DNA of 64,000 nucleotides from Bacteroidia bacterium (lineage in GTDB: Bacteria; Bacteroidota; Bacteroidia; B-17B0; Aurantibacillaceae), in contig JACMNO010000094.1 of assembly GCA_014378485.1 (NCBI GenBank), positions 1-64,000 of the forward strand. Direction: 5' to 3'. The stretch's first letter is position 1. The number at the start of each line of letters is the position of its first letter. The translations under genes were made by a program, and so were the position numbers. Shown here in pieces: positions 1-64,000 of the stretch. Below the pieces are notes generated by a model, which searched no databases, was not told the DNA's origin, and saw nothing but the letters and a program-made list of their open reading frames with translations.

Positions 1-572
1 ATTGTCGTGAAGGAATTTGTGGAATGTGTAGTATGTACATTAACGGTAGACCACACGGACCAAAAGGTGGTGTAACAACTTGCCAATTACATATGCGTAG
101 TTTTAAAACTGGCGATACAATTGTAGTTGAACCTTGGAGAAGCATTGCATTTCCTGTTATTAAGGATTTAGTTGTTGATAGATCAGCTTTTGATAGAATT
201 ATTGCAAGTGGAGGATATGTATCTGTTAATACAGGTAATGCCCAGGATGCAAATAATATATTAATACCAAAAACAGATGCGGATGAAGCATTTGGTGCAG
301 CGGCTTGTATTGGCTGCGGTGCTTGTGTAGCAGCTTGTAAAAATGCCTCTGCCATGTTGTTTGTATCTGCTAAAGTTTCTCAATTAGCTTTATTACCTCA
401 AGGGCAAGTTGAGCGTAAAGCGCGCGTTTTGAAAATGGTAGCAGCCATGGATGAAGAAGGATTTGGTAATTGTACTAATACTGGCGCATGTGAAGCAGAA
501 TGTCCTAAAGGAATTTCTTTAGAGAATATTGCCCGTATGAATCGCGAAATGACCGCTGCTAGTTTTAAATAA
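1..572 (+). CDS. sdhB: Succinate dehydrogenase/fumarate reductase iron-sulfur subunit, C-terminal part
   Basis: This is the iron-sulfur subunit of complex II, which carries electrons from the flavoprotein subunit to the membrane quinone site. The gene is cut by the window edge; its frame is open from base 3, so no start is visible. The plant-type [2Fe-2S] ligands are seen as CREGICGMC and a later TTCQLH cysteine. The second domain has the [4Fe-4S] pattern CIGCGAC followed by [14 protein letters not shown]. The sequence matches the B-type enzymes of Bacteroidota, where the usual order is sdhC-sdhA-sdhB, so sdhA should lie just to the left. A strong terminator follows 18 bases after the stop, which marks the end of the operon. 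The assignment is secure; only the direction of use (oxidase or fumarate reductase) cannot be told. Confidence 0.95.
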
Positions 573-589
573 AAAATCTTAGATGATAT

Positions 590-621
590 AAAAAATCTCC
601 GGCATTCACCGGAGATTTTTT
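590..621 (+). terminator. Rho-independent terminator after sdhB
   Basis: A 12-13 bp perfect stem (AAAAATCTCCGG / CCGGAGATTTTT) with a six-base loop runs directly into a T-run. It ends the sdh operon. Confidence 0.9.
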
Positions 622-676
622 ATTTACTAAAACTGCTCCATAAGTATTACATTTATAATAAATTATTTTTAATGAA

Positions 677-1282
677 ATGAAAAAAACGATCTTAGGTATT
701 TTATTTTTAGCCATCAGTAGTTTCGGGTTTTCTCAAGCTCAACCGCAAGGAGAATTCCATAAATCTATTCTCAAAAAAACGGAAGTAGAGCGTAAAAAAA
801 GTAAACCTCAGGAATGGTGGAATAAAGGAGTCATTGTTTTTTCTAAACAGGAAATTAAACGCCTGGGTACTAATGCCGAAACAAAAAAAAATATTACTTC
901 CACTTTTAAGGATGGCGATACCATTTACGGAAGGGCATTTATGCCGAAAAGTATCGGACAATTAGAAAGAAAAGCTTCCGGCATTATTACCCGTATTTAC
1001 ATCGACGGAAAACTATCTAACTTTGAGTTGCTTTACAGCGGCGAAACTATGTTGGATAATGCTTGGTCTTCATGGTCTTATATATTTCCTGAAGATTACC
1101 CAAAAATGTACGATGATCTAAGTGAAGGTGAGCATATTTTTAAAATGGAAATATGGACAGATGTGCCTACTGAAAAAACAACTACATACGTAGATGAAAA
1201 TGACAAGGCGGTTGGAACAACTAAAGAACAAATAAACCGCGGCCAATTTTTAGGTGCCGGTGAGTTTAAAGTTATAAAATAA
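677..1282 (+). CDS. Secreted protein of unknown function
   Basis: A 201-residue protein that I do not recognise. It begins with a clear Sec signal peptide (MKKTILGILFLAISSFGFSQ) and cleavage is likely after FSQ. No lipobox, membrane segment or T9SS tail is visible, so a soluble periplasmic protein is the likeliest fate. The mature part is basic near its start (KKTEVERKKSK) and then becomes a mixed, probably beta-rich domain with WSSWSYIFPEDYP and a run of charged turns. It stands alone between two terminators, so the neighbours say nothing about its job. Confidence 0.75.
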   Translation: MKKTILGILFLAISSFGFSQAQPQGEFHKSILKKTEVERKKSKPQEWWNKGVIVFSKQEIKRLGTNAETKKNITSTFKDGDTIYGRAFMPKSIGQLERKASGIITRIYIDGKLSNFELLYSGETMLDNAWSSWSYIFPEDYPKMYDDLSEGEHIFKMEIWTDVPTEKTTTYVDENDKAVGTTKEQINRGQFLGAGEFKVIK

Positions 1283-1302
1283 CAAGACTACTTTTCTTTG
1301 AT

Positions 1303-1332
1303 AAAATCTGCTCAGATCGGGCAGATTTTTTT
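1303..1332. terminator. Terminator between convergent genes
   Basis: A 9 bp stem (AAAATCTGC / GCAGATTTT) with an 8-base loop and flanking A- and T-runs. It can serve the secreted-protein gene on + and holB on -. Confidence 0.8.
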
Positions 1333-1351
1333 ATGGAGTTTCATGAGGCCA

Positions 1352-2476
1352 TTATGCCGGCAGGTTAATCAACTCATTAGTTTTCATGATCAGATCCATG
1401 AATAGGATTTTCGAATTCGCATTTCTTTCAATGTGATAAAAGGCTGAATTAAACTCTTCCAATAATCGCTCATAATTTCGTTGGTTAATAAACCGTGCAA
1501 ATTTTGTGACGAATTCTTTTTCTTCACCAGAATGTCTTACCAGTTCAGCACTTCCAAAATTAAACATTAAACAATCTCTAAAAATTTCTAAACCATACTG
1601 CAAAAATTGTTTTTGCTTTTCTCTACCAATCCTGGAATTTTCATCTATCCAACCAACCGCTTTAATGGCATCAAACTTTACTGCAATCAACATAAAAGCT
1701 CTGAAGTTCTGAAGATAAGCAGTACCGCCATCCAAATGTTGTACTAATAATTGTGCTTCCCTAAAACTACCATCACTCAATAAGGCGGCTTGTTTTGCTG
1801 CTTGTGGCTGAGAATCAAATTGCTCCATTAATCCTTGCGCAATATCTTCTGTCTCTAATTTATAAAATTGAATTTGCTGAACACGTGAAATAATAGTGGC
1901 TAATAATTGGTCAGGATGATTACAAACTAATAAAAATAAAGTCTGATCAGGCGGTTCTTCTAAAATTTTTAACAATTTATTCGCTGATGATGCATTCATC
2001 TTTTCCGGCTGCCAAATCACCATGATCTTATAACCTCCCTCATAGCTGGTATAAGATAATTTTTTTAAAATATCATTTGCTTCATCTGTCGGAATGGTAG
2101 GTTGTTTGTTTTCAGAACTTAAACTATCAAACCAATCATGAATAGTAAGATAAGGTGTTTCAATAAATTGTTCCCTAAATTCAGGCAACAGATCATTACT
2201 CGTTCTTACATGTTTGCTTAACGGGATTGGAAAAACCAAATGAAGATCTGGATGAATCAGTTTACTAACCTTTAAACAGGCAGGACAAACTCCGCAGGAA
2301 TCTTCCGCCTGTTTGTTTGCACAAAAAAGGTATTGAATAAAAGCAAAGGCTGCCGGCAAATTACCACTTCCTTCGGGTCCTGTAAACATTAATGCATGAG
2401 GGACACGGCCATCATGCAACATGTTTAATAATTTATCTTTAACAGGCTTTTGCCCGATAATTCTTTTAAAAAGCAC
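1352..2476 (-). CDS. holB: DNA polymerase III subunit delta prime
   Basis: Clamp-loader subunit delta prime (374 aa), which with delta and gamma/tau loads the sliding clamp at the replication fork. The AAA+ fold is recognisable. The Walker A position is degenerate (GPEGSGNLPA, residues 33-42, with no GKT), as expected for a delta prime subunit that does not hydrolyse ATP. Four cysteines at 52, 61, 64 and 67 form the typical zinc module. The sensor-1 region reads KILEEPPDQTLFLLVCN, followed by ISRVQQI in place of the SRC signature. It is divergent from nadD, with about 80 bases between the two starts. It could only be confused with DnaX, and the lost P-loop and short length argue against that. 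Confidence 0.92.
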   Translation of the reverse strand: MLFKRIIGQKPVKDKLLNMLHDGRVPHALMFTGPEGSGNLPAAFAFIQYLFCANKQAEDSCGVCPACLKVSKLIHPDLHLVFPIPLSKHVRTSNDLLPEFREQFIETPYLTIHDWFDSLSSENKQPTIPTDEANDILKKLSYTSYEGGYKIMVIWQPEKMNASSANKLLKILEEPPDQTLFLLVCNHPDQLLATIISRVQQIQFYKLETEDIAQGLMEQFDSQPQAAKQAALLSDGSFREAQLLVQHLDGGTAYLQNFRAFMLIAVKFDAIKAVGWIDENSRIGREKQKQFLQYGLEIFRDCLMFNFGSAELVRHSGEEKEFVTKFARFINQRNYERLLEEFNSAFYHIERNANSKILFMDLIMKTNELINLPA

Positions 2477-2556
2477 AGGCTAATTTACATATTTTGATGA
2501 TTATAATCTTAAATTATAACGTGAATTAAACCGAAAATGATGTTTAATTTTACAGG

Positions 2557-3132
2557 ATGCATGTCGGTTTATTTTTTGGTTCATTTAATCCTGTTCACGT
2601 TGGTCATATGGTGTTGGCAAACTACATGGTATCGTTTACGGAACTGGAACAGGTATGGTTTGTGGTTTCACCACATAACCCGTTAAAAGAAAAATCCTCA
2701 TTATTGGATCAGAATCAGCGTTTACATATGGTTAATTTAGCAATTGGAGATACCACCAAATTAAAAAGCAGTAACATCGAATTTAAACTAAGTCAGCCTT
2801 CCTATACAGTAAACACCTTAGCCCATTTAAAAGAGCAGTACCCTCAGCATCGTTTTTCACTGATCATGGGAGAAGATAATTTACAATCCTTTACAAAATG
2901 GAAAAACTATGAGGAGATTTTAAAAAATCACCGGATTTTTGTTTACCCCCGCCCCAATTCTGATTCAGGAGAAATGAAGCATCACCAAAACGTAACTATG
3001 ACAGAGTCCCCACTCATGGATATTTCCTCGACCATGATCCGGCAATCCATAGCAGCCAAAATAGATGTATCTTTCTTTATGCCTGCTGCTGTTTGGGACT
3101 ACATGGATGAAATGCATTTTTATAGAAAATGA
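2557..3132 (+). CDS. nadD: Nicotinate-nucleotide adenylyltransferase
   Basis: Joins nicotinate mononucleotide to AMP in NAD synthesis. The 191-residue protein has the nucleotidyltransferase signature GSFNPVHVGH at residues 8-17, where the (T/H)xGH histidines bind ATP, and the second signature ISSTMIR at 156-162. Length and motif spacing are normal for the family. The gene stands alone in a divergent arrangement with holB. The intergenic sequence directly before the ATG (TTTAATTTTACAGG) is compatible with a Bacteroidota promoter close to the start, but it is not a clean match. Confidence 0.95.
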   Translation: MHVGLFFGSFNPVHVGHMVLANYMVSFTELEQVWFVVSPHNPLKEKSSLLDQNQRLHMVNLAIGDTTKLKSSNIEFKLSQPSYTVNTLAHLKEQYPQHRFSLIMGEDNLQSFTKWKNYEEILKNHRIFVYPRPNSDSGEMKHHQNVTMTESPLMDISSTMIRQSIAAKIDVSFFMPAAVWDYMDEMHFYRK

Positions 3133-3386
3133 CATAAACCTATAGGAGTTCTATAATCATATGGATTTATGAAAAACGTGTTGTTATATATTTCACATCC
3201 TTTTTCTTATGCCTTCCTTCTTTTTTCTCTTGAATAATATGGATTTTTACATTATTTGACGTATTTTTATACTAACATGTTCCTATTTAGGAATCCGATT
3301 TAAATTCAAATCGCATTATTATTTAGGATATTTGTTTCATAATATTGTATTGGAATTATTTAATAATCAGATAAACCTATAAACAC
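3133..3386. other. Intergenic gap, weak hairpin only
   Basis: 254 bases of AT-rich sequence. The only structure seen is an imperfect 12-pair hairpin at about 3133-3171 (CATAAACCTATA against TATGGATTTATG) with no T-run, possibly an end signal for nadD. The rest presumably holds the promoter of the next gene; no clear consensus was found. Confidence 0.35.
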
Positions 3387-4136
3387 ATGAAAAAACTTTT
3401 ACTTTTTATTTCCTCTTTAACATTTGTCCTGACCAATTATGCACAGTCCTCCATTAGCATCACTGATAACGGTGGTATGCCAATAGCCAATAATGCTACT
3501 ATCGCTGCTGTTACAACTGTTGGAGGGCTTCCTGATGAGAATGACTTCACACTAAAAAACATTTCAAGTACATCAAAGGATTATAATATCATAAGAATAG
3601 ATAACAAACTAACCAAAATCTCATCCAGTGACTCAGCAGAAGCTTATTTTTGTTTTGGAACAGCATGTTTTCCTGCAACCACCACGATTACGCCAACACC
3701 TTATACATTTGCCTCCAACGGTACCGGATCTCTGAAAACTTACCTTCAGGAAGCATCTGTCCAGGGATACTCATCAGTAACTTACAAAGTTGTAAATGCT
3801 ACCAACAGTAGTGATGTGATCAGTTTTACTATTCAGTACAATTCCGCGTTATCTGTTAAAGAAAACGGAGACTTGTTTTCATCGGTTTCCAACGTATATC
3901 CAAATCCTGCTATTTATAATGCACACATTAAAATCCAATCGTCTGCAAATGTAAAAAGTGCTGAAGTAAAAGTTATTAATACTTTAGGAACTGTTGTGTT
4001 GTCTAATAGCACTGATCTGAATATCGGAGAAAACACCATTAACATTCATACAGAGAATTTACCTGCCGGTATTTATTTCAGTACCATTTCTTATGGCAAA
4101 AATAAAGTTGTAAAAAAATTCACAATCTATAAATAA
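3387..4136 (+). CDS. T9SS cargo protein with type A sorting domain
   Basis: A 249-residue exported protein. It has a Sec signal peptide (MKKLLLFISSLTFVLTNYAQ), an unrecognised domain of about 140 residues rich in Ser and Thr, and a T9SS type A C-terminal domain (about residues 165-249) with VYPNPA at its start, the LPAGIYF turn and a basic KKFTIYK end. The T9SS domain directs crossing of the outer membrane and surface attachment or release. The middle domain has CFGTACFPATT, with two cysteines that may pair. It closely resembles the protein at 6114, which has CEFDLCNSGICF at the same place. It is the first gene of a four-gene run of T9SS cargo. Confidence 0.8.
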   Translation: MKKLLLFISSLTFVLTNYAQSSISITDNGGMPIANNATIAAVTTVGGLPDENDFTLKNISSTSKDYNIIRIDNKLTKISSSDSAEAYFCFGTACFPATTTITPTPYTFASNGTGSLKTYLQEASVQGYSSVTYKVVNATNSSDVISFTIQYNSALSVKENGDLFSSVSNVYPNPAIYNAHIKIQSSANVKSAEVKVINTLGTVVLSNSTDLNIGENTINIHTENLPAGIYFSTISYGKNKVVKKFTIYK

Positions 4137-4166
4137 AATAAAAACCACCCTAGCAAAAGATAACCC

Positions 4167-5984
4167 ATGAAAAAACAATTACTTACAATCCTGGCTGTTG
4201 GAACCATAGGCTCAGCCTTTGCACAGTTACCCGTTAGCACGACGCCGCAAAATAAGAAAATAGTACTAGAAGAATTTACAGGAATTTACTGTGGCTATTG
4301 CCCGGATGGACATACCATTGCCAACTCAATTTACAATAACAACCCTGGTAAAGTGGTATTGATCAATATCCACTCAGGAGGTTATGCTACTGTTGCAGCA
4401 GGTGAACCGGATCTGAAAACCACAATAGGTACAGCTATTGATGCAATGCCAGGAATGGGGATCACAGGTTATCCTGCAGGAACAGTAAACAGAACTGTTT
4501 TAACCGGCACAGTAATGTCTGGTGGCCGGGGCTCATGGACAGGTTGGGCAAATACAATTAAGGCGCAGGCGGCTTATTGTAATGTTGCCATACAAGGTAA
4601 TTTAGATGCCACTACAAGGGTTTTAACTTACACGGCGCAGGTATATTACACGGCAAACAGTCCGGCTACCTCCAACTCTATAACCATTGTTTTATTGGAG
4701 AATAAAGTATACGGCCCTCAGCACAATTATGGTATACCAACGCCTTACAATGCCAGTAATTATAATGTTGATGACAGCTACAATCATAACCACGTATTAC
4801 GTAAAGGATTAACTACAGGTAACTTTGGTGTCATCATTCCTGCAACAACAGCAGGAACAACATTTACAACGACCGGAACTTATACAGTACCAGCTACCTA
4901 CGGAGCAGCCGGTAAAACAAATTTATGCTTACTGGGAAATCTGGAACTGGCAGCTTTTGTTACTCAAAGCAGCTCTGTAACTATTAACGGTGCTTATGGT
5001 CCTATCAATACAACAAATTATCCAAACGCTCTTGACGGAGCAATCACTACATTGAAAGCGGATGCAGAAACATGCGCAGGAAATGTAAATCCTGGTTATT
5101 TTAACTTAATCAACTATGGCGGAACATCTATGAATTCTGCTTCTATTGAGTATTCATTAACAGGAGGAACTACACAAACAGTTAATTTTGCAGGTGCTTT
5201 AGCTCCATACACACATACTGTATTAACAATCCCTGCATATTCATGGCCTGCCAGTGCAACCAATACTTTAAATGTTGCGATAACGACTGTTAATGGTGCA
5301 GCTGACCCTCTAACTGCAAACAATGTGTTGACTAAGGCAGTGCCTTTAACCACTAAAGTTGCAAATACACCAGCATCAATGGATATGATTGTAACAACTG
5401 ACCAGTATGGATCAGAAACTACCTGGGCAGTTATGGAAGAAGTGTCAGGAATTACTGTTGCTTCGGGAGGGCCTTACACTGATTTAGCAGCCAGCGGCAC
5501 TTCTGTTCAGCCAACAGTTAGTTTTGTGGCAAATCCTAACTTGTGTTATAAAACGGTTGTTTATGATGTATTCGGCGACGGTTTTAACGCAGGAACTGGT
5601 GCTGGTAAATACCAGATAAAATCAGGAGGTGTATTGGTTTACACAATGTCCTCTGCTTTCACCAGCCAGGATACAAAATTATGGAAAACAACCAGCGTAA
5701 CCGGTTTAAATAATGCAAGCGGTGCGATAACTAACATTTCGTTATTCCCGAACCCGGCTAAAAATAACGCAACGTTAACGATCGACCTGGTTCAGAATGA
5801 AACGATCAGTATCAATGTCGTTGATGTGATGGGCCGCCAGGTTTTCACAGAATCAATGAACGATTTTTCTGCAGGAAACCATACGATCAATTTAAATACT
5901 GAGAACTGGGCTAATGGCGTTTATAATGTTAATATCTCAACAGAGAACGGAACTACAAGCCGTAAATTAGTGATCAATAAATAA
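4167..5984 (+). CDS. Omp28-like T9SS cargo protein with a CxxC thioredoxin-like domain
   Basis: A 605-residue surface or secreted protein. After the signal peptide (ending GSAFAQ, residue 20) comes a thioredoxin-like Omp28-type domain: VLEEFTGIYCGYCPDGHT with the redox-type CGYC pair at residues 42-45. A long beta-rich middle and a further Ser/Thr-rich section follow, then a type A T9SS sorting domain (from about residue 525: LFPNPAKNNATLTID, WANGVYNV, RKLVINK). Omp28-family proteins are known in Porphyromonas as surface proteins; whether the cysteines do redox chemistry here is not known. It lies 30 bases after the preceding T9SS gene, so the two are probably cotranscribed, and a 12 bp terminator follows. 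Confidence 0.85.
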   Translation: MKKQLLTILAVGTIGSAFAQLPVSTTPQNKKIVLEEFTGIYCGYCPDGHTIANSIYNNNPGKVVLINIHSGGYATVAAGEPDLKTTIGTAIDAMPGMGITGYPAGTVNRTVLTGTVMSGGRGSWTGWANTIKAQAAYCNVAIQGNLDATTRVLTYTAQVYYTANSPATSNSITIVLLENKVYGPQHNYGIPTPYNASNYNVDDSYNHNHVLRKGLTTGNFGVIIPATTAGTTFTTTGTYTVPATYGAAGKTNLCLLGNLELAAFVTQSSSVTINGAYGPINTTNYPNALDGAITTLKADAETCAGNVNPGYFNLINYGGTSMNSASIEYSLTGGTTQTVNFAGALAPYTHTVLTIPAYSWPASATNTLNVAITTVNGAADPLTANNVLTKAVPLTTKVANTPASMDMIVTTDQYGSETTWAVMEEVSGITVASGGPYTDLAASGTSVQPTVSFVANPNLCYKTVVYDVFGDGFNAGTGAGKYQIKSGGVLVYTMSSAFTSQDTKLWKTTSVTGLNNASGAITNISLFPNPAKNNATLTIDLVQNETISINVVDVMGRQVFTESMNDFSAGNHTINLNTENWANGVYNVNISTENGTTSRKLVINK

Positions 5985-6002
5985 ATTAAGTTTTAAGTTT
6001 GA

Positions 6003-6040
6003 CAAAAAGGTTGATGTTCATTCGTCAACCTTTTTGTTTT
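6003..6040 (+). terminator. Terminator after the first Omp28-like gene
   Basis: A perfect 12 bp stem CAAAAAGGTTGA / TCAACCTTTTTG with a 10-base loop, then TTTT. It is preceded by TTTAAGTTTGACAAA, which recurs before the terminator at 6855. Confidence 0.9.
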
Positions 6041-6113
6041 ATTTGCATTGCTCATTTGATATTAAATCGTAAATTTAATAATCACTAAAATCAACTTTCT
6101 AATAGACTTAAAA

Positions 6114-6833
6114 ATGAAATTTCTTTCTTTGAATTTTTTAGTAGCATTATTTACTGTATTTAGTTATTTAACCCATGTTAAGCTATCTGCTCAAAATTAC
6201 ACCTTCAGTCCGGGGAAAACATTTATAATGGCAGTAGATACAAGCCAATTAAATTATAATGGAATTAGGATTACCAACACGTCCTCCACCGATTTGGATT
6301 TTACCTGGGAACTGCTTTTAAAAGATACATTAATTGATTGCGAATTCGATTTGTGCAATAGCGGCATTTGTTTTAACAATTTACCTGAAAGTGGCGCTAT
6401 GCCCTCCATAATGCCGGGAACACAAGGGTTTTTAAAAATGCATATGTTTTCAGGCCAGTCAAACGGCATAAACACTATTAAATATGTGTTGAAAAATGCT
6501 GCTTTAGCTTCCTCAGATACCTTAACATTCTTAATAAATGTAGGTAACACAACAGGATTAATAAATTATAACGAAGCCAGTATTAAAGCTACTATTTACC
6601 CTAATCCAACAGTAAATGAAACAGCTGTAACTATTGATTTAGCTGATCAGTTGGATGTGACAGTAAATGTATTGAATGGTGTTGGACAGGTTGTTTACCA
6701 CAGTATGGTGACTTTAAATGCAAGTTTAAACAAAATAACACTTGATACAGAAAAATTTGCTTCAGGACTTTACAATGTTGTAATTGCTTCTGAAAAAGGA
6801 TCTGTTACAAAAAAATTATCGGTTTCTAAATAG
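6114..6833 (+). CDS. T9SS cargo protein with type A sorting domain
   Basis: A 239-residue exported protein resembling the one at 3387. It has an N-terminal signal region (ending KLSAQ, about residue 27), a short beta-type domain with CEFDLCNSGICF, and a type A T9SS tail from about residue 155 (IYPNPTVNETAVTID, FASGLYNVV, KKLSVSK). The middle part reads like an abnormal-spindle/DUF-type beta sandwich (RITNTSSTDLDFTWELL), but I cannot name a family. The last 80 residues and the 3' terminator resemble those of the gene at 4167 more than the middle does, suggesting that the sorting cassette has its own history. Confidence 0.78.
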   Translation: MKFLSLNFLVALFTVFSYLTHVKLSAQNYTFSPGKTFIMAVDTSQLNYNGIRITNTSSTDLDFTWELLLKDTLIDCEFDLCNSGICFNNLPESGAMPSIMPGTQGFLKMHMFSGQSNGINTIKYVLKNAALASSDTLTFLINVGNTTGLINYNEASIKATIYPNPTVNETAVTIDLADQLDVTVNVLNGVGQVVYHSMVTLNASLNKITLDTEKFASGLYNVVIASEKGSVTKKLSVSK

Positions 6834-6854
6834 TCATTTAAGATTTAAGTTTAA

Positions 6855-6888
6855 CAAAGGGTTGATGTTAGCGCATTAACCCTTTTGA
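6855..6888 (+). terminator. Terminator, near-copy of the one at 6003
   Basis: An 11 bp stem (AAGGGTTGATG / CATTAACCCTT, one G-U pair) followed by TTTTGATTT. The lead-in TTTAAGTTTAACAAA and GGTTGATGTT are shared with the terminator at 6003. Confidence 0.8.
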
Positions 6889-6996
6889 TTTATATAAACG
6901 GCAGTATATCTAATATATTTAACTAAAAATGGCACTATATAAGAGAAAAACAGGTTCCTCAAATGCCAGTTTTAATTAAAAATCCTATTTTTGTAA

Positions 6997-7019
6997 AGGT
7001 TGGCGAAAAATGCCAACCT
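6997..7019 (+). terminator. Hairpin just before the next T9SS gene (possible attenuator or terminator)
   Basis: An 8 bp perfect stem AGGTTGGC / GCCAACCT with a 7-base loop, 15 bases before the preferred ATG at 7035. The T-run is poor, so this may be a third relic of the GGTTG terminator family or a leader structure. Confidence 0.45.
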
Positions 7020-7034
7020 CTATTATTTCAACCT

Positions 7035-9119
7035 ATGCTTAAAAAAATACTCTGTTTATTTTCATTCCTGTTTCTTATCGATTCTCTATCCTCACAAATT
7101 CTATATAGCGAACACTTTAATACCCTTTCTTTAAATACCGGCACTTACACCAACAACAGTAATACCTATTTATACGCGAATGTTCCAAACGGCATGTTCA
7201 CTATCAATACAGATAGTTTAAAAGCAGATACGTTAAGTGGTAATTATCCATTCAGGGCGAATGGCCAAAAACAAAAAGCGTGGTTAAGTTATATGCCTTA
7301 TAATGGTACTGATACGTTTGCAGTTTCTACATCCTGGATCAACCCTATTGGAACTGCCAATGCCTGGCTGATCACTCCAACGATTGCTAACATTGATTCA
7401 TCATCCGTGTTAACATGGGAAGCAATGGCCCCAGATATTAATAACTCAGATGGCTATGAAGTATATGTGACAACTATTACGACTTTAACTCCATCAGCAT
7501 CTGATTTCAGCACCATTATTTTTTCGACAACCGCCGAAAAAAACAACTGGCAAACTCACGGAATATCTTTAGCCGCTTTCAAGAACCAGAGCATTCGCAT
7601 CGCTTTCAAAAATAATTCCAGCAATAAATATCAATTATGGATAGATGATATTTCTGTAGCCAATATTTCCAATGGCTTTGATGCCGGTGCTGTATCACAT
7701 GATGTTTATAAGTATTCTTCTGTATCCTCGAACAATATTATCACCGCTACATTTAAAAACTATGGTTTTTCGCCCATTAGTAATCTTACCGTCAATTATA
7801 AAATGGATAATGGGCCAACCATATCTGAAATAAAAATTTTATCCCCTGCTTTAAATTATCTGGAAAGCAGATCTTTATCTTTTTCTTTTCCTTATAATAC
7901 TGTAATCCCACAACACAATACTTTTAAGATCTGGTCTAGCACAATTAATGGACAGATTGATCAGGTTAAAATTAATGATACAATTACCGGGGACCTTACC
8001 ATCTCGGCGTCTGTTCCTCAAAAGAAAGTTCTTGTTGAGCAATTTACAAGTGCTTTGTGTGGCTGGTGCCCTGAAGGCTATACCGTTTTGAGTTCCATCG
8101 TCAGCACAAATACAAATGTGATTGCTGCTTCAATTCATGATAATGATAATATGTCAACCCCAGAAGGGAATATTTTAATAACGGATTATGCGCCAGATTT
8201 TCCAAGTGCTTCGATCGATCAATATTATTTTTCGGCAAACGATGGCATAACAATTAACCGCAACAACTGGGGTTTTTATACTGCTCAACGTTTAGCTATG
8301 AAAGTGCCGGCAACTGTAGCAGTTACCAATTTCAGTTACAATATTATAACGCGTCAGATTGATGCAACTGTTTCTTCAACATTTGTTGGGGATGTAAAAG
8401 GCGATTATCGCTTAAACTTGTACATTAAGGAAAATAACGTTTACGGGCCTTCTGCTGACCTTACTGATAATCAATGGAATCAGCATAGTTCACTATTTAA
8501 TGTGGGCGCTTCTCCGTATTACCAGTTAGGTAGTTATTTAAACGCTGACACTAATTTATTAAGTCCTGGTGATTATAAGCATCAATATGTAGTTAATAAG
8601 ATGATGCACGGTTCGTATGGAGCTCCTGGCATTATTCCGACAATTGGTTCAACAATTGGGCAAACTTATTCAATCACATCTACTTATACCTTACCTGTTT
8701 TAACCACTGGAGAATTCAGGTATAATGCAGATAATATTTATTTAATAGGTGTACTCAGTGAATATAATTCGGATTTAAAAAAGAGAGCTATCTTAAACGT
8801 AGCTGAAGTAAAGTTAACTTCAAACACTGAGGTTCTCGTTGGAATAAAAGAAATAACTACAACTGATCTTCAGTTAAACGTGTTCCCAAATCCGGCAACA
8901 GATGCCTGCACTTTAACTTACAGTTTAAACAATAATGAATTTGTTAAAGTTTCTGTTTACAATACATTAGGTGCATTGGTTTACATCGAAACAAAAAATG
9001 TAAATGCGGGGAACGTAATCCACTCCTTAAACTTAAATGCACTTTCATCCGGAAATTATAGTGTACAGGTTTCGTTCAAAAATAATATCATTACAAAAAA
9101 ATTAACCATCATTAAATAA
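7035..9119 (+). CDS. T9SS cargo protein: choice-of-anchor-like N domain plus Omp28-like CxxC domain
   Basis: About 694 residues from the preferred start at 7035 (MLKKILCLFSFLFLIDSLSSQ), a classical signal peptide. The frame is open back to 6963, but that longer start would put a hairpin and 24 extra residues before the signal. Domains in order: an N-terminal jelly-roll of about 200 residues (ILYSEHFNTLSL ... AWLITPTI ... LWIDDISV), which is the choice-of-anchor/cleaved-adhesin type; a CARDB-like stretch; an Omp28-type thioredoxin-like domain (VEQFTSALCGWCPEGYTV, CGWC near residues 342-345); a beta region; and a T9SS type A tail (VFPNPATDACTLTY ... KKLTIIK). Only 4 bases separate it from hldD, so transcription may run on. 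Confidence 0.85.
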   Translation: MLKKILCLFSFLFLIDSLSSQILYSEHFNTLSLNTGTYTNNSNTYLYANVPNGMFTINTDSLKADTLSGNYPFRANGQKQKAWLSYMPYNGTDTFAVSTSWINPIGTANAWLITPTIANIDSSSVLTWEAMAPDINNSDGYEVYVTTITTLTPSASDFSTIIFSTTAEKNNWQTHGISLAAFKNQSIRIAFKNNSSNKYQLWIDDISVANISNGFDAGAVSHDVYKYSSVSSNNIITATFKNYGFSPISNLTVNYKMDNGPTISEIKILSPALNYLESRSLSFSFPYNTVIPQHNTFKIWSSTINGQIDQVKINDTITGDLTISASVPQKKVLVEQFTSALCGWCPEGYTVLSSIVSTNTNVIAASIHDNDNMSTPEGNILITDYAPDFPSASIDQYYFSANDGITINRNNWGFYTAQRLAMKVPATVAVTNFSYNIITRQIDATVSSTFVGDVKGDYRLNLYIKENNVYGPSADLTDNQWNQHSSLFNVGASPYYQLGSYLNADTNLLSPGDYKHQYVVNKMMHGSYGAPGIIPTIGSTIGQTYSITSTYTLPVLTTGEFRYNADNIYLIGVLSEYNSDLKKRAILNVAEVKLTSNTEVLVGIKEITTTDLQLNVFPNPATDACTLTYSLNNNEFVKVSVYNTLGALVYIETKNVNAGNVIHSLNLNALSSGNYSVQVSFKNNIITKKLTIIK

Positions 9120-9123
9120 TCCA

Positions 9124-10089
9124 ATGATAGTCATAACAGGTGCAGCAGGCTTTATAGGGAGTTGTTTAATTACAAAATTAAATAACGAGGGCCATGAAAA
9201 TTTAATTTTAGTAGATGATTTTTCACAATTACAAAAAATCAATAACTACCACACCAAGAATTTTATACAAAAGCTTGAGCGCTCTCATTTTTTAAACTGG
9301 TTTGAAGAACATGCTCATGCGGTAACTTTCGTATACCATATTGGTGCGCGCACCGACACCACTGAATTTAATGTGGAGTTGTTTAATGAATTAAATCTGG
9401 ATTACACAAAATCAATCTGGAACACCTGCACCAAACATTTCATTCCACTAGTGTATGCCTCCTCTGCTGCAACTTATGGTTTAGGTGAATTTGGTTATGA
9501 TGATGATGAAACAAAAATTAATTTATTAAAACCACTGAATCCATACGGAGATAGTAAAAATGATTTTGATAAATGGGCCATTACTCAAAAAACGTGTCCG
9601 CCTAAATGGGCTGGTTTCAAATTTTTTAATGTGTACGGGCCCAATGAATATCATAAAGGAAGAATGGCCTCTGTGATCTTTCATTCTTTTAATCAGATAA
9701 ACGAAAAGGGACAAGTAAAATTATTCCGTTCTCATAATCCAAATTATACAGACGGCGGGCAACTCAGGGATTTTGTTTACGTAAAAGACCTCATCGATGT
9801 GTTATATTTTGCTTATGGAGAAGATTTAAAAAATGGTATCTATAATTTAGGAAGCGGTAAAGCCCGCACTTTTATAGATCTTGCAAAGGCTACTTTTAAA
9901 GCATTGGGTAAAGAACCAAACATAGAGTTTATTGATACACCCATTGATATCCGCGATAAATACCAATATTTCACTGAAGCTAATATGGACAAACTAATTG
10001 CCCAGGGTTATAAAAAACCATTTACACGCTTAGAAGACGGCGTAACTGATTATGTAACAAATTATTTGATTGGTACGAAGTACTTCTAG
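9124..10089 (+). CDS. hldD: ADP-L-glycero-D-manno-heptose 6-epimerase
   Basis: Converts ADP-D-glycero- to ADP-L-glycero-heptose for the LPS inner core. The 321-residue extended SDR protein has the NAD(P) motif TGAAGFIG at residues 5-12, the family stretch HIGARTDTTE, the catalytic YGDSK (Tyr141, Lys145) and the C-terminal signature GSGKARTFIDLA. Length is normal. A glycosyltransferase family 9 (heptosyltransferase-type) gene lies 1.6 kb downstream on the same strand, which fits the LPS role. Its stop codon overlaps that of the convergent membrane gene within a CTAG palindrome. Confidence 0.95.
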   Translation: MIVITGAAGFIGSCLITKLNNEGHENLILVDDFSQLQKINNYHTKNFIQKLERSHFLNWFEEHAHAVTFVYHIGARTDTTEFNVELFNELNLDYTKSIWNTCTKHFIPLVYASSAATYGLGEFGYDDDETKINLLKPLNPYGDSKNDFDKWAITQKTCPPKWAGFKFFNVYGPNEYHKGRMASVIFHSFNQINEKGQVKLFRSHNPNYTDGGQLRDFVYVKDLIDVLYFAYGEDLKNGIYNLGSGKARTFIDLAKATFKALGKEPNIEFIDTPIDIRDKYQYFTEANMDKLIAQGYKKPFTRLEDGVTDYVTNYLIGTKYF

Positions 10090-10937
10090 AAGATAAAGAA
10101 CAGAATCGTCTGTATAATCAATAATCCATCTACCCATAGGTAATAATAAAAAGCATGCCTTTTATCGCTTGTATATAAAATGGTGAATAAAAGCAATATC
10201 CTTAAAATAACCGAAGCTGTTAGAGAAGCTGTATCGCTTTTAAACATATAAAAGCATGTAAATCCTATTAATACCATTACTGCGCAAATGAGTTTTGTTG
10301 CACTCACGCCAAATCGATTAGCATAAGTATTCACTCCTGATAAATAATCCTTGTCGTTATCTTTTATGTCAAATAACAGGCATAATACTGATATAAAAAC
10401 AAACTGGGATGCTAAAAACCAAGCGCTGTGAATTGTTAGCAATTGATTTTCTATTAGAGGCACCAATCCGCAACTAATAACCCATACCGTTGAAATTAAA
10501 AACGGTTTGATATAACCATGTCGTCTCAAATTAAAAGGCTGCAAGTAATAGAGTGTTGAAATAATTTCTGCACCTACCATAATACCTATAGAGAGCCAGC
10601 TTAACTTATTACAAAGAAATAATAATACAATTAGCGATACTCCAATAGTGTACCCCATCACCTTCTTATGTCGAAGCACCCATTGAGATCGCGGAGAGTT
10701 TGAATTGCTATGATTCACAATGTAATATCCCCGTTGCACATTATATTGTAAATATGTAGCAAGCATTACAAATAACAAATACGAATTATTATCGAAATTA
10801 ACCGGTATCGGAAAAAAATGATAGGTTAATAATACCTGTGAAAAAGCGCAAAGAGCAATAAATACATTAGCATACACCAGGGTGTTTAGAAAAGGTGATG
10901 ATATAAACGTTTTAGTTTTCAAATATCTCATTCGCAT
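10086..10937 (-). CDS. UbiA-like integral membrane protein with only the second Asp motif
   Basis: A 283-residue protein with about eight hydrophobic segments. It resembles UbiA-type prenyltransferases: the second acidic motif is present as FDIKDNDKDYLSGV. The place where the first NDxxD motif belongs reads YLQYNVQRGYYIVNHS, with no acidic pair. Such proteins are common in Bacteroidota and are annotated only as UbiA family or hypothetical. It overlaps the 3' end of tatD by 26 bases on the same strand and the hldD stop by 4 bases on the other, so it is translationally linked to tatD. Two nearby starts exist (MRMRYL and, two codons on, MRYL). Prenyl-transfer activity is doubtful without the first motif. 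Confidence 0.65.
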   Translation of the reverse strand: MRMRYLKTKTFISSPFLNTLVYANVFIALCAFSQVLLTYHFFPIPVNFDNNSYLLFVMLATYLQYNVQRGYYIVNHSNSNSPRSQWVLRHKKVMGYTIGVSLIVLLFLCNKLSWLSIGIMVGAEIISTLYYLQPFNLRRHGYIKPFLISTVWVISCGLVPLIENQLLTIHSAWFLASQFVFISVLCLLFDIKDNDKDYLSGVNTYANRFGVSATKLICAVMVLIGFTCFYMFKSDTASLTASVILRILLLFTILYTSDKRHAFYYYLWVDGLLIIQTILFFIF

Positions 10938-11676
10938 TAGCTGAAGTGATTGCAGCTACTTCTTCAACCGGTATGTGTTTTATTTCTGCTATTCTTTGGG
11001 CAATCAAAGGAATATAGGCGCTTTCGTTACGCTTCCCTCGAAAAGGAACAGGCGAAAGATAAGGAGCATCTGTTTCCAAAACAATATCGTGAAGGTTCAA
11101 CTGTTCAACAACTTTATCTAATCCGGAATTTTTAAAAGTTACCACGCCACCGATACCTAATTTAAAATTTCCTAGCGATAATATTTTTTGAGCCTGAATA
11201 TAATCACCGCTGAAACAATGAAAAATACCTTTAGGTAATTTTTCATAGGATTTTAAAATTGCAAAGATTTCATCGAAAGCGTTCCTGCAATGAATCACAA
11301 CAGTATAATTATATTCAATAGCCCAAAATAATTGTTCCCTAAAGGCAAGCTCCTGCTCTTTAATAAAAGTTTTATCCCAATAAAGATCAATACCTATTTC
11401 ACCAATTGCAGCAAAACGTCGCAAATCAAGCCATTTCTTCACCAAATCCAGTTCATCTCTGTAATTCTCCTTTACAGAACAAGGATGAAGCCCCATCATA
11501 GGCAGGCACACCTCAGGATAATGTATTTCCAAAGCCAACATTCCATCTATGGTTGTACTGTCCACATTGGGCATGTAGAATTTAGTTACTGATTTTGAAA
11601 TAGCATCATTGATGCGCTCAATCCGGTCTTCATTAAATTCATCAGAATAAAGGTGTGTATGAGTATCAATAAACAT
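10912..11676 (-). CDS. tatD: TatD-family metal-dependent hydrolase (DNase)
   Basis: A 254-residue TIM-barrel hydrolase of the TatD/YcfH family, with metal-dependent 3'-5' DNase activity known for E. coli TatD. All metal-binding motifs are present in order: the N-terminal DTHTHLYSDEF (HxH), GEIGIDLYWD with the key Glu, VIHCRN, FHCFSGD and LETDAPYLSP. The length is typical. It is divergent from the glycosyltransferase gene and followed with overlap by the UbiA-like gene. The specific substrate of the Bacteroidota version is not known. Confidence 0.93.
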   Translation of the reverse strand: MFIDTHTHLYSDEFNEDRIERINDAISKSVTKFYMPNVDSTTIDGMLALEIHYPEVCLPMMGLHPCSVKENYRDELDLVKKWLDLRRFAAIGEIGIDLYWDKTFIKEQELAFREQLFWAIEYNYTVVIHCRNAFDEIFAILKSYEKLPKGIFHCFSGDYIQAQKILSLGNFKLGIGGVVTFKNSGLDKVVEQLNLHDIVLETDAPYLSPVPFRGKRNESAYIPLIAQRIAEIKHIPVEEVAAITSANANEIFEN

Positions 11677-11689
11677 TGGAAATTTTGGT

Positions 11690-11697
11690 TACTTTTG
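11690..11697 (+). promoter_or_regulatory. Possible -7 element for the GT9 gene
   Basis: TACTTTTG fits the Bacteroidota sigma-A -7 consensus TAnnTTTG and lies 30 bases before the GTG start. A TTG -33 box at the normal distance is not evident, so this is a weak call. Confidence 0.3.
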
Positions 11698-11726
11698 TTT
11701 AAAGATAAGCATCTTTCAATATACGA

Positions 11727-12689
11727 GTGAAAATTTTAGTTGTACGCTTTAGTTCTATCGGTGATGTCGTGTTAACGACTCCAGTTTTACGTTGCATAAA
11801 ACAACAAATTAAAAATGTTGAACTTCATTTTCTCACGAAACAAACTTTTAGGAATGTTATTGAAAACAACATATATATTGATAAACTCTACAGTATAAAA
11901 GATTCGCTTTCAGAAGCTATTTCGGATCTAAAAAAAGAAAATTACGATTACATTATTGATCTGCATCATAATCTCAGAACTTTTAAATTAAAACTCGCCC
12001 TCGGTAAAAAAACGTTCTCTTTTAATAAACTGAATCCCGAGAAACTCTTAATGGTTAACTTCAAAATAAACCGGTTACCGCAGATTCATATTGTTGACAG
12101 GTATTTTGAAACAGTTCAATCACTAGGTGTTACGAATGACGGTAAAGGGCTGGATCATTTTATTCATGAAAAAGATCAGATCAATGTTTCAAGTTACCTG
12201 CCTGTGCATTATCAAAATGGGTTTCATGTTTTAGTAGTTGGAGGCTCTTACTATACGAAACAAATACCAATCAATAAATTAAAAGAGATATGTGTTCAAA
12301 GCTCTTTACCATTAGTATTAGTAGGGGGAAAAGAAGATTCCAGTATCGCAGAGACTGTTCATCAGGTATTTCCTGCCAAGACTTTTAATCTTTGTGGAAA
12401 TCTGAATATTAATCAATCGGCTTCCGTCATACAGCAATCAAAAAAAGTTATTACCTCTGACACCGGTTTAATGCATATTGCGGCGGCTTACAAAAAAGAC
12501 ATTATTTCTTTATGGGGAAACACTATTCCTGAATTCGGTATGGGGCCGTATTTAGCAGGAAATAACTCTCAACTATTGGAAATAAAAAATCTTCCATGCC
12601 GACCCTGCTCTAAACTGGGATATAAAAAATGCCCGAAGGGACATTTTAAATGCATGAACGATATTGAAATAAAGAAAGCAAACTTTTAA
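11727..12689 (+). CDS. Glycosyltransferase family 9 (heptosyltransferase-like)
   Basis: A 320-residue GT-B fold enzyme of the ADP-heptose:LPS heptosyltransferase type, acting at the inner face of the inner membrane on lipid A core. The start is GTG. It opens with the GT9 signature VVRFSSIGDVVLTTPVLR and has the C-terminal nucleotide-sugar part LVVGGSYYTKQIPINKL ... LVGGKEDS ... VITSDTGLMHIAAAY, where the SDTGxMH stretch is diagnostic. A cysteine-rich tail (CRPCSKLGYKKCPKGHFKC) is usual in the family. The nearby hldD provides ADP-heptose, which supports a heptosyltransferase role; which heptose it adds cannot be told. Its stop overlaps that of the convergent thioesterase in a TTAA. Confidence 0.87.
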   Translation: MKILVVRFSSIGDVVLTTPVLRCIKQQIKNVELHFLTKQTFRNVIENNIYIDKLYSIKDSLSEAISDLKKENYDYIIDLHHNLRTFKLKLALGKKTFSFNKLNPEKLLMVNFKINRLPQIHIVDRYFETVQSLGVTNDGKGLDHFIHEKDQINVSSYLPVHYQNGFHVLVVGGSYYTKQIPINKLKEICVQSSLPLVLVGGKEDSSIAETVHQVFPAKTFNLCGNLNINQSASVIQQSKKVITSDTGLMHIAAAYKKDIISLWGNTIPEFGMGPYLAGNNSQLLEIKNLPCRPCSKLGYKKCPKGHFKCMNDIEIKKANF

Positions 12690-13201
12690 TCTTTAGAGAA
12701 TAAAGCTTTAAGTTCTGTTGCATCATCCGGTTTCATTCTTCCAGCTAAAATCAATGATAACTGGCGACGACGCAGGGCTCCTTCATAGCGCTTTTTTTCT
12801 TCATCCGTTTCAGGAATTAATTCAGGCACCGGCAATGGCGCTCCATTCTGATCAATTGCTACAAAGGTGAAAATAGCTTCATTACATTTAGTTTTGTGGC
12901 CTGTTATTCTATCTTCAACAAATACATCAATATGAACTTCCATGCTGCTGGTAAAAGCACGGGATACTTTTGCTTCTAAAGTTACTACAGAGTTTTGTTT
13001 GATTGGGTTGTCAAAAGATACATGATTGATAGAAGCCGTTACCACCACCCTGCTTGAATGTCTGCCTGCAGCAATAGCAGAAGTAATGTCCATCCACTGT
13101 AATAGTTTTCCTCCAAATAAATTTCCTATGTGATTTGTATCGTTTGGCAATACAACTTCAGTATTGATGGTTAAAGATTCTTTGGCAGTTTTACCTTTCA
13201 T
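12686..13201 (-). CDS. Acyl-CoA thioesterase (hotdog fold)
   Basis: A 171-residue hotdog thioesterase of the YciA/BFIT type, hydrolysing acyl-CoA to free acid in the cytoplasm. The signature NHIGNLFGGKLLQWMD near the N terminus, with the catalytic Asn and Asp environment, is followed by SINHVSFDNPI and the beta strand ending EAIFTFVAID. A charged tail of about 40 residues ends the protein. It is divergent from hemJ, with 60 bases between the starts, and convergent with the GT9 gene. The chain-length preference cannot be read from the sequence. Confidence 0.88.
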   Translation of the reverse strand: MKGKTAKESLTINTEVVLPNDTNHIGNLFGGKLLQWMDITSAIAAGRHSSRVVVTASINHVSFDNPIKQNSVVTLEAKVSRAFTSSMEVHIDVFVEDRITGHKTKCNEAIFTFVAIDQNGAPLPVPELIPETDEEKKRYEGALRRRQLSLILAGRMKPDDATELKALFSKD

Positions 13202-13209
13202 AGTGTTTG

Positions 13210-13245
13210 TTGTAATTTAATAATAGTGTAAAAATACTACCTTTG
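13210..13245 (+). promoter_or_regulatory. Candidate sigma-A promoter of hemJ
   Basis: TTG at 13210-13212 and TACCTTTG at 13238-13245 fit the Bacteroidota TTG/TAnnTTTG pattern, with a slightly long 25-base spacer. It lies 16 bases before the hemJ ATG. Confidence 0.4.
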
Positions 13246-13261
13246 TTTTAAATAAAACAAT

Positions 13262-13843
13262 ATGGACTATTTATATATCAAAGCCCTTCATGTGATTTTT
13301 GTAGTTACCTGGTTTGCAGGCTTGTTTTATATGGTTCGATTATTCATCTACACTAAAGAAGCTAACGAAAAAGAAGAACCAACCAGGCTAATACTAATTA
13401 CGCAATTAACATTAATGCAAAAAAAACTTTGGTATATTATTACATGGCCATCATTTATTGCAACTTTTATTTTTGGCCCCTGGATGTTATACTTAAACCC
13501 TGCGATATTAACCTTTCCTTGGATGTGGTTGAAATTAATCTTTGTTGGTTTATTAGCATTATATCATTTACAATGTCATGCCTATTATAAACAACAACAA
13601 GCGGGAATTTTTAAATCCTCATCTTTCAAATTAAGGTTGTTCAACGAATTGGCCACTGTTTTTTTAGTAGCTATCGTATTTTTAATTATTGTACGTTCAA
13701 CGAGTGGGTTGGTTTGGGGAATGATTGGCTTATTTATTTTTGCAGCATTATTAATGGGTGGCGTTTACATCTATAAAAGACAACGCAAGACAATGGCCGA
13801 TAAAGAAAATGGAAATATTCCTCCGGAAACCTTAAACAATTAA
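13262..13843 (+). CDS. hemJ: Protoporphyrinogen IX oxidase HemJ
   Basis: A 193-residue membrane protein with four to five hydrophobic segments that matches HemJ, the heme-pathway enzyme oxidising protoporphyrinogen IX to protoporphyrin IX. The N terminus YIKALHVIFVVTWFAGLFYM carries the conserved His in the first helix, and FPWMWLKLIFVGLLALYH carries the conserved Lys in a later helix. The usual KxxW-type segment MQKKLWYIITWP lies between them. The last 20 residues are polar and cytoplasmic. It is followed by ndh 37 bases downstream on the same strand, possibly as one unit. Confidence 0.88.
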   Translation: MDYLYIKALHVIFVVTWFAGLFYMVRLFIYTKEANEKEEPTRLILITQLTLMQKKLWYIITWPSFIATFIFGPWMLYLNPAILTFPWMWLKLIFVGLLALYHLQCHAYYKQQQAGIFKSSSFKLRLFNELATVFLVAIVFLIIVRSTSGLVWGMIGLFIFAALLMGGVYIYKRQRKTMADKENGNIPPETLNN

Positions 13844-13879
13844 CTGTTCCTTATTCATTTAGGTGTTATAAAAAAAATT

Positions 13880-15127
13880 ATGGGTACGCGAAAAAAAATA
13901 GTTTTGGTTGGAGGAGGCTTTGCCGGTCTTCATTTAGCCAAACGACTAAACAACGAAGACTTTGATATTCTTTTAATTGATAAGCAAAACCATCACCAGT
14001 TTCAGCCGCTTTATTACCAGGTGGCGAGTGCAAGGCTGGAGCCTTCCAATATTTCTTTTCCTTTCCGGAAAATCTTTCAAAAGTCGAAAAACATTCAAAT
14101 ACGTTTAGCAGAGGTAACTAAAATTATAGCTGCTGAAAATAAAATCGAAACAAACATAGGCGATTATCATTATGATTTCCTAATAATTGCAACTGGTTGT
14201 AAAACCAACTTTTTTGGGAATGAGGAGATAAGAAAACATGCGCTTTCCATGAAAACTACTGAAGAAGCTATTGAGATCCGGAATAATATTTTATTGAGCT
14301 TTGAAAAAATTATTTCTGCTGAAGAAAAGGATAAAGAAGCTTTGATGAATATTGTGATGGTTGGCGGCGGACCCACCGGCGTTGAATTAGCTGGAGCTTT
14401 CGCTGAAATGAGAAACCACATTTTGCCAAGGGATTATCCGCACATAGATTTTTCGAAATTAAAAGTGATCCTGTTGGAAGGCAGTAAAAAAACACTTAAC
14501 AGCATGAGTGAAGAAGCAAAAAATGCTTCACGTAAATACCTTGAAGAATTAGGTGTGATCGTTAAAACAGAAACAATCGTTACGAATTATGATGGCAAAA
14601 TTGCTACACTAAATAATGGTGAAACTATTCCTACTGGAAATTTAATTTGGGCTGCAGGTGTTACGGGAAATATTATTGAGGGATTGACACTTGATGCTAT
14701 TATTAAAAACCGTTATAAGGTAGACCGTTACAATAAAATACCAGGTACTCAAAACATATATGCAATGGGCGATATTGCTTACATGGAAACAACTCTTTAT
14801 CCAAATGGTCATCCCCAGATAGCAAACGTAGCCATCAACCAGGGAAAAAATATAGCCACTAATTTTTTAAGGCAATTGAAAGGCAAAGAACAAAAAGAAT
14901 ATGAATACAAAGACCTCGGATCAATGGCTACTATTGGCAAGCGAAAAGCGGTTGTTGATCTTCCGTTCATAAAATTTCAGGGGTTTTTTGCCTGGTTTAT
15001 TTGGATGTTCCTGCACCTGATGCTAATTCTGAGCGTGCGAAACAAGATCATTATTTTCTTTAACTGGGCATGGAATTACTTTACAAAAGATTCATCTCTT
15101 CGCCTGATCTTAAAGCAAAATAAATAA
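13880..15127 (+). CDS. ndh: Type II NADH dehydrogenase (NDH-2)
   Basis: A 415-residue flavoprotein that oxidises NADH and reduces membrane quinone without pumping protons. It has two dinucleotide-binding motifs: VGGGFAGLHLA near residue 10 for FAD and VGGGPTGVELAG near residue 161 for NADH. The quinone-site signature LYYQVASA and the FAD contact NIYAMGDIA are also present. The last 50 residues are hydrophobic (GFFAWFIWMFLHLMLIL) and anchor the protein to the membrane. The gene lies just after hemJ. It ends one base before the stop codon of the convergent FAD dehydrogenase gene. Confidence 0.93.
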   Translation: MGTRKKIVLVGGGFAGLHLAKRLNNEDFDILLIDKQNHHQFQPLYYQVASARLEPSNISFPFRKIFQKSKNIQIRLAEVTKIIAAENKIETNIGDYHYDFLIIATGCKTNFFGNEEIRKHALSMKTTEEAIEIRNNILLSFEKIISAEEKDKEALMNIVMVGGGPTGVELAGAFAEMRNHILPRDYPHIDFSKLKVILLEGSKKTLNSMSEEAKNASRKYLEELGVIVKTETIVTNYDGKIATLNNGETIPTGNLIWAAGVTGNIIEGLTLDAIIKNRYKVDRYNKIPGTQNIYAMGDIAYMETTLYPNGHPQIANVAINQGKNIATNFLRQLKGKEQKEYEYKDLGSMATIGKRKAVVDLPFIKFQGFFAWFIWMFLHLMLILSVRNKIIIFFNWAWNYFTKDSSLRLILKQNK

Positions 15128-15128
15128 A

Positions 15129-16772
15129 TTAATATAGTGCTGCAATAGCATTCACACAATTCACACCATCCATGGCCGCGCTTACAATACCTCCAGCATA
15201 ACCGGCGCCCTCAGCACATGGGTACAAATTTTTTAATTGTATATGCTGTAAGGTTGTTTTATCTCTTGGTATGCGCACAGGTGTTGAAGTCCTTGATTCT
15301 ACACCTACTATAATTGCCTCGTTACTAATATAACCGCGCATCTTATTATCAAATGCTTTGAATCCTTGTTGCAAGGTGGCGCCTATCATTTTGCCAACAA
15401 CATCCGTCATTTGTACAGATTGCGTTCCTGGCTGATAAGAACAATCAATCAGTTTATTACTTACTTTATTATTGACAAAGTCCTGCAAATTTTGAGCGGG
15501 AGCGGTTTGTGTTTTACCTCCACTCTGCCATGCTTTACGTTCAATCTCCTTTTGTAATTGTAAACCTGCCAAAGCACCGAATTTTTTATAGGGTTCAAAA
15601 TCAAGCAATTCCAATCCAACCACTATACCACTGTTGGCATAAGGATTATTTCTTTTAGAAGGGCTCCATCCATTTGTCACCACTTCTTCCTGTGATGTGG
15701 CACATGGAGCAATGATTCCACCCGGGCACATGCAAAATGAATACACGCCATGGCCCTTTGCCTGGTGAACGAGGCTATAAGATGAGGCAGGTAAATAGCC
15801 GCGCTTGGAAACAACCTCATCATGCGTATGACAAGAGTATTGAATTTTATCAATAAATTCCTGAGGATGTTCCACACGGACTCCTAATGCAAAGGGTTTT
15901 GCTTCAATGGCAATTTTTTTTCTATCCAGCAACTCATATATATCCCGGGCAGAATGGCCGGTTGCTAATATTAAATGAGAACAGGCATGTTCAACAGCGG
16001 TGTGATTATCGTTCCCTGAACCTTCTACTCCTCCAATTTTTTCGGGCAAGTCGCTCAGTATGACAAGTGTCTTTTCAATAAGAATAGAAGAAATTTTATC
16101 ATCCTTATAATTTATATCAATTAACTTAGAATGAAAATGAATTTCCCCACCATTTTTTAAAATGGTTTCACGCATGTTTGAAATGATCTTTGGTAATTTA
16201 TTAGTTCCAATGTGCGGATGCGCGTCTACTAAAATAACATCATCTGCCCCGTGATATACAAACGTTTTTAAAATATGTTCAATATCACCACGCTTACTGG
16301 AACGTGTATATAATTTCCCATCGCTGTATGTTCCAGCGCCACCTTCTCCAAAACAATAATTGCTTTCAGGATTTACAATTTGTTCTTTATTGATTGCCGC
16401 CAAATCCCTTCTTCGCGCCTGCACATCTTTTCCACGTTCAAATATAACGGGCTTTATGCCTATTTCCAGGCAACGCAAAGCTGCATATAAACCTGCTGGT
16501 CCGGCGCCAATAATCGTAATACTACTTTTAGAATTTGAAACTTCTTTATAATAAATTCCCAGATCATCTTCAGTTACGGGCTCATTAATCCAAACAACTA
16601 ATTTCAAATTTACTTTAATGTTTCGTGAACGGGCATCAATACTGCGACGTAATGGCTTGATGAGAAAGTTATCAGTTGGCTTTAAGGCTAAGTGTTCGGC
16701 AATTTCCTGTTTTAGTAATTGTTCATCATAAGCAATGTGAGCTGCAACAGCTAGGTTTATTTCTTTTATCAT
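15129..16772 (-). CDS. FAD-dependent dehydrogenase, COG2509 type
   Basis: A 547-residue flavoprotein of the uncharacterised COG2509/YtfP-like NAD(FAD)-utilising dehydrogenase group. About 85 residues of N-terminal ferredoxin-like domain precede the FAD motif TIIGAGPAGLYAAL. The diagnostic stretches are CFGEGGAGTYSDGKLYTR, ATGHSARDIYELL and the C-terminal CAEGAGYAGGIVSAAMDG. The length is normal and nothing is missing. The natural substrate is not known. It is the last gene of a minus-strand row that includes porT and lspA upstream, with 31 bases to porT. Confidence 0.85.
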   Translation of the reverse strand: MIKEINLAVAAHIAYDEQLLKQEIAEHLALKPTDNFLIKPLRRSIDARSRNIKVNLKLVVWINEPVTEDDLGIYYKEVSNSKSSITIIGAGPAGLYAALRCLEIGIKPVIFERGKDVQARRRDLAAINKEQIVNPESNYCFGEGGAGTYSDGKLYTRSSKRGDIEHILKTFVYHGADDVILVDAHPHIGTNKLPKIISNMRETILKNGGEIHFHSKLIDINYKDDKISSILIEKTLVILSDLPEKIGGVEGSGNDNHTAVEHACSHLILATGHSARDIYELLDRKKIAIEAKPFALGVRVEHPQEFIDKIQYSCHTHDEVVSKRGYLPASSYSLVHQAKGHGVYSFCMCPGGIIAPCATSQEEVVTNGWSPSKRNNPYANSGIVVGLELLDFEPYKKFGALAGLQLQKEIERKAWQSGGKTQTAPAQNLQDFVNNKVSNKLIDCSYQPGTQSVQMTDVVGKMIGATLQQGFKAFDNKMRGYISNEAIIVGVESRTSTPVRIPRDKTTLQHIQLKNLYPCAEGAGYAGGIVSAAMDGVNCVNAIAALY

Positions 16773-16803
16773 AATGGAAGATTTTTATTCTTCAGTTTAT
16801 TCA

Positions 16804-17568
16804 TTATCCTTCAAAGGTTACAGAAAAAATAGCCATTTTAGAATTAACTTTTTCTATACTATTTGAAAATATATTGTTGCTTTTTTGTAATAAATTTTTG
16901 GTTCCCTGAAGTACTTTAACTTCAAGTCCCAATTTAAAATACTTCAGGTAGAAATCTACTCCGGCACCGGCGCTATAAAAATAATCATCTCTTTTTAACA
17001 ACACCGCATCATCCAATTGATTGGCACCGCCTGTTGCCTGACCTTTCTTTTTAGATACAAGATCCATCGTGTATCCACCTCCAAAAATAACATAAGCGCC
17101 AAAATTATCCAAACGTTTGGATTGAAGTTTAAGCTCCAATGGCAAAATAATAAAAGTCGATTCAATAGTTTTTTTGTAAATTTTTGTACTATCCAATTTG
17201 TCATTTTGCAATGTATATTCCAGGTTTCTTGATGCAAAACTAATATTGGGAGTGAATCTCAGGCGGATGTATTCATGTAATCTGAAATCAGAAATGATAC
17301 CTAATGCAAAGCCCGGGTCTGACTTCGTATAAATAGTTTTCATGCCATAGGTCACACCGCCAATAACAGTATCAGGAAAAGCGGAATTCTTAATGGTATG
17401 GATCCTGAAATCAGTTTTGTTATAAGCTAATGCAAATCCGAAATGCATTTTGTTCTTATAAAACTTAGGTAAGTTAACTCCGCTCTCTTCTTTATGCTGA
17501 GATATTGCCTGAAAAAAAAACAAGCTAAAAAAAAGTATGTATAAATAATTCTTCAATTTAATTATCAA
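16804..17568 (-). CDS. porT: Type IX secretion system outer-membrane protein PorT/SprT
   Basis: A 254-residue outer-membrane beta-barrel with an N-terminal signal (FFSLFFFQAISQ). The pattern matches PorT (P. gingivalis) and SprT (Flavobacterium), required for T9SS function: KMHFGFALAYNKTDFRIH, PGFALGIISDFRLHEYIRLR, FASRNLEYTL, ESTFIILPLELKLQSKR, a DDYFYSAGAGVDFYLKYFK strand, and the end NSIEKVNSKMAIFSVTFEG. This match rests on remembered family features, not on a search. The many T9SS cargo genes in the window fit. The neighbours are lspA upstream and the COG2509 enzyme downstream on the same strand. Confidence 0.82.
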   Translation of the reverse strand: MIIKLKNYLYILFFSLFFFQAISQHKEESGVNLPKFYKNKMHFGFALAYNKTDFRIHTIKNSAFPDTVIGGVTYGMKTIYTKSDPGFALGIISDFRLHEYIRLRFTPNISFASRNLEYTLQNDKLDSTKIYKKTIESTFIILPLELKLQSKRLDNFGAYVIFGGGYTMDLVSKKKGQATGGANQLDDAVLLKRDDYFYSAGAGVDFYLKYFKLGLEVKVLQGTKNLLQKSNNIFSNSIEKVNSKMAIFSVTFEG

Positions 17569-17594
17569 AACGGCTTTTACAGTCTTTTAGTATG

Positions 17595-18266
17595 CTATTC
17601 CGTTGAAGATTTATGTGCGTTTTCGCTTGTCAAAGGGGCTTTTTCTTCGGGATTGTTTTTAATTTTAAAGAATGTGCTTTGAAAAACCAGTATGATGCCA
17701 ACACCAAACGAAATAGCCATATCAGCGAAATTGAAAATAGCATTGAAAAACTCAAAATGTTCGCCTCCCCAAATAGGCATCCATTCTGGAAAACTTCCTT
17801 CATACATTGGAAAGTAAAACATATCCACTACATGGCCCTGCAAAAAGCCTGTATAACCTCCGTCTGCCGGCATGAATTCTGCCACCTGGTACTCTGTGCT
17901 TTCACCAAAGATTAATCCATAAAATGCCGAATCGAGGATGTTTCCTAAAGCACCTGCCAATATTAAAGAAACACAAATAATAAATACTTTATGTTCGCCG
18001 TCGTTGACAATCTTCTTGATATAAAAAATACCTGCAAAAACCGCAATGATTCGGAAAAGGCTCAGCGCAAGTTTTCCATAATCACCCCCAAATTCAAGTC
18101 CCCATGCCATGCCTGGATTTTCAGTAAATGTTATCCGACTCCAATCACCAATAATACGGCACACTTCACCAATTGGATAATTTGATTTGATGTATAATTT
18201 AATACACTGATCAATGAATAATACTGCAAACACAGTTATGATGGGAAGTCTGTATTTTTTAAGCAT
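17595..18266 (-). CDS. lspA: Lipoprotein signal peptidase (Bacteroidota long form)
   Basis: Signal peptidase II, which removes the signal peptide of prolipoproteins in the inner membrane; several lipoproteins are encoded in this window. The protein has four transmembrane segments and the two catalytic aspartates in GALGNILDSAFYG and FNFADMAISFG. As is usual in Bacteroidota, it has a long periplasmic insert between them (about residues 115-170, with GDGGYTGFLQGHVVDMFYFP-like content) and a hydrophilic tail. A TTG six codons upstream (18284) extends the frame, but that start would fall inside the terminator stem of the preceding gene, so ATG at 18266 is chosen. Confidence 0.92.
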   Translation of the reverse strand: MLKKYRLPIITVFAVLFIDQCIKLYIKSNYPIGEVCRIIGDWSRITFTENPGMAWGLEFGGDYGKLALSLFRIIAVFAGIFYIKKIVNDGEHKVFIICVSLILAGALGNILDSAFYGLIFGESTEYQVAEFMPADGGYTGFLQGHVVDMFYFPMYEGSFPEWMPIWGGEHFEFFNAIFNFADMAISFGVGIILVFQSTFFKIKNNPEEKAPLTSENAHKSSTE

Positions 18267-18280
18267 AGAGCTTGTAAAAA

Positions 18281-18315
18281 GCAAAAAGGTTATCTTACAA
18301 AGATAACCTTTTTGC
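18281..18315 (-). terminator. Strong terminator between the TraR-type gene and lspA
   Basis: A perfect 16 bp stem (GCAAAAAGGTTATCTT and its complement) with a 3-base loop. On the minus strand it is followed by TTTTT. Confidence 0.9.
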
Positions 18316-18341
18316 CCATTTAGGTATTATAATAATAGCTA

Positions 18342-19553
18342 TTAGTTTGATTGATTTAATTTCGCATCAATTCCTAAAGTAGCATGTGGCACTGAGCGTA
18401 AACGTTCTTTTGGAATTAATTTACCTGTTACACGGCAAATACCATAAGTTTTGTTTTCAATACGCATTAATGCATTTTTCAAATTCACAATGTATTTTTC
18501 CTGGCGAACAGCTAACTGAGCGGTTTCTTCTTTAGATAAAACATCGGATCCATCTTCTAATAATTTGAATGAAGGAGAAGTATCATCTGTTCCGTGATTA
18601 TCAGCATTAGACAATGTTTGTTTCAACAAGTCATAATCTGTTTGCGCTTCTTTTAATTTATCAATGATTAATTCCTTAAACTCGGTTAATTCTTTATCAG
18701 AATAACGGCTTCTATCATCCATTGTATTCAAGAATGGTTTTGGTTGAGGAGCCTGAGGTTTCTTTATCAAAGGTTTAGTAATATCAATATGCAATGGCCT
18801 GTTTCTAATATAAGATTCTGACCCGGAAGAACGGCCTTCGCTTTTCTTTCTACGTCCACGTCCTCTTTTTTCAGGGATTTCATCTTCATCATCATCATCG
18901 ATAGAGTTACCGCCACCTTCAAGATCCAATACAGGAGCTTCATCTAAATCAACAACGGCATCATCTTCTTCTTCGGGCTTTTCGTAATCATCTTTTACAT
19001 CAACATCAGAATCATCTTCCTCTTCCACTTCAACATCATCTTCTTCTTCATCTCCTTTTTTACCTTTTTTATTTGCCTTGCCTGGCTTTTCAGTTTTCTT
19101 AGAGCCTTTTTTTGCTACTGCATCAATTGGCTTTCCAACAACTTTAACTGATTTGGCAGATGAGCTTGCCGAAATTATTGCTTTTGTTGATTTAGCAACT
19201 GGTGCCGTTTTTACTGCGGGTTTAACAACTGCTTTTGGTGCAGGCTTTATGCTTTTTTTCTCTACTTTTTTAGGGGCAGGTTTAATCGCTTTTGCTACTT
19301 TCTTTGCTGGAACTTTAGTCACTTTTTTTGGTACGGTTTTTTTTACAACAACCTTTTTGGCTATTGGTTTGGATATGGGTTTTTTCGCAACAGCTTTTTT
19401 AGCGGTTGTTTTTGCAATCAGTTTTTTCGGCGCAGGTTTACTTGCTTTTTTAGGTGCAGGTTTGCTTGCAATTTTTTTAGCGGGTTTCGCCGCAGCTTTT
19501 TTTGGTGCCGCTTTACTGGCGTTCTTTGCAGGTTTCACTATTTTCTTTGCCAT
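18342..19553 (-). CDS. Histone-H1-like / acidic / TraR-DksA chimeric protein
   Basis: A 403-residue protein of three parts. Residues 1-165 are almost all Lys, Ala, Pro and Val in repeats such as KPAPKKAS and KKVVVKK, resembling histone H1-type tails. Residues about 165-245 are strongly acidic (EEEDDVEVEEEDDSD). Residues about 280-403 form a TraR/DksA-type domain: a coiled coil (YSDKELTEFKELIIDKL) and the degenerate zinc-finger end YGICRVTGKLIPKERL, in which only one of the four usual cysteines is left. DksA relatives bind RNA polymerase through its secondary channel; the basic tail suggests nucleic-acid binding. The gene sits just after ileS and before lspA, an order seen in other Bacteroidota. 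Confidence 0.85.
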   Translation of the reverse strand: MAKKIVKPAKNASKAAPKKAAAKPAKKIASKPAPKKASKPAPKKLIAKTTAKKAVAKKPISKPIAKKVVVKKTVPKKVTKVPAKKVAKAIKPAPKKVEKKSIKPAPKAVVKPAVKTAPVAKSTKAIISASSSAKSVKVVGKPIDAVAKKGSKKTEKPGKANKKGKKGDEEEDDVEVEEEDDSDVDVKDDYEKPEEEDDAVVDLDEAPVLDLEGGGNSIDDDDEDEIPEKRGRGRRKKSEGRSSGSESYIRNRPLHIDITKPLIKKPQAPQPKPFLNTMDDRSRYSDKELTEFKELIIDKLKEAQTDYDLLKQTLSNADNHGTDDTSPSFKLLEDGSDVLSKEETAQLAVRQEKYIVNLKNALMRIENKTYGICRVTGKLIPKERLRSVPHATLGIDAKLNQSN

Positions 19554-19569
19554 AATTCTTCTCTTAAAA

Positions 19570-22500
19570 TTAATTTAACTTTTCTATAGAAATAAGGGTA
19601 GATACCAATTCGTCCACTTCAACAGAACTTGCGGTGGTGGAGGACAAATTTTGTACCACTTGTAAATCTCCTGTCAGAGTTTCGGCGCAAATATACTTTA
19701 AATTATTTTGAATGGCAGTATCCAAGGCATCATTTTGTTGTATTTTTACCAGAATCTTGTCTGTAACATCCAAACCACTGTCTTTTCTCAGATTTTGAAT
19801 ACGGTTAACCAATTCTCTTGCCAGTCCTTCTTCTTTCAGGGAGTTGGACAATGTAATATCCAAAGCCACAGTTATTTGTCCGCTATTGGCTACTTTCCAG
19901 CCAGGAATATCAACCGGGATGATCTCTACATCCTCAGTTTCCAATAAAATTTCTTCTCCTTCAATATTCATTTTAAATCGACCGCTTTTTTCAATGCCTG
20001 ATATGATCAAAGGGCCGTGATCATTAGCATAAGCCTGAACCGTTTTCATGTGTTTGCCGCATTTTTTACCCAAAGTCTTGAAGTTAAGCTTCAAGTTTTT
20101 TACAATATGTGCTTCCTCTTCAGTTACAAACTCTAATTCCTTGACATTCACTTCTGCTAATATGATATCCTTTACCGCTTCCACATGTTGCCTGAATTCA
20201 GGATCCAGGATCGGGATACGAATTTTTTGCAATGGCTGGCGAACTCTCAGATTTTCTTTCTTTCGAATCGATAAGATCATCGACGAAATCTTTTGAGCCA
20301 TTTCCATGCGTTTTTCCAAATTGCTGTTAATTAAAGAAGTATCTACTTTCGGGTAATTAGTTAAATGAACTGAATTAATTTCTCCGGAAACATCATTGAG
20401 ATTCTGATATAACCAATCCGCAAAAAACGGTGCAATCGGACTCATTAATTGAGATAAGGTATTCAAGCATTCAAATAAAGTTTCATAAGCAGCCTTTTTA
20501 TCATCACTCATGTCGCCCTTCCAGAAACGGCGACGTGATAAGCGGATGTACCAATTGCTTAAATGTTCATCTACAAATTCCTCAATGTAACGTGCAGCTT
20601 TGTGCGGTTCAAATGTTTCATATTGTTCTGTTACATCTTTTACCAATGAATTTAATTTGGACAAGATCCAACGATCCAGTTCGGAACGGTTACTAACGTT
20701 TACCGTGTTACTTAAATCTACTGTGAAATTATCTACATTAGCATATAAAGCAAAGAATCCATAGGTGTTATATAATGTGCCGAATAATTTCCGTTGTACT
20801 TCACCAATACCTTCTGTGTCAAATTTCAGATTGTCCCATGGTGCCGCGTTTGCAATCATATACCAACGTGTTGCATCTGCACCGTATTTTTCAATAGTCT
20901 CAAATGGATCCACAGCATTACCTAGACGCTTACTCATTTTATTTCCGTTTTTATCCAGCACTAATCCGTTGGATACAACATTTTTGTATGCCACCGAATC
21001 AAAATTCATGACAGCTATTGCATGTAAGGTAAAAAACCACCCACGCGTCTGATCCACTCCTTCGGCAATAAAATCAGCAGGATAATATTTTTTATTGTCA
21101 ATTAATTCTTTATTCTCAAACGGGTAATGCACCTGCGCATAAGGCATGGCGCCACTATCAAACCACACATCAATTAAATCAGGCTCACGGAATAATTTTT
21201 TTCCATTCTTCTCTAAAATAATGCTATCCGCATAAGGTTTATGCAAATCAAATGTATCATAATTCTCAGCGGAGAAATTTCCTGGAACAAATTTGCCTAA
21301 AGGATTTTCAGCCATCATGCCTTTGGAAACAGAATTATCAATTTCTTTTTTTAATTCTTCCGCACTGCCGATTACTATTTGTTCTAGTTTATCTTCACTT
21401 GTCCATATAGGAATAGGAATGCCCCAAAAACGGGAACGTGATAAATTCCAGTCATTTAAATTCTCGAGCCAGTTTCCAAAACGCCCTGTACCGGTAGCTT
21501 CAGGTTTCCAGTTAATGGTTTTGTTCAGTTCAATCATCCGGTCTTTTGCGGCCGTTGATTTGATGAACCATGAATCCAAAGGATAATATAGTACGGGTTT
21601 GTCTGTTCTCCAACAATGCGGATAACTGTGCTCGTATGTTTCTTTTTTAAATAATTTTCCTTCTTCCTGTAATTTTAAAACAATCCGTTCATCTACGCTC
21701 AGGTAAGCTTTCAATTCTTTGATCTTTCCGGAAGCTTCTAAAATTTGTTTTTGTTTTTCAAATTCAATTTGCTTTTCTGCATCGGTATGATAAGCTTCTT
21801 TCACATATTCATCGCCATACAAAAATGTTCCGTCTTTTATTTCCGGTAAAAACCGTCCGCGTTTATCGACTAAAGTTAATGAACCGATTCCGTTTTGTTT
21901 GGCCACTCTAAAGTCATCCGCACCAAAGCTTGGGGCAATGTGCACAATTCCTGTACCATCTGTAGTAGTAACAAAATCACCAATGATGACTTTAAAGGCA
22001 TTGCCATCGGTTGGCTGTGCGAATGGCAATAATTGTTCATATGAAATGCCTGCTAAATCTGAACCCTTGCAATGACCAACAATTTTAAACGGAATGTTTT
22101 TATCTCCCGGTTTGTAATCTTCAAATTTAAGATCCGTATGTTTTTCTGAGAAATATTTATTCAATAAGTCTTTCGCTAATATAACGGTTTGCGGAGTGCC
22201 ATTTAATGGATTAAAGCTTTCTACAAAAACATAGTCAATGTCTTTTCCAACAGCTAGTGCTGTGTTGGATGGCAAGGTCCACGGAGTAGTTGTCCACGCT
22301 AAAAAATAAATTGCAGATTGCAGATTTACAGATTGCAAATTTGAAATCTGTAATTTGGAATCTGCAATTTTAAATTGCACCGTAGCTGTTCTATCTTTCA
22401 CATCTTTATAACAACCCGGTTGATTTAATTCATGCGAAGATAAACCCGTTCCCGCGGCAGGAGAATAAGGCTGAATAGTAAAGCCTTTGTATAATAATCC

Positions 22501-23025
22501 CTTGTTATTTAAATTTTGCAATAACCACCAAACACTTTCAATATATTTGTTATCGTAAGTTATGTAAGGGTCTTTCATATCCACCCAATAACCCATTTTT
22601 GCCGTTACGTCTTCCCACTTGTCGGTGTATTTCATGACTTCCTTACGACAAGCCTTGTTGTAATCCTCTACAGAAATGAATTTCTTACTACTAGGATTTC
22701 CAATGTCTTCTTTAGTGATCCCCAATGTTTTCTCTACACCTAGCTCAATAGGCAAGCCGTGAGTGTCCCAACCTGCTTTACGTTTCACTTGAAAACCCTG
22801 CAAGGTTTTATAACGACAAAAAATATCTTTGATCGTACGAGCCATCACGTGATGTATGCCCGGCATACCGTTAGCACTTGGCGGGCCTTCGTAAAACACC
22901 CATGGCGTTTTTCCTTCACGGGTAGAAATTGATTTTCCGAACGTGTCTTTTTCTTTCCAGTAACTTAAAATGTCTTTGCTTATTTGTGATAAGTTAAGCT
23001 GTGTGTATGTAGGGTACTTTTTCAT
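19570..23025 (-). CDS. ileS: Isoleucyl-tRNA synthetase
   Basis: Charges tRNA-Ile and edits mischarged valine. The 1151-residue protein shows the class I signature GPPSANGMPGIHH near residue 50 and KMSKRLGNAVDP near residue 695, plus the editing-domain stretch AWTTTPWTLPSN and CWRTDKPV. Length is normal for the long eukaryote-like form found in Bacteroidota. Odd point: residues about 219-240 (ADSKLQISNLQSVNLQSAIY) are encoded by an imperfect palindromic repeat inserted in frame just before AWTTTPWT; the rest of the gene looks ordinary. The gene is followed by the TraR-type gene. The start ATG is preceded by 11 T-rich bases and then by the left arm of a GxxExxY module. Confidence 0.95.
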   Translation of the reverse strand: MKKYPTYTQLNLSQISKDILSYWKEKDTFGKSISTREGKTPWVFYEGPPSANGMPGIHHVMARTIKDIFCRYKTLQGFQVKRKAGWDTHGLPIELGVEKTLGITKEDIGNPSSKKFISVEDYNKACRKEVMKYTDKWEDVTAKMGYWVDMKDPYITYDNKYIESVWWLLQNLNNKGLLYKGFTIQPYSPAAGTGLSSHELNQPGCYKDVKDRTATVQFKIADSKLQISNLQSVNLQSAIYFLAWTTTPWTLPSNTALAVGKDIDYVFVESFNPLNGTPQTVILAKDLLNKYFSEKHTDLKFEDYKPGDKNIPFKIVGHCKGSDLAGISYEQLLPFAQPTDGNAFKVIIGDFVTTTDGTGIVHIAPSFGADDFRVAKQNGIGSLTLVDKRGRFLPEIKDGTFLYGDEYVKEAYHTDAEKQIEFEKQKQILEASGKIKELKAYLSVDERIVLKLQEEGKLFKKETYEHSYPHCWRTDKPVLYYPLDSWFIKSTAAKDRMIELNKTINWKPEATGTGRFGNWLENLNDWNLSRSRFWGIPIPIWTSEDKLEQIVIGSAEELKKEIDNSVSKGMMAENPLGKFVPGNFSAENYDTFDLHKPYADSIILEKNGKKLFREPDLIDVWFDSGAMPYAQVHYPFENKELIDNKKYYPADFIAEGVDQTRGWFFTLHAIAVMNFDSVAYKNVVSNGLVLDKNGNKMSKRLGNAVDPFETIEKYGADATRWYMIANAAPWDNLKFDTEGIGEVQRKLFGTLYNTYGFFALYANVDNFTVDLSNTVNVSNRSELDRWILSKLNSLVKDVTEQYETFEPHKAARYIEEFVDEHLSNWYIRLSRRRFWKGDMSDDKKAAYETLFECLNTLSQLMSPIAPFFADWLYQNLNDVSGEINSVHLTNYPKVDTSLINSNLEKRMEMAQKISSMILSIRKKENLRVRQPLQKIRIPILDPEFRQHVEAVKDIILAEVNVKELEFVTEEEAHIVKNLKLNFKTLGKKCGKHMKTVQAYANDHGPLIISGIEKSGRFKMNIEGEEILLETEDVEIIPVDIPGWKVANSGQITVALDITLSNSLKEEGLARELVNRIQNLRKDSGLDVTDKILVKIQQNDALDTAIQNNLKYICAETLTGDLQVVQNLSSTTASSVEVDELVSTLISIEKLN
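22308..22370. repeat. Palindromic repeat inserted in frame within ileS
   Basis: The outer arms AAATTGCAGATT (22308-22319) and AATCTGCAATTT (22359-22370) are exact inverted copies. Between them lie further GATTTACAGATT / AAATCTGTAATT inverted pieces. The unit is 63 bases, a multiple of three, so it reads through as 21 codons. Its simple ATTGCAGATT content is unlike the surrounding coding sequence. Confidence 0.85.
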
Positions 23026-23036
23026 TTTTTTATTTG

Positions 23037-23596
23037 TTCACCACAGAGACACAGAGGTCACGGAGGTTTTTTTGTCGTTTTTAATAACCTTGAATTACTC
23101 TCTGAAAACCATTCTTCATCAATGGGACGTTAAAATTAATTAAAAATCCCAGCCTTTTGTCAGCCAACTTTAAATAGGTTATCAATTGCGCTTTATGGAT
23201 TGGTAATATGGCTTCAACGGACTTTAATTCGAGAATAAATTCATCTGCTACTAAGACATCAATTATATAATTTTGATCTAAAAGAAAATCTTTATAAAGA
23301 ATGGGTAACTTTATTTGAGCCACTGCTTTAATTCCTCTCAGTTCAAATTCTTTCAATAAACAGATTTCGTATGTCGATTCCAAAAGACCTGGGCCAAGAT
23401 TCCTATGAACCTCAATACAGGAATCTAAAATTTCTCCCGTTATACTATTTCTTAGTAACTCTTCCATACACAAATTAACTTCCTTTGTGCACTCTGTATC
23501 TTTGTGGTGCAAATTTAAGGAGAGCGAATTTAAGAAAAAAAAATCAAATTATTTCTCCTCCAAAAGACCTTTGTTTCACTGTGACTCCGTGGTGAA
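23037..23596. mobile_element. GxxExxY module 1: gene framed by inverted CACCACAGAG-type repeats
   Basis: The left arm, TTCACCACAGAGACACAG at 23037-23054, is matched in reverse by TTCACCACGGAGTCACAG at 23596-23579 (16 of 18). The right arm continues on the minus strand with an AAAGG...TTTTGGAGG tail, as the left arm does with GGAGGTTTT. A third copy (CACCACAAAGATACAGAG, 23510-23493) lies at the gene start. The unit is 560 bases with one gene and no transposase, and it ends one base before the globin stop codon. No clear target duplication is visible, so mobility is an inference. Confidence 0.6.
23081..23467 (-). CDS. GxxExxY protein (copy 1)
   Basis: A small protein of the GxxExxY family, named for the motif seen here as GPGLLESTY. 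The family has an unknown function; the later part, LDQNYIIDVLVADEFILELKSVE followed by HKAQLITYLKL, looks like a PD-(D/E)xK nuclease core (D, ELK). The open frame reaches back to 23512, but the first 15 codons (HHKDTECTKE) are the translated CACCACAAAGATACAGAG repeat, so ATG at 23467 (MEELLRNSITGEIL) is preferred, giving 128 residues. It is a homologue of the protein at 27843 and shares GPGLLES.Y, ELKSVE.ILP and LG.LINFN. It lies inside module 1, between ileS and a globin gene. Confidence 0.8.
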   Translation of the reverse strand: MEELLRNSITGEILDSCIEVHRNLGPGLLESTYEICLLKEFELRGIKAVAQIKLPILYKDFLLDQNYIIDVLVADEFILELKSVEAILPIHKAQLITYLKLADKRLGFLINFNVPLMKNGFQRVIQGY

Positions 23597-23597
23597 G

Positions 23598-23963
23598 CTA
23601 ACCCAATTTACCCATTTGTTTCATTTTGGTTTCAAAGGAATAGGCTATGGTTTGAGCGCGCTGGATGGCCATTTGGACTTTTTCTCCTTCAAATAAACTA
23701 TGAACGGTATTTTCAAATGTTTTGAGCCAAATGGTAAAATGCTCCGGTTTTAATGGCAAATTAACGTGCTTGTCAAAGACATTGGTGGTGTATCCTTCCT
23801 TGTCCAACAATACAAATTCCCAGAAAGCAAGCATGTGGGGCATGTGTTTTTCGAAATCCACATTGGCAAAAATTGGTTTTATATCATCATTTAATAATAA
23901 GTTTGAATAAAATGTTCTTACCATCAATTCGGCATCCGCAGATGTTGTAATGTCTTTTTTCAT
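23598..23963 (-). CDS. Group III truncated hemoglobin
   Basis: A 121-residue globin of the truncated class, group III by its length and by the pattern VRTFYSNLLLNDDIKPIF, HMPHMLAFWEFVLL and the proximal-His region LPLKPEHFTIWLKTF. Group III globins are cytoplasmic heme proteins whose physiological ligand is uncertain. The gene is alone, on the minus strand, between the methyltransferase gene and GxxExxY module 1. The module begins one base beyond its stop codon, so the 3' flank of this gene has been replaced by the module. Confidence 0.85.
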   Translation of the reverse strand: MKKDITTSADAELMVRTFYSNLLLNDDIKPIFANVDFEKHMPHMLAFWEFVLLDKEGYTTNVFDKHVNLPLKPEHFTIWLKTFENTVHSLFEGEKVQMAIQRAQTIAYSFETKMKQMGKLG

Positions 23964-24064
23964 CTGGTAAAAGTGATAAGCAAAAATGAGTCAGCAAAAT
24001 TTAATAAGAATAATGTAAGAACAACATCTTTTTCTCCGACCAATACAGCCTGTCTATGATGATT

Positions 24065-25132
24065 TTACTTTTTCTTACAGATCTGTATCGAATGACTAAT
24101 ACCCACATTATCAATTTGCTCTAAAACTTTGAATCCTGCTTTGTCGATCAATCGATTGAATACTTCGCTGTCATACATCTGGCTGTTGCCATTGGCAATG
24201 TTTGTAAAATACAAAGAAGTCATTTGTAAACTAAAAGCTCCTGGTTCAAATTTCTGTCTGTCCCAGAATGTTTCCATGATATAGATTTTTCCATCATCCG
24301 CAATGGCTTCATGACATCGCTTTAAAATACTCACGATCTCATCTTCACTGAAACAATCTAAAAACTGGCTCATCCAGATTGTATCTGCTCCTTTTGGAAA
24401 ACGCTGTGCGTCATCTAAAATATTGATCGGAAAATAATTAACCCTATCTACAAATGCCGTGTGTTGGACGTTCTCTTTTGCCATAGCCAACTGGCCGGGA
24501 AGATCCAGAATGGTAACTTTCACCTCAGAATTATAATTCATGCATTTTAAGGTGAATTTACCTGTGTTCCCGCCAATATCAAGGATATGTTTTGGCTTGC
24601 GCTTAAACAATTGTTCTAAAGCCTGATCAAACGAACCATCTGAATAAAAATGATCAAAATTAAACCAACTATCCTGTATTGGCTTTGGCAAATGCGCCAG
24701 ACCTTCATAAACAGTTGGCCAATCGCCTAATGTTTTTAATCCAGTTGGCTTTCCTTCTGTAATACTGTCTGTCAAAGTAAACATACCTTCATAACACACA
24801 TCGTTGGTAAAATCCATATTAACACGAGTCATGCGGTCGTTTAAAATAAAATTTCCCATTTTAGTGATCGTGTATTTGTAATCGTTTTTGATCACTAAAC
24901 CTATGCCTAACCCTGCCTCTAAAAGAACCCTGACGCCATATTCTGATAGCTTTAACTTAGGATAAATTTCTTCAAGTGTTATTCCGTTTTCCCCGGATTC
25001 TTCCACTGCAGTTAGAATTCCCAGATCTCTTAAGGACTTTGTAGCCTGAAAAACAATAGGTGCAAACGCAATAAACTGAGCGTTAGTAATGGCTTCGAAA
25101 GCTGATTTGGTATCTTTAGTAAAAAAATTCAT
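24065..25132 (-). CDS. SAM-dependent methyltransferase of the flexirubin/aryl-polyene type
   Basis: A 355-residue class I methyltransferase with the two-domain shape of small-molecule O-methyltransferases. An N-terminal helical/winged-helix region (residues 1-100, AITNAQFIAFAPIVFQA) precedes the SAM fold with ILDIGGNTGKFTL near residue 178 and VTILDLPGQLAMAKENV. The catalytic histidine of plant-type O-methyltransferases (usually in a LHDW stretch) is absent; the place reads MSQFLDCFSEDE. It is divergent from the tyrosine ammonia-lyase gene with 145 bases between starts. In flexirubin and related clusters such a methyltransferase stands next to the lyase, which supports a role in modifying the aromatic head group, but O- or C-methylation cannot be decided. 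Confidence 0.8.
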   Translation of the reverse strand: MNFFTKDTKSAFEAITNAQFIAFAPIVFQATKSLRDLGILTAVEESGENGITLEEIYPKLKLSEYGVRVLLEAGLGIGLVIKNDYKYTITKMGNFILNDRMTRVNMDFTNDVCYEGMFTLTDSITEGKPTGLKTLGDWPTVYEGLAHLPKPIQDSWFNFDHFYSDGSFDQALEQLFKRKPKHILDIGGNTGKFTLKCMNYNSEVKVTILDLPGQLAMAKENVQHTAFVDRVNYFPINILDDAQRFPKGADTIWMSQFLDCFSEDEIVSILKRCHEAIADDGKIYIMETFWDRQKFEPGAFSLQMTSLYFTNIANGNSQMYDSEVFNRLIDKAGFKVLEQIDNVGISHSIQICKKK

Positions 25133-25277
25133 AGTTAAAACAAATTATCGCATTTGATATAAAAGCGCCAAAATAAGGAAAAGATTAATTAACTTTTATA
25201 ATTTCTTAATAAAATAAAAATACCCATCTCCACGGATAGTAAAATTGTTTATAATATTGTAAATTGCAGGCACAAAT
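25133..25277. promoter_or_regulatory. Divergent promoter region of the polyene gene set
   Basis: 145 very AT-rich bases between the divergent methyltransferase and ammonia-lyase starts must hold both promoters. No sequence fits TTG/TAnnTTTG well in either direction, so no boxes are assigned. Confidence 0.4.
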
Positions 25278-26816
25278 ATGGTAAAGATAGGGGACAAGAA
25301 AATCTCAGCAGATGATTTCTATAAGGTTTTAATAAATAATTTAGAGCTTCAATTAGATGAAGAAGCACTAAGAAAAGTATATCGCAGTCATTATTTTTTA
25401 AAAGAGTTTACTCGTGAAAAATTAATATATGGCATTAATACAGGTTTTGGGCCAATGGCGCAATACCGCATTAACCATGATGATCAGGTAAAACTGCAAT
25501 ATAATCTAATACGCAGTCACTGTTCAGGTTCAGGTAATTATATTCCTGAGATTGATTGTAAGGCAGTGATGCTGGCTCGTTTAAATACATTGATGCAGGG
25601 ATTTGCAGGGATTCACCCGGATGCCCTGATCTTAATTAAAGACCTGATCAATAAAAATATTTCGCCTGTTATTTACGAACATGGTGGACTTGGTGCCAGT
25701 GGCGATTTAGTGCAATTAGCACACCTAGCGCTAACCTTAATAGGTGAAGGCGAAGTGTACTACAAAGGAACTATTACTGACACTGCGGAAGTTTTTAAAA
25801 AAGAAAACATCAAGCCGATGGAGATCCATATTCGTGAAGGTTTGGCTTTAATGAATGGAACCTCTGCTATGAGTGGAATTGGGATGTTGAATGTTATTTA
25901 TGCAGAGAACCTTATGAACTGGAGCCTTTTAGCTTCAGCAACCATTATGGAGTTAGTACAGAGTTTTGACGATCACTACTCTACTCCATTAAATGAAGTA
26001 AAACATCATTACGGACAAAACCTGGTTGCTAAAGCGTTACAAGAAACATTAAAAGATAGTAAGCTGGTAAAGAGCCGAGAAGAACATCACTACAACCAAA
26101 AAGTTGAAGTAGATGTGCTGGTTGAAAAAATGCAGGAATACTACTCTATTCGCTGTGTTCCCCAAATTGTAGGGCCAATTGTTGATACCGTTAATTATGC
26201 AAAAGGAGTTTTGATCAATGAAATTAATTCTGCCAATGATAATCCGATAGTAGATTGGGAACGTAAAAACGTATACCATGGTGGTAATTTTCATGGTGAT
26301 TATGTGGCATTGGAAATGGATAAATTAAAAATTTCTATTACCAAATTATCCATGCTTGCCGAAAGACAATTGAATTTTTTACTTAATAATAAACTCAATA
26401 ACATACTACCGCCATTTGTTAACCATGGTGTGCTAGGTTTGAATTTAGGAATGCAGGGCGTGCAATTTACTGCTACATCAACAACTGCCGAAAATCAAAT
26501 GTTATCAAATCCTATGTACGTGCATAGTATCCCAAGTAACAATGATAACCAAGATATTGTAAGCATGGGGGCTAACGCTTCATTGATATGCAAAAAAGTG
26601 ATTATGAACAGTTTTGAAGTTTTAGCTATTGAATGGATGACCATTTTACAAGCGATTGATTATTTGAAGATGCAGGATAAACTATCTTCCAAATCAAAAG
26701 ATGCTTATGTAAAACTTCGTAAAATATTTCCGTGTTTTGTGGAGGATACCACTAAATATAAAGATGTGAAAGCAGTAAGAGATTTTATATTTTATAACCA
26801 CATAGAGATTTTGTAA
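25278..26816 (+). CDS. tal: Aromatic amino acid ammonia-lyase, tyrosine type
   Basis: A 512-residue lyase of the HAL/PAL/TAL family that removes ammonia from an aromatic amino acid; the product from tyrosine is 4-coumarate. The MIO cofactor triad Ala140-Ser141-Gly142 lies in GGLGASGDLVQLAH. The N-terminal Tyr loop is YGINTGFGPMAQYRI. The specificity region LQYNLIRSHCSGSG, and stretches such as VYHGGNFHGDYVALEMDK and QMLSNPMYVHSIPS, match what I recall of the Flavobacterium johnsoniae tyrosine ammonia-lyase, not HutH. No other histidine-use genes are near, while KS, ACP and FabG genes follow. It is therefore likely to make the starter for a flexirubin/aryl-polyene product. Confidence 0.87.
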   Translation: MVKIGDKKISADDFYKVLINNLELQLDEEALRKVYRSHYFLKEFTREKLIYGINTGFGPMAQYRINHDDQVKLQYNLIRSHCSGSGNYIPEIDCKAVMLARLNTLMQGFAGIHPDALILIKDLINKNISPVIYEHGGLGASGDLVQLAHLALTLIGEGEVYYKGTITDTAEVFKKENIKPMEIHIREGLALMNGTSAMSGIGMLNVIYAENLMNWSLLASATIMELVQSFDDHYSTPLNEVKHHYGQNLVAKALQETLKDSKLVKSREEHHYNQKVEVDVLVEKMQEYYSIRCVPQIVGPIVDTVNYAKGVLINEINSANDNPIVDWERKNVYHGGNFHGDYVALEMDKLKISITKLSMLAERQLNFLLNNKLNNILPPFVNHGVLGLNLGMQGVQFTATSTTAENQMLSNPMYVHSIPSNNDNQDIVSMGANASLICKKVIMNSFEVLAIEWMTILQAIDYLKMQDKLSSKSKDAYVKLRKIFPCFVEDTTKYKDVKAVRDFIFYNHIEIL

Positions 26817-26829
26817 CAAAAATATCGTG

Positions 26830-26896
26830 CTTGTCAGCCTGAGCGGAGTCGAAGGCAAGCCGATAAAGAGTTCTCGACTACGCTCGAACTGACAAA
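26830..26896. repeat. Palindromic intergenic repeat (TTGTCAG...GAGCGGAGTCGA family)
   Basis: The left arm TTGTCAGCCTGAGCGGAGTC and the reverse complement of the right end, TTGTCAGTTCGAGCGTAGTC, agree at 16 of 20 positions. The unit is about 67 bases and sits between the lyase and fabG genes. The GTCAG...GAGCGGAGTCGA motif is familiar from intergenic repeats in many Bacteroidota genomes. Confidence 0.8.
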
Positions 26897-26905
26897 AATA
26901 AAACT

Positions 26906-27634
26906 ATGGAATACGCATTAGTAACCGGCGGAAGTCGTGGCATTGGAAAAGCAATTTGTTTGCGGCTGGCAGATATGGGATATAATATTATTTTAAATTA
27001 TACTTCAAACGATACAGAGGCCAATAAAACAAAAGATCTTTTAACGGCAAAAGGAGTTGATGTGGTATTAATGAAATTTGATGTGAGTAGCACGGAAGAT
27101 TCTGATGCACACATTGAAACATGGATCAATTCTAATAAAGATAAAGCGATCACCGTGCTGGTAAACAATGCCGGGATCCGTAAAGATAACATCATGGTAT
27201 TCATCCAGCCGGAAGACTGGAAACGTGTGATTGATATTACGGTTGATGGTTTTTATAATGTGACCCGTCATGTCGTAAAAAGTATGCTAACCAAACGTAA
27301 AGGCCGCATTGTGAATATTGTTTCTTTATCTGGTCTCAAAGGAATGCCAGGACAAACCAGTTATTCTGCAGCTAAAGGCGCTGTGATAGCTGCAACCAAA
27401 GCTTTGGCACAGGAAGTTGGTAAACGTGGTATTACTGTAAATGCAGTAGCTCCCGGATTTATAAAAACGGACATGACAGAGGATATTAAAGAAGAGGATT
27501 ATAAATTTATGGTGCCAATGAACCGTTTTGGCGAACCGGATGAAGTGGCGGGTGTCGTTGCTTTTTTAGTGGGCAAAGATTCAACTTATGTTACAGGACA
27601 GATTATTTCAGTTAACGGAGGTTTATATAGTTAA
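26906..27634 (+). CDS. fabG: 3-oxoacyl-ACP reductase
   Basis: A 242-residue short-chain dehydrogenase that reduces 3-oxoacyl-ACP with NADPH. The cofactor motif TGGSRGIGKA is at residues 7-16, NNAG is present, and the active site is Ser near 140 with Tyr153 and Lys157 (SYSAAKG). The C-terminal part FLVGKDSTYVTGQIISVNGG is typical of FabG. The next genes of the set (ketosynthase, ACP, acyltransferase) are on the same strand, but they are cut off by GxxExxY module 2. By context it is the dedicated reductase of the polyene pathway, not the housekeeping FabG; this is an inference. Confidence 0.9.
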   Translation: MEYALVTGGSRGIGKAICLRLADMGYNIILNYTSNDTEANKTKDLLTAKGVDVVLMKFDVSSTEDSDAHIETWINSNKDKAITVLVNNAGIRKDNIMVFIQPEDWKRVIDITVDGFYNVTRHVVKSMLTKRKGRIVNIVSLSGLKGMPGQTSYSAAKGAVIAATKALAQEVGKRGITVNAVAPGFIKTDMTEDIKEEDYKFMVPMNRFGEPDEVAGVVAFLVGKDSTYVTGQIISVNGGLYS

Positions 27635-27640
27635 GAAAAA

Positions 27641-28257
27641 ATGTCTCGCAAAGGTGCAGAGACGCTAAGAAAAACAAAAAAATGAATAAAATATAGTTAT
27701 TTTGATACCCTTAATGATTCTGCAGATAACCCTGTGCGGGTTAGCGACTTTATTAGAAACAATTTAAAAGACAACAACACATACTCTCAACATAGCTAAC
27801 TACACTTTATGACTTAGCGGCTTAGCAAGAAACAATTAAGAAATGACAGAAAATGAACTTTCTAAAATAATAGTAAATACAGCGTATCAGATTCACACAA
27901 AACTTGGTCCCGGACTTTTAGAATCTGTTTACGAAAAAATCATGTTGTACGAACTAACCAGACAAGGATTAAGCGCTGAATTTCAAAAAGGAATACCCGT
28001 TGTTTGGAATGAAGTAAACATGGAGATAGGATTTAGAGCAGACTTAATAGTAGAAAAAACAGTTATTATTGAGTTGAAATCAGTTGAAACAATATTACCA
28101 GTTCATCAAAAACAATTACTCACATATTTAAAATTAACTAATTTAAAACTGGGTCTACTTATTAATTTTAATGAAAGTTTAATAAAAAATGGGATTACGC
28201 GTATTGTCAATAATTTATAATTTAAAAACTTTGCGGCTTTGCGGCTTTGCGAGAAAT
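27641..28257. mobile_element. GxxExxY module 2: gene framed by inverted TCTCGCAAAG-type repeats
   Basis: The left arm TCTCGCAAAGGTGCAGAGAC (27644-27663) and the reverse complement of the right arm, TCTCGCAAAGCCGCAAAGCC (28254-28235), agree at 16 of 20 positions, and the TCTCGCAAAG core is exact. A third related copy (GACTTAGCGGCTTAGCAAG, 27811-27829) lies 13 bases before the gene. The 617-base unit carries one GxxExxY gene and no transposase. It separates fabG from the ketosynthase gene. No target duplication is evident. Confidence 0.6.
27843..28220 (+). CDS. GxxExxY protein (copy 2)
   Basis: A 125-residue member of the GxxExxY family with the signature GPGLLESVY and a PD-(D/E)xK-like core (FRADLIVEKTVIIELKSVE, then HQKQLLTYLKL). 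Its function is unknown. It is related to the protein at 23081 but clearly diverged from it (for example, MLYELTRQGLSAEFQKGIPV in place of CLLKEFELRGIKAVAQIKLPI). It starts 13 bases after a repeat copy and ends 14 bases before the right repeat arm, so the gene fills most of its module. Nothing suggests that it takes part in the flanking biosynthetic pathway. Confidence 0.82.
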   Translation: MTENELSKIIVNTAYQIHTKLGPGLLESVYEKIMLYELTRQGLSAEFQKGIPVVWNEVNMEIGFRADLIVEKTVIIELKSVETILPVHQKQLLTYLKLTNLKLGLLINFNESLIKNGITRIVNNL

Positions 28258-28265
28258 GATTTAAA

Positions 28266-29483
28266 ATGAATAGAGTAGTAATAACAGGAATAGGTGCTTG
28301 GTCTTGTTTAGGGAAAAACGTAGACGAAGTAAAAGATTCTTTATTTGCAGGGAAATCCGGAATTGGTTTTGAACAAATCAGAAAAGATATGGGCTACCGT
28401 TCTGCTTTAACTGGACTTATAGAAACTCCAATCTTAAAAGGGTTGTTAGACAGAAGAGCTCGAGTAAGTATGGGACAACCGGCGGAATATGCATATATGG
28501 CAACTTCAGAAGCGTTGCGCATGGCAAAGATGGATCCTGATTGGATCGCTAACCAGGAAGTAGGTATTATATATGGGAACGACAGTGTAGCAAAATCTAC
28601 TATGGAAGCCATTGATACAGTCAGGTTAAAAAAAGACACCATGTTGGTTGGCTCGGGGGCTACATTTCAGTCAATGAATTCAACCGTAACAATGAACCTT
28701 TCTACTATTTATAAATTAAAAGGGATAAACTTTACATTAGCCGCGGCATGCGCCAGTGGTTCTCACTCTATTGGAATGGGTTATTTATTGATTCGTACCG
28801 GTTTGCAAAAACAAGTAATCTGTGGTGGTGCACAGGAAGTAAATGCATACACGTTTGGAAGTTTTGATGGATTAAGTGCTTTTTCGATACGCGAAAATGA
28901 GCCAACCAAAGCCTCCCGTCCGTTTGACAGGGACCGTGATGGATTGATTCCAAGCGGAGGTGCCGCAACTGTAATCTTGGAAAGTTTAGAATCCGCGCAA
29001 CAACGTGGCGCAACAATTTTAGCGGAAGTAATTGGTTACGGCTTTTCAAGTAATGGCGATCATATCAGTAATTCAAGTGTTGACGGACAGGTACGCTCAT
29101 TGGAAATGTCTTTAAGAGATGCTCATTTAGAGCCAAAAGATATTGATTATATCAACGCCCACGCAACCTCAACAGTTGGTGGCGACAGAGTTGAAGCGAA
29201 AGCAATTGACCAGGTATTTGGAGGTAAAACACCCGTAAGCTCAACTAAATCAATGACTGGGCATGAATGCTGGATGGCTGGTGCCAGCGAAATTGTTTAT
29301 TGCACCCTAATGATGCAAAATGGATTTATTGCACCTAATATTAACTTTGAGAATCCGGACGAAGATTCTCAAAAATTAAATATAATAGCACAAACAAAAC
29401 AAACTTCGTTAACTACAATCTTATCCAACTCTTTTGGCTTTGGAGGCACAAATTCTACTTTGATTATCAAAAAATTTGCCTAA
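28266..29483 (+). CDS. Beta-ketoacyl-ACP synthase of the polyene type
   Basis: A 405-residue FabF/FabB-like condensing enzyme. The catalytic Cys162 lies in AAACASGSHSIG, His299 in NAHATSTVGGD and His333 in STKSMTGHECWMAG, so the C-H-H triad is complete. The protein differs from housekeeping FabF in details such as HECWMAGASE, where FabF normally has GHLLGAAG, which fits the specialised ketosynthases of aryl-polyene/flexirubin clusters. An ACP gene follows 12-50 bases later. It starts 9 bases beyond GxxExxY module 2, so its own promoter must lie in or before that module. Confidence 0.88.
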   Translation: MNRVVITGIGAWSCLGKNVDEVKDSLFAGKSGIGFEQIRKDMGYRSALTGLIETPILKGLLDRRARVSMGQPAEYAYMATSEALRMAKMDPDWIANQEVGIIYGNDSVAKSTMEAIDTVRLKKDTMLVGSGATFQSMNSTVTMNLSTIYKLKGINFTLAAACASGSHSIGMGYLLIRTGLQKQVICGGAQEVNAYTFGSFDGLSAFSIRENEPTKASRPFDRDRDGLIPSGGAATVILESLESAQQRGATILAEVIGYGFSSNGDHISNSSVDGQVRSLEMSLRDAHLEPKDIDYINAHATSTVGGDRVEAKAIDQVFGGKTPVSSTKSMTGHECWMAGASEIVYCTLMMQNGFIAPNINFENPDEDSQKLNIIAQTKQTSLTTILSNSFGFGGTNSTLIIKKFA

Positions 29484-29531
29484 TTTTACGAATAATTGCT
29501 CTTTTTAAACCAAAAACAAAGCATTTTTAGC

Positions 29532-29789
29532 ATGACACAAGAAGAAGTTATAAAAACCGTTAACGGGTTTTTAGTTGAAGAATTTGAAGTTGAAGAATCA
29601 AAAATCACCCCTGAAGCAAATTTACGCGATACCCTAGAACTTGATAGTTTGGATTATGTAGATTTAGTAGTTGTGATTGAAAGTCATTTTGGTTTTAAAG
29701 TAGTTGGTGAAGATTTTATAAATATTCATACTTTTCAGGATTTTTATACTTATTGTTTTAACAAGGTTAAGGAAAAAGCCATCGTTTAA
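29532..29789 (+). CDS. Acyl carrier protein
   Basis: An 85-residue ACP with the phosphopantetheine site at Ser39 in LELDSLDYVDL. The protein is acidic and of normal length. The open frame extends back to 29496, but the extra 12 residues (MLFLNQKQSIFS) are unlike any ACP start, so the ATG at 29532 (MTQEEVIKTV) is preferred. It lies directly after the ketosynthase gene and is followed by a terminator-like hairpin. As a second ACP beside a specialised ketosynthase, it probably carries the growing polyene chain; the housekeeping ACP is presumably elsewhere. Confidence 0.92.
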   Translation: MTQEEVIKTVNGFLVEEFEVEESKITPEANLRDTLELDSLDYVDLVVVIESHFGFKVVGEDFINIHTFQDFYTYCFNKVKEKAIV

Positions 29790-29811
29790 GCTGACAAATA
29801 TTAAAATTCAG

Positions 29812-29843
29812 AAAACAAAACACAGGATGTTTTGTTTTTTTTA
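29812..29843 (+). terminator. Terminator or attenuator between the ACP and acyltransferase genes
   Basis: An 11 bp perfect stem AAAACAAAACA / TGTTTTGTTTT with a 5-base loop, then a T-run. It would partly uncouple the acyltransferase gene from the ACP gene. Confidence 0.75.
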
Positions 29844-29867
29844 TTTAATAGATATACAAAAAATCCA

Positions 29868-30770
29868 ATGACAGATCAATCAAAATGGAACGGGCAATCA
29901 CAAGCAAAAGTATTAGGATTTAAAATTTTTGTATTTATTCTTAATACATTGGGATTAAACCCTGCTTATTTTTTACTTCGCTTTGTTTCTTTCTATTATT
30001 TTTTGTTTTCAAAGCCAAATAAATATATTAAAGAATACTTTATAAAAGCCCACGGTTACTCAAACTTTAAGGCCCTTTTAGCCATTTATAAAAACAATTT
30101 TTTACTCGGTCAAACCATTATTGATAAAGTAGCTGTGATGGCTGGCACTAAAAATCCATTTAAAGTTATTCATAAAAACGGAAAAATGCTGGACAACCTT
30201 GCAGCTATTGGCAAAGGTGGTATTTTGGTGAGCGCCCACATTGGCAACTGGGAAGTTGCAGGCCAGGGTCTTAACAGGTTGGGGACACCCTTCAACATCC
30301 TAATGTACTCCAATGAAAAAAAAGATGTCAAAGAATACATGGATGGTGTAATGAAAGAAAAAAAGATAAACATCATTTCCATTGATGAAGAGACAAAAAG
30401 CCACATCATTGAACTACATAAAGCATTTACTAATAATGAACTGGTTGTTATGCATGGTGACCGATACCGTGAAGGCGCCAAAACTTTCACGACAAATTTC
30501 TTTGGAATACCGGCAAAATTTCCAGCAGGTCCTTTCATTATGGCCGCAAAGTTCGGAGTTCCTTTGTGTATTGTTTTTGCGGTAAAATTAGATAAACATA
30601 CTTATGAATTCTCGATTGAAGAACCAATTCAGGTGCAAAGAGTAAGAAGTGAAGAACAATTAGAAATAGTATGTATGGACTTACTACAACAGTATGTTGC
30701 GCATGTTGAAAATATGGCGAGAAAGTACCCGCATCAATGGTTCAACTATTATGATTTTTGGAAATTATAA
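29868..30770 (+). CDS. LpxL/HtrB-like acyltransferase of the polyene set
   Basis: A 300-residue acyltransferase of the lipid A late-acyltransferase family, with a hydrophobic N-terminal anchor (FKIFVFILNTLGLNPAYFLLRF). The catalytic HxxxxE motif is His124 to Glu129 in SAHIGNWEVAG, followed by the conserved MHGDRYREGAKTF and FPAGPFIMAAKFGVPL. The frame opens at a TTG at 29832, but that codon is inside the preceding terminator stem, so ATG at 29868 (MTDQSKWNG) is chosen. Such acyltransferases are a regular part of flexirubin and aryl-polyene clusters, where they are thought to attach the polyene acyl chain to a lipid. It is the last gene of the set here. Confidence 0.83.
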   Translation: MTDQSKWNGQSQAKVLGFKIFVFILNTLGLNPAYFLLRFVSFYYFLFSKPNKYIKEYFIKAHGYSNFKALLAIYKNNFLLGQTIIDKVAVMAGTKNPFKVIHKNGKMLDNLAAIGKGGILVSAHIGNWEVAGQGLNRLGTPFNILMYSNEKKDVKEYMDGVMKEKKINIISIDEETKSHIIELHKAFTNNELVVMHGDRYREGAKTFTTNFFGIPAKFPAGPFIMAAKFGVPLCIVFAVKLDKHTYEFSIEEPIQVQRVRSEEQLEIVCMDLLQQYVAHVENMARKYPHQWFNYYDFWKL

Positions 30771-30773
30771 ATG

Positions 30774-30832
30774 TCCGTAGATTTCGTAAATCTCACTGAT
30801 TATTTCTGCACCTATCTACGCGATCAGCCGGA
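30774..30832. repeat. Degenerate inverted repeat (TCCGTAGATTTCG family)
   Basis: TCCGTAGATTTCGTAAAT at 30774-30791 is roughly inverted by ATCTACGCGATCAGCCGGA at 30814-30832, around CACTGATTATTTCTGCACC. It resembles the intergenic CCGCAGATTTCGCAGATT repeats of Bacteroidota, and is decayed here. It lies just beyond the last polyene gene. Confidence 0.5.
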
Positions 30833-30844
30833 ACATAATTTTAA

Positions 30845-32290
30845 TTATAACTTCGATTCTATCCAGTGCGAGTAATTGATTAATCCTGCACCTTCCTTAG
30901 CACTATGAAATTTTTTCACGAACAATTGAATTACCGGTTTTAATGGTCTCCATCGCTTTTCATGTTTATTTAAGTATTGATTTATTATATCAAGTATCGC
31001 CAGATCAATTATTATCGTTTCCCTCTCTTTGACCTCATCTATAAGCCTATATAATTGGCCTAACTGTTTGTCGCATTGCTCATAGTCCTGTGTTTCAATA
31101 CGGTTGATCAATTCAAAAACATATAGCTTTATCGTGAATAGAACATCCAATGATTTGAAATTCTGCGATATATACATTTGGCTGAAAAATTTACCCGCTT
31201 GTTTGAATTTTTTCAAATCAAAGTTTAAAATAGCCAGGTTATTTAAAACATAAAAATATTGATGAGGGTTATTTTTAATCTGCTTTTCATTTTGAGCAGT
31301 CTCCAATGTACTAATGGCTTTTAAAAGATTTGTTTTACTGTAGTTATTTACTAAAATATTATAATAATAAAATATGTACTTATCGTACAGCAGATTATTA
31401 AATTCCAAGGTTGCCTTATGCAATACCGTGGCGTATTGAACAGCCTGAGTATGTTTTTCTAACATGTAAGACGCGTTACAAAGATAAATTAGCAGTTGAA
31501 GTTTGACTTCATGGTTTTGTTTCGTAAACAAACGGTCATTCTCAAATTCATGTAGGCATGACTTTAAATAACTCTCGAGTGAAGTATAATCTTTTAATAA
31601 AAGCAACAAACGGCTGACGTTTTGAAAAATCCTGATGCGAAGCTGTGAACTATTCTTTACATAAGATAATTCAATCGTATTCTTTAACGTATGATTCAAC
31701 CAAGTTGTGATTTCTTTTTTGGTTGTTAAATTCTGTGTCGTTTTCACTTCATGTGATAAAACCGCAAGGTTATTTTCAAGGTCCTGCAATAATCTTAAAC
31801 GCTGGCTATTCTCATTTCTCTTTTCGATCAGCTTTACCGGACTCTCTTGTGTATTTTGAATACTCATTCGCACCATTTGCTCATATATGGCTTCAAGCAT
31901 GGCATACTCCTCCTTTTCAATAGCCCTCTTTTCAGCTAACTTGAAATAATGAAGAGCCAGGTGATATTGTTGTTTGCGAATAAAAACTTTAGCTAAACCT
32001 ATTAAGTGAATCGTATCTGTATCGGGTTTTTTATGATTTAAATTAGATAAAACTATACCAACATCATCCGCTATTTTGTTCTTGAGTCTGTAATATTTAG
32101 TGTCAGGTTTTAGACCTTTGTAAACGACATTGAAATGGTACTTATCCGATTCTTCGCCCTTCTTTTTTATAGAATCAAATAGCTCTATATCCTTTCTATA
32201 ATCAAAATTATGAGTCCTTTTTGTATATAATTTATAGCTCTTTAGTTCTTCTTTTTCTAAAGATTTGATTAAGTCTTGTAAAATGTCCAT
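30845..32290 (-). CDS. Helical repeat (TPR-like) protein of unknown function
   Basis: A 481-residue soluble protein with no signal peptide or membrane segment. Nearly the whole length is helical, in TPR-like pairs, for example HLIGLAKVFIRKQQYHLALHYFKLAEKRA at about residues 95-125 and FYVLNNLAILNFDLKKFKQAGKFF at about 335-360. The N terminus (LIKSLEKEELKSYKLYTKRT) resembles a start often seen in cytoplasmic Bacteroidota proteins of unknown role. It stands alone and is divergent from a T9SS cargo gene. A scaffold function is plausible from the repeats; nothing more specific can be said. Confidence 0.7.
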   Translation of the reverse strand: MDILQDLIKSLEKEELKSYKLYTKRTHNFDYRKDIELFDSIKKKGEESDKYHFNVVYKGLKPDTKYYRLKNKIADDVGIVLSNLNHKKPDTDTIHLIGLAKVFIRKQQYHLALHYFKLAEKRAIEKEEYAMLEAIYEQMVRMSIQNTQESPVKLIEKRNENSQRLRLLQDLENNLAVLSHEVKTTQNLTTKKEITTWLNHTLKNTIELSYVKNSSQLRIRIFQNVSRLLLLLKDYTSLESYLKSCLHEFENDRLFTKQNHEVKLQLLIYLCNASYMLEKHTQAVQYATVLHKATLEFNNLLYDKYIFYYYNILVNNYSKTNLLKAISTLETAQNEKQIKNNPHQYFYVLNNLAILNFDLKKFKQAGKFFSQMYISQNFKSLDVLFTIKLYVFELINRIETQDYEQCDKQLGQLYRLIDEVKERETIIIDLAILDIINQYLNKHEKRWRPLKPVIQLFVKKFHSAKEGAGLINYSHWIESKL

Positions 32291-32376
32291 AATTTGATTA
32301 TGTAATGAAAAATAAAAGTAATTAATTTTTTAATGATTTTTTAACTAATTTTAAATCAATAAAAAAGAAAGAACCC

Positions 32377-33060
32377 ATGAAACGCATTTTAATAGTATTA
32401 TTTGTTTTAGCTGAGCTTATGAGTTATGGACAAGCAAAAATTGGTATGAGTCCAGTCTTTTCGTTTACACCTGTAAGCGCAGGCACTCCATCCAGCATTG
32501 TTAACTTTGGCGACACCGTTTCTCTAAAAGTATATGTAAAAAATAGCGGGAACGTAACGTTTAATGGTTTTATTAAGCTTAATGCTTTTAGAGATACCAC
32601 TAATGGAGTATTATGTGATTCAATCGGTATTGGATTAAATCTATTGCCAAATGACAGTATTTCACACACACTTAGCTTTACGCCAATTTCAGGCCCTAAT
32701 GCTTTTAAATCTGGTGGCAATGGAAACACAATTGTTGTGTGGCCAATAATTATATTCGGAACCGGTGTTAATGGCGATAGCGTAAGGCCAAAGATATGGA
32801 TTAATAATATAAACAGTATTTTTGAATTTGAAAAGAATCCGTTCAAACTATATCCTAATCCTGTTTTACATGAATTAAGCATTAAATCTCAAAACAGTAT
32901 TCACTATAAAAAAATAACTATTTATGATCAGTTTGCCCGAAAAGTAAAAGAAATCATGTTTACAGAAGTTATTGATGTCTCCGATTTAACAGCAGGATCA
33001 TATTGGATGATTATTAGTTCTGATAATAAATCTCATCGAGTAAATTTTATAAAAGAATAA
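32377..33060 (+). CDS. T9SS cargo protein with CARDB-like domain
   Basis: A 227-residue exported protein. A Sec signal (VLFVLAELMSYGQ) is followed by one beta-sandwich domain (about residues 20-145, SIVNFGDTVSLKVYVKNSGN ... ISHTLSFTPIS), which resembles CARDB adhesive domains, and by a type A T9SS tail (FKLYPNPVLHELSIKS ... VSDLTAGSYWM). The basic end is weak (SHRVNFIKE) but normal in length. It starts a run of three exported-protein genes on the plus strand, with only 17 bases before the next. Confidence 0.8.
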   Translation: MKRILIVLFVLAELMSYGQAKIGMSPVFSFTPVSAGTPSSIVNFGDTVSLKVYVKNSGNVTFNGFIKLNAFRDTTNGVLCDSIGIGLNLLPNDSISHTLSFTPISGPNAFKSGGNGNTIVVWPIIIFGTGVNGDSVRPKIWINNINSIFEFEKNPFKLYPNPVLHELSIKSQNSIHYKKITIYDQFARKVKEIMFTEVIDVSDLTAGSYWMIISSDNKSHRVNFIKE

Positions 33061-33077
33061 CTCACATAAATTAAACT

Positions 33078-34523
33078 ATGAAAACAATCAAACAAACAAT
33101 TTTAGCAATAGCACTTTGTGTTATTTCTATAACAACTTTCGCTCAATGTCCCAATATTACCAGTATTAATACACAACTCGGAGCGAACGGAACAGCAACA
33201 TTATCTTCTGTATTCACAGGTACAGTAAGCCCTTTGTATACAGCTTATTATTGGCAGATGACTCCTAATACCGGGCAAAACAATGCGCCAGGACAAGCAG
33301 TAGCCGAATTACAATTTCCTGCTAACGGCACTTACAGCGTATGCGCTACAATTTCCGATTCATTGAATGGTTGCTGGTCAAATTATTACTGTACAACTAT
33401 AACTATCACTAATATGGCCCCATCTAATTGCAATGCCTCATTTATAGCCTATACAGATAGCAATTGCGTCACCTATTTTTCAAATACATCGATAGGTAAT
33501 GCTCTTACGTATGAATGGAATATTAATGGTGTAACCTACACAACTACCAACCCTTCTGTAAACCTGCCAAATGGCAACTATCCTGTATTATTACAAACGT
33601 ATTATGCGGGTCAGCCATGCGATTCTGCGTATCAAACTGTTACAGTTGGATGCAGTGGTACAAATACTGTATCATGCGTAGCAAACTTTACTTCTTTTAC
33701 TGATACTTCTTGTGTGACTCATTTAACGAATACATCAACAGGAACTAATTTAACTTATGAGTGGTATGACATAACAAACATGAGTAATCCTATCTTAATG
33801 GGAACTACTGCAAATCTGAGTTTAAATCTTCCTCAGGGTTATGCTCTATTTCAACTGGCAACTTTTTCTAACGGCACATTCTGTGATTCTGCAACTAACT
33901 CTATTAATGTTAATTGTGGTAATCCGGCAAACGGTTGCCAGGCAGTATCTCAATTTGTAGTTTTCCCTGATTCAGTAAATCCTTCAAGCGGAAATTACTA
34001 CGCCTATAATTCTTCCTATGGTTCAGGTACAACTTCTTACATATGGAGTTTTGGCGATGGCGCTTCATCTACACAACAATACCCTTTTCATCAGTATGGA
34101 GTACCAGGACAATATATCATTTGCTTAACTGTAAATGTAACTTATACGACCGCTCTAGGCACATCAACCTGCACAGATTCGTATTGTGATTCATCAAGTG
34201 TACAAAAGATGGCTGCAGGGTTTCTAATGAGCCAAATGAATGTTATTCCACAAACAGTTACCGGAATTAAGCATACTGAACAATTAGTTAGCTTAAATGC
34301 TTATCCAAATCCAGTAGCAGATGAATTAACTATTGAATCTTCTTCTGCCGATAACAAATTATCTTATATATTAATAGATGCGCTGGGCAGAAACGTTTTA
34401 ACAGGCTCTATAGAGAACTCGAAGGTTAACATTTATACCGGTAGTTTAGAGAAAGGCTTTTACAATTTGAGCATTACCAATGAAAAAGGAAATGCTTTAA
34501 AAACTGTGAAATTAGTGAAGTAA
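33078..34523 (+). CDS. T9SS cargo protein with repeated PKD-like domains
   Basis: A 481-residue exported protein. After the signal peptide (ISITTFAQ) comes a series of beta-sandwich domains of about 85 residues. Two are clear repeats (NASFIAYTDSNCVTYFSNTS and VANFTSFTDTSCVTHLTNTS), and one is a canonical PKD domain with YIWSFGDGASSTQQYPFHQY near residue 320. The type A T9SS tail starts at NAYPNPVADELTIES and ends LKTVKLVK. Cysteines occur once or twice per repeat and may form disulfides. PKD arrays are typical of surface adhesins and extracellular enzymes; no catalytic domain is present, so an adhesive or structural role is likely. Confidence 0.85.
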   Translation: MKTIKQTILAIALCVISITTFAQCPNITSINTQLGANGTATLSSVFTGTVSPLYTAYYWQMTPNTGQNNAPGQAVAELQFPANGTYSVCATISDSLNGCWSNYYCTTITITNMAPSNCNASFIAYTDSNCVTYFSNTSIGNALTYEWNINGVTYTTTNPSVNLPNGNYPVLLQTYYAGQPCDSAYQTVTVGCSGTNTVSCVANFTSFTDTSCVTHLTNTSTGTNLTYEWYDITNMSNPILMGTTANLSLNLPQGYALFQLATFSNGTFCDSATNSINVNCGNPANGCQAVSQFVVFPDSVNPSSGNYYAYNSSYGSGTTSYIWSFGDGASSTQQYPFHQYGVPGQYIICLTVNVTYTTALGTSTCTDSYCDSSSVQKMAAGFLMSQMNVIPQTVTGIKHTEQLVSLNAYPNPVADELTIESSSADNKLSYILIDALGRNVLTGSIENSKVNIYTGSLEKGFYNLSITNEKGNALKTVKLVK

Positions 34524-34549
34524 TAAAAACTGTTTTTGTTTGTAACAAC

Positions 34550-34576
34550 GCCTCGCATTTTTGTGAGGCATTTTTT
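34550..34576 (+). terminator. Terminator after the PKD protein gene
   Basis: An 8 bp stem GCCTCGCA / TGTGAGGC (one G-U) followed by ATTTTTT. Confidence 0.8.
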
Positions 34577-34665
34577 ATAGACCTTTACCCACAACTCTAA
34601 CTACCATCAAAATAAATTTCAATTTATTTGCCTTGCCTATTAACTTATTGTTATATATTAGGTAA

Positions 34666-35886
34666 GTGAAAAATGGTTGGCTATATTTTATTTTAGTTCT
34701 GCTTTGCAGCAAAACATATAGCCAAATTAACCTTGTTCAAAATCCAAGTTTTGAAGAAATTTCCTTATGCCCTAATCTACAATCCCAAATTAAATATGCT
34801 AATTTTTGGGATACTTTAAAAGCAGGTGGTGGCGGTACGCCTGATCTTTATAATTCATGTGATATTTCAAATTTTGTTGGTGTGCCTTACAACTCATTAT
34901 CTTTTCAAGATGCACATTCTGGAGTATCCTATTCAGGTATTATTACCTACTATACAATAATACCTAATGGCAGAGAATATATACAAAATAAGTTATTCAA
35001 AAAATTAGAAATTAATAAAACATATTGCGTGACTGCATATGTCAATTTACATAATTATTCTAACTGCGCTTTAGACCAAATTGGAATTTGTCTCGATAAT
35101 GGTAGCATATACGCACCCTTTTCTAGTTTAGTAAATAATGCCAGTCCACAAATAACTAGTCAACTTGGCGCCTTTATTACAGATACTTTAAATTGGTCAA
35201 AAATACAAGGCCTATTTATGGCAAATGGAACTGAAGAGTATTTAACGATAGGAAATTTTAAATCAGATATACAAACTAATACAATTACAATTCAAAGTTC
35301 AAATGCATACTCTGCAGTTTATTATTTTGATGATGTATCAGTTATAGATGCTAATACAAAAGCTTATGCAGGGCAGGATACATTAATTTGCAGTGGAGAT
35401 AGTGTTTTTATTGGTAGGCAACCAGAGGTTGGCTTAGAGTGTGAGTGGCTGAATAACAATACACAAATTGCACAGGGCGCAGGCATTTGGGTAAAACCAA
35501 ACATTAGCCAACAATACATAATACAACAAGACGTTTGCAGTATATTAAGTTATGATACCATACAAGTTACTGTAAAAGATATGGATTGTAACCCTATAGT
35601 AAATACTGAAATACCCAACGCGTTTTCGCCCAATGGGGACGGCATTAACGATGTATGGAACATAAGTTTAGGTTCGGGATCTGCATTGAATGGATTTGAA
35701 GTATACAATCGTTGGGGTAATTTAATAGCTATGGCTTCAAGAGCTTCAGTCACCCAAATAAATTGGGATGGCAGAACAACAAGCGGTGAGCTCTGTAGTG
35801 ATGGAATATATTTTTATGTATTGAAATATACAGATGCGAATGGCACAGAACAACAATTGAAAGGGTTTATTAGTTTGTTTAGATAA
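34666..35886 (+). CDS. Surface protein with gliding-motility-associated (T9SS type B) C-terminal domain
   Basis: A 406-residue exported protein starting at a GTG, with signal peptide YFILVLLCSKTYSQ. The N-terminal domain (NLVQNPSFEEISLCPN ... YYFDDVSVI, to about residue 230) looks like a carbohydrate-binding-type jelly roll. An Ig-like segment (AGQDTLICSGDSVFIG) follows. The last 90 residues are the type B sorting domain: IPNAFSPNGDGINDVWNI, FEVYNRWGNLI, INWDGRTTSG and DGIYFYVLKY. Type B domains are exported through T9SS together with a PorP/SprF partner; the nearest one in this window is at 53325. A good terminator follows. Confidence 0.87.
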   Translation: MKNGWLYFILVLLCSKTYSQINLVQNPSFEEISLCPNLQSQIKYANFWDTLKAGGGGTPDLYNSCDISNFVGVPYNSLSFQDAHSGVSYSGIITYYTIIPNGREYIQNKLFKKLEINKTYCVTAYVNLHNYSNCALDQIGICLDNGSIYAPFSSLVNNASPQITSQLGAFITDTLNWSKIQGLFMANGTEEYLTIGNFKSDIQTNTITIQSSNAYSAVYYFDDVSVIDANTKAYAGQDTLICSGDSVFIGRQPEVGLECEWLNNNTQIAQGAGIWVKPNISQQYIIQQDVCSILSYDTIQVTVKDMDCNPIVNTEIPNAFSPNGDGINDVWNISLGSGSALNGFEVYNRWGNLIAMASRASVTQINWDGRTTSGELCSDGIYFYVLKYTDANGTEQQLKGFISLFR

Positions 35887-35923
35887 AAAAAGCCCGCTAA
35901 TCTTTCGGTTAGCGGGCTTTTCA
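35885..35923. terminator. Bidirectional terminator between the surface protein gene and rng
   Basis: A 13 bp perfect stem AAAAGCCCGCTAA / TTAGCGGGCTTTT with an A-run on one side and TTTT on the other. It serves both convergent genes. Confidence 0.92.
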
Positions 35924-35942
35924 ATACTTAAAAAGTGAAAAT

Positions 35943-37499
35943 TTAAATTACAATTTCATCCAGATCCTTATTTAAAAAGTGGTACTCCATAAAAGCATAG
36001 CTGTCGGATTTAATTACCTTGATCCACTGCTTGTATTCAAAGTACCATTTCCATTGTTTACTTCTGAAAAGTCCACCTTGTTTTAAATAGCCTTCGATGT
36101 ACGGATGCACGCAAAGCGTTATATCTTTTGCAGATTGTTCCTTAATAATAAAACGCAACGCATTTTCTATTGTTTCAACAAATAAAATACTTGGCTGAAC
36201 TTTGCCACTTCCATTGCAACTTGGGCAAGTTTCTAAAACCTCAACATTTACTTCAGGGCGTAAACGCTGGCGGGTAATCTGTATTAATCCAAATTTGCTT
36301 GGAGGTAAAATGTTGTGTCGCGCTCTGTCCGACTTCATTTCTTCTTTCAACTTGTCAAACAGTAATTTTCTGTTCTCAGGATTATGAAGATCAATAAAAT
36401 CAATTACAATGATACCGCCCATATCACGTAAACGTAATTGACGGGCTACCTCAACAGCTGCTTCTAAATTTACTTCAAGTGCATTTTCTTCCTGTGATTT
36501 ATCACTCTTCGAACGGTTTCCGCTGTTCACATCAAACACGTGCAACGCCTCGGTGTGTTCTACAACAAGGTAAGCGCCGCTTTTCATAAACACCGATTTA
36601 CCAAATAATGATTTTATCTGACGATCGATTCCGAAATTATCAAAAATAGGAACCTTGCCTGTATAGTGTTTTAAAATATCAACCTTGTCAGGAGAAATAG
36701 TTTTGATGTACGATTTCAAATCATCGTATACTCTTTCGCTATTTACATGAATGGCGTTAAAAGAAGCGTTCAAGAAATCTCTTAAAATGGCATTGGTTCT
36801 GTCTACCTCTCCTAATAAACGAAAAGGTGGTTCAGCTGTTTGTAATGCCTTAAAACATTCTTCCCATTTGGAAACAAGATCAGCAACATCCCCTTCAATA
36901 TCAGAAACAGATTTTCCTTCGGCAACCGTTCTAACAATCACACCAAAGTTTTTTGGTTTAATGCTTTGAATCAGTGCTTTCAATCTTGTTTTCTCTTCGC
37001 TGCTTCTGATCTTTGACGAAACAGAAACTTTATCAGAGAAAGGGATCAATACAATGTATCGTCCTGCAATTGAAATTTCTGTTGTAATTCTTGGTCCTTT
37101 GGCAGAAATTGGTTCTTTGGCAACCTGCACTAAAACATATTGCCCGGGCTTAACAGCTTCATTAATTTTTCCATCTTTATTGATGTTTCCTTCATTTTTA
37201 AAATACATTAAATTGCTCACATTCTGTTTACCAGAACGAACAGCATCTACGTATTTAAATAATGAATTAGCTTGCGGACCTAAATCCAAATAATGCAAAA
37301 ATGCATCTTTCTCGTATCCCACGTCTACAAAGGCTGCGTTAAGTCCGGTCATAACCTTTTTAACTTTACCTAGGTAGATATCGCCCACCGAAAATTTTAT
37401 GTTATTTTTTTCCTTATGCAGTTCTATCAAACGTTTGTCGTTCAATAGCCCTATAACAACTTCGTTAGGCGTAGAATTTATTACTAGTTCTACGTTCAC
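35943..37499 (-). CDS. rng: Ribonuclease G/E family endoribonuclease
   Basis: A 518-residue endonuclease for rRNA and mRNA processing. The S1 RNA-binding domain (SVGDIYLGKVKKVMTGLNAA) is near the N terminus. The RNase H-like core carries the catalytic Asp motifs HVFDVNSGNR and GGIIVIDFIDL. The Zn-link that joins dimers is CPSCNGSGKV near residue 435. The length matches RNase G with its C-terminal extension and lacks the long unstructured tail of RNase E. The gene is monocistronic on the minus strand, downstream of the HU/TPR/small-protein unit and separated from it by a hairpin. Confidence 0.94.
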   Translation of the reverse strand: MNVELVINSTPNEVVIGLLNDKRLIELHKEKNNIKFSVGDIYLGKVKKVMTGLNAAFVDVGYEKDAFLHYLDLGPQANSLFKYVDAVRSGKQNVSNLMYFKNEGNINKDGKINEAVKPGQYVLVQVAKEPISAKGPRITTEISIAGRYIVLIPFSDKVSVSSKIRSSEEKTRLKALIQSIKPKNFGVIVRTVAEGKSVSDIEGDVADLVSKWEECFKALQTAEPPFRLLGEVDRTNAILRDFLNASFNAIHVNSERVYDDLKSYIKTISPDKVDILKHYTGKVPIFDNFGIDRQIKSLFGKSVFMKSGAYLVVEHTEALHVFDVNSGNRSKSDKSQEENALEVNLEAAVEVARQLRLRDMGGIIVIDFIDLHNPENRKLLFDKLKEEMKSDRARHNILPPSKFGLIQITRQRLRPEVNVEVLETCPSCNGSGKVQPSILFVETIENALRFIIKEQSAKDITLCVHPYIEGYLKQGGLFRSKQWKWYFEYKQWIKVIKSDSYAFMEYHFLNKDLDEIVI

Positions 37500-37782
37500 T
37501 TTTAAATAGTTTTAATGGCCGCAACTTAAAAATAGCTTTTTTAGCATTAAACCTCATTTTAAAGTAATCACTTACCGAAGTAAACTGCACTTTTAAAACC
37601 TCGTTAACCTAAAGTAACTGATATTTAGAGGCGTCCTAATTTATATATAATAACATTTTGCATGCATCAAAACAATTAAGTTCCAGCAAACAATAACATA
37701 CACAAATAACACAAACGGTAAAACTAAATCGTCTTTCCGTTTGTGTATAATCTTTTAAAAAAATCTAATCAGCGACAGCTAA
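37500..37782. other. rng leader region
   Basis: 283 AT-rich bases upstream of rng. Apart from the hairpin at 37709-37746 I see no gene, no tRNA and no clear promoter box. A long leader would fit RNase E/G genes, which often autoregulate through the 5' end of their mRNA, but no specific structure was identified. Confidence 0.4.
37709..37746 (-). terminator. Hairpin between the small basic protein gene and rng
   Basis: A 10 bp perfect stem ACACAAACGG / CCGTTTGTGT with an 18-base loop. The T-run on the minus strand is interrupted (TTATTTG), so it is either a weak terminator or a processing site. Confidence 0.5.
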
Positions 37783-37872
37783 TTATTTTTTCTTATGACG
37801 GTTCTTTCTCAAACGTTTTTTGCGTTTGTGTGTCGCCATCTTATGTCTTTTTCTTTTCTTTCCGCTTGGCAT
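37783..37872 (-). CDS. 29-residue basic protein of the AURKAIP1/COX24 (bS22/mS38-like) type
   Basis: A tiny reading frame of 29 codons, MPSGKKRKRHKMATHKRKKR followed by LRKNRHKKK, too short for ordinary gene finding. The KRKKRLRKNRHKKK core is the hallmark of the AURKAIP1/COX24 domain found in mitochondrial small-subunit protein mS38 and in actinobacterial bS22, and this exact type of peptide is conserved in Bacteroidota. It is therefore probably a small-subunit ribosomal protein; the ribosomal role in Bacteroidota is inferred from the family. It starts 40 bases after the TPR gene start region's far end, that is, directly downstream of the TPR gene on the same strand. Confidence 0.85.
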   Translation of the reverse strand: MPSGKKRKRHKMATHKRKKRLRKNRHKKK

Positions 37873-37911
37873 AATCCTTAGGTTTTAAAAAATTTATATT
37901 AGGTTAATTAT

Positions 37912-38742
37912 TTATTTTTTTAGTTGTTCAATGTATTTCAGTACTTCTTGTTTTGCCATGGCATCTTCTGTGACACCGGCATATTTTTCAAGCATTTCAA
38001 TCGTCTTTCCCTTTTGACCCTGCTGTTCATAAGCATCTGCTAAATGCAAATAAGCTTCAATGTATAAAGGGTCAATACTCAACACTTTTTCAAATCGCTT
38101 AATTGCTTTATCCCATTGTTGCGATTTAACAGAGAAAAAAGCAAAGGTCAATTGAAGCTTGACATTATTACTATCCGTTTTCTCAACATCACGTAACAAC
38201 CCTATTCCTTTCATAGGATCTTTTCCGTCCTCAACAAAACAAGCCGCTAACTGTATCTTCGCATCAATATTCTTATCATCTTTTTCTATTGCTTTTTCAT
38301 AACAACGAATGGCACTTTGGTATAAAGTCGGAATTTCATTATTATCCTTTGTAAAACGAACCGAATAATAATAGCGATCTCCCGCTTTACTGTATGCTAT
38401 AGAAGTATTTTTTCTTTCAGCAATCTGTTCCACAAAGTAAGCAGCAAAATCAGGCCTTTTTTGTTTATCCCAAAATTGCACAACTGAAACAAATGCCGTA
38501 TCAACTTGTGAGCTTTTAGCTTTCGCTAATAAATCATCATAGGTCGCTTTAACTTCTGGTTTCAAAGATTTAGAAGCCATCGTGATAAACGTTTCCAAAC
38601 TCAGCACTTTTTCAGAAGCACTGGATGTAACTTTATCCTTGGTTTCTTTTTCTGGATTTGTTTTAGGGGCAAGAAATAAAAGAACGAATAAAACAACAGC
38701 TGTTATCAATAAACCTACCTGCGTTTTACGAATCAATGTCAT
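37912..38742 (-). CDS. Membrane-anchored TPR protein
   Basis: A 276-residue protein with one N-terminal membrane segment (VGLLITAVVLFVLLFLAP) and a linker, then at least three TPR units: RYYYSVRFTKDNNEIPTLYQ, IRCYEKAIEKDDKNIDAKIQ and WDKAIKRFEKVLSIDPLYIE with the following AYLHLADAYEQQGQ. The TPR part faces the periplasm or cytoplasm depending on topology; the positive N terminus (MTLIRKTQ) suggests periplasm. Its start ATG overlaps the stop of the HU gene (TAATG), so the two are translationally coupled. The function is unknown; the partner is unlikely to be found from the sequence alone. Confidence 0.78.
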   Translation of the reverse strand: MTLIRKTQVGLLITAVVLFVLLFLAPKTNPEKETKDKVTSSASEKVLSLETFITMASKSLKPEVKATYDDLLAKAKSSQVDTAFVSVVQFWDKQKRPDFAAYFVEQIAERKNTSIAYSKAGDRYYYSVRFTKDNNEIPTLYQSAIRCYEKAIEKDDKNIDAKIQLAACFVEDGKDPMKGIGLLRDVEKTDSNNVKLQLTFAFFSVKSQQWDKAIKRFEKVLSIDPLYIEAYLHLADAYEQQGQKGKTIEMLEKYAGVTEDAMAKQEVLKYIEQLKK

Positions 38743-39059
38743 TATTCAATCTGTTTGTTATCAAGTGGTTCTGCCACTTTTACGTTTTTCTTAACTCTTT
38801 CGCTAAATGTTTTAGCGGGCTTAAATGCCGGAATGAAATGCGCCGGAATAATTACTGTTGTATTTTTAGAAATGTTACGGCCTACCTTTTCTGCACGTTT
38901 CTTCACTACAAAGGTTCCAAATCCACGTAAATAAACGTTTTTTCCTTCAGTCATAGAAGTTCGGATAGATTTCATGAACGCTTCAACAGTTGTTTGCACA
39001 ACAATCTTCTCGATGCCTGTTTTTTCTGAAATTTCGTTTACTATATCTGCTTTAGTCAT
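38742..39059 (-). CDS. HU/IHF-family DNA-binding protein
   Basis: A 105-residue DNA-bending protein of the HU/IHF type. The N-terminal helices MTKADIVNEISEKTGIEKI are followed by the signature GFGTFVVKKRAEKVGRNI, and the DNA-binding arm has the proline region VIIPAHFIPAFKPAK. The C-terminal extension past residue 95 is short (VAEPLDNKQIE). It acts in nucleoid compaction. It is first in a minus-strand unit with the TPR gene and the 29-residue protein gene, and it is divergent from the PASTA gene with 247 bases between them. Confidence 0.93.
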   Translation of the reverse strand: MTKADIVNEISEKTGIEKIVVQTTVEAFMKSIRTSMTEGKNVYLRGFGTFVVKKRAEKVGRNISKNTTVIIPAHFIPAFKPAKTFSERVKKNVKVAEPLDNKQIE

Positions 39060-39306
39060 TTACAAAATATTTATAATCAGCGATTTAAAAATTAAAAATC
39101 GGGCTGCAAAGATAAGCTTTTTATTGTAAATCAAAAATTTAGAATGTTTTTTTTGCCCTTTTTGCCTATAAATTCTGTTTTTTAACGAAATTCTTAAAAA
39201 AACCTGATTTCTAATTTTTTCTAACTTCTTGAACAGTGCTTTAATTCATACTGTCGTTTTGAGACTATTTTCCCTATTTTGAGTATATTAGCGCTCTCTA
39301 TCAGCT

Positions 39307-39909
39307 ATGAAGAATTTTTTTGGTTATATCAAATCAAAGGTGTTTATTAAACATTTTTTGCTGGCAATTGTATGCCTCGTCTTTGTATTATGGGCTTTAT
39401 TTAAATTACTCGGTGTTTATACGCATCATGGTGAAACAGCTGAAGTTCCAGATTTTAAACGGAAAACAATGGCTGAATTAGATGCTTTTGTCGCTAATAA
39501 ACATATAGGATACGTAGTTATTGATAGCATTTATGACCCTAAAGAAGCCCCCGGAATAGTGATCAGGCAGGACCCGGAAGCTAATTCACTGGTAAAACAC
39601 AATAGAATTATCTATTTATACGTTACTAGCATGCAGGCGCCTCAAATGGAAATGCCAAAGCTAGTTGACCGAAGTACCCGTCAGGCCGTATTTATGATCG
39701 AAAGCTACGGTTTAAAAGTTGGTAAAATAACTGAAATAGCCGGCGACTGTAAAGGATGTGTATTAAAACAGTTTTTTAACGGGAAAGAAATAGCAGCAGG
39801 TGCCGCCATTAAAAAAGGAAGTAAAATAGACCTGGCAGTAGGTAAAAAAGAAGATTATAGCGCTCCGGTTGATTCAACAACAGTTGTGGATAATCCGGAA
39901 CCAAATTAA
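39307..39909 (+). CDS. PASTA-domain membrane protein
   Basis: A 200-residue protein with one transmembrane helix (HFLLAIVCLVFVLWALFKLL, residues 15-34) and two to three extracytoplasmic PASTA repeats: EVPDFKRKTMAELDAFV, then MPKLVDRSTRQAVFMIES, each about 70 residues. PASTA domains bind peptidoglycan fragments or cell-wall enzymes, usually in PBPs and Ser/Thr kinases; here no kinase or transpeptidase domain is attached. It leads a plus-strand run with a T9SS cargo protein and RluD (10 and 12 bases apart), an order I recall from other Bacteroidota, so cotranscription is likely. The function of the stand-alone form is unknown. Confidence 0.85.
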   Translation: MKNFFGYIKSKVFIKHFLLAIVCLVFVLWALFKLLGVYTHHGETAEVPDFKRKTMAELDAFVANKHIGYVVIDSIYDPKEAPGIVIRQDPEANSLVKHNRIIYLYVTSMQAPQMEMPKLVDRSTRQAVFMIESYGLKVGKITEIAGDCKGCVLKQFFNGKEIAAGAAIKKGSKIDLAVGKKEDYSAPVDSTTVVDNPEPN

Positions 39910-39919
39910 TTATTTATAA

Positions 39920-41833
39920 ATGACCACTTATATAATAAAAAGAACTTTCATACTTCTATTATTAGTATCCTCTGCAATGGCTCAGGAACAACTAATGCCA
40001 TTGCGCAGCAACATTAATTTGACAAAACCTCAACAAAACAAAACACTGAGTAAAACATCATCTGTTATTCCTGTTAATCTGCCTTTTTTCGATGATTTTT
40101 CGTACGCTTTTAAATCTCCTTACCCTTCCTCTAATAACTGGATAGATTCTAATGTCTACGTTAATATGGGGTTTGCGATAGCGCCTATAACCATGGGAGT
40201 TGCAACATTTGATGGTTTAAATAAAAAAGGTTATCCCTATCTGATCAATGCCGCTGTGAACTACTCGGGCCCTTCTGATTATCTGACTTCAAAACCTGTT
40301 AATTTACATTCAACTTCTACTCATACATATAGCCCGGCTGATAGTATTTATATTAGTTTTTATTACCAGGCAGAAGGTAACGGAGATTGGCCAGAACCCA
40401 ATGATTCTTTATGCCTTGATTTTTTTAAAGCCAGACAAGGGATCAAGGGCACATGGAAAAAAGTGTGGGGCATAAAAGGCTATAATCCCAGCGCTGTTGA
40501 TACTAATTTTCGTAGGGTAAGGGTTGCAATAGCAGACACCGCCTATTGTGATAGTTTATTCCAATTCCGTTTTAGAAATAAAGCAACAGCCAATGGTAGC
40601 AATGATCATTGGCACATTGACTATGTGCAGGTGAAACAGAATTATTTTATTAACGATACCATTTTAGATGATGTATCTTATGCCTACCGCTCTACTTCTT
40701 TTTTAAAAAATTACTATACCATGCCATACAGGCAGTATAACGAGGTACTTGAAAGAGCCCCGGGTTTTCATAATTTTTTCAGGAGTAATTTTAATGTCCC
40801 AAAATTTTCTGTTTATGATTATACAGTAGCAACTAAAACGGGTACTCCAATCCCCTCAGATCCCTACGGAACTTTTGCAACAGGGATCTCACCATATTCT
40901 CCCACTCAAAACCAGGGCTACTATACTGGGAATGCCGCTAATCCTGTTTTTACTTATTCAGGGTCTCTTTTACCTTCAACACTTCCTGACTCAACTTATT
41001 TTACAATAAAACATGTTATATCAACTTCTGGAGATCTTTATAAATCAAATGATACTTTGGTTCATATACAGAACTTTAAAAACTATTACGCCTATGATGA
41101 CGGCTCCGCAGAAGTAGGATATTACTTAAATACTTATGGCGCTAAAACTGCAGTAAGGTTTACACTAAATACTTTTGACACTTTAAAATCGGTACGTATC
41201 TTTTTTGATCCAATCATTAACGGTACAGCTACCCTAGGATCATCCTTCAGGATTATTATTTGGGATGCAGGAGGCAGCGGTCCCGGTAGCATCATCTATA
41301 AAGACAGTTTAATGTATCCAAAATACATTGCCGGAGATTATTATACGATCCCAACTTATAGTTTAACATCCTGCTTGCCTCTTTCTGTTGGAACTTACTA
41401 TATCGGCATTCAACAAACTACTAACCAGCCCTTAAATATTGGTTTTGATAGAAACACGGATCACAGAGATGCTTTATATTATGATGTTGTTGGAAACTGG
41501 GTTCAATCTACTATCCGTGGTTCGTTAATGATCAACCCGGTGATGGGCTGTACATATCCAGTATTTGTGGGGATAAGTGAACATGAACAAAATAACAAAA
41601 TGAAAATATTCCCTAATCCGGCTCAAAATAGTGTATCTATTAGTTATCAGGGAAATCAACTTGAAACCGGCACACTTGAGATTTCAAATTCTTTAGGGCA
41701 ATTAGTTTATACAAAATCTATTGTAAGTAATGAATCCATAGATATTAGTGATTTATCAAACGGTTTATATTTTATACATTTAAAAGGCAGTAGCCTAAAC
41801 GTTAGTTCTCAGAAACTAATTATTTCCAGATAA
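39920..41833 (+). CDS. T9SS cargo protein, PASTA-RluD neighbourhood type
   Basis: A 637-residue exported protein with signal peptide LLLLVSSAMAQ. The N-terminal part, LPFFDDFSYAFKSPYPSSNN, is the start of a choice-of-anchor type jelly-roll domain that runs to about residue 250 (HWHIDYVQVKQNYFINDTILD). Middle beta-rich segments include YAYDDGSAEVGYYLNTYGAK. The type A T9SS tail begins KIFPNPAQNSVSISYQ and ends SSQKLIISR. No catalytic motif is recognisable. It lies 10 bases after the PASTA gene and 12 before rluD. Its conserved place between them suggests a cell-envelope function, but none is known. Confidence 0.83.
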   Translation: MTTYIIKRTFILLLLVSSAMAQEQLMPLRSNINLTKPQQNKTLSKTSSVIPVNLPFFDDFSYAFKSPYPSSNNWIDSNVYVNMGFAIAPITMGVATFDGLNKKGYPYLINAAVNYSGPSDYLTSKPVNLHSTSTHTYSPADSIYISFYYQAEGNGDWPEPNDSLCLDFFKARQGIKGTWKKVWGIKGYNPSAVDTNFRRVRVAIADTAYCDSLFQFRFRNKATANGSNDHWHIDYVQVKQNYFINDTILDDVSYAYRSTSFLKNYYTMPYRQYNEVLERAPGFHNFFRSNFNVPKFSVYDYTVATKTGTPIPSDPYGTFATGISPYSPTQNQGYYTGNAANPVFTYSGSLLPSTLPDSTYFTIKHVISTSGDLYKSNDTLVHIQNFKNYYAYDDGSAEVGYYLNTYGAKTAVRFTLNTFDTLKSVRIFFDPIINGTATLGSSFRIIIWDAGGSGPGSIIYKDSLMYPKYIAGDYYTIPTYSLTSCLPLSVGTYYIGIQQTTNQPLNIGFDRNTDHRDALYYDVVGNWVQSTIRGSLMINPVMGCTYPVFVGISEHEQNNKMKIFPNPAQNSVSISYQGNQLETGTLEISNSLGQLVYTKSIVSNESIDISDLSNGLYFIHLKGSSLNVSSQKLIISR

Positions 41834-41845
41834 AAATTAAACCAT

Positions 41846-42910
41846 ATGAAAGATGATATTGAAGAAGTTGAAACAGGTGAAGATGATAAAGAGCTTTACG
41901 AACATCACAACATCAAGGTAGAAAAAGGCCAGGTTATGATGAGGATCGATAAATTTTTAATGATCCGTATTCAAAATGCAACCCGTACAAAATTACAACA
42001 GGCCTGTGACAACGAATGTATTTTGGTAAACGGGAAACCGGTTAAATCCAGTTACAAAATAAAACCATTGGATGAAATTTCTATCCTGATGACGACACCT
42101 CCGCGCGATGTAGAAGTGCTGGCAGAAGATATTCCTATTAATGTGGTTTATGAAGATGATTATATCTGTGTAGTGAATAAAGAACCGGGCATGGTTGTTC
42201 ATCCCGCTTATGGTCACTACTCGGGAACACTCGTCAATGCTTTGGCTTACCGTTTCAAAAATTTACCAACTTCTAAAACACAACTCACAGAAAATTTATC
42301 TATCGACAGGCCCGGTTTAGTGCATCGTATTGATAAAAACACATCCGGAATTATTATTGTTGCTAAAACAGAATTAGCAATGACCCGTTTGGCCAAAGAT
42401 TTTTTTGATAGAAATCTGGATAGAAAATATATTGCCATTGTTTGGGGTGATGTGAAAGAGGATGCAGGAACTATCACCTGCAACGTTGCCCGTGACTTGA
42501 AAAACAGGAAAGTGATGGCTTGTTTCCCCGATAGCGATCATGGTAAACATGCGATTACGCATTACAAAGTGATTGAGCGTTTTGGTTATGTAACGGTGGT
42601 AGAGTGCAAATTAGAAACCGGCCGCACACACCAGATTCGTATTCACATGAAACATATAGGACATCCATTATTTAATGATAATGAATATGGAGGGGACCGA
42701 ATATTAAAAGGTTTACCAAGTAATAAATACAAGCAATTTATTGAGAATTGTTTCGAGATACTACCACGCCAGGCACTTCATGCCAAAACATTAGGCATTA
42801 CTCATCCAATAACCAAAGAGCCGATATTCTTTGAAAGTGAATTACCTGCTGACATGCAACAGGTCATCGATAAATGGAGGAAGTACTCTTATAAATTTGA
42901 GGAAGAATAA
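41846..42910 (+). CDS. rluD: RluA/RluD-family 23S rRNA pseudouridine synthase
   Basis: A 354-residue pseudouridine synthase. An N-terminal S4 RNA-binding domain (IDKFLMIRIQNATRTKLQQA, about residues 32-90) precedes the catalytic domain, which has LVHRIDKNTSGIIIVAKT; the catalytic Asp is in RIDKNTSG. The later TGRTHQIRIHMKHIGHPL is also diagnostic. The E. coli RluD modifies helix 69 of 23S rRNA; whether this one does the same is not provable by motif, since RluA, RluC and RluD share these features, but the S4 domain and length favour RluD. It is the last gene of the PASTA operon. Confidence 0.88.
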   Translation: MKDDIEEVETGEDDKELYEHHNIKVEKGQVMMRIDKFLMIRIQNATRTKLQQACDNECILVNGKPVKSSYKIKPLDEISILMTTPPRDVEVLAEDIPINVVYEDDYICVVNKEPGMVVHPAYGHYSGTLVNALAYRFKNLPTSKTQLTENLSIDRPGLVHRIDKNTSGIIIVAKTELAMTRLAKDFFDRNLDRKYIAIVWGDVKEDAGTITCNVARDLKNRKVMACFPDSDHGKHAITHYKVIERFGYVTVVECKLETGRTHQIRIHMKHIGHPLFNDNEYGGDRILKGLPSNKYKQFIENCFEILPRQALHAKTLGITHPITKEPIFFESELPADMQQVIDKWRKYSYKFEEE

Positions 42911-43167
42911 TTATTTAACAGTATCGATCTACTGTCTTGTGTCTTGTCAAGAATATTCAAGGTCAAGGTGCTTTTAAAGTCAAAAATAAAGCAATTTTTT
43001 TAATCAATTAGCGTAAATATTTCCGGAGGAACTAAATATTATTAAGAAAAACAGTACAATTATTTTTGATTGCTCCAGCGGAGCAAAATATTCAACTTCG
43101 CTCCGCTGGAGCAAAAAAATATTGATTTTAAATAAACAATAAATCTGACTTTTTGAAGGACGATTAA
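42911..43167. other. Intergenic gap holding a palindromic repeat tract
   Basis: 257 bases between rluD and the TM2 gene. Apart from the repeat tract at 43019-43123 it is plain AT-rich sequence without a gene. Confidence 0.6.
43019..43123. repeat. Tract of three palindromic GGAG/CTCC units each followed by an AT-rich AATATT
   Basis: Three related units: TTTCCGGAGGAACTAAATATT (43019-43040), GCTCCAGCGGAGCAAAATATT (43072-43092) and GCTCCGCTGGAGCAAAAAAA (43100-43119, then TATT). Units 2 and 3 are exact inverted copies of each other over 13 bases, with a 15-base loop between them. Confidence 0.8.
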
Positions 43168-43575
43168 TCATTCTTTTATCCACATAAACACTTTACTGTT
43201 GTTCCTGTATTGATCAAAATCCTTGTCAAAGGTAATGGCGCAAAAATCAATGAATGGAAGTATTCCAAACACACCACCTAAGCTTGCAATATAGGCTACT
43301 GGCACATACGGTTTTGTTCCCAGGTAAATACGATGCAATCCAACAATACCAAACGGGAATGGAAAAGCAAGCACGGCCGCAGTGATCTTTTTATTTAATT
43401 TATGTTTTTTACGAAACAACTGAAAAACAGGGTTCGGTTTTTTGTCGTTTAAAAGAATATTCTCTGAAGAAATAACAGTCGATGCGCTATCAAGATAATA
43501 CACAGTTAGTATTCTGCATTTGGAATACAAATGAAATGACAGAACAGTAAACACTATGATTAAAAATCCCTTCAC
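43168..43575 (-). CDS. TM2-domain membrane protein
   Basis: A 135-residue protein with an N-terminal signal or anchor segment (MKGFLIIVFTVLSFHLYSKC). It then has a TM2-like domain of two membrane helices around the turn GIVGLHRIYLGTKPYVP, which is the known TM2 signature (G-x-x-G-x-H-R-x-Y-x-G). The first 60 residues are periplasmic and unrecognised. The start is GTG and overlaps the stop of the SCO gene (TAGTG), so translation is coupled. TM2 proteins in bacteria have no settled function. Confidence 0.8.
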   Translation of the reverse strand: MKGFLIIVFTVLSFHLYSKCRILTVYYLDSASTVISSENILLNDKKPNPVFQLFRKKHKLNKKITAAVLAFPFPFGIVGLHRIYLGTKPYVPVAYIASLGGVFGILPFIDFCAITFDKDFDQYRNNSKVFMWIKE

Positions 43576-44201
43576 TATTCCTCTTTTAAAAGTTTGATAT
43601 CTGAAATCATCTTTACAACAGTTACGCTGTCTGTACCATCATACATTCCACGAATTCGTTGTTGTGCATCCACCAGGATAAACAACTCGCTATGTAAAAA
43701 TCCTTCCGGTGTTCCATCTCCTTCTAAAGCATTTACAAGGTAACTGTATCTTGCCATATCATAAATTGCTTTTTTACTCCCCGTCAGGAAATGCCATTTG
43801 TTTTTTATTGCCCCATAACTATTAGCATAGCCATTTAAAACCTCAACTGTATCATGCATTGGATTTACAGAATGCGATAAGATCAAAAAGCTATTATCAT
43901 TTTTGAAAGCGTTTTGTACATGCACTAACTGTGAACTCATTTTAGGGCAAATGCTCTGGCAGGTGGCAAAGAAAAAATCAGCCACATAAATTTTATTTTC
44001 AATGGACTTTTCTGTGATCGTATCACTAAATTGGTTTACAAATGAAAAAGGCTGAACACTATGATAAATCGTATCTTTCCCATCGACACCGGCAAGTTTT
44101 TTTTCTCCTATCACCGGCAATACTAATTTTTTTGTTTCCGTTGTTTTATCACAACCGAATAAACATATTAATCCAACCAGAATTAAAAATTGTTTTATCA
44201 T
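43575..44201 (-). CDS. SCO-family copper chaperone lipoprotein
   Basis: A 208-residue lipoprotein with a lipobox at LFGC (Cys17) and a thioredoxin-like SCO1/SenC domain. The copper/redox cysteines are Cys81 and Cys85 in FFFATCQSICPKM, and the third ligand is His170 in EGFLHSELFILVD. SCO proteins deliver copper to the CuA centre of cytochrome oxidase or act as periplasmic thiol reductases; no oxidase genes are in this window. The gene overlaps both neighbours (ATGA with the paralogue upstream and TAGTG with the TM2 gene downstream), so all three are one unit. Confidence 0.92.
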   Translation of the reverse strand: MIKQFLILVGLICLFGCDKTTETKKLVLPVIGEKKLAGVDGKDTIYHSVQPFSFVNQFSDTITEKSIENKIYVADFFFATCQSICPKMSSQLVHVQNAFKNDNSFLILSHSVNPMHDTVEVLNGYANSYGAIKNKWHFLTGSKKAIYDMARYSYLVNALEGDGTPEGFLHSELFILVDAQQRIRGMYDGTDSVTVVKMISDIKLLKEE

Positions 44202-44866
44202 TTACTTTCTATTTTATTTACATTAATCATTTGCTCTTTCTCCTCCTTAAGTCTCAAATGTTGATACTCTTCTGTTAATCGTTTTATTTCAGCAATATAT
44301 CTGCCATCATAATATCCCCTGATATGGCGCTTTTTATCTACTAATACAAAAAAGCTGTAGTCTATATAAATGGGTTTTCCTTTAAAGTATGTCAGATTTA
44401 AACTGTCAAAAGAAGAAGGTGGCCAATACATATTTAAAATATTTTTATTCCCTACAGATAATTTCTGCATTTCCCTTAAGCAGGTTGGGTCATTTATTCC
44501 TTCGCATGGAGTAACAATTACAAAAGGAATTAATTTTATTTTATCTTTTTTATACTGAGCATATTCAGTTAATCCGGCCATGCGGTAATCGTCTTTTTTA
44601 TAACTTTGCTTTATAAAACAAACCGCAAATAATGGAAAGTTAACTGTATCAAGATTAAAATTCTCTAAGCCTTGAGTTTCATTATTATTAACCGGCAATG
44701 TTTTAAAAGTTGAATTTACTTTATAATAAACCGTATCGTTTCCGTTCAACTCTTTTGGTCCATAATAAGGAAGCTTACGGGAATTAATCGTTGTAAATTC
44801 AAGTATTATTTTAAACAGAGCAGGGAATAAAAGAATAACAAAAAAAAGTAGCTTTTTATTTTTCAT
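44198..44866 (-). CDS. SCO-like paralogue lacking the copper ligands
   Basis: A 222-residue protein with an N-terminal membrane anchor (LLFFVILLFPALFKIILEF) and an SCO-like domain. It aligns with its downstream neighbour along the whole length: LPYYGPKELNGNDTVYYKV against LPVIGEKKLAGVDGKDTIYH, and FFVLVDKKRHIRGYYDG against LFILVDAQQRIRGMYDG. The CxxxC motif is lost (the place reads LFAVCFIKQSYKK, one Cys), and the ligand His is replaced by Asp in PIYIDYSFFVL. The product cannot bind copper in the usual way. It may be a partner or regulator of the intact SCO. It overlaps that gene by four bases. Confidence 0.8.
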   Translation of the reverse strand: MKNKKLLFFVILLFPALFKIILEFTTINSRKLPYYGPKELNGNDTVYYKVNSTFKTLPVNNNETQGLENFNLDTVNFPLFAVCFIKQSYKKDDYRMAGLTEYAQYKKDKIKLIPFVIVTPCEGINDPTCLREMQKLSVGNKNILNMYWPPSSFDSLNLTYFKGKPIYIDYSFFVLVDKKRHIRGYYDGRYIAEIKRLTEEYQHLRLKEEKEQMINVNKIESK

Positions 44867-44918
44867 TGAGGACGATTACTTTGTGTTTAATTTAATTTCT
44901 AATTAACTGCTTTTAAAA

Positions 44919-45353
44919 TTAAAAATCTCTATTCTTCAGACTTTCTACAATTTTCTCATTCAATTTATCTCTGAATTTTTGCTTATGTGAGGCTCTCATA
45001 CCCAATAGCGGAAGCGATTCCGCATCACCATCGTTATAAATTAACTTGAACGAATTACTTTTTTTTTCTTCGATTGCCCTGGCATCTAAATAATAAAATT
45101 CTTTATTGTAAATCAAAGATTGCTTAATCTCAAACCTGTTTTCATAAACCACCGCGTATGGATTTACTATGAACCACAGGCCTTGCAGCGTGAGCATTAA
45201 TCCGGGAATAGCTGTTGCAGTACCCCATGGGTTAACATCCAAAAGCATTTTAATACTAAACCAATCAATCAATAAAGCTGATACGGTAGTTATAATTACT
45301 AATAAAATATTACGTTCAAAATATTCCTTTGGTTCTTCATCCTTGTTTTTCAC
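44919..45353 (-). CDS. Small membrane protein of unknown function
   Basis: A 144-residue protein with two membrane segments (LLVIITTVSALLIDWFSIKM and ATAIPGLMLTLQGLWFIV). A cytoplasmic C-terminal half follows, with the beta pattern NRFEIKQSLIYNKEFYYLDA ... SFKLIYNDGDAESLPLLGM, reminiscent of the PH-like domain of bacterial YdbS/DUF-type membrane proteins. I do not recognise the family with confidence. It is on the minus strand upstream of the SCO pair with a 52-base gap, possibly the first gene of that operon. Confidence 0.6.
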   Translation of the reverse strand: MKNKDEEPKEYFERNILLVIITTVSALLIDWFSIKMLLDVNPWGTATAIPGLMLTLQGLWFIVNPYAVVYENRFEIKQSLIYNKEFYYLDARAIEEKKSNSFKLIYNDGDAESLPLLGMRASHKQKFRDKLNEKIVESLKNRDF

Positions 45354-45438
45354 AGCGCAAAGTTAAAAATTAAAGTACTTTAACTTTTGTTTATTAAATA
45401 TATTTTTTATACTTGTTATATAGAAATTATTCATTTTT

Positions 45439-45470
45439 GTAACGTTTTGTAAGTTATTACGTTACACTAA
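45439..45470 (+). promoter_or_regulatory. ECF-type promoter candidate of the lytic transglycosylase gene
   Basis: GTAACGTTTT (45439-45448), then CGTTAC at 45460-45465 with 15 bases between the hexamers. The -35 core GTAAC.TTTT and the -10 CGT fit an ECF-sigma promoter and match the element at 47057. GTAACGT/ACGTTAC also form a 7 bp inverted repeat. Confidence 0.5.
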
Positions 45471-45483
45471 TAAACCAAACGCA

Positions 45484-46989
45484 ATGTCCACTAAAATAAA
45501 ACTCACATTCCAAAAGGCGCTATTGGTGTCTGTATTGGGTACAGGAAGTTTGTTTGCTCAAAACATACTTACTATGTCAGACAATCCTGTAGCTGCAATG
45601 CTGGATAGTTTGGCAAATCAAAAAATTCTTGAAAAAGCTTTATTGAAGCCTGTATACCCAAAGGTTAACAAATATAAATATGCTGTCGACAGTGTACCTC
45701 GTTTTGAAGATTTTGTTTATGAGAGCCGTTTGGCAAAACTGGATGCTACTTCACCTTTCGATTTGATCTATAATCCGCATGTTAAAGGATTTATTGAATT
45801 ATATGCTGTTCGTAAGCGTGAGCTAGTGAGCCGAATGATGGGTCTGTCCCAGTTATATTATCCGATGTTTGAAGAGGTTTTTGATAAACATAATATTCCT
45901 TTAGAGTTAAAACATTTGGCGGTTATTGAATCTGCACTGAATCCAAATGCCCGATCTCGTTGTGGTGCAACCGGTTTATGGCAGTTTATGTACCCTACGG
46001 GAAAAATGTACGGATTGAATGTAACTTCCTATATTGATGAACGTTCTGATGTTTACAAGGCTACTGAAGCTGCTGCAGAATATTTAAAAAGTCTATACGG
46101 TATGTTTGGTGATTGGCAAATGGTTTTAGCAGCTTATAATGCAGGACCCGGAACAATCAGCAAAGCCATTCGCCGCAGTGGTGGAAAAAAAACGTATTGG
46201 GAAATCCGTCCTTATTTGCCTTTAGAAACTCAAGCTTATGTTCCGGCATTTATCGCAGCTAATTATGTGATGAATTATCCAACAGAACATAACATTTATG
46301 CTTCAACGCCACGTAAAACATATTTTGAAGTAGATACGGCTATTTTAAAAGAACCAATGTCTTTTGACCAGATCTCGGCAGCATTAGATGTATCTGTAGA
46401 TGAAATTGCTTATTTCAATCCGCAATATCGTAAAGGTGTTATTCCTGCCGGTGGAAATTGTTTAACATTACCAAAAGCAAAGATCGGCACTTTCTTATCG
46501 AATGAAACAGAAATTTATGCTGCCGGCAAATCACAACAGTTAGTTGCTTTAGAGGGTTCGGTTGCTGTTAAAGAAGTTCAAAAAACGCATACAGTAAGAA
46601 ATGGTGAAAAATTAGGAACAATTGCTCGTAAATACGGAGTTACTATTGCTGATCTGAAATCATGGAACTACATTGGCAAAAAAGGCATTAAGGCGGGGAA
46701 AAAGCTGATCGTCTATGTGAAACAGGATGTTCCGGTTGCTAATCCAACAAAAACAGATACACCAAAGGCGCCTCAAACTAATCTAGCAAATAACGATACA
46801 ACTGCGGAATCACGGAAGTTAGCTGATAAATCAACTTCTGACATAAAAATTCATAAAGTAAAAAAAGGCGAAACCTTATACGGTATTTCAAAAAAATATA
46901 ATATCAGCGTTGATAAACTGATAGAATTAAATGGCTTCAAAAAAAATCCACAGTTATTATTAGGACAAAAAATTAAATTGATATCTTAA
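45484..46989 (+). CDS. mltD: Membrane-bound lytic transglycosylase D-like, with two LysM domains
   Basis: A 501-residue murein lytic transglycosylase (family 1D, slt-type). After the signal peptide (LLVSVLGTGSLFAQ) and a linker comes the catalytic domain at about residues 140-290. It has the catalytic Glu149 in LAVIESALNPNARSRCGATG, then LWQFMYPTGKMYGL and VLAAYNAGPGTISKA. The C-terminal half has two LysM peptidoglycan-binding repeats (THTVRNGEKLGTIARKYGV and HKVKKGETLYGISKKYNIS). It cleaves peptidoglycan from the periplasmic side. It is divergent from the SCO unit and followed by the sigma gene; an ECF-like promoter precedes it. Confidence 0.92.
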   Translation: MSTKIKLTFQKALLVSVLGTGSLFAQNILTMSDNPVAAMLDSLANQKILEKALLKPVYPKVNKYKYAVDSVPRFEDFVYESRLAKLDATSPFDLIYNPHVKGFIELYAVRKRELVSRMMGLSQLYYPMFEEVFDKHNIPLELKHLAVIESALNPNARSRCGATGLWQFMYPTGKMYGLNVTSYIDERSDVYKATEAAAEYLKSLYGMFGDWQMVLAAYNAGPGTISKAIRRSGGKKTYWEIRPYLPLETQAYVPAFIAANYVMNYPTEHNIYASTPRKTYFEVDTAILKEPMSFDQISAALDVSVDEIAYFNPQYRKGVIPAGGNCLTLPKAKIGTFLSNETEIYAAGKSQQLVALEGSVAVKEVQKTHTVRNGEKLGTIARKYGVTIADLKSWNYIGKKGIKAGKKLIVYVKQDVPVANPTKTDTPKAPQTNLANNDTTAESRKLADKSTSDIKIHKVKKGETLYGISKKYNISVDKLIELNGFKKNPQLLLGQKIKLIS

Positions 46990-47015
46990 TCTTCAATTAT
47001 ATTGTTTTTTAAACG

Positions 47016-47046
47016 AAACCCTCTGATAATCAGGGGGTTTTGTTTT
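47016..47046 (+). terminator. Terminator after mltD
   Basis: A 10 bp stem AAACCCTCTG / CAGGGGGTTT (one G-U) with a 5-base loop and TGTTTT after it. Confidence 0.85.
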
Positions 47047-47056
47047 AATGACAGGT

Positions 47057-47085
47057 GTAACATTTTAAAGCCTATAGGCGTCTTA
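47057..47085 (+). promoter_or_regulatory. ECF-type promoter candidate of the sigma gene (autoregulation)
   Basis: GTAACATTTT at 47057-47066 and CGTCTTA at 47079-47085 with 16 bases between GTAACA and CGTCTTA. AAC in the -35 and CGT in the -10 are usual for ECF sigma targets. It lies 12 bases before the TTG start. Confidence 0.6.
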
Positions 47086-47097
47086 TAGTTATTAAAA

Positions 47098-47583
47098 TTG
47101 ACAGTAACAGAATATAATCAGTGTGTGGATAGCTATTCCGATTCTTTATATCGCTTTATTTTAAAGCATATTAAAGATGAGGATGCTGCTAAAGATATTG
47201 TGCAGGACACATATGAAAAAGTGTGGCGTAAAGTGAATGATATTGAAAGCACTAATGCCAAATCATATATGTTTACCACGGCCCATCATACACTTGTGGA
47301 TTATACCAGAAAAGCAAAAAAACAGGGAGATTATAACGAAGTGATTGAAAATTCACTGAAGCATGAAAAGCACTATTCTGATATTAAAGAAATCTTAAAT
47401 ACGGCTTTGGATAGATTGCCGGAGATCCAAAAAAGTGTTGTGCTGCTAAGAGATTATGAAGGTTATGATTACGCTGAAATTGGCAAGATCACTAATTTAA
47501 CGGAAAGCCAGGTAAAAGTCTATATTTTCAGAGCCAGAGCATTTTTAAAAAATTACATTGGTAAACTAGAAGTTATTATTTAA
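47098..47583 (+). CDS. ECF-type RNA polymerase sigma factor
   Basis: A 161-residue group 4 sigma factor. Sigma region 2 shows YRFILKHIKDEDAAKDIVQD followed by YEKVWRK. Region 4 shows ALDRLPEIQKSVVLLRDYEG, then YAEIGKITNLTESQVKVYIF with the helix-turn-helix. The start is TTG, and the only earlier in-frame codons are too close to the promoter to be used. It is coupled to the next gene, a likely anti-sigma factor, by a TAATG overlap. The same promoter motif upstream of this gene and of mltD suggests that the sigma factor controls itself and at least that cell-wall gene. Confidence 0.92.
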   Translation: MTVTEYNQCVDSYSDSLYRFILKHIKDEDAAKDIVQDTYEKVWRKVNDIESTNAKSYMFTTAHHTLVDYTRKAKKQGDYNEVIENSLKHEKHYSDIKEILNTALDRLPEIQKSVVLLRDYEGYDYAEIGKITNLTESQVKVYIFRARAFLKNYIGKLEVII

Positions 47584-48605
47584 TGAACAGAATTGACATA
47601 TATAATTACGAAGCTTACTTACTGGATTTTTCGGAAGGAAATCTGGGAGGTGAACTGCAAATGGAATTGGAGTTATTTTTAATTCAACATCCTGAATTAA
47701 ATGTTGATTTGAGTGAAGTATCATTAGTTGAATTAGATAAAGAAGAGATCTGTTTTCCGAAAAAAAATAATTTAAAAAAGTCTGAATCAGATCTTATTTC
47801 AGAAATACAATTTATATCCTACATTGAAAATCAGATTCCTCTTGATGAAGGATTAATAATAGAAAAAAGTTGTGCTTCCAATCCTTCTTTAACTACTGAA
47901 TTAAGTCTTTACCAACAAACCATCTCGCGTGCGGATCTTTCCATTACCTACTCAGATAAAAATAAATTAAAACGGCGCCCAGGTATTATATGGTTTGATT
48001 TTTCTATAGTTCAATATGCATCAGCTGCTTGTGTGCTATTTTTGATCGGGTTATTTGTTTTGTGGCCGAAACTCGGCAAAACTAATTTTGACTCTCAATT
48101 GGCTGAACATAAAAAAATTACACCCTCTGTAAAGGAAAACAATGCTTTAACCCAAAAAAAGGAAGCCGACTCAGAAATAAAAACAGAACCGATAACAATT
48201 CCTCAGAATTCAAATAAGCAGAAAAAAATAAATACTAGAAACAACGCGTCAATTTCAAAAGAGAACCTTATTAGCGACACGATTGGGCTAAAACCGGATA
48301 AACTTCCGCCAATTGAAGAGATAAAGAAAAACGAACCTTTAATTGGCATCAATAATTTACCTACTATTAATCCTTCTAACCAAACTGTCGTGCAGGTCAT
48401 CACAGAAAACGAAGAAGCGTCCGACGCTATAAACACTGGGCCAAATAAAAACGGTCTCTGGGCATTAGCAATTAAAGCATTGAAAAACCTAAACAAGGTC
48501 GGTGTAAAATCAGTGAATGGTAACGAAGATGAAAATAAAGATAAAACCTCCTATGCTCTGACATTGGGTGGCCTAAATATTACTCATAAAGTGGGTAATT
48601 TATAG
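47583..48605 (+). CDS. Putative anti-sigma factor, single-pass membrane protein
   Basis: A 340-residue protein with one central membrane helix (YASAACVLFLIGLFVLWPKL, about residues 142-161). The cytoplasmic N-terminal half (LDFSEGNLGGELQMELELFL) has the shape of Bacteroidota anti-sigma factors, and the periplasmic half is Lys/Asn-rich and of low complexity (ENNALTQKKEADSEIKTEPI). No zinc-binding HxxxCxxC motif is present, so it is not a ZAS type. The overlap with the sigma gene supports the assignment. Its last 6 bases overlap the convergent yraN gene. Confidence 0.7.
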   Translation: MNRIDIYNYEAYLLDFSEGNLGGELQMELELFLIQHPELNVDLSEVSLVELDKEEICFPKKNNLKKSESDLISEIQFISYIENQIPLDEGLIIEKSCASNPSLTTELSLYQQTISRADLSITYSDKNKLKRRPGIIWFDFSIVQYASAACVLFLIGLFVLWPKLGKTNFDSQLAEHKKITPSVKENNALTQKKEADSEIKTEPITIPQNSNKQKKINTRNNASISKENLISDTIGLKPDKLPPIEEIKKNEPLIGINNLPTINPSNQTVVQVITENEEASDAINTGPNKNGLWALAIKALKNLNKVGVKSVNGNEDENKDKTSYALTLGGLNITHKVGNL

Positions 48606-48962
48606 AGTAGGATAAAAGGCCCCCACGATATGTTCTACTGTTAATTCATTAGGATTATGGATTATCGAGACAACGTCAAACCTTGTTTCCCAATTTATGT
48701 TATTTTCTCTGATATAAAAATCCGCGGCTTTTATCACCCTTTTTTGCTTTGTTTTTGTCACAAATTCTTCCGGATTACCAAAAAAATTACTTGCTCTTAG
48801 TTTCACTTCGATCACTACCAAAGTACTATTGATACTGGCAATTATATCTATTTCAAGATGCTTATGCCTCCAGTTTTTTTCAAGGATCTCGTAGCCCGAT
48901 TTTAATAAATGAGCAATGGCAATTTCTTCTCCTAGAAAGCCTTTTTGAGTATTATTTGGCAT
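48600..48962 (-). CDS. yraN: YraN/UPF0102 family protein
   Basis: A 120-residue protein of the UPF0102 family, which has a restriction-endonuclease-like fold. The motifs KGFLGEEIAIAHLLKSGYEI, HLEIDIIA and VVIEVKLR form the PD-(D/E)xK-type core (D, E and K of the putative active site). The length is normal. It is convergent with the anti-sigma gene and divergent from the DUF4412 gene. The cellular role is not established; in other bacteria it is often near cell-division or rRNA genes. Confidence 0.9.
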   Translation of the reverse strand: MPNNTQKGFLGEEIAIAHLLKSGYEILEKNWRHKHLEIDIIASINSTLVVIEVKLRASNFFGNPEEFVTKTKQKRVIKAADFYIRENNINWETRFDVVSIIHNPNELTVEHIVGAFYPTL

Positions 48963-49020
48963 AATTTTTATTTATAACTAAATTATATTATTTTAGTGTA
49001 AAATTTAAACCTCAAATTAA

Positions 49021-49662
49021 ATGAATAAAATTAAATTATTAGTAGCAAGTCTATCTTTATCTGTAATGGCAATTGCTCAATCTTATGAAGGAAGTATCGA
49101 ATTTAAAATGGAAACTTCTAAAGATACTACTACAAACATCTATTACGTTAAAGGTAATAATGTAAAGTTAGATCAGATTGGCCGTAAATCGGGAAAAGTA
49201 GAAGGTAGTTTCGTTTTTGATTTAAGTTCAAACGAAATTAGGTTTGTTAACCCCATTCGTAAAGTGTGGGGAGAGCATAAAAGTGAAACCGCTCCAATGA
49301 TTAAAGGGACTTGTGTATCTACTAAAGGAACAAACACCAAAATGGTTCAAGGGCAAAAGTGTATTGAATACATTGTGAAAAATACAGAAGAAAACACGCA
49401 AATTACATATTGGTTAGCCAACAATAAATATGATTTCTTTGCTCCATTGGTTAAAATATGGAACAGAAAAGACAAACAAAGCATCTACTTTAATCAGATC
49501 AAAGATCTGCCAAAAGGTTCTATGCCTTTATTATCTGAAGAAAAAACAATTTCCGATGGAAAATTAGTGAGTAAGTTGGAAGTATCTAAAATCAGTAAAG
49601 GATCTATTGATGATTCTAAACTTGCAATCCCTTCAGAATATAAAAAGTTCGAACAAAAATAA
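49021..49662 (+). CDS. Exported DUF4412-type protein
   Basis: A 213-residue exported protein with signal peptide VASLSLSVMAIAQ. The mature part starts YEGSIEFKMETSKDTTTNIY and continues with antiparallel strands (VKGNNVKLDQIGRKSG, KCIEYIVKNTEENTQITYWL), which resembles the DUF4412 beta-barrel/lipocalin-like family of Bacteroidota. Two cysteines (KGTCVSTKG and GQKCIEY) may pair. No T9SS tail is present, so a periplasmic location is likely. The function is unknown. It ends at a strong terminator. Confidence 0.7.
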   Translation: MNKIKLLVASLSLSVMAIAQSYEGSIEFKMETSKDTTTNIYYVKGNNVKLDQIGRKSGKVEGSFVFDLSSNEIRFVNPIRKVWGEHKSETAPMIKGTCVSTKGTNTKMVQGQKCIEYIVKNTEENTQITYWLANNKYDFFAPLVKIWNRKDKQSIYFNQIKDLPKGSMPLLSEEKTISDGKLVSKLEVSKISKGSIDDSKLAIPSEYKKFEQK

Positions 49663-49677
49663 TTTTTTATCTATTTG

Positions 49678-49713
49678 AAAAAGCCGCTGTGTAAATTTCA
49701 CAGCGGCTTTTTC
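49678..49713 (+). terminator. Terminator after the DUF4412 gene
   Basis: A perfect 14 bp stem AAAAAGCCGCTGTG / CACAGCGGCTTTTT with a 7-base loop. Confidence 0.92.
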
Positions 49714-49787
49714 ATTTAACCAAACTTAACAGTTTATTCCGGTTACTTAAATCATCCTTGTGGCATCAATAATAAAAATCCACAATC

Positions 49788-50717
49788 ATGAAAAAACCAA
49801 CATCCAACTTCTTAAAACTATCAGCCATCGTTTTAAGTACAACCATTGTATTGTTTTCTTGCGGTGCTTCATCAGAACAAATGACTGACCGTGAAGAAAC
49901 CGCAAAAGCATTCGCTGATTCTGTTTCAACCAGCATTCAAAACATAAACAAAACCCCTTTGCAAGCTGATAGCAACAGAACTTTTGTGCGTACTGCCGAT
50001 TTATCATTTAAAGTAAAAGATGTGAAAACAGCTACGTTTGATATTGAGCGCATTGTATCAGACCATAATGGTTATGTGACCTCATCTATTTTAGAAAGCA
50101 ACATTAATTTTAAAAACTCAGTAAGAGCCAGTAAAGACAGTATGCTGGATGTTATTAATTATATTGTACACAACAATATTGTTATTCGCATTCCAAATAA
50201 AGATTTAGATAAAACACTTACAGAAATATCCGACTTAATTGATTATTTAGATTTCAGAAAAATAAAAGCAGAGGATGTTACCAAACAATTTCAATCAGCA
50301 AAATTATCAGAGAACCGATTTGTAAATCATAAAAAAAGATTGGAAAAAGCGGTAGATCTAAAAGGAAAAAAGCTGGATCAAATGGTTGACGCAGAAAATG
50401 AGTTATTGGTAAAGCAGGAATGGGCAGATAACTCTAAACTAAACACATTGGAACTGGCTCACGATGTTTATTTTAGTACAGTAACCATTGCAATTTATCA
50501 AAACGAAACAACTAAAAAAGAAACTTATGCTTATACTTTTCCGGTTGAGCCCTATACGCCAAATTTTGGGGCAAAATTCCTGGCGTCTCTAAAAGATGGG
50601 GCATCTATCTTTGGTGAAATAATCTTATTCTTTGTTAAGTTATGGCCAATAGCTCTTTTAGTAATGGGTGTAATTGCATTGATTAAATTAGTAGTAAGGC
50701 AAAAGTGGTTTGCTTAA
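49788..50717 (+). CDS. DUF4349 lipoprotein with C-terminal membrane helix
   Basis: A 309-residue lipoprotein. The lipobox is LFSC (Cys at residue 25), followed by an acidic linker and a domain starting NRTFVRTADLSFKVKDVKTA. Residues about 95-230 are a DUF4349 domain with coiled-coil helices (NRFVNHKKRLEKAVDLKGKK). A C-terminal hydrophobic segment (IILFFVKLWPIALLVMGVIA) spans the membrane, so the protein is held at both ends. DUF4349 proteins are widespread and of unknown function. It stands alone; a hairpin with nested palindromes follows. Confidence 0.82.
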   Translation: MKKPTSNFLKLSAIVLSTTIVLFSCGASSEQMTDREETAKAFADSVSTSIQNINKTPLQADSNRTFVRTADLSFKVKDVKTATFDIERIVSDHNGYVTSSILESNINFKNSVRASKDSMLDVINYIVHNNIVIRIPNKDLDKTLTEISDLIDYLDFRKIKAEDVTKQFQSAKLSENRFVNHKKRLEKAVDLKGKKLDQMVDAENELLVKQEWADNSKLNTLELAHDVYFSTVTIAIYQNETTKKETYAYTFPVEPYTPNFGAKFLASLKDGASIFGEIILFFVKLWPIALLVMGVIALIKLVVRQKWFA

Positions 50718-50723
50718 TTTTTT

Positions 50724-50775
50724 AATAACGGAGATTGATCACGCCAAGGCGTGACCCGAAGTCTCCGTTATTTTA
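50724..50775 (+). terminator. Long hairpin with nested palindrome after the DUF4349 gene
   Basis: Outer arms AATAACGGAGA / TCTCCGTTATT (11 bp, exact) enclose a second inverted pair TCACGCC / GGCGTGA with a two-base loop. A T-rich stretch precedes and follows it. It may act as a terminator, but the nested design is like that of mobile palindromic repeats. Confidence 0.7.
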
Positions 50776-50853
50776 TTGTTGACTAAATCATTTATAACCG
50801 TATTTTTATAATCTGTTAAACGAAATTTTTCAGAATACATTTAATCTAAAACA

Positions 50854-51297
50854 ATGATCACTGTTAATGCACCCATCGTCAATTCAGATACCATATTACA
50901 GTATATTCCTCAACGTCCTCCAATTGTATTGATCAGCAGAATCTACAAATGTGATGAAGCTTCAGTGATTACCGGTTTTGATATTATCAACGAACATATA
51001 TTGACACAAAACGGTAAATTAACCGAATCAGGAATTATAGAAAATATGGCTCAAACAGCTGCCAGCATGGCCGGCTATGAAGCAGTCATTAAAAACTCTC
51101 CACCAAAAGTTGGCTTCATCGCCAATATTAAAAATCTTGTTATAAATTATTTACCTGAAGCAGGAAACGAAATTTTAACCGAAGTGAAAACCAAAACACA
51201 GGTAATGAATGTTTCAATTATTGATGCTAATTCTTATTGCAATAATAATTTGGTAGCGAGCTGCGAGATGAAAATATTTATACAGGAAAACGCTTAA
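50854..51297 (+). CDS. ApeP-like (FabZ-type) 3-hydroxyacyl-ACP dehydratase
   Basis: A 147-residue hotdog-fold protein. It starts with YIPQRPPIVLISRIYK, typical of the dehydratases of aryl-polyene and flexirubin clusters (PQRPP in place of the FPHRPP of FabZ). It continues with LTESGIIENMAQTAASMAG, where the catalytic Glu of the hotdog helix is present (ESGIIENMAQ). The usual FabZ His is replaced by the Gln in PQRPP, as in ApeP. The next gene, an ABC ATPase, starts one base after its stop, so the three genes 50854-53322 are one operon. It may complete the polyene pathway of 24-31 kb; this is inferred. Confidence 0.72.
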   Translation: MITVNAPIVNSDTILQYIPQRPPIVLISRIYKCDEASVITGFDIINEHILTQNGKLTESGIIENMAQTAASMAGYEAVIKNSPPKVGFIANIKNLVINYLPEAGNEILTEVKTKTQVMNVSIIDANSYCNNNLVASCEMKIFIQENA

Positions 51298-51298
51298 C

Positions 51299-52045
51299 AT
51301 GATCGTATTGGTTGATATACAACACGTATCTAAAAAATACAAAGATGCTCCTAAAGCGGCCGTAAATGATCTTTCTTTAACTATTAAAAAAGGAGAAGTT
51401 TTTGGTTTACTTGGCCCTAATGGCGCAGGTAAAACAACATTCATCAGTATGTTATGCGGGCTATTTCAACCGGGCAGCGGAGAAATTTTTATCAATGGCC
51501 GAACCCACAAAACACACAGCAAAGAGTGCAAACAAATCATTGGTGTTGTTCCGCAGGAAATTGCTTTGTATCCACAACTAACGGCGTGGGAAAATCTGAT
51601 GTTTCTTGGTCACATGTATGGATTAAAAGGAAATTCTCTAAAAGAAAAAATAAAAGAAAATTTAAAAATTCTTGGTTTAGAAAGTAACATACACCAAAAG
51701 ATAATTTCTTATTCAGGTGGTATGAAGCGACGCGTGAATTTAATAGCCGGTTTATTGCACAATCCTCAATTACTGATTTTAGATGAGCCTACGGTTGGTG
51801 TAGATGTTCAATCCAAGCAAGCGATCATTGAGCATCTCAAAAAACTGAATAAAGAAAGTGGAATGACTATTTTATATACGTCTCATCATTTAGATGAAGC
51901 TGAAAATTTCTGCACCCACATTGCTATCATAGATGAAGGAAAACTGATCACGCAAGGGCAACCGCAAGAATTGATAAGACAAAACAATTGTAATAGTATT
52001 GAAGATGTTTATTTAAAAATGACGGGAACCAAATTCAGGGATTAA
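51299..52045 (+). CDS. ABC transporter ATP-binding protein (DrrA/CcmA-like exporter)
   Basis: A 248-residue ATPase of the ABC-2 exporter class. Walker A is GPNGAGKTT (residues 39-47), the signature is SYSGGMKRRVNLIAG, Walker B is LLILDEPTVG, and the switch His is in LYTSHHLDEA. The end, SIEDVYLKMTGTKF, is typical of exporters of lipids, drugs or polysaccharides. Its partner permease follows 5 bases downstream, and the dehydratase precedes it by one base. Given the dehydratase, the substrate could be a lipid or pigment, which is a guess. Confidence 0.92.
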   Translation: MIVLVDIQHVSKKYKDAPKAAVNDLSLTIKKGEVFGLLGPNGAGKTTFISMLCGLFQPGSGEIFINGRTHKTHSKECKQIIGVVPQEIALYPQLTAWENLMFLGHMYGLKGNSLKEKIKENLKILGLESNIHQKIISYSGGMKRRVNLIAGLLHNPQLLILDEPTVGVDVQSKQAIIEHLKKLNKESGMTILYTSHHLDEAENFCTHIAIIDEGKLITQGQPQELIRQNNCNSIEDVYLKMTGTKFRD

Positions 52046-52050
52046 CAAAA

Positions 52051-53322
52051 ATGAAATTAATTTACAGCATATATAAAGAATACAAAGTGTTGACCCGAGA
52101 CAGAGCGGGACTTGCGATTACCTTTATTATGCCCACTGTTTTAATTTTGATCATGACCCTGATACAGGACTCAACTTTTAAATCAGTGAATGAATCATCC
52201 GTGCCTTTGTTATTTGTGGACAGAGATCATGATTCCTTATCACAAACTCTGGAGAAATATATTAACAGTTCTAAATTTTTTGCAATTACAAAAAAACAAT
52301 TAAGCAACGAAGAAGTAAAAAAAGAGGTCGCACAGGGACACTTTCTCATTGGTATTGTTATTCCCGAAAACACCAGTAAAAAATTGAGAGAACGTTCAAC
52401 CGCTCGCATTACTAAATTATTAAATAGTTTTAGTGGTGACTCAACAGAAATAGTTTTTTCCGATACGTCAAAAATTCACCTGCATTTGTTTTTCGATCCA
52501 GTTACAAAACAGTCATTTAAAACTACTATTGGCAGCGCAATCGAACGCATCATTTCACAAATTGAAATGCAGGGAATGATAGTGGCTCTCAATACAAAAA
52601 TGAAAGAAAGCTTTCCTGAGGCAAAGCCATCTGCTCCCGAAAACGCCCCATTAGTTAATGTTACTGAAGAATATGCCTCTTATAATAACTCCAGCATTAT
52701 TCCAAATGCCGTGCAGCATAATGTTCCTGCATGGACATTATTCGCCATGTTTTTTATCTGCATTCCTTTAGCAGGAAATATTATTAAAGAACGTCAGGAT
52801 GGTAGCGCTTTTCGTTTATTGACCATGCCTGGTTCTTACTTCATCGTGATGCTTGGAAAGCTATTAACTTATACGGTTGTAAGCTTGGTCCAGTTCATCT
52901 TGATGTTATGCGTTGGCATATTCATTCTTCCTTTACTAGGAATGCCACAGTTAAATATTGGCGATAATTTACCATTATTATTCCTGATCGCTTTATCCGC
53001 CGGGCTAGCCGCAACAGGTTTTGGTTTATTGGTTGGAACTATTGCCACCAGTCATGATCAGGCTTCTTTGTTCGGCTCTGTTTTTATCATTATACTTGCC
53101 GCCATTGGTGGTGTATGGGTTCCCACTTTTGTAATGCCTGATATAATGAAAACGATTTCTGTTATTTCTCCTTTAAACTGGGGGCTTGAATCTTTTTATG
53201 CGGTATTTATTCGCAACTCAACTATCAAAGAAATATGGCCGGAGATTTTAAAATTATGGGTCTTTTTTATAGCTACCCTAAGCGGCGCTTATTTATATCA
53301 AAAGTATAAAAGGTTACAATAG
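52051..53322 (+). CDS. ABC-2 type transporter permease
   Basis: A 423-residue permease with one N-terminal helix (GLAITFIMPTVLILIMTLI), a large periplasmic domain of about 200 residues and five C-terminal helices. These include TLFAMFFICIPLAGNIIKER, LMLCVGIFILPLLGMPQL, GLAATGFGLLVGTIA and FIIILAAIGGVWVP. This is the ABC-2 (type IV/V exporter) layout. The periplasmic domain has no recognised fold. It works with the ATPase upstream as a dimeric transporter and ends 2 bases from the convergent PorP gene. Confidence 0.88.
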   Translation: MKLIYSIYKEYKVLTRDRAGLAITFIMPTVLILIMTLIQDSTFKSVNESSVPLLFVDRDHDSLSQTLEKYINSSKFFAITKKQLSNEEVKKEVAQGHFLIGIVIPENTSKKLRERSTARITKLLNSFSGDSTEIVFSDTSKIHLHLFFDPVTKQSFKTTIGSAIERIISQIEMQGMIVALNTKMKESFPEAKPSAPENAPLVNVTEEYASYNNSSIIPNAVQHNVPAWTLFAMFFICIPLAGNIIKERQDGSAFRLLTMPGSYFIVMLGKLLTYTVVSLVQFILMLCVGIFILPLLGMPQLNIGDNLPLLFLIALSAGLAATGFGLLVGTIATSHDQASLFGSVFIIILAAIGGVWVPTFVMPDIMKTISVISPLNWGLESFYAVFIRNSTIKEIWPEILKLWVFFIATLSGAYLYQKYKRLQ

Positions 53323-53324
53323 CA

Positions 53325-54320
53325 TTAAAAATAAGATCCTGTTTTATGTTTTGGTTTCTTGCCGCAGATCTGTAAAGTGATTTCATATCCTCCGCGTTTT
53401 TTGCTATAGGCATTAAGATAGGATGTATTGATATCGTAACTCATTCTAAGGATATAATTATTATACTTCATTCCCACTTGAGCCATCGCAGCATCCTTTA
53501 CACGATAGTTCAATCCAACGATCACATCACATTCATCCTGCTTATTGAATCGATAATAGGCAAGTGCTCCTACATTTAATTCCCAGGCCTCTGCCTGGTT
53601 CATATACAATGCCATTGGTACCACTTTCCATGTTTCATTTATTCTTACGTCAGTTCCTGCATTCAAATTAAAACGCATGGGCAATCTTTTTTCGTTTCCG
53701 GCAAACGTTTCCATCGGCATGTTGACATGGAAAACAGAAAATCCGAGAAATGGATTTAAGGCTGATCTTCTATCCTTGTATTTATAAAATACTCCAACGT
53801 TAGCGTCAAAATTTAGCCTGCTTGTTTTATTAAATGATTCTCCATTACTCATTGATCCGTTTAGTTGTCCTGTTTCATTATCGTATTGGTTTTCGAATAG
53901 GAGTTTGTTATAATTGAAGGTTTTATAAAACAATCCTGCCTGAACACCAACATTTAGCGTATGCGGTGAGGTTTCAGGGTCTGTAATATAATAAGCTCCG
54001 GATAACTGAAAATTAAACGTATTAAAATCTAATCCCCCTGAACGGTTATCTAACACATATCCTCCGACTCCGACTCTTTTATAAGGCTTATCAAACCCCA
54101 ATCCATAGGTCTGATATGGCTTTACGGGAAGAGTTTTCCATTGGGTTCTGTATACTGAATGGATTTTATAACTCCAGTCGTCTCCTAAATACTCACCAGT
54201 CAATGCTGGGTTTAGATACAGGGAAAACGCATCATATTGTGTCAAATGGAAATCCTGAGCTTTACTTTTAACCGAAATAAATAAGGCTACTGTAATAGGT
54301 AATAATATCTTTATTTTCAT
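53325..54320 (-). CDS. PorP/SprF family T9SS outer-membrane protein
   Basis: A 331-residue outer-membrane beta-barrel of the PorP/SprF family. After the signal (ALFISVKSKAQ) it starts FHLTQYDAFSLYLNPALTGE, the family hallmark (Q..A...LNPA..G). Alternating-strand stretches such as YGLGFDKPYKRVGVGGYVLD, FQLSGAYYITDP and ILRMSYDINTSYLNAYSKKR follow. SprF-type proteins are needed to attach or secrete their type B T9SS partner, which is usually encoded directly upstream; here the giant repeat protein (54376-60378) lies 55 bases upstream on the same strand. Pairing with that protein is strongly supported. Confidence 0.92.
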   Translation of the reverse strand: MKIKILLPITVALFISVKSKAQDFHLTQYDAFSLYLNPALTGEYLGDDWSYKIHSVYRTQWKTLPVKPYQTYGLGFDKPYKRVGVGGYVLDNRSGGLDFNTFNFQLSGAYYITDPETSPHTLNVGVQAGLFYKTFNYNKLLFENQYDNETGQLNGSMSNGESFNKTSRLNFDANVGVFYKYKDRRSALNPFLGFSVFHVNMPMETFAGNEKRLPMRFNLNAGTDVRINETWKVVPMALYMNQAEAWELNVGALAYYRFNKQDECDVIVGLNYRVKDAAMAQVGMKYNNYILRMSYDINTSYLNAYSKKRGGYEITLQICGKKPKHKTGSYF

Positions 54321-54375
54321 AATATCATAATTTAGTGATTCATTTAAAAAATTCAGAATTCGAACTTCATTTTAT

Positions 54376-57300
54376 TTACCTGATAATATGAACTTCTCCT
54401 TTTAATTTCAAATCTTCTCCGTCTGTAACTTTTCCATTGAAGATGTATATATAGGTTCCTGCTGGTTGTTGTGTATCTCTATAGGATCCATCCCACTTAT
54501 CTGTTTGTGAATTTGCCAAAAACACCTCATTACCCCAGGCATTAAATACTCTTAATTCGTAACTACTGAATGGCCCTCCGATTACTGAAAACCCATCATT
54601 TACACCATCACCGTTTGGTGTAAAGCCTCCCGGGATAGCATAACCTGAAGGTTTAATATTCACAACGAAACTAATCGTGTCTTTACATCCAATGCTATTA
54701 GAGGCAACCAACATCACACCATACGATCCTAAAGAAGTAAATGCGTGAGTAGGGTCCGTTGAGGAACTAGTCGTGCCATCTCCAAAATTCCATAAATAGT
54801 TTGATGAACCGGAAGATTGATTTGTAAATGCGATTGGTTGGTTAATTAGGTAACCTCCTCCTCCCGGAACAAAATTAGCTAGTACCATAGGACCTACACT
54901 TACCAAAACGTTAGAAGCACTTACACAACCATTAGCTGCACGAACCTGCAGTGAAACAGTATATGAATTTACCTGGGAATAAGCATTTACCGGATTCTGA
55001 AGTAACGAGTTGTTTCCGTCTCCGAAGGTCCAGTTCCAGCCAGTAATATTTCCTGACGAAATCGAAGACTGATCTATAAATTTAACGGAATCTTTTGAAC
55101 AACCTGTGACAAATTTGAAATTTGAAACGGGCGAAATCGTATCCACAAAAACAGTAAACATACTTGAGGCATTTATAGCAGAGGCGCATCCTGTAACTGT
55201 ATTAGTTACCGCAAGAGTATAAATTCCTGATGCCGTAAACGTAGCGGAGGCTTGGTTAGAAGGCCCGGAGATTCCAGTGCCAGTGCCAGTTATCCATGTG
55301 TATGATACATTAGTGTTAGGCGTAACAGATGATGTCGCAATAACAGTTGATGTTGAGCAATTGATTGTACCATTATTTACAGAACCAGTTAAACTTACAA
55401 CAGGTATAGTATTATCAAGTACAGTTGTTACTACATTACTATTTATAAATGTTGCACAACCACTCACAGTATTAGTAACCACAAGACTATAAGTGCCGGG
55501 TAAATTAAACGAAGGGCTGACCGAATTCTCAGTTCCTGCCACGATTCCAGTTGTTGGTGTCCAGCTATAATTCACAGAACCTGTATTTGTAATAACAGTT
55601 AATGATGGTGTTGGATTTGCGCAGGTGATTGATAATGCTGTAGAAGATAATGTTGCTGTTGGAATTCCTACATCAGGAGTACAATTAATTGTGCTTTGAG
55701 AAACGGATGAAGAAGCGCAACCGGTAACCGTATTCGTGACAACTACAGTAAATATTCCGCTACCACTTGCTACCGGATTAGAAATTGTATAGTTATCCAA
55801 AGAGCCACTATTTGGTGCTGTCCAGGAATAAACCACATCAGTGGAAGGTGTTGACACAATGTTCAATGTTGCTGTAGGATTTGCACAAGTCGTAGTTACA
55901 GAAGGAGATCCAATTAATACTGTTGGAGCGGCTGTATTCTCATACACTGTCAAAATTCCTGATGCATCCTCCGCAGCCATACAACCCGTTACAGTGTTTG
56001 TGATCGCTAATGTATAAGTACCACCGGCAGTAAATGTTGCGGCAGACTGGTCGGTAGCACCTGAAATTCCTGAGCCGGTACTTGATGTCCAGGAGTATGT
56101 TAAATTTGCGGAAGGTGTAATTGTTGGAGAAACATTAATGGAAGTAGTAGTGCAAGTGATCGTTCCATTATTCACCACACCTATCAGGTTTACAAGCGGT
56201 ATTGTATTATCTAAATCAACAGTTACGATATTCGTATTTACAGATGTTGCACAACCACTTATGGTGTTTGTAACGATCACACTGTATGTGCCGGGTAAAC
56301 TAAATGATGGCGTAGCGGACGTTTCGGTACCTGAAACAATTCCAGAAGAAGGAGACCAGGCATAACTTACTGAACTTGTATTTGCTGTTATTCCTGCAGT
56401 AGGAGTCGGAACCGCACAGGTAATTGAAACGCCGGAAGCAGATAGAGTTGTAGAAGGAACCGCATTATTCCATAATACTTCTATCGTATGCTGCGTCATT
56501 GAAGAGGCGCAGCCTGATACTGTATTTGTAACAGCCACCGTGAAAACACCGCAGCCACTTGCAATCGGGTTAGAAGTTGAATAAGAATTTAATGAACCTG
56601 CTGATGGTGATGTCCAGGTAAAAACAACATCTGTAGAAGGCGAGCAAGCAATGTTTAAAGTTGTTGTTGGAGATGTACAGGTTGTTGTAACGGATGGACT
56701 AGAAATCATCACAGCCGGAATAACAGTGTCCTGAAGAATCGATAAAGACCCTGTTGTTACACAATTATTGATAGTATTTGTAACAATATAGTTATAAGTT
56801 CCACCCTGGTTAACAGTTATCGTACTAATATTGACTGCTGAAATTATTCCTGCACCGCTCCAGTTATAACTCACCGGAGAAGTAGACGTGGTAGCACTTG
56901 CATTTATTGATAAGGTAGTACAACTCAATGAACCCGTGTTCGATGAAACAACTGTTGGCACTACAGTATCTTGTGATATGATAACGGTTGCAATCTCCGA
57001 AAAACAACTTAAAGAAGATGTAACAACCAGGCTATAGGTGCCAGGTTCATTAACAACAGGGCTTGAAGTATTGATACCTGATATTATTCCAGGCCCCTGC
57101 CATCCATAAGTACCATTACCTGAACCCACTAAACTTAAAGTTGTGTTGGAACAGGTTAATGTATTTGTTGAACCTGCCGATACGGTTGGAGTAGCTTTTA
57201 TCGTTAAGGTCATAACATCACTTGCAAAGGAACATGGTCCCGATGGATCATTCGACGTGATAGTTAAGATAACGCTTCCCGTACTGATATCTGACACAGA

Positions 57301-60300
57301 TGGCGTATATAATGATGTTGCAGAAGTGATATCACTGAATACACCAGATCCGTTTGTTGTCCATATTAACGATGAAGCAGCTCCACCAACAGTACCCGAT
57401 AAGGTATAGGATTCATCCGCACAAATAGCTGCATTTGAGCCGGCTGCCGCTGTTGCAACCGGATTAATTGTAATGATAGCGTTATCTACAACATCAGGAC
57501 AACCATTAGCCGCAGCAATTGTATTTGTAACTGAATAATTACCTGCTGAACAACCGGTCAAATCAACCTGTCCATTTGATGCATTTATTGACAAGGAAGG
57601 ATTTGCAGAAAAAGTACCAGCCGCTCCTTCTCCAATATAAGCAGGTGAAGGATTGCTTCCATTAATACAATATGGTGTTGATGGATAATCAAAGCTGGCA
57701 GATGGAAGTTTAGTAATAGTAATAGCTGATGAACCCGTCACCGCAGGACAACCGTTTGCAGAGGGAATAGTATTGGTAATAGTATAAGATCCTGCAGTAC
57801 TTGTTGAAAGGTTTATTGTTCCTGCATTTGGATCAATATTCAACCCAGCCGGATTATAAGTATAATTCCCGTTTGTTCCATCAACACCTAAAGTTGGTGT
57901 AGGATTAGACGAATTTGTGCAATAAGGTCCGGCATAAGCGATAGCAGCATCCGGCAATTTGGTTATTGTAACAGGGGTACTTGCAACCACAGCAGGACAA
58001 CCATTAGCAGCAGCAATCGTGTTAACTATTATGTAATCACCAGGCGCACTATTTGCAATATTTAATAAGCCTGTAGATGGATCAATATCAAGGTATACCG
58101 ATGACCCATTAAATATTCCGGCAACTCCACCACTCGTAAAAGTAGGAAGCTGATTTGAAGAATTACTACAATAAGGTGTGGCTGAAAAATTAAAGGTAGC
58201 GATAGGCAGGCTGGTAATAGTTATGATATTTTTATAATTAACTATCGGACACCCACCGATTGATGCAATTGTATTACTTACAGTATACGAACCCGGGGTA
58301 CTTCCCGACAAATTCACCAATCCTGTTCCTGAATTGATATTCAATCCTGTAGAGGAGGCAAATATACCGGCAACACCATTTGTTACAAACGTTGGTAATG
58401 GATTTCCTGAATTCTGACATATCGGCGAGGCTGTATAACTAAAGCCAGCTTCCTGCAATTTAGTAATAGTAACTATTGTTGTTGCTGAAGATGTTCCGCA
58501 CAGGCCTGAAGGTGCTATTGTATTCAGTACAGTGTAAGTTCCGGGAGAACTCGATACCAAATCAATTTCGCCTGTTAGGTTATTTGCAAAGATTAGTCCT
58601 GTAGAAGAACTAAAGGTGCCCCCACTTGCGCCAAGTGAGAATGTTGGCAGAGGATTTGTTTCGTTTTGACAATATGGGGACCCATTAAAACTAAACCCAG
58701 CCATTGGTGCAGTTGTTATATTAATAGGAAACACATCAGAATTTGGACAGATTCCATTAGTTGTATATGTAACAGTATAAGAACCTATTGCACTGGCAAC
58801 TAAATTGATTGTTCCAGCGGAATTTATAGTTAATCCAGGGCCGGCAGTAAATGCACCTCCAGGTAACCCGGTAATTGTAACAACAGGGTTAATTCCGGTT
58901 TGACAGTTGGTGGAAGACGGGTAATTGAATGAAGCATCATCTTTTGGTCTTACGGTTACGTTTACTAATTGTGGAGCACCAGTGCATGCGCCGGCTAAAT
59001 TTGAAATAGGCGTAACTGTATAAACTACTATTTGATTAGTTGTGCCATTGTTAACTAAGGTATTAATTAAACTTGCCGTAGATTGCGTAGTAGTACTTTC
59101 TCCAGTTGTATTTGCGTTATCAGCTGCCAACCATGTATAATTAGAGCTACTAGAACTTGTTAATGTAATATTGACCATATTTCCACTACAGATCATGGCA
59201 GTAGATGCACTTGTCATAAAAGGAAAAGCATGTATGATCACCGTTGTAGTAGAACTTGACCCTGTGCAGCTTCCTGAAGGCGCCACTGTGTTTGTAACAA
59301 CATAGGTGCCTGAATTACTCGTAGCTAAATTGATAACCCCGGTGCTTGAACTTACAAATGATAAACCTGCTGGTGTTGCTGAAAATGCGCCAGCCTGACT
59401 TGAGCCAGCAAATACAGGGGATGGGTTCGGATCATTTTTACAAAAACTCGCTGCTGCATACGAAAACGTGGTGACAGGAATGGTTCCAATCACTTTCGTT
59501 AGTGTGATTGCCGGACATTTTGTTTGATCCGTTACCGTCACGCTATAGGTTCCGGCTGTTGAAACCGCTGTTGTATATGAATTATTGGGCCCAGCCACAT
59601 TACTCCAGTCATATTTATAAGGCGTTGCACCCCCGAAAATATTTGCGGTGAGTGTTAAAATGGATCCTGAGGTGGAACAGATGACAGGATTCACAGGTGT
59701 AATAGTACCCGTCAAATTATTTACAAAATAAACACGGATGGTATCACTTGTAAAACTTCCACAAGTTACATTCGGAGAACCTGACACCTTAAAATCTACA
59801 TATGGCGGTGGGTTAGGGCCGGGCGTTACAATACTTGAATTGCAACCGGCCGTGCAACTCAAATAAGAATTATAAGCCCCTTGTACTCCAGGATATATAG
59901 ATGTCCATACAATAGTTGATGTGTTGACATTTGTCACAAACAAAGTATCCTTGCAACCGGTTTTCTGAATGGTAACATCATCCGATCCATGCACCGTTTT
60001 TCCGGCAGAGATTATATAATCCGGCGAATCACCTCCCGGCTTACAATATGTAATGGTAAATGGAGAAGCTAAGCCTTTAATACATAACGGTGTGCCAATT
60101 GACACAGGCGCACCGCAATTTACTTGGTAGTAGGCAGAACCGGACGGGGACGGATTGGTTACATCAAATCCTATCAAATCCGAATTAATATTTGAGTAAA
60201 CTAAAAACGTAACACAGTTAGATGAACCGCAACACACCCCACCCCTTGTTTGATTACCAATAATAGCTGTAGTATCCGTAGTGGCTCTTAAATCTACTGT

Positions 60301-60378
60301 AAAACTCGGCGCTGTGCATTGCGATTTTATGGCGGTAACAAAGAAAAAGCCGAATAAGAAAATATATAATTTTTTCAT
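54376..60378 (-). CDS. Giant repeat protein with T9SS type B (gliding-motility-associated) C-terminal domain
   Basis: About 2000 residues from ATG 60378 (MKKLYIFLFGFFFVTAIKSQ, a good signal peptide); the frame is open to 60426, but the longer start lacks a signal. Domains: a Cys-rich N-terminal part (to about residue 300); about nine repeats of about 78 residues (YC.N..NP.P.F ... GL.I...TG ... NTIA..GCP, about 310-990); an Ig-like part; and five to six repeats of about 95 residues ending in TNTVSGC or similar (about 1090-1740). Two PKD domains follow (NWTFGDGNNS and LWNFGDGTTSS), then the type B tail (PGGFTPNGDGVNDGFSV, NAWGNEVFLAN, YRDTQQPAGTYIYIF). The PorP/SprF gene follows. It is probably an adhesin or surface-layer protein. 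Confidence 0.88.
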   Translation of the reverse strand: MKKLYIFLFGFFFVTAIKSQCTAPSFTVDLRATTDTTAIIGNQTRGGVCCGSSNCVTFLVYSNINSDLIGFDVTNPSPSGSAYYQVNCGAPVSIGTPLCIKGLASPFTITYCKPGGDSPDYIISAGKTVHGSDDVTIQKTGCKDTLFVTNVNTSTIVWTSIYPGVQGAYNSYLSCTAGCNSSIVTPGPNPPPYVDFKVSGSPNVTCGSFTSDTIRVYFVNNLTGTITPVNPVICSTSGSILTLTANIFGGATPYKYDWSNVAGPNNSYTTAVSTAGTYSVTVTDQTKCPAITLTKVIGTIPVTTFSYAAASFCKNDPNPSPVFAGSSQAGAFSATPAGLSFVSSSTGVINLATSNSGTYVVTNTVAPSGSCTGSSSTTTVIIHAFPFMTSASTAMICSGNMVNITLTSSSSSNYTWLAADNANTTGESTTTQSTASLINTLVNNGTTNQIVVYTVTPISNLAGACTGAPQLVNVTVRPKDDASFNYPSSTNCQTGINPVVTITGLPGGAFTAGPGLTINSAGTINLVASAIGSYTVTYTTNGICPNSDVFPINITTAPMAGFSFNGSPYCQNETNPLPTFSLGASGGTFSSSTGLIFANNLTGEIDLVSSSPGTYTVLNTIAPSGLCGTSSATTIVTITKLQEAGFSYTASPICQNSGNPLPTFVTNGVAGIFASSTGLNINSGTGLVNLSGSTPGSYTVSNTIASIGGCPIVNYKNIITITSLPIATFNFSATPYCSNSSNQLPTFTSGGVAGIFNGSSVYLDIDPSTGLLNIANSAPGDYIIVNTIAAANGCPAVVASTPVTITKLPDAAIAYAGPYCTNSSNPTPTLGVDGTNGNYTYNPAGLNIDPNAGTINLSTSTAGSYTITNTIPSANGCPAVTGSSAITITKLPSASFDYPSTPYCINGSNPSPAYIGEGAAGTFSANPSLSINASNGQVDLTGCSAGNYSVTNTIAAANGCPDVVDNAIITINPVATAAAGSNAAICADESYTLSGTVGGAASSLIWTTNGSGVFSDITSATSLYTPSVSDISTGSVILTITSNDPSGPCSFASDVMTLTIKATPTVSAGSTNTLTCSNTTLSLVGSGNGTYGWQGPGIISGINTSSPVVNEPGTYSLVVTSSLSCFSEIATVIISQDTVVPTVVSSNTGSLSCTTLSINASATTSTSPVSYNWSGAGIISAVNISTITVNQGGTYNYIVTNTINNCVTTGSLSILQDTVIPAVMISSPSVTTTCTSPTTTLNIACSPSTDVVFTWTSPSAGSLNSYSTSNPIASGCGVFTVAVTNTVSGCASSMTQHTIEVLWNNAVPSTTLSASGVSITCAVPTPTAGITANTSSVSYAWSPSSGIVSGTETSATPSFSLPGTYSVIVTNTISGCATSVNTNIVTVDLDNTIPLVNLIGVVNNGTITCTTTSINVSPTITPSANLTYSWTSSTGSGISGATDQSAATFTAGGTYTLAITNTVTGCMAAEDASGILTVYENTAAPTVLIGSPSVTTTCANPTATLNIVSTPSTDVVYSWTAPNSGSLDNYTISNPVASGSGIFTVVVTNTVTGCASSSVSQSTINCTPDVGIPTATLSSTALSITCANPTPSLTVITNTGSVNYSWTPTTGIVAGTENSVSPSFNLPGTYSLVVTNTVSGCATFINSNVVTTVLDNTIPVVSLTGSVNNGTINCSTSTVIATSSVTPNTNVSYTWITGTGTGISGPSNQASATFTASGIYTLAVTNTVTGCASAINASSMFTVFVDTISPVSNFKFVTGCSKDSVKFIDQSSISSGNITGWNWTFGDGNNSLLQNPVNAYSQVNSYTVSLQVRAANGCVSASNVLVSVGPMVLANFVPGGGGYLINQPIAFTNQSSGSSNYLWNFGDGTTSSSTDPTHAFTSLGSYGVMLVASNSIGCKDTISFVVNIKPSGYAIPGGFTPNGDGVNDGFSVIGGPFSSYELRVFNAWGNEVFLANSQTDKWDGSYRDTQQPAGTYIYIFNGKVTDGEDLKLKGEVHIIR

Positions 60379-60745
60379 GTGATAAAAATTTAGGGTCCGG
60401 TTAATAATTACCCAAAGTTGCGACATGAATTAGGCAACAGTAGTGATATTTTGATAAAGCAACTCAATGCTTAGTCAAAAGAAATTAATTAATAGCTTAG
60501 TTTTTTTTATGAAAGTGTGTCGTTTATAGAATCAACATTTTTGTTTACACTCTTCTTTTTGATTTAACATTTCTCACTGTACATAATTGTGAAACACTTG
60601 ATTTCACATGGATTTCACAGAATTATACAATTAAAAAGATAAACTAAATAAGGGTGTAAATTGAATACTCTTTAGACAAATTTATTGTATTGAATAAAAA
60701 AGAAAAGTTATTGAATGATAGTTTTCTTCGTACATAAATGATTTT
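60379..60745. other. Intergenic gap upstream of the giant gene
   Basis: 367 AT-rich bases. I find no gene, no tRNA and no clean promoter consensus. The only repeat seen is TTTCACATGGATTTCACAG (near 60602-60620) beside GTGAAA at 60589, a short inverted pair (GTGAAA/TTTCAC) too weak to call. It must contain the promoters of the giant gene and the end of the amidohydrolase unit. Confidence 0.4.
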
Positions 60746-61963
60746 TTATGCATTCAATAATTTGAATGCCATCCATGCCATCAAGCCTGTTGAGATCTCC
60801 AAAGCTTTTTCATCAATGTCAAAGGTAGATGTATGAACACCTGAAATAATTCCTTTAGTTTTGTTACCTGTACCTAATCGGTAAAAACAACTTGGCACTT
60901 GTTGAGTAATGTAAGCGAAATCTTCAGCGGTCATTCGCAATGGCAAATCTTCCACGTTTTCTTTTCCTAAATACTCAATAGCTGATTCTTTACAATGCTG
61001 GGTAACAAAATTATCATTGACCAGGTATGGATATCCATCCAGGATATTTATATCAACTTTCACATGATATTTATCTGAAAGAAATGTAATAATATTTGTA
61101 ATTTTTTGTTTCACTTCTTTTCTCCAAATCTCATCCATCGTTCTGAAAGTGCCTGCTAAATAAACTGTTTCAGGAATAACATTGGTTGCACCTTTCCCTT
61201 CAATTTTACCAAAAGCAATAACTGTTGGAATATTATTTTGTACGTTTCGCGCAACTCCTTCCGTATCTATTATAAATGGAAATTGTTTTTCTACTTCTGT
61301 AATAATATGTGCTGCAACAACCAATGGATTAATATAATCTGCAGCCATGGCCGCATGCCCACCTTTCCCATTTATGGTAATGTGTAACTCATCTGTACTG
61401 GCCATATACATGCCTTCCCTGAAACCAACTTTGCCAACTTCCATGCTTGGGAAAACATGCTGTGCAAGGGCCACTGTAACCTTTGGGTTATTAAGGATGC
61501 CCTCTTTAATCATTAAGGAAGAACCTCCTGGCAGAACTTCTTCTCCCGGCTGAAACATAATTTTTACTGTTCCTTCAAAATAATCTTTTAACTGATTCAT
61601 GATAATTGCAGTTCCAAGTACAGAAGCAGTATGAACATCATGTCCGCAGGCATGCATCATACCAATGTTTTGCGATTTGTATGCAACATCATTTTTTTCC
61701 TCAATCGGAAGTGCATCTAAATCTGCCCGAAGTAATATTGTTTTGCTTTTAGGATTTTTTCCCTCAATGATCGCTACAATTCCAGTTTTAACTATCCCTT
61801 TGGTATAAAAGATAGAATGGTTATCAAGGATTGAACAAACATATTCAGATGATTTATATTCCTCAAAAGACAATTCTGGATATTGATGTAAATGTCTCCG
61901 GAAAGAAACGACATCATTAAAATACTGTTGCGCTAATTGTTTTATTTGATCAACCATTGACAT
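60746..61963 (-). CDS. M20-family amidohydrolase (HipO/IAA-amino-acid hydrolase type)
   Basis: A 405-residue di-zinc peptidase/amidohydrolase that cleaves N-acyl amino acids. The N terminus FRRHLHQYPELSFEEYKSSE, the metal site MMHACGHDVHTASVLG (Cys106, His108, His111) and the later MFQPGEEVLPGGS (metal Glu) are typical of M20D. The closing EDFAYITQQVPSCFYRLG is also typical. There is no signal peptide, so it is cytoplasmic. It is 6 bases after the DUF4296 gene on the same strand, so they may be cotranscribed. The actual substrate is not predictable. Confidence 0.9.
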   Translation of the reverse strand: MSMVDQIKQLAQQYFNDVVSFRRHLHQYPELSFEEYKSSEYVCSILDNHSIFYTKGIVKTGIVAIIEGKNPKSKTILLRADLDALPIEEKNDVAYKSQNIGMMHACGHDVHTASVLGTAIIMNQLKDYFEGTVKIMFQPGEEVLPGGSSLMIKEGILNNPKVTVALAQHVFPSMEVGKVGFREGMYMASTDELHITINGKGGHAAMAADYINPLVVAAHIITEVEKQFPFIIDTEGVARNVQNNIPTVIAFGKIEGKGATNVIPETVYLAGTFRTMDEIWRKEVKQKITNIITFLSDKYHVKVDINILDGYPYLVNDNFVTQHCKESAIEYLGKENVEDLPLRMTAEDFAYITQQVPSCFYRLGTGNKTKGIISGVHTSTFDIDEKALEISTGLMAWMAFKLLNA

Positions 61964-61969
61964 AAAATA

Positions 61970-62326
61970 CTATTCTAATTTGCCTTTAGCCTGGATTACA
62001 CTCAATTTATCCAAAATTTTATCGTAAATGATTTTTAATTTTTTTGGGTGTCGGGTGTAATAAGTCATCGATGAATCAAATTTAGCTTTATCAATGTTGT
62101 TATCTTTTAAAGGATTAAAAATATAAGTCGAATCAAATTTTTCTCCGGTCACTGCTTTTACATTGATCCCCGAAGCACCTTCAGCAAGGTAGGCATCTGT
62201 TAACACCTGAATCAGTTGCTCTTCACTGAGAACTGAATCCGGTACTTTCTCGTATTCTTCATTTTTTGGCCCGCACGAAAAAAGTAAACACGAAACAACA
62301 ATGAATTTAATAAGGTTTGTATACAT
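61970..62326 (-). CDS. DUF4296 lipoprotein
   Basis: A 118-residue lipoprotein with lipobox LFSC (Cys18 of MYTNLIKFIVVSCLLFSC). The domain VPDSVLSEEQLIQVLTDAYL, MTYYTRHPKKLKIIYDKILD matches the small helical DUF4296 family of Bacteroidota, whose function is unknown. It lies between comM, 94 bases upstream, and the amidohydrolase gene. The length is normal. Confidence 0.85.
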   Translation of the reverse strand: MYTNLIKFIVVSCLLFSCGPKNEEYEKVPDSVLSEEQLIQVLTDAYLAEGASGINVKAVTGEKFDSTYIFNPLKDNNIDKAKFDSSMTYYTRHPKKLKIIYDKILDKLSVIQAKGKLE

Positions 62327-62420
62327 TCCTACAAAGTTAACACTCTACATGACATTTCTAAATTGTTAGAATAATCAAGAGAAAAATAACTTTTTTTGGC
62401 TTCATTAAACAGAGAAAAAA

Positions 62421-63956
62421 TTATCCGGCCCAGCCATCCCTGTCTAAACTACGATATTGTATAGCTTCAGCAATATGGTTGGTAAGAATGTTTTTGGAAG
62501 CATCCAAATCAGCAATGGTTCTAGCCACTTTTAAGATCCGATCATACGCACGCGCAGATAATCCCAATCGCTCCATAGCTGTTTTTAACAAACTGTTGCT
62601 TGCCTCATCCAAATCACAATAAGTGCGCAGATCTTTTGTGCGCATTTGTGCATTACAATAAATACCATCAGAAGTTTTATATCTTTCCGTTTGTATCTGT
62701 CTCGCGTTGATCACCCGTTCCCTAATGTCTTTGCTGGTTTCTGAAGTTTGTGCTTTATTTAATTCACTGAATGGGACCGGGGTTACTTCAACGTGCAAGT
62801 CAATCCTATCCAATAATGGCCCTGAAATTTTATTCAGGTATTTTTGTACAACACCGGGCGCACAAACACAATCTTTTTCCGGATGGTTGTAATAGCCGCA
62901 TGGACAAGGATTCATACTTGCCATCAGCATAAAACTAGCCGGGTATTCCACACTAAAGCGCGCTCTTGATATTGTTACAATTCTATCTTCTAACGGTTGG
63001 CGCATCACCTCTAATACCGTTCTTTTAAATTCAGGCAACTCATCCAGAAACAAAACTCCGTTATGCGCCAGCGATATTTCTCCAGGCTGTGCATTCATCC
63101 CTCCTCCAACGAGCGCAACATCTGAAATTGTATGGTGCGGACTTCTGAAAGGGCGTTTTGTTACCAACCCTGTTGTTTTAGAAGTTCTTCCGGCTACGCT
63201 ATGAATCTTTGTAGTTTCTAAAGCTTCGTCCAATGTTAATGGCGGTAAAATGGAAGGCATCCGTTTACTTAACATCGTTTTTCCTGCACCGGGTGGGCCA
63301 ATCAAAATAACATTATGTCCGCCTGAAGCCGCAATTTCCATGGCGCGTTTAATATTCTCCTGACCTTTCACATCCGAAAAATCAAATTCATTATCATCCA
63401 GACGTGTGGAAAATTCCTGTTCTATGTCAATCGTTGTCTTTTCAAGTGTTAAAGTTTCATTAAAAAAACCGATCACCTGTTTTATTGTTGAAACGCCATA
63501 AATCTCTAGTCCGTCTACAACTGCTGCTTCTTTCGCATTAGCCTCCGGAATGATCAGTCCTTTAAATCCTTCCTGTTTGGCTTTAATGGCAATTGGTAAA
63601 GTTCCTTTGATTGGGCGCAACTCACCATCCAAAGACAATTCTCCCATAATAATGTATTTAGCTATCTCATCAGATTTTATCTGTTCCGACGCGGCCAGGA
63701 TTCCGACGGCTATCGTGAGATCATAAGCTGATCCTTCTTTCCGTATATCGGCAGGCGCCATATTAATTGTAATTTGCTTTCCCGGAATCTTTAAATCATT
63801 GTTCTTTAAAGCGGCATCAATTCGCTGATGGCTTTCCTTTACAGCACTATCCGGTAAACCTACCAGGTAAAAATTTATTCCCTGCCCAATGTGAACTTCA
63901 ACTGTTACAGTTGTGGCACTAATCCCATGTACCGCACTCCCAAATGTTTTTACCAT
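62421..63956 (-). CDS. comM: YifB/ComM family Mg-chelatase-like AAA+ ATPase
   Basis: A 511-residue AAA+ protein of the ComM type, related to the branch-migration helicase that helps natural-transformation recombination. The N-terminal Lon-like domain ([20 protein letters not shown]) is followed by the ATPase core with Walker [21 protein letters not shown], Walker B FLDELPEF and the ComM signature [19 protein letters not shown]. The C-terminal end, [20 protein letters not shown], is also diagnostic. The length is normal. It is the first gene of a minus-strand row with the lipoprotein and amidohydrolase genes; its upstream neighbour is beyond the window. Confidence 0.94.
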
Positions 63957-64000
63957 GCTCTAAAAATTTTCACAAAATAACAACAAAAAGAAACGTTGTT

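Follow-up and report, generated by a model that had tools for sequence, protein, structure and literature searches.

Two genes coding for GxxExxY proteins are present in the window (the whole stretch of DNA analysed, 64,000 nucleotides), each of them enclosed by inverted arms made of tandem 7-base units. Related genes with flanks of the same tandem-unit anatomy occur in other genomes, where the type of unit varies together with the protein, inverted pairs of units also stand without a gene, and modules are present in some species and absent in others. On balance, we consider it probable that GxxExxY modules are selfish nuclease-repeat duos that work like RAYT/REPIN with an unrelated enzyme, which would bind the repeats, cut at them and thereby move the element.

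Module 1 (23037-23596) is located upstream of a gene that, from its translation, we take to be ileS. Its GxxExxY gene, identified by profile searches, is on the minus strand (23081..23467, ATG start at 23467) and codes for 128 amino acids. In those searches the protein was read from 23473, two codons 5' of the ATG; an alternative in-frame TTG at 23512 would extend the reading into the third repeat copy described below. The arm on the 3' side of the gene, which is the inverted outer arm (23037..23066, plus strand), reads TTCACCACAGAGACACAGAGGTCACGGAGG and consists of CACAGAG-type units located by sequence and pattern search. The outer arm on the 5' side (23575..23596) reads TTCACCACGGAGTCACAGTGAA on the minus strand and was located by sequence and inverted-repeat alignment. 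Module 2 (27644-28254) has as neighbours, named from their translations, what are presumably a short-chain dehydrogenase/reductase gene and a ketoacyl-synthase gene. Its GxxExxY gene (27843..28220, plus strand, 125 amino acids) was assigned by profile searches, alignment and a structure model. The outer arm on its 5' side (27644..27669, plus strand) reads TCTCGCAAAGGTGCAGAGACGCTAAG and is built of CGCAAAG-type units, and the inverted outer arm on its 3' side (28229..28254, minus strand), with three CGCAAAG units, reads CTTTGCGGCTTTGCGGCTTTGCGAGA; both were located by sequence and pattern search.

Every arm of both modules repeats a 7-base unit in tandem, which resembles CACAGAG in module 1 and CGCAAAG in module 2. 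The preliminary description had reported two GxxExxY genes with inverted outer arms, different repeats and diverged proteins, and all of this holds, the two proteins being 41% identical. When the two arms of module 2 were folded as single strands, as a check for RNA hairpins inside an arm, the z values were -3.0 and +0.9; on visual inspection the arms look like tandem 7-mers rather than palindromes. In a pattern search of the window allowing up to three mismatches, CACCACAGAGACACAGAGG gave 2 matches versus 0.00 expected and CTCGCAAAGGCGCAAAG gave 3 versus 0.06 expected, so that the arms of both modules exceed chance in the window. The latter had been given as an exact string; as such it is absent from the window, its nearest matches carrying one, two and three mismatches.

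Both loci had also been ascribed one architecture, with a third repeat copy just before the gene start. The inverted outer arms round the gene are indeed common to both; the three-copy layout is not. The third copy of module 1 (23483..23510, minus strand, just 5' of the gene, read from sequence with a 3-mismatch match at 23491-23509) is direct with respect to the 5' outer arm, whereas that of module 2 (27813..27829, minus strand, just 5' of the gene, read from sequence and belonging to direct-repeat family D1) is inverted. A putative promoter (about 23516..23545, no strand assigned) separates the outer 5' arm of module 1 from the third copy. Since this promoter-like stretch has a counterpart upstream of the presumed ileS in related species devoid of the GxxExxY gene, the outer arm of module 1 need not have arrived with the gene. 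Among 66 loci with an outer pair, a second upstream cluster was found in forward orientation in 11, in reverse in 15 and in either in 23, and the third copy, seen in 23 of 66, was rejected as a general feature.

The two proteins match TIGR04256 (E=1.4e-39 and 1.1e-41; 135 and 141.8 bits versus a cut-off of 35, for modules 1 and 2, respectively) and PF13366, or PDDEXK_3 (E=7.2e-39 and 1.2e-39; 133.2 and 135.7 bits versus a cut-off of 22). Beyond these, no Pfam or NCBIfam family was matched by the genes of the two modules at E<=0.001. In 74 aligned sequences E27, Y30, D67 and K79 are invariant, E77, Q91 and Y95 are at least 90% conserved, and the E...D...ExK active-site pattern of the PD-(D/E)xK nuclease superfamily is present. 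The QxxxY feature is known from Cas4, RecB and lambda exonuclease. The structure model is confident (pLDDT 95.3, pTM 0.88), and the predicted fold is the alpha/beta core of the PD-(D/E)xK superfamily. The nearest solved folds are SSO0001 (which we take to be Cas4), LHK-Exo, lambda exonuclease, tRNA-splicing endonucleases and Holliday junction resolvases (best E 2.9e-3, none at E<=0.001), and searches by sequence gave no solved relative up to E=1. There were weak Cas4 matches in profile libraries, a match to a CRISPR-associated phage family profile (E=2.1e-4) and a weak type IIG match in the defence library, in which no model of the family itself was matched.

The GxxExxY protein is therefore a predicted PD-(D/E)xK nuclease of Cas4/lambda-exonuclease-like type. 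The preliminary description had considered either a tyrosine-type recombinase or a PD-(D/E)xK enzyme. The second assignment is supported by the conserved residues and the predicted fold. The first is not supported: the predicted fold is a different one, no such Pfam or NCBIfam match was obtained at E<=0.001, and the invariant tyrosine is the Y of the GxxExxY motif. With the Cas4/lambda-exonuclease branch the protein shares the conserved E, D, ExK and QxxxY residues and the nearest solved folds; it differs in its length of about 125 residues, in being paired with flanking repeats, in having no solved relative by sequence and, in the two window proteins inspected by eye, in having no [4Fe-4S] cysteines. 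The accessible part of one paper mentions a cas4 gene that an annotation pipeline reported as GxxExxY (PMC8934634).

GxxExxY genes are present in 73 of the 100 relatives searched. The finding set beforehand as refuting the idea, that most of these genes lack such flanks, was not obtained: among loci with flanks of sufficient length, matched inverted flanks (score >=14) occur in 111 of 186 versus 4 of 129 control ORFs of the first control set, and 75 of the 186 are without matched arms at this threshold. Clusters of at least two units were counted by regex in the flanks of 132/188 loci versus 16/132 control ORFs, an undercount, since CACATAG, CATAAAAG and other such types escape the regex. The set of 188 loci was obtained from 199 profile matches in 192 loci by removing duplicates and rows with fewer than 80 model positions; 80 of the loci came from a search with the module 2 protein and are biased toward its type. 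The loci most similar to this protein are mostly labelled Bacteroidota. Unit starts are mostly 8, 9, 10 or 12 nt apart, most arms have two or three units, and the common form of the unit is C[A/G]CN[A/G]A[G/T]. No unit of GxxExxY type was found in the flanks of four-helix-bundle genes of the same genomes (0/31 loci).

Within the genus, 35 of 43 GxxExxY matches could be typed and 8 were left untyped. The modules show patchy presence and many copies, some of them broken. A wider set of eight genomes labelled as other groups and four plasmid records has arms at score >=13 in 22 of 35 rows; it partly repeats loci of the module 2 protein search, and its MAG labels may be misbinned. The arms are reversed in one of its members, Gemmatirosa record L501. 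Plasmid or phage carriage was discarded as an explanation, since one protein used as query was found in 7 of 72,556 plasmid records and in none of 50,697 phage records.

The idea that each diverged GxxExxY protein has repeats of its own was borne out across genomes, within genomes and beyond flank homology. In a regex-free comparison, arm similarity correlates with protein identity (Mantel r=0.65, 125 loci), and none of 3000 permutations reached the observed value, either for all loci, for pairs below 60% (r=0.36) or 50% (r=0.14) protein identity, or after removal of the 80 loci from the module 2 protein search (r=0.55, 73 loci). Inside single genomes the correlation is r=0.47 (121 pairs, 14 genomes; 0/3000) and, below 70% identity, r=0.41 (1/3000); a within-genome test that used the regex gave no significant result below 70% identity (953/5000). 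Among pairs of the 111 loci, both members have the same unit type in 2-4% of cases when their proteins are 25-40% identical, in 46% at 50-60%, in 86% at 60-80% and in 98% above 80%. A 65-row protein tree contains 18 type changes versus a shuffled mean of 37 and minimum of 32 (300 shuffles). Type coincides with that of the nearest protein from another genome in 36/53 cases versus 20/116 for other modules of the same genome, and unrelated GxxExxY proteins within one genome carry different units. Unit type thus follows the protein rather than the host. For nearest foreign proteins under 60% identity, the type was the same in 0/4.

When the arms are masked, upstream similarity is 8.2-8.6 for pairs at 60-80% identity versus 7.8-8.0 in more distant pairs, with a shuffled-sequence baseline of 6.1-6.4 throughout; type agreement in this comparison is 0.87-0.89 for the pairs at 60-80%. 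Pairs at 60-80% identity thus still agree in arm type, even though the rest of their flanks shows no more resemblance than that of distant pairs. Prediction of held-out arms was weak (16 arms, counting record L501 twice; mean percentile 0.65, 9/16 above 0.8, p=0.035). Co-inheritance of arms and gene could explain part of the co-variation. In 47 of 62 loci the 5' arm is a better match to the flanks of the closest relative than to its own 3' flank; in 14 it is a worse match and in one an equal one, and homogenisation of the arms within a locus was rejected on this ground. Its match to its own 3' flank versus those of same-type relatives is 0.32 versus 0.28 at 60-70% identity and 0.31 versus 0.32 at 70-80%. 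Exact arm pairing is thus not maintained within a locus, because the fit of the 5' arm to its own 3' flank does not exceed its fit to that of same-type relatives.

The same arrays occur without a gene in the genome of the window (G000), several of them as inverted pairs in intergenic gaps, and these gene-less pairs outnumber the modules. By hand count, G000 has 11 CAC-type double units outside modules, G003 has 11 and G012 has 1, and none of the other 17 genomes of the genus has more than one. The CAC-type gene was seen in three genomes of the genus, G000, G003 and G012, always at the ileS site. The counts in G000 and G003 may be due in part to common descent, and G012 has the gene yet a single gene-less CAC match. 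G005 possesses gene-less CGCAAAG-type pairs, though none of its five GxxExxY loci has arms of AACCGCAAAG form.

None of the 12 species whose junction was read at the module 2 site has the gene there, and in five of them (G003, G004, G005, G007 and G016) the neighbours are less than about 20 nt apart. A module 2-type 3' arm (double unit) lies just before the ketoacyl-synthase gene in G019, at a contig start. In G016 the ileS site is without the gene but has a CGCAAAG-type arm on either side, and in G005, G019 and G011 it has a CGCAAAG-type arm on at least one side. Orthologous gaps are reused: a unit cluster was found in 20/63 windows from eight other genomes versus 3/134 control windows, and in 2/24 unselected gaps; by hand count, 8 of the 31 distinct places listed for these eight genomes are at a site known from G000. 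Gap S6 bears CACAGAG units in G000, CGCAAAG in G003, G005 and G019, and CGCAGAT in G004, G016 and G017. Such differences between orthologous gaps led us to consider in-place conversion of type at a fixed site. This is less likely, since gap S8, which has a gene-less pair in G000 and a gene-bearing module in G017, also hosts unrelated repeats (GTTGTTGG-like in G003 and G005, ACGAAT-like in G011), and recurrent arrival at permissive gaps therefore fits better. No target-site duplication signal was detected in 88 strong-arm loci (mean longest match outside the arms 3.43 versus 3.32 when shuffled; 69/500 shuffles as high).

One of the known systems closest to these modules, similar in layout, is that of RAYT (TnpA_REP) with REP/REPIN, the 'REPtron'. 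According to the accessible parts of two papers, a nuclease-type gene adjoins repeats that are also dispersed as gene-less inverted pairs in intergenic space, enzyme and repeat co-evolve, and tnpA_REP is mostly single-copy (PMC3116915, PMC8266576). Likewise, the GxxExxY gene adjoins repeats that also form dispersed inverted doublets, and protein and repeat co-vary. However, the GxxExxY enzyme has a predicted PD-(D/E)xK fold and RAYT is an HUH Y1 transposase, the arms look by eye like non-palindromic tandem 7-mers, several diverged copies are present per genome in contrast to the mostly single-copy state described for tnpA_REP, and pairs per genome are far fewer. The GxxExxY duo is thus not a RAYT/REPtron member, because the enzyme is unrelated. 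Inverted ends, gene-bearing and gene-less forms and patchy presence also recall MITEs and insertion sequences, although the modules lack a target-site duplication signal, their ends are tandem-unit arrays and no transposase family was found among the genes of the two modules.

The arrays could instead be an independent dispersed family moved by another enzyme, GxxExxY genes having been captured between them and co-variation being mere co-inheritance. This hitch-hiking is unlikely in our opinion, although it would account for the excess of gene-less pairs over modules in the window's own genome, for the use of the same intergenic gaps by several repeat families, some of them unrelated to GxxExxY units, and for modules that descend with their arms, the 5' arm being closer to that of a relative than to its own 3' flank in 47/62 loci. 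It does not fit well with the agreement in arm type between loci whose proteins are 60-80% identical and whose masked flanks resemble each other no more than those of distant pairs do, nor with the different units of unrelated GxxExxY proteins of one genome, nor with the 31 loci of four-helix-bundle genes that, in the same genomes, are free of GxxExxY-type units.

An element acting at the RNA level seems quite unlikely. The arms would pair in the transcript and a host enzyme such as RNase III would excise the module, so that neighbouring messages survive; the repeat would not be read by the protein. The modules do carry their gene in a loop between inverted arms, as such an element would, and the intervening sequence (IVS) of the Coxiella 23S rRNA, as described in the accessible part of one paper, shares this anatomy: it has three tandem heptamers and a 28-bp terminal inverted repeat, is excised by RNase III and, like the 23S IVS with S23 protein in general, combines a small ORF with tandem heptamers and terminal inverted repeats (PMC4990558). 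However, GxxExxY modules lie between protein-coding genes, outside 23S rRNA, and their protein has a predicted nuclease fold while S23 is a four-helix bundle. What speaks against RNA excision is that it gives no reason for the unit to follow the protein, and that the 5' arm is no closer a match to its own 3' flank than to those of same-type relatives. It is very unlikely that the protein is a regulator or defence gene that binds the arrays as operators or counters foreign DNA, with mobility being incidental. Tandem arrays at fixed spacing do look operator-like, and the Cas4 and type IIG (defence library) matches, albeit weak, point the same way; against this, the defence model of the protein's own family was not matched, the arrays flank the gene on both sides and also stand alone, and the modules are patchily present, in many copies and sometimes broken.

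In the duo that we favour, the small PD-(D/E)xK protein would recognise the tandem array of 7-base units in the inverted arms round its own gene, and probably also the gene-less inverted pairs of its own unit between host genes. It would cut at or near the arrays, and repair after cutting would spread or restore the element, the protein being the putative driver of this spread; gene and repeat would, on this proposal, evolve together because of that cycle. More tentatively, it is quite possible that these modules represent a widespread class of sequence-specific nuclease-repeat duos, in which a tandem 7-mer code (unit types CGCAAAG, CACAGAG, CGCAGAT, CACGAAT, CACATAG and others, matched to protein subfamilies) is read by a protein of about 125 residues that spreads both its own gene and the gene-less inverted pairs among intergenic regions, with a parallel and independent duo of like anatomy for four-helix-bundle (S23-like) proteins.

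A literature search that covered few subscription papers and no preprints found no published role for GxxExxY/PF13366 proteins, no papers on the repeat words or on PDDEXK_3 with repeats, and no account of a nuclease-repeat duo. In the accessible parts of the papers found, mentions of GxxExxY are not about repeats, and for inverted-repeat families in Bacteroidota the search gave MITE work. The layout and the co-evolution have a precedent in RAYT/REPIN; for the enzyme and the repeat, none was found. If the duo is real, it would be a nuclease-based counterpart to RAYT/REPIN, and its small proteins, paired with their target words, would form a natural series for learning a DNA-recognition code. 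The presence of two proteins and two arrays in one genome makes the first test direct. The duo would also explain one class of the intergenic inverted repeats present in these bacteria.

Between the outer arm of module 1, the GxxExxY gene with inverted CACAGAG-type arms that lies upstream of ileS, and the third repeat copy of this module there is a promoter-like stretch (window 23516-23545), which is kept upstream of ileS across the genus. Further along the window, a stretch of about 90 nt with the palindromic ends GTCAG...GAGCGGAGTCGA and TCGACTACGCTCGAACTGAC lies between the lyase-like gene and the short-chain dehydrogenase/reductase (SDR) gene (window 26817-26905). Comparison of the junctions revealed that this stretch is missing from the orthologous place in genomes G016, G007 and G005 of the same genus. 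Intergenic gap S9 of G005 holds a pair resembling these palindromic ends.

The third GxxExxY copy of the source genome (L003, contig C32) carries one in-frame stop, and matched arms were not found at this locus (inverted-arm match score, IR, of 9). On contig C54 of the same genome, a half repeat follows asnS (L316) and is accompanied by an ORF that we take to resemble an ORF6N-type fragment. In G005, arrays of the 7-base units are regularly spaced, with a 52-nt step on contig C6 (positions 70, 122 and 174) and a 104-nt step on contig C35 (8440, 8544 and 8648), the latter being preceded by a GxxExxY gene.

With respect to other replicons, the GxxExxY gene of a Gemmatirosa replicon (L501) has perfect inverted arms of CGCAGAG units, 32 nt long and in the orientation opposite to the usual one. 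In a Sphingomonas replicon (L503) the gene is flanked by fabD and fabG, again a fatty-acid gene setting, and lacks matched arms (IR 9).

The four-helix-bundle (TIGR02436) genes are a second gene family with the anatomy of the GxxExxY modules. Inverted arms of their own type are present in 14 of the 30 loci of this family (L421-L450), and their tandem units (TTAGG-, GAGATAT-, AGTAGAAAGTA- and GGTTCTA-like) are unrelated to those of the GxxExxY arms. These arm-flanked TIGR02436 loci come close to the published layout of 23S IVS/S23.
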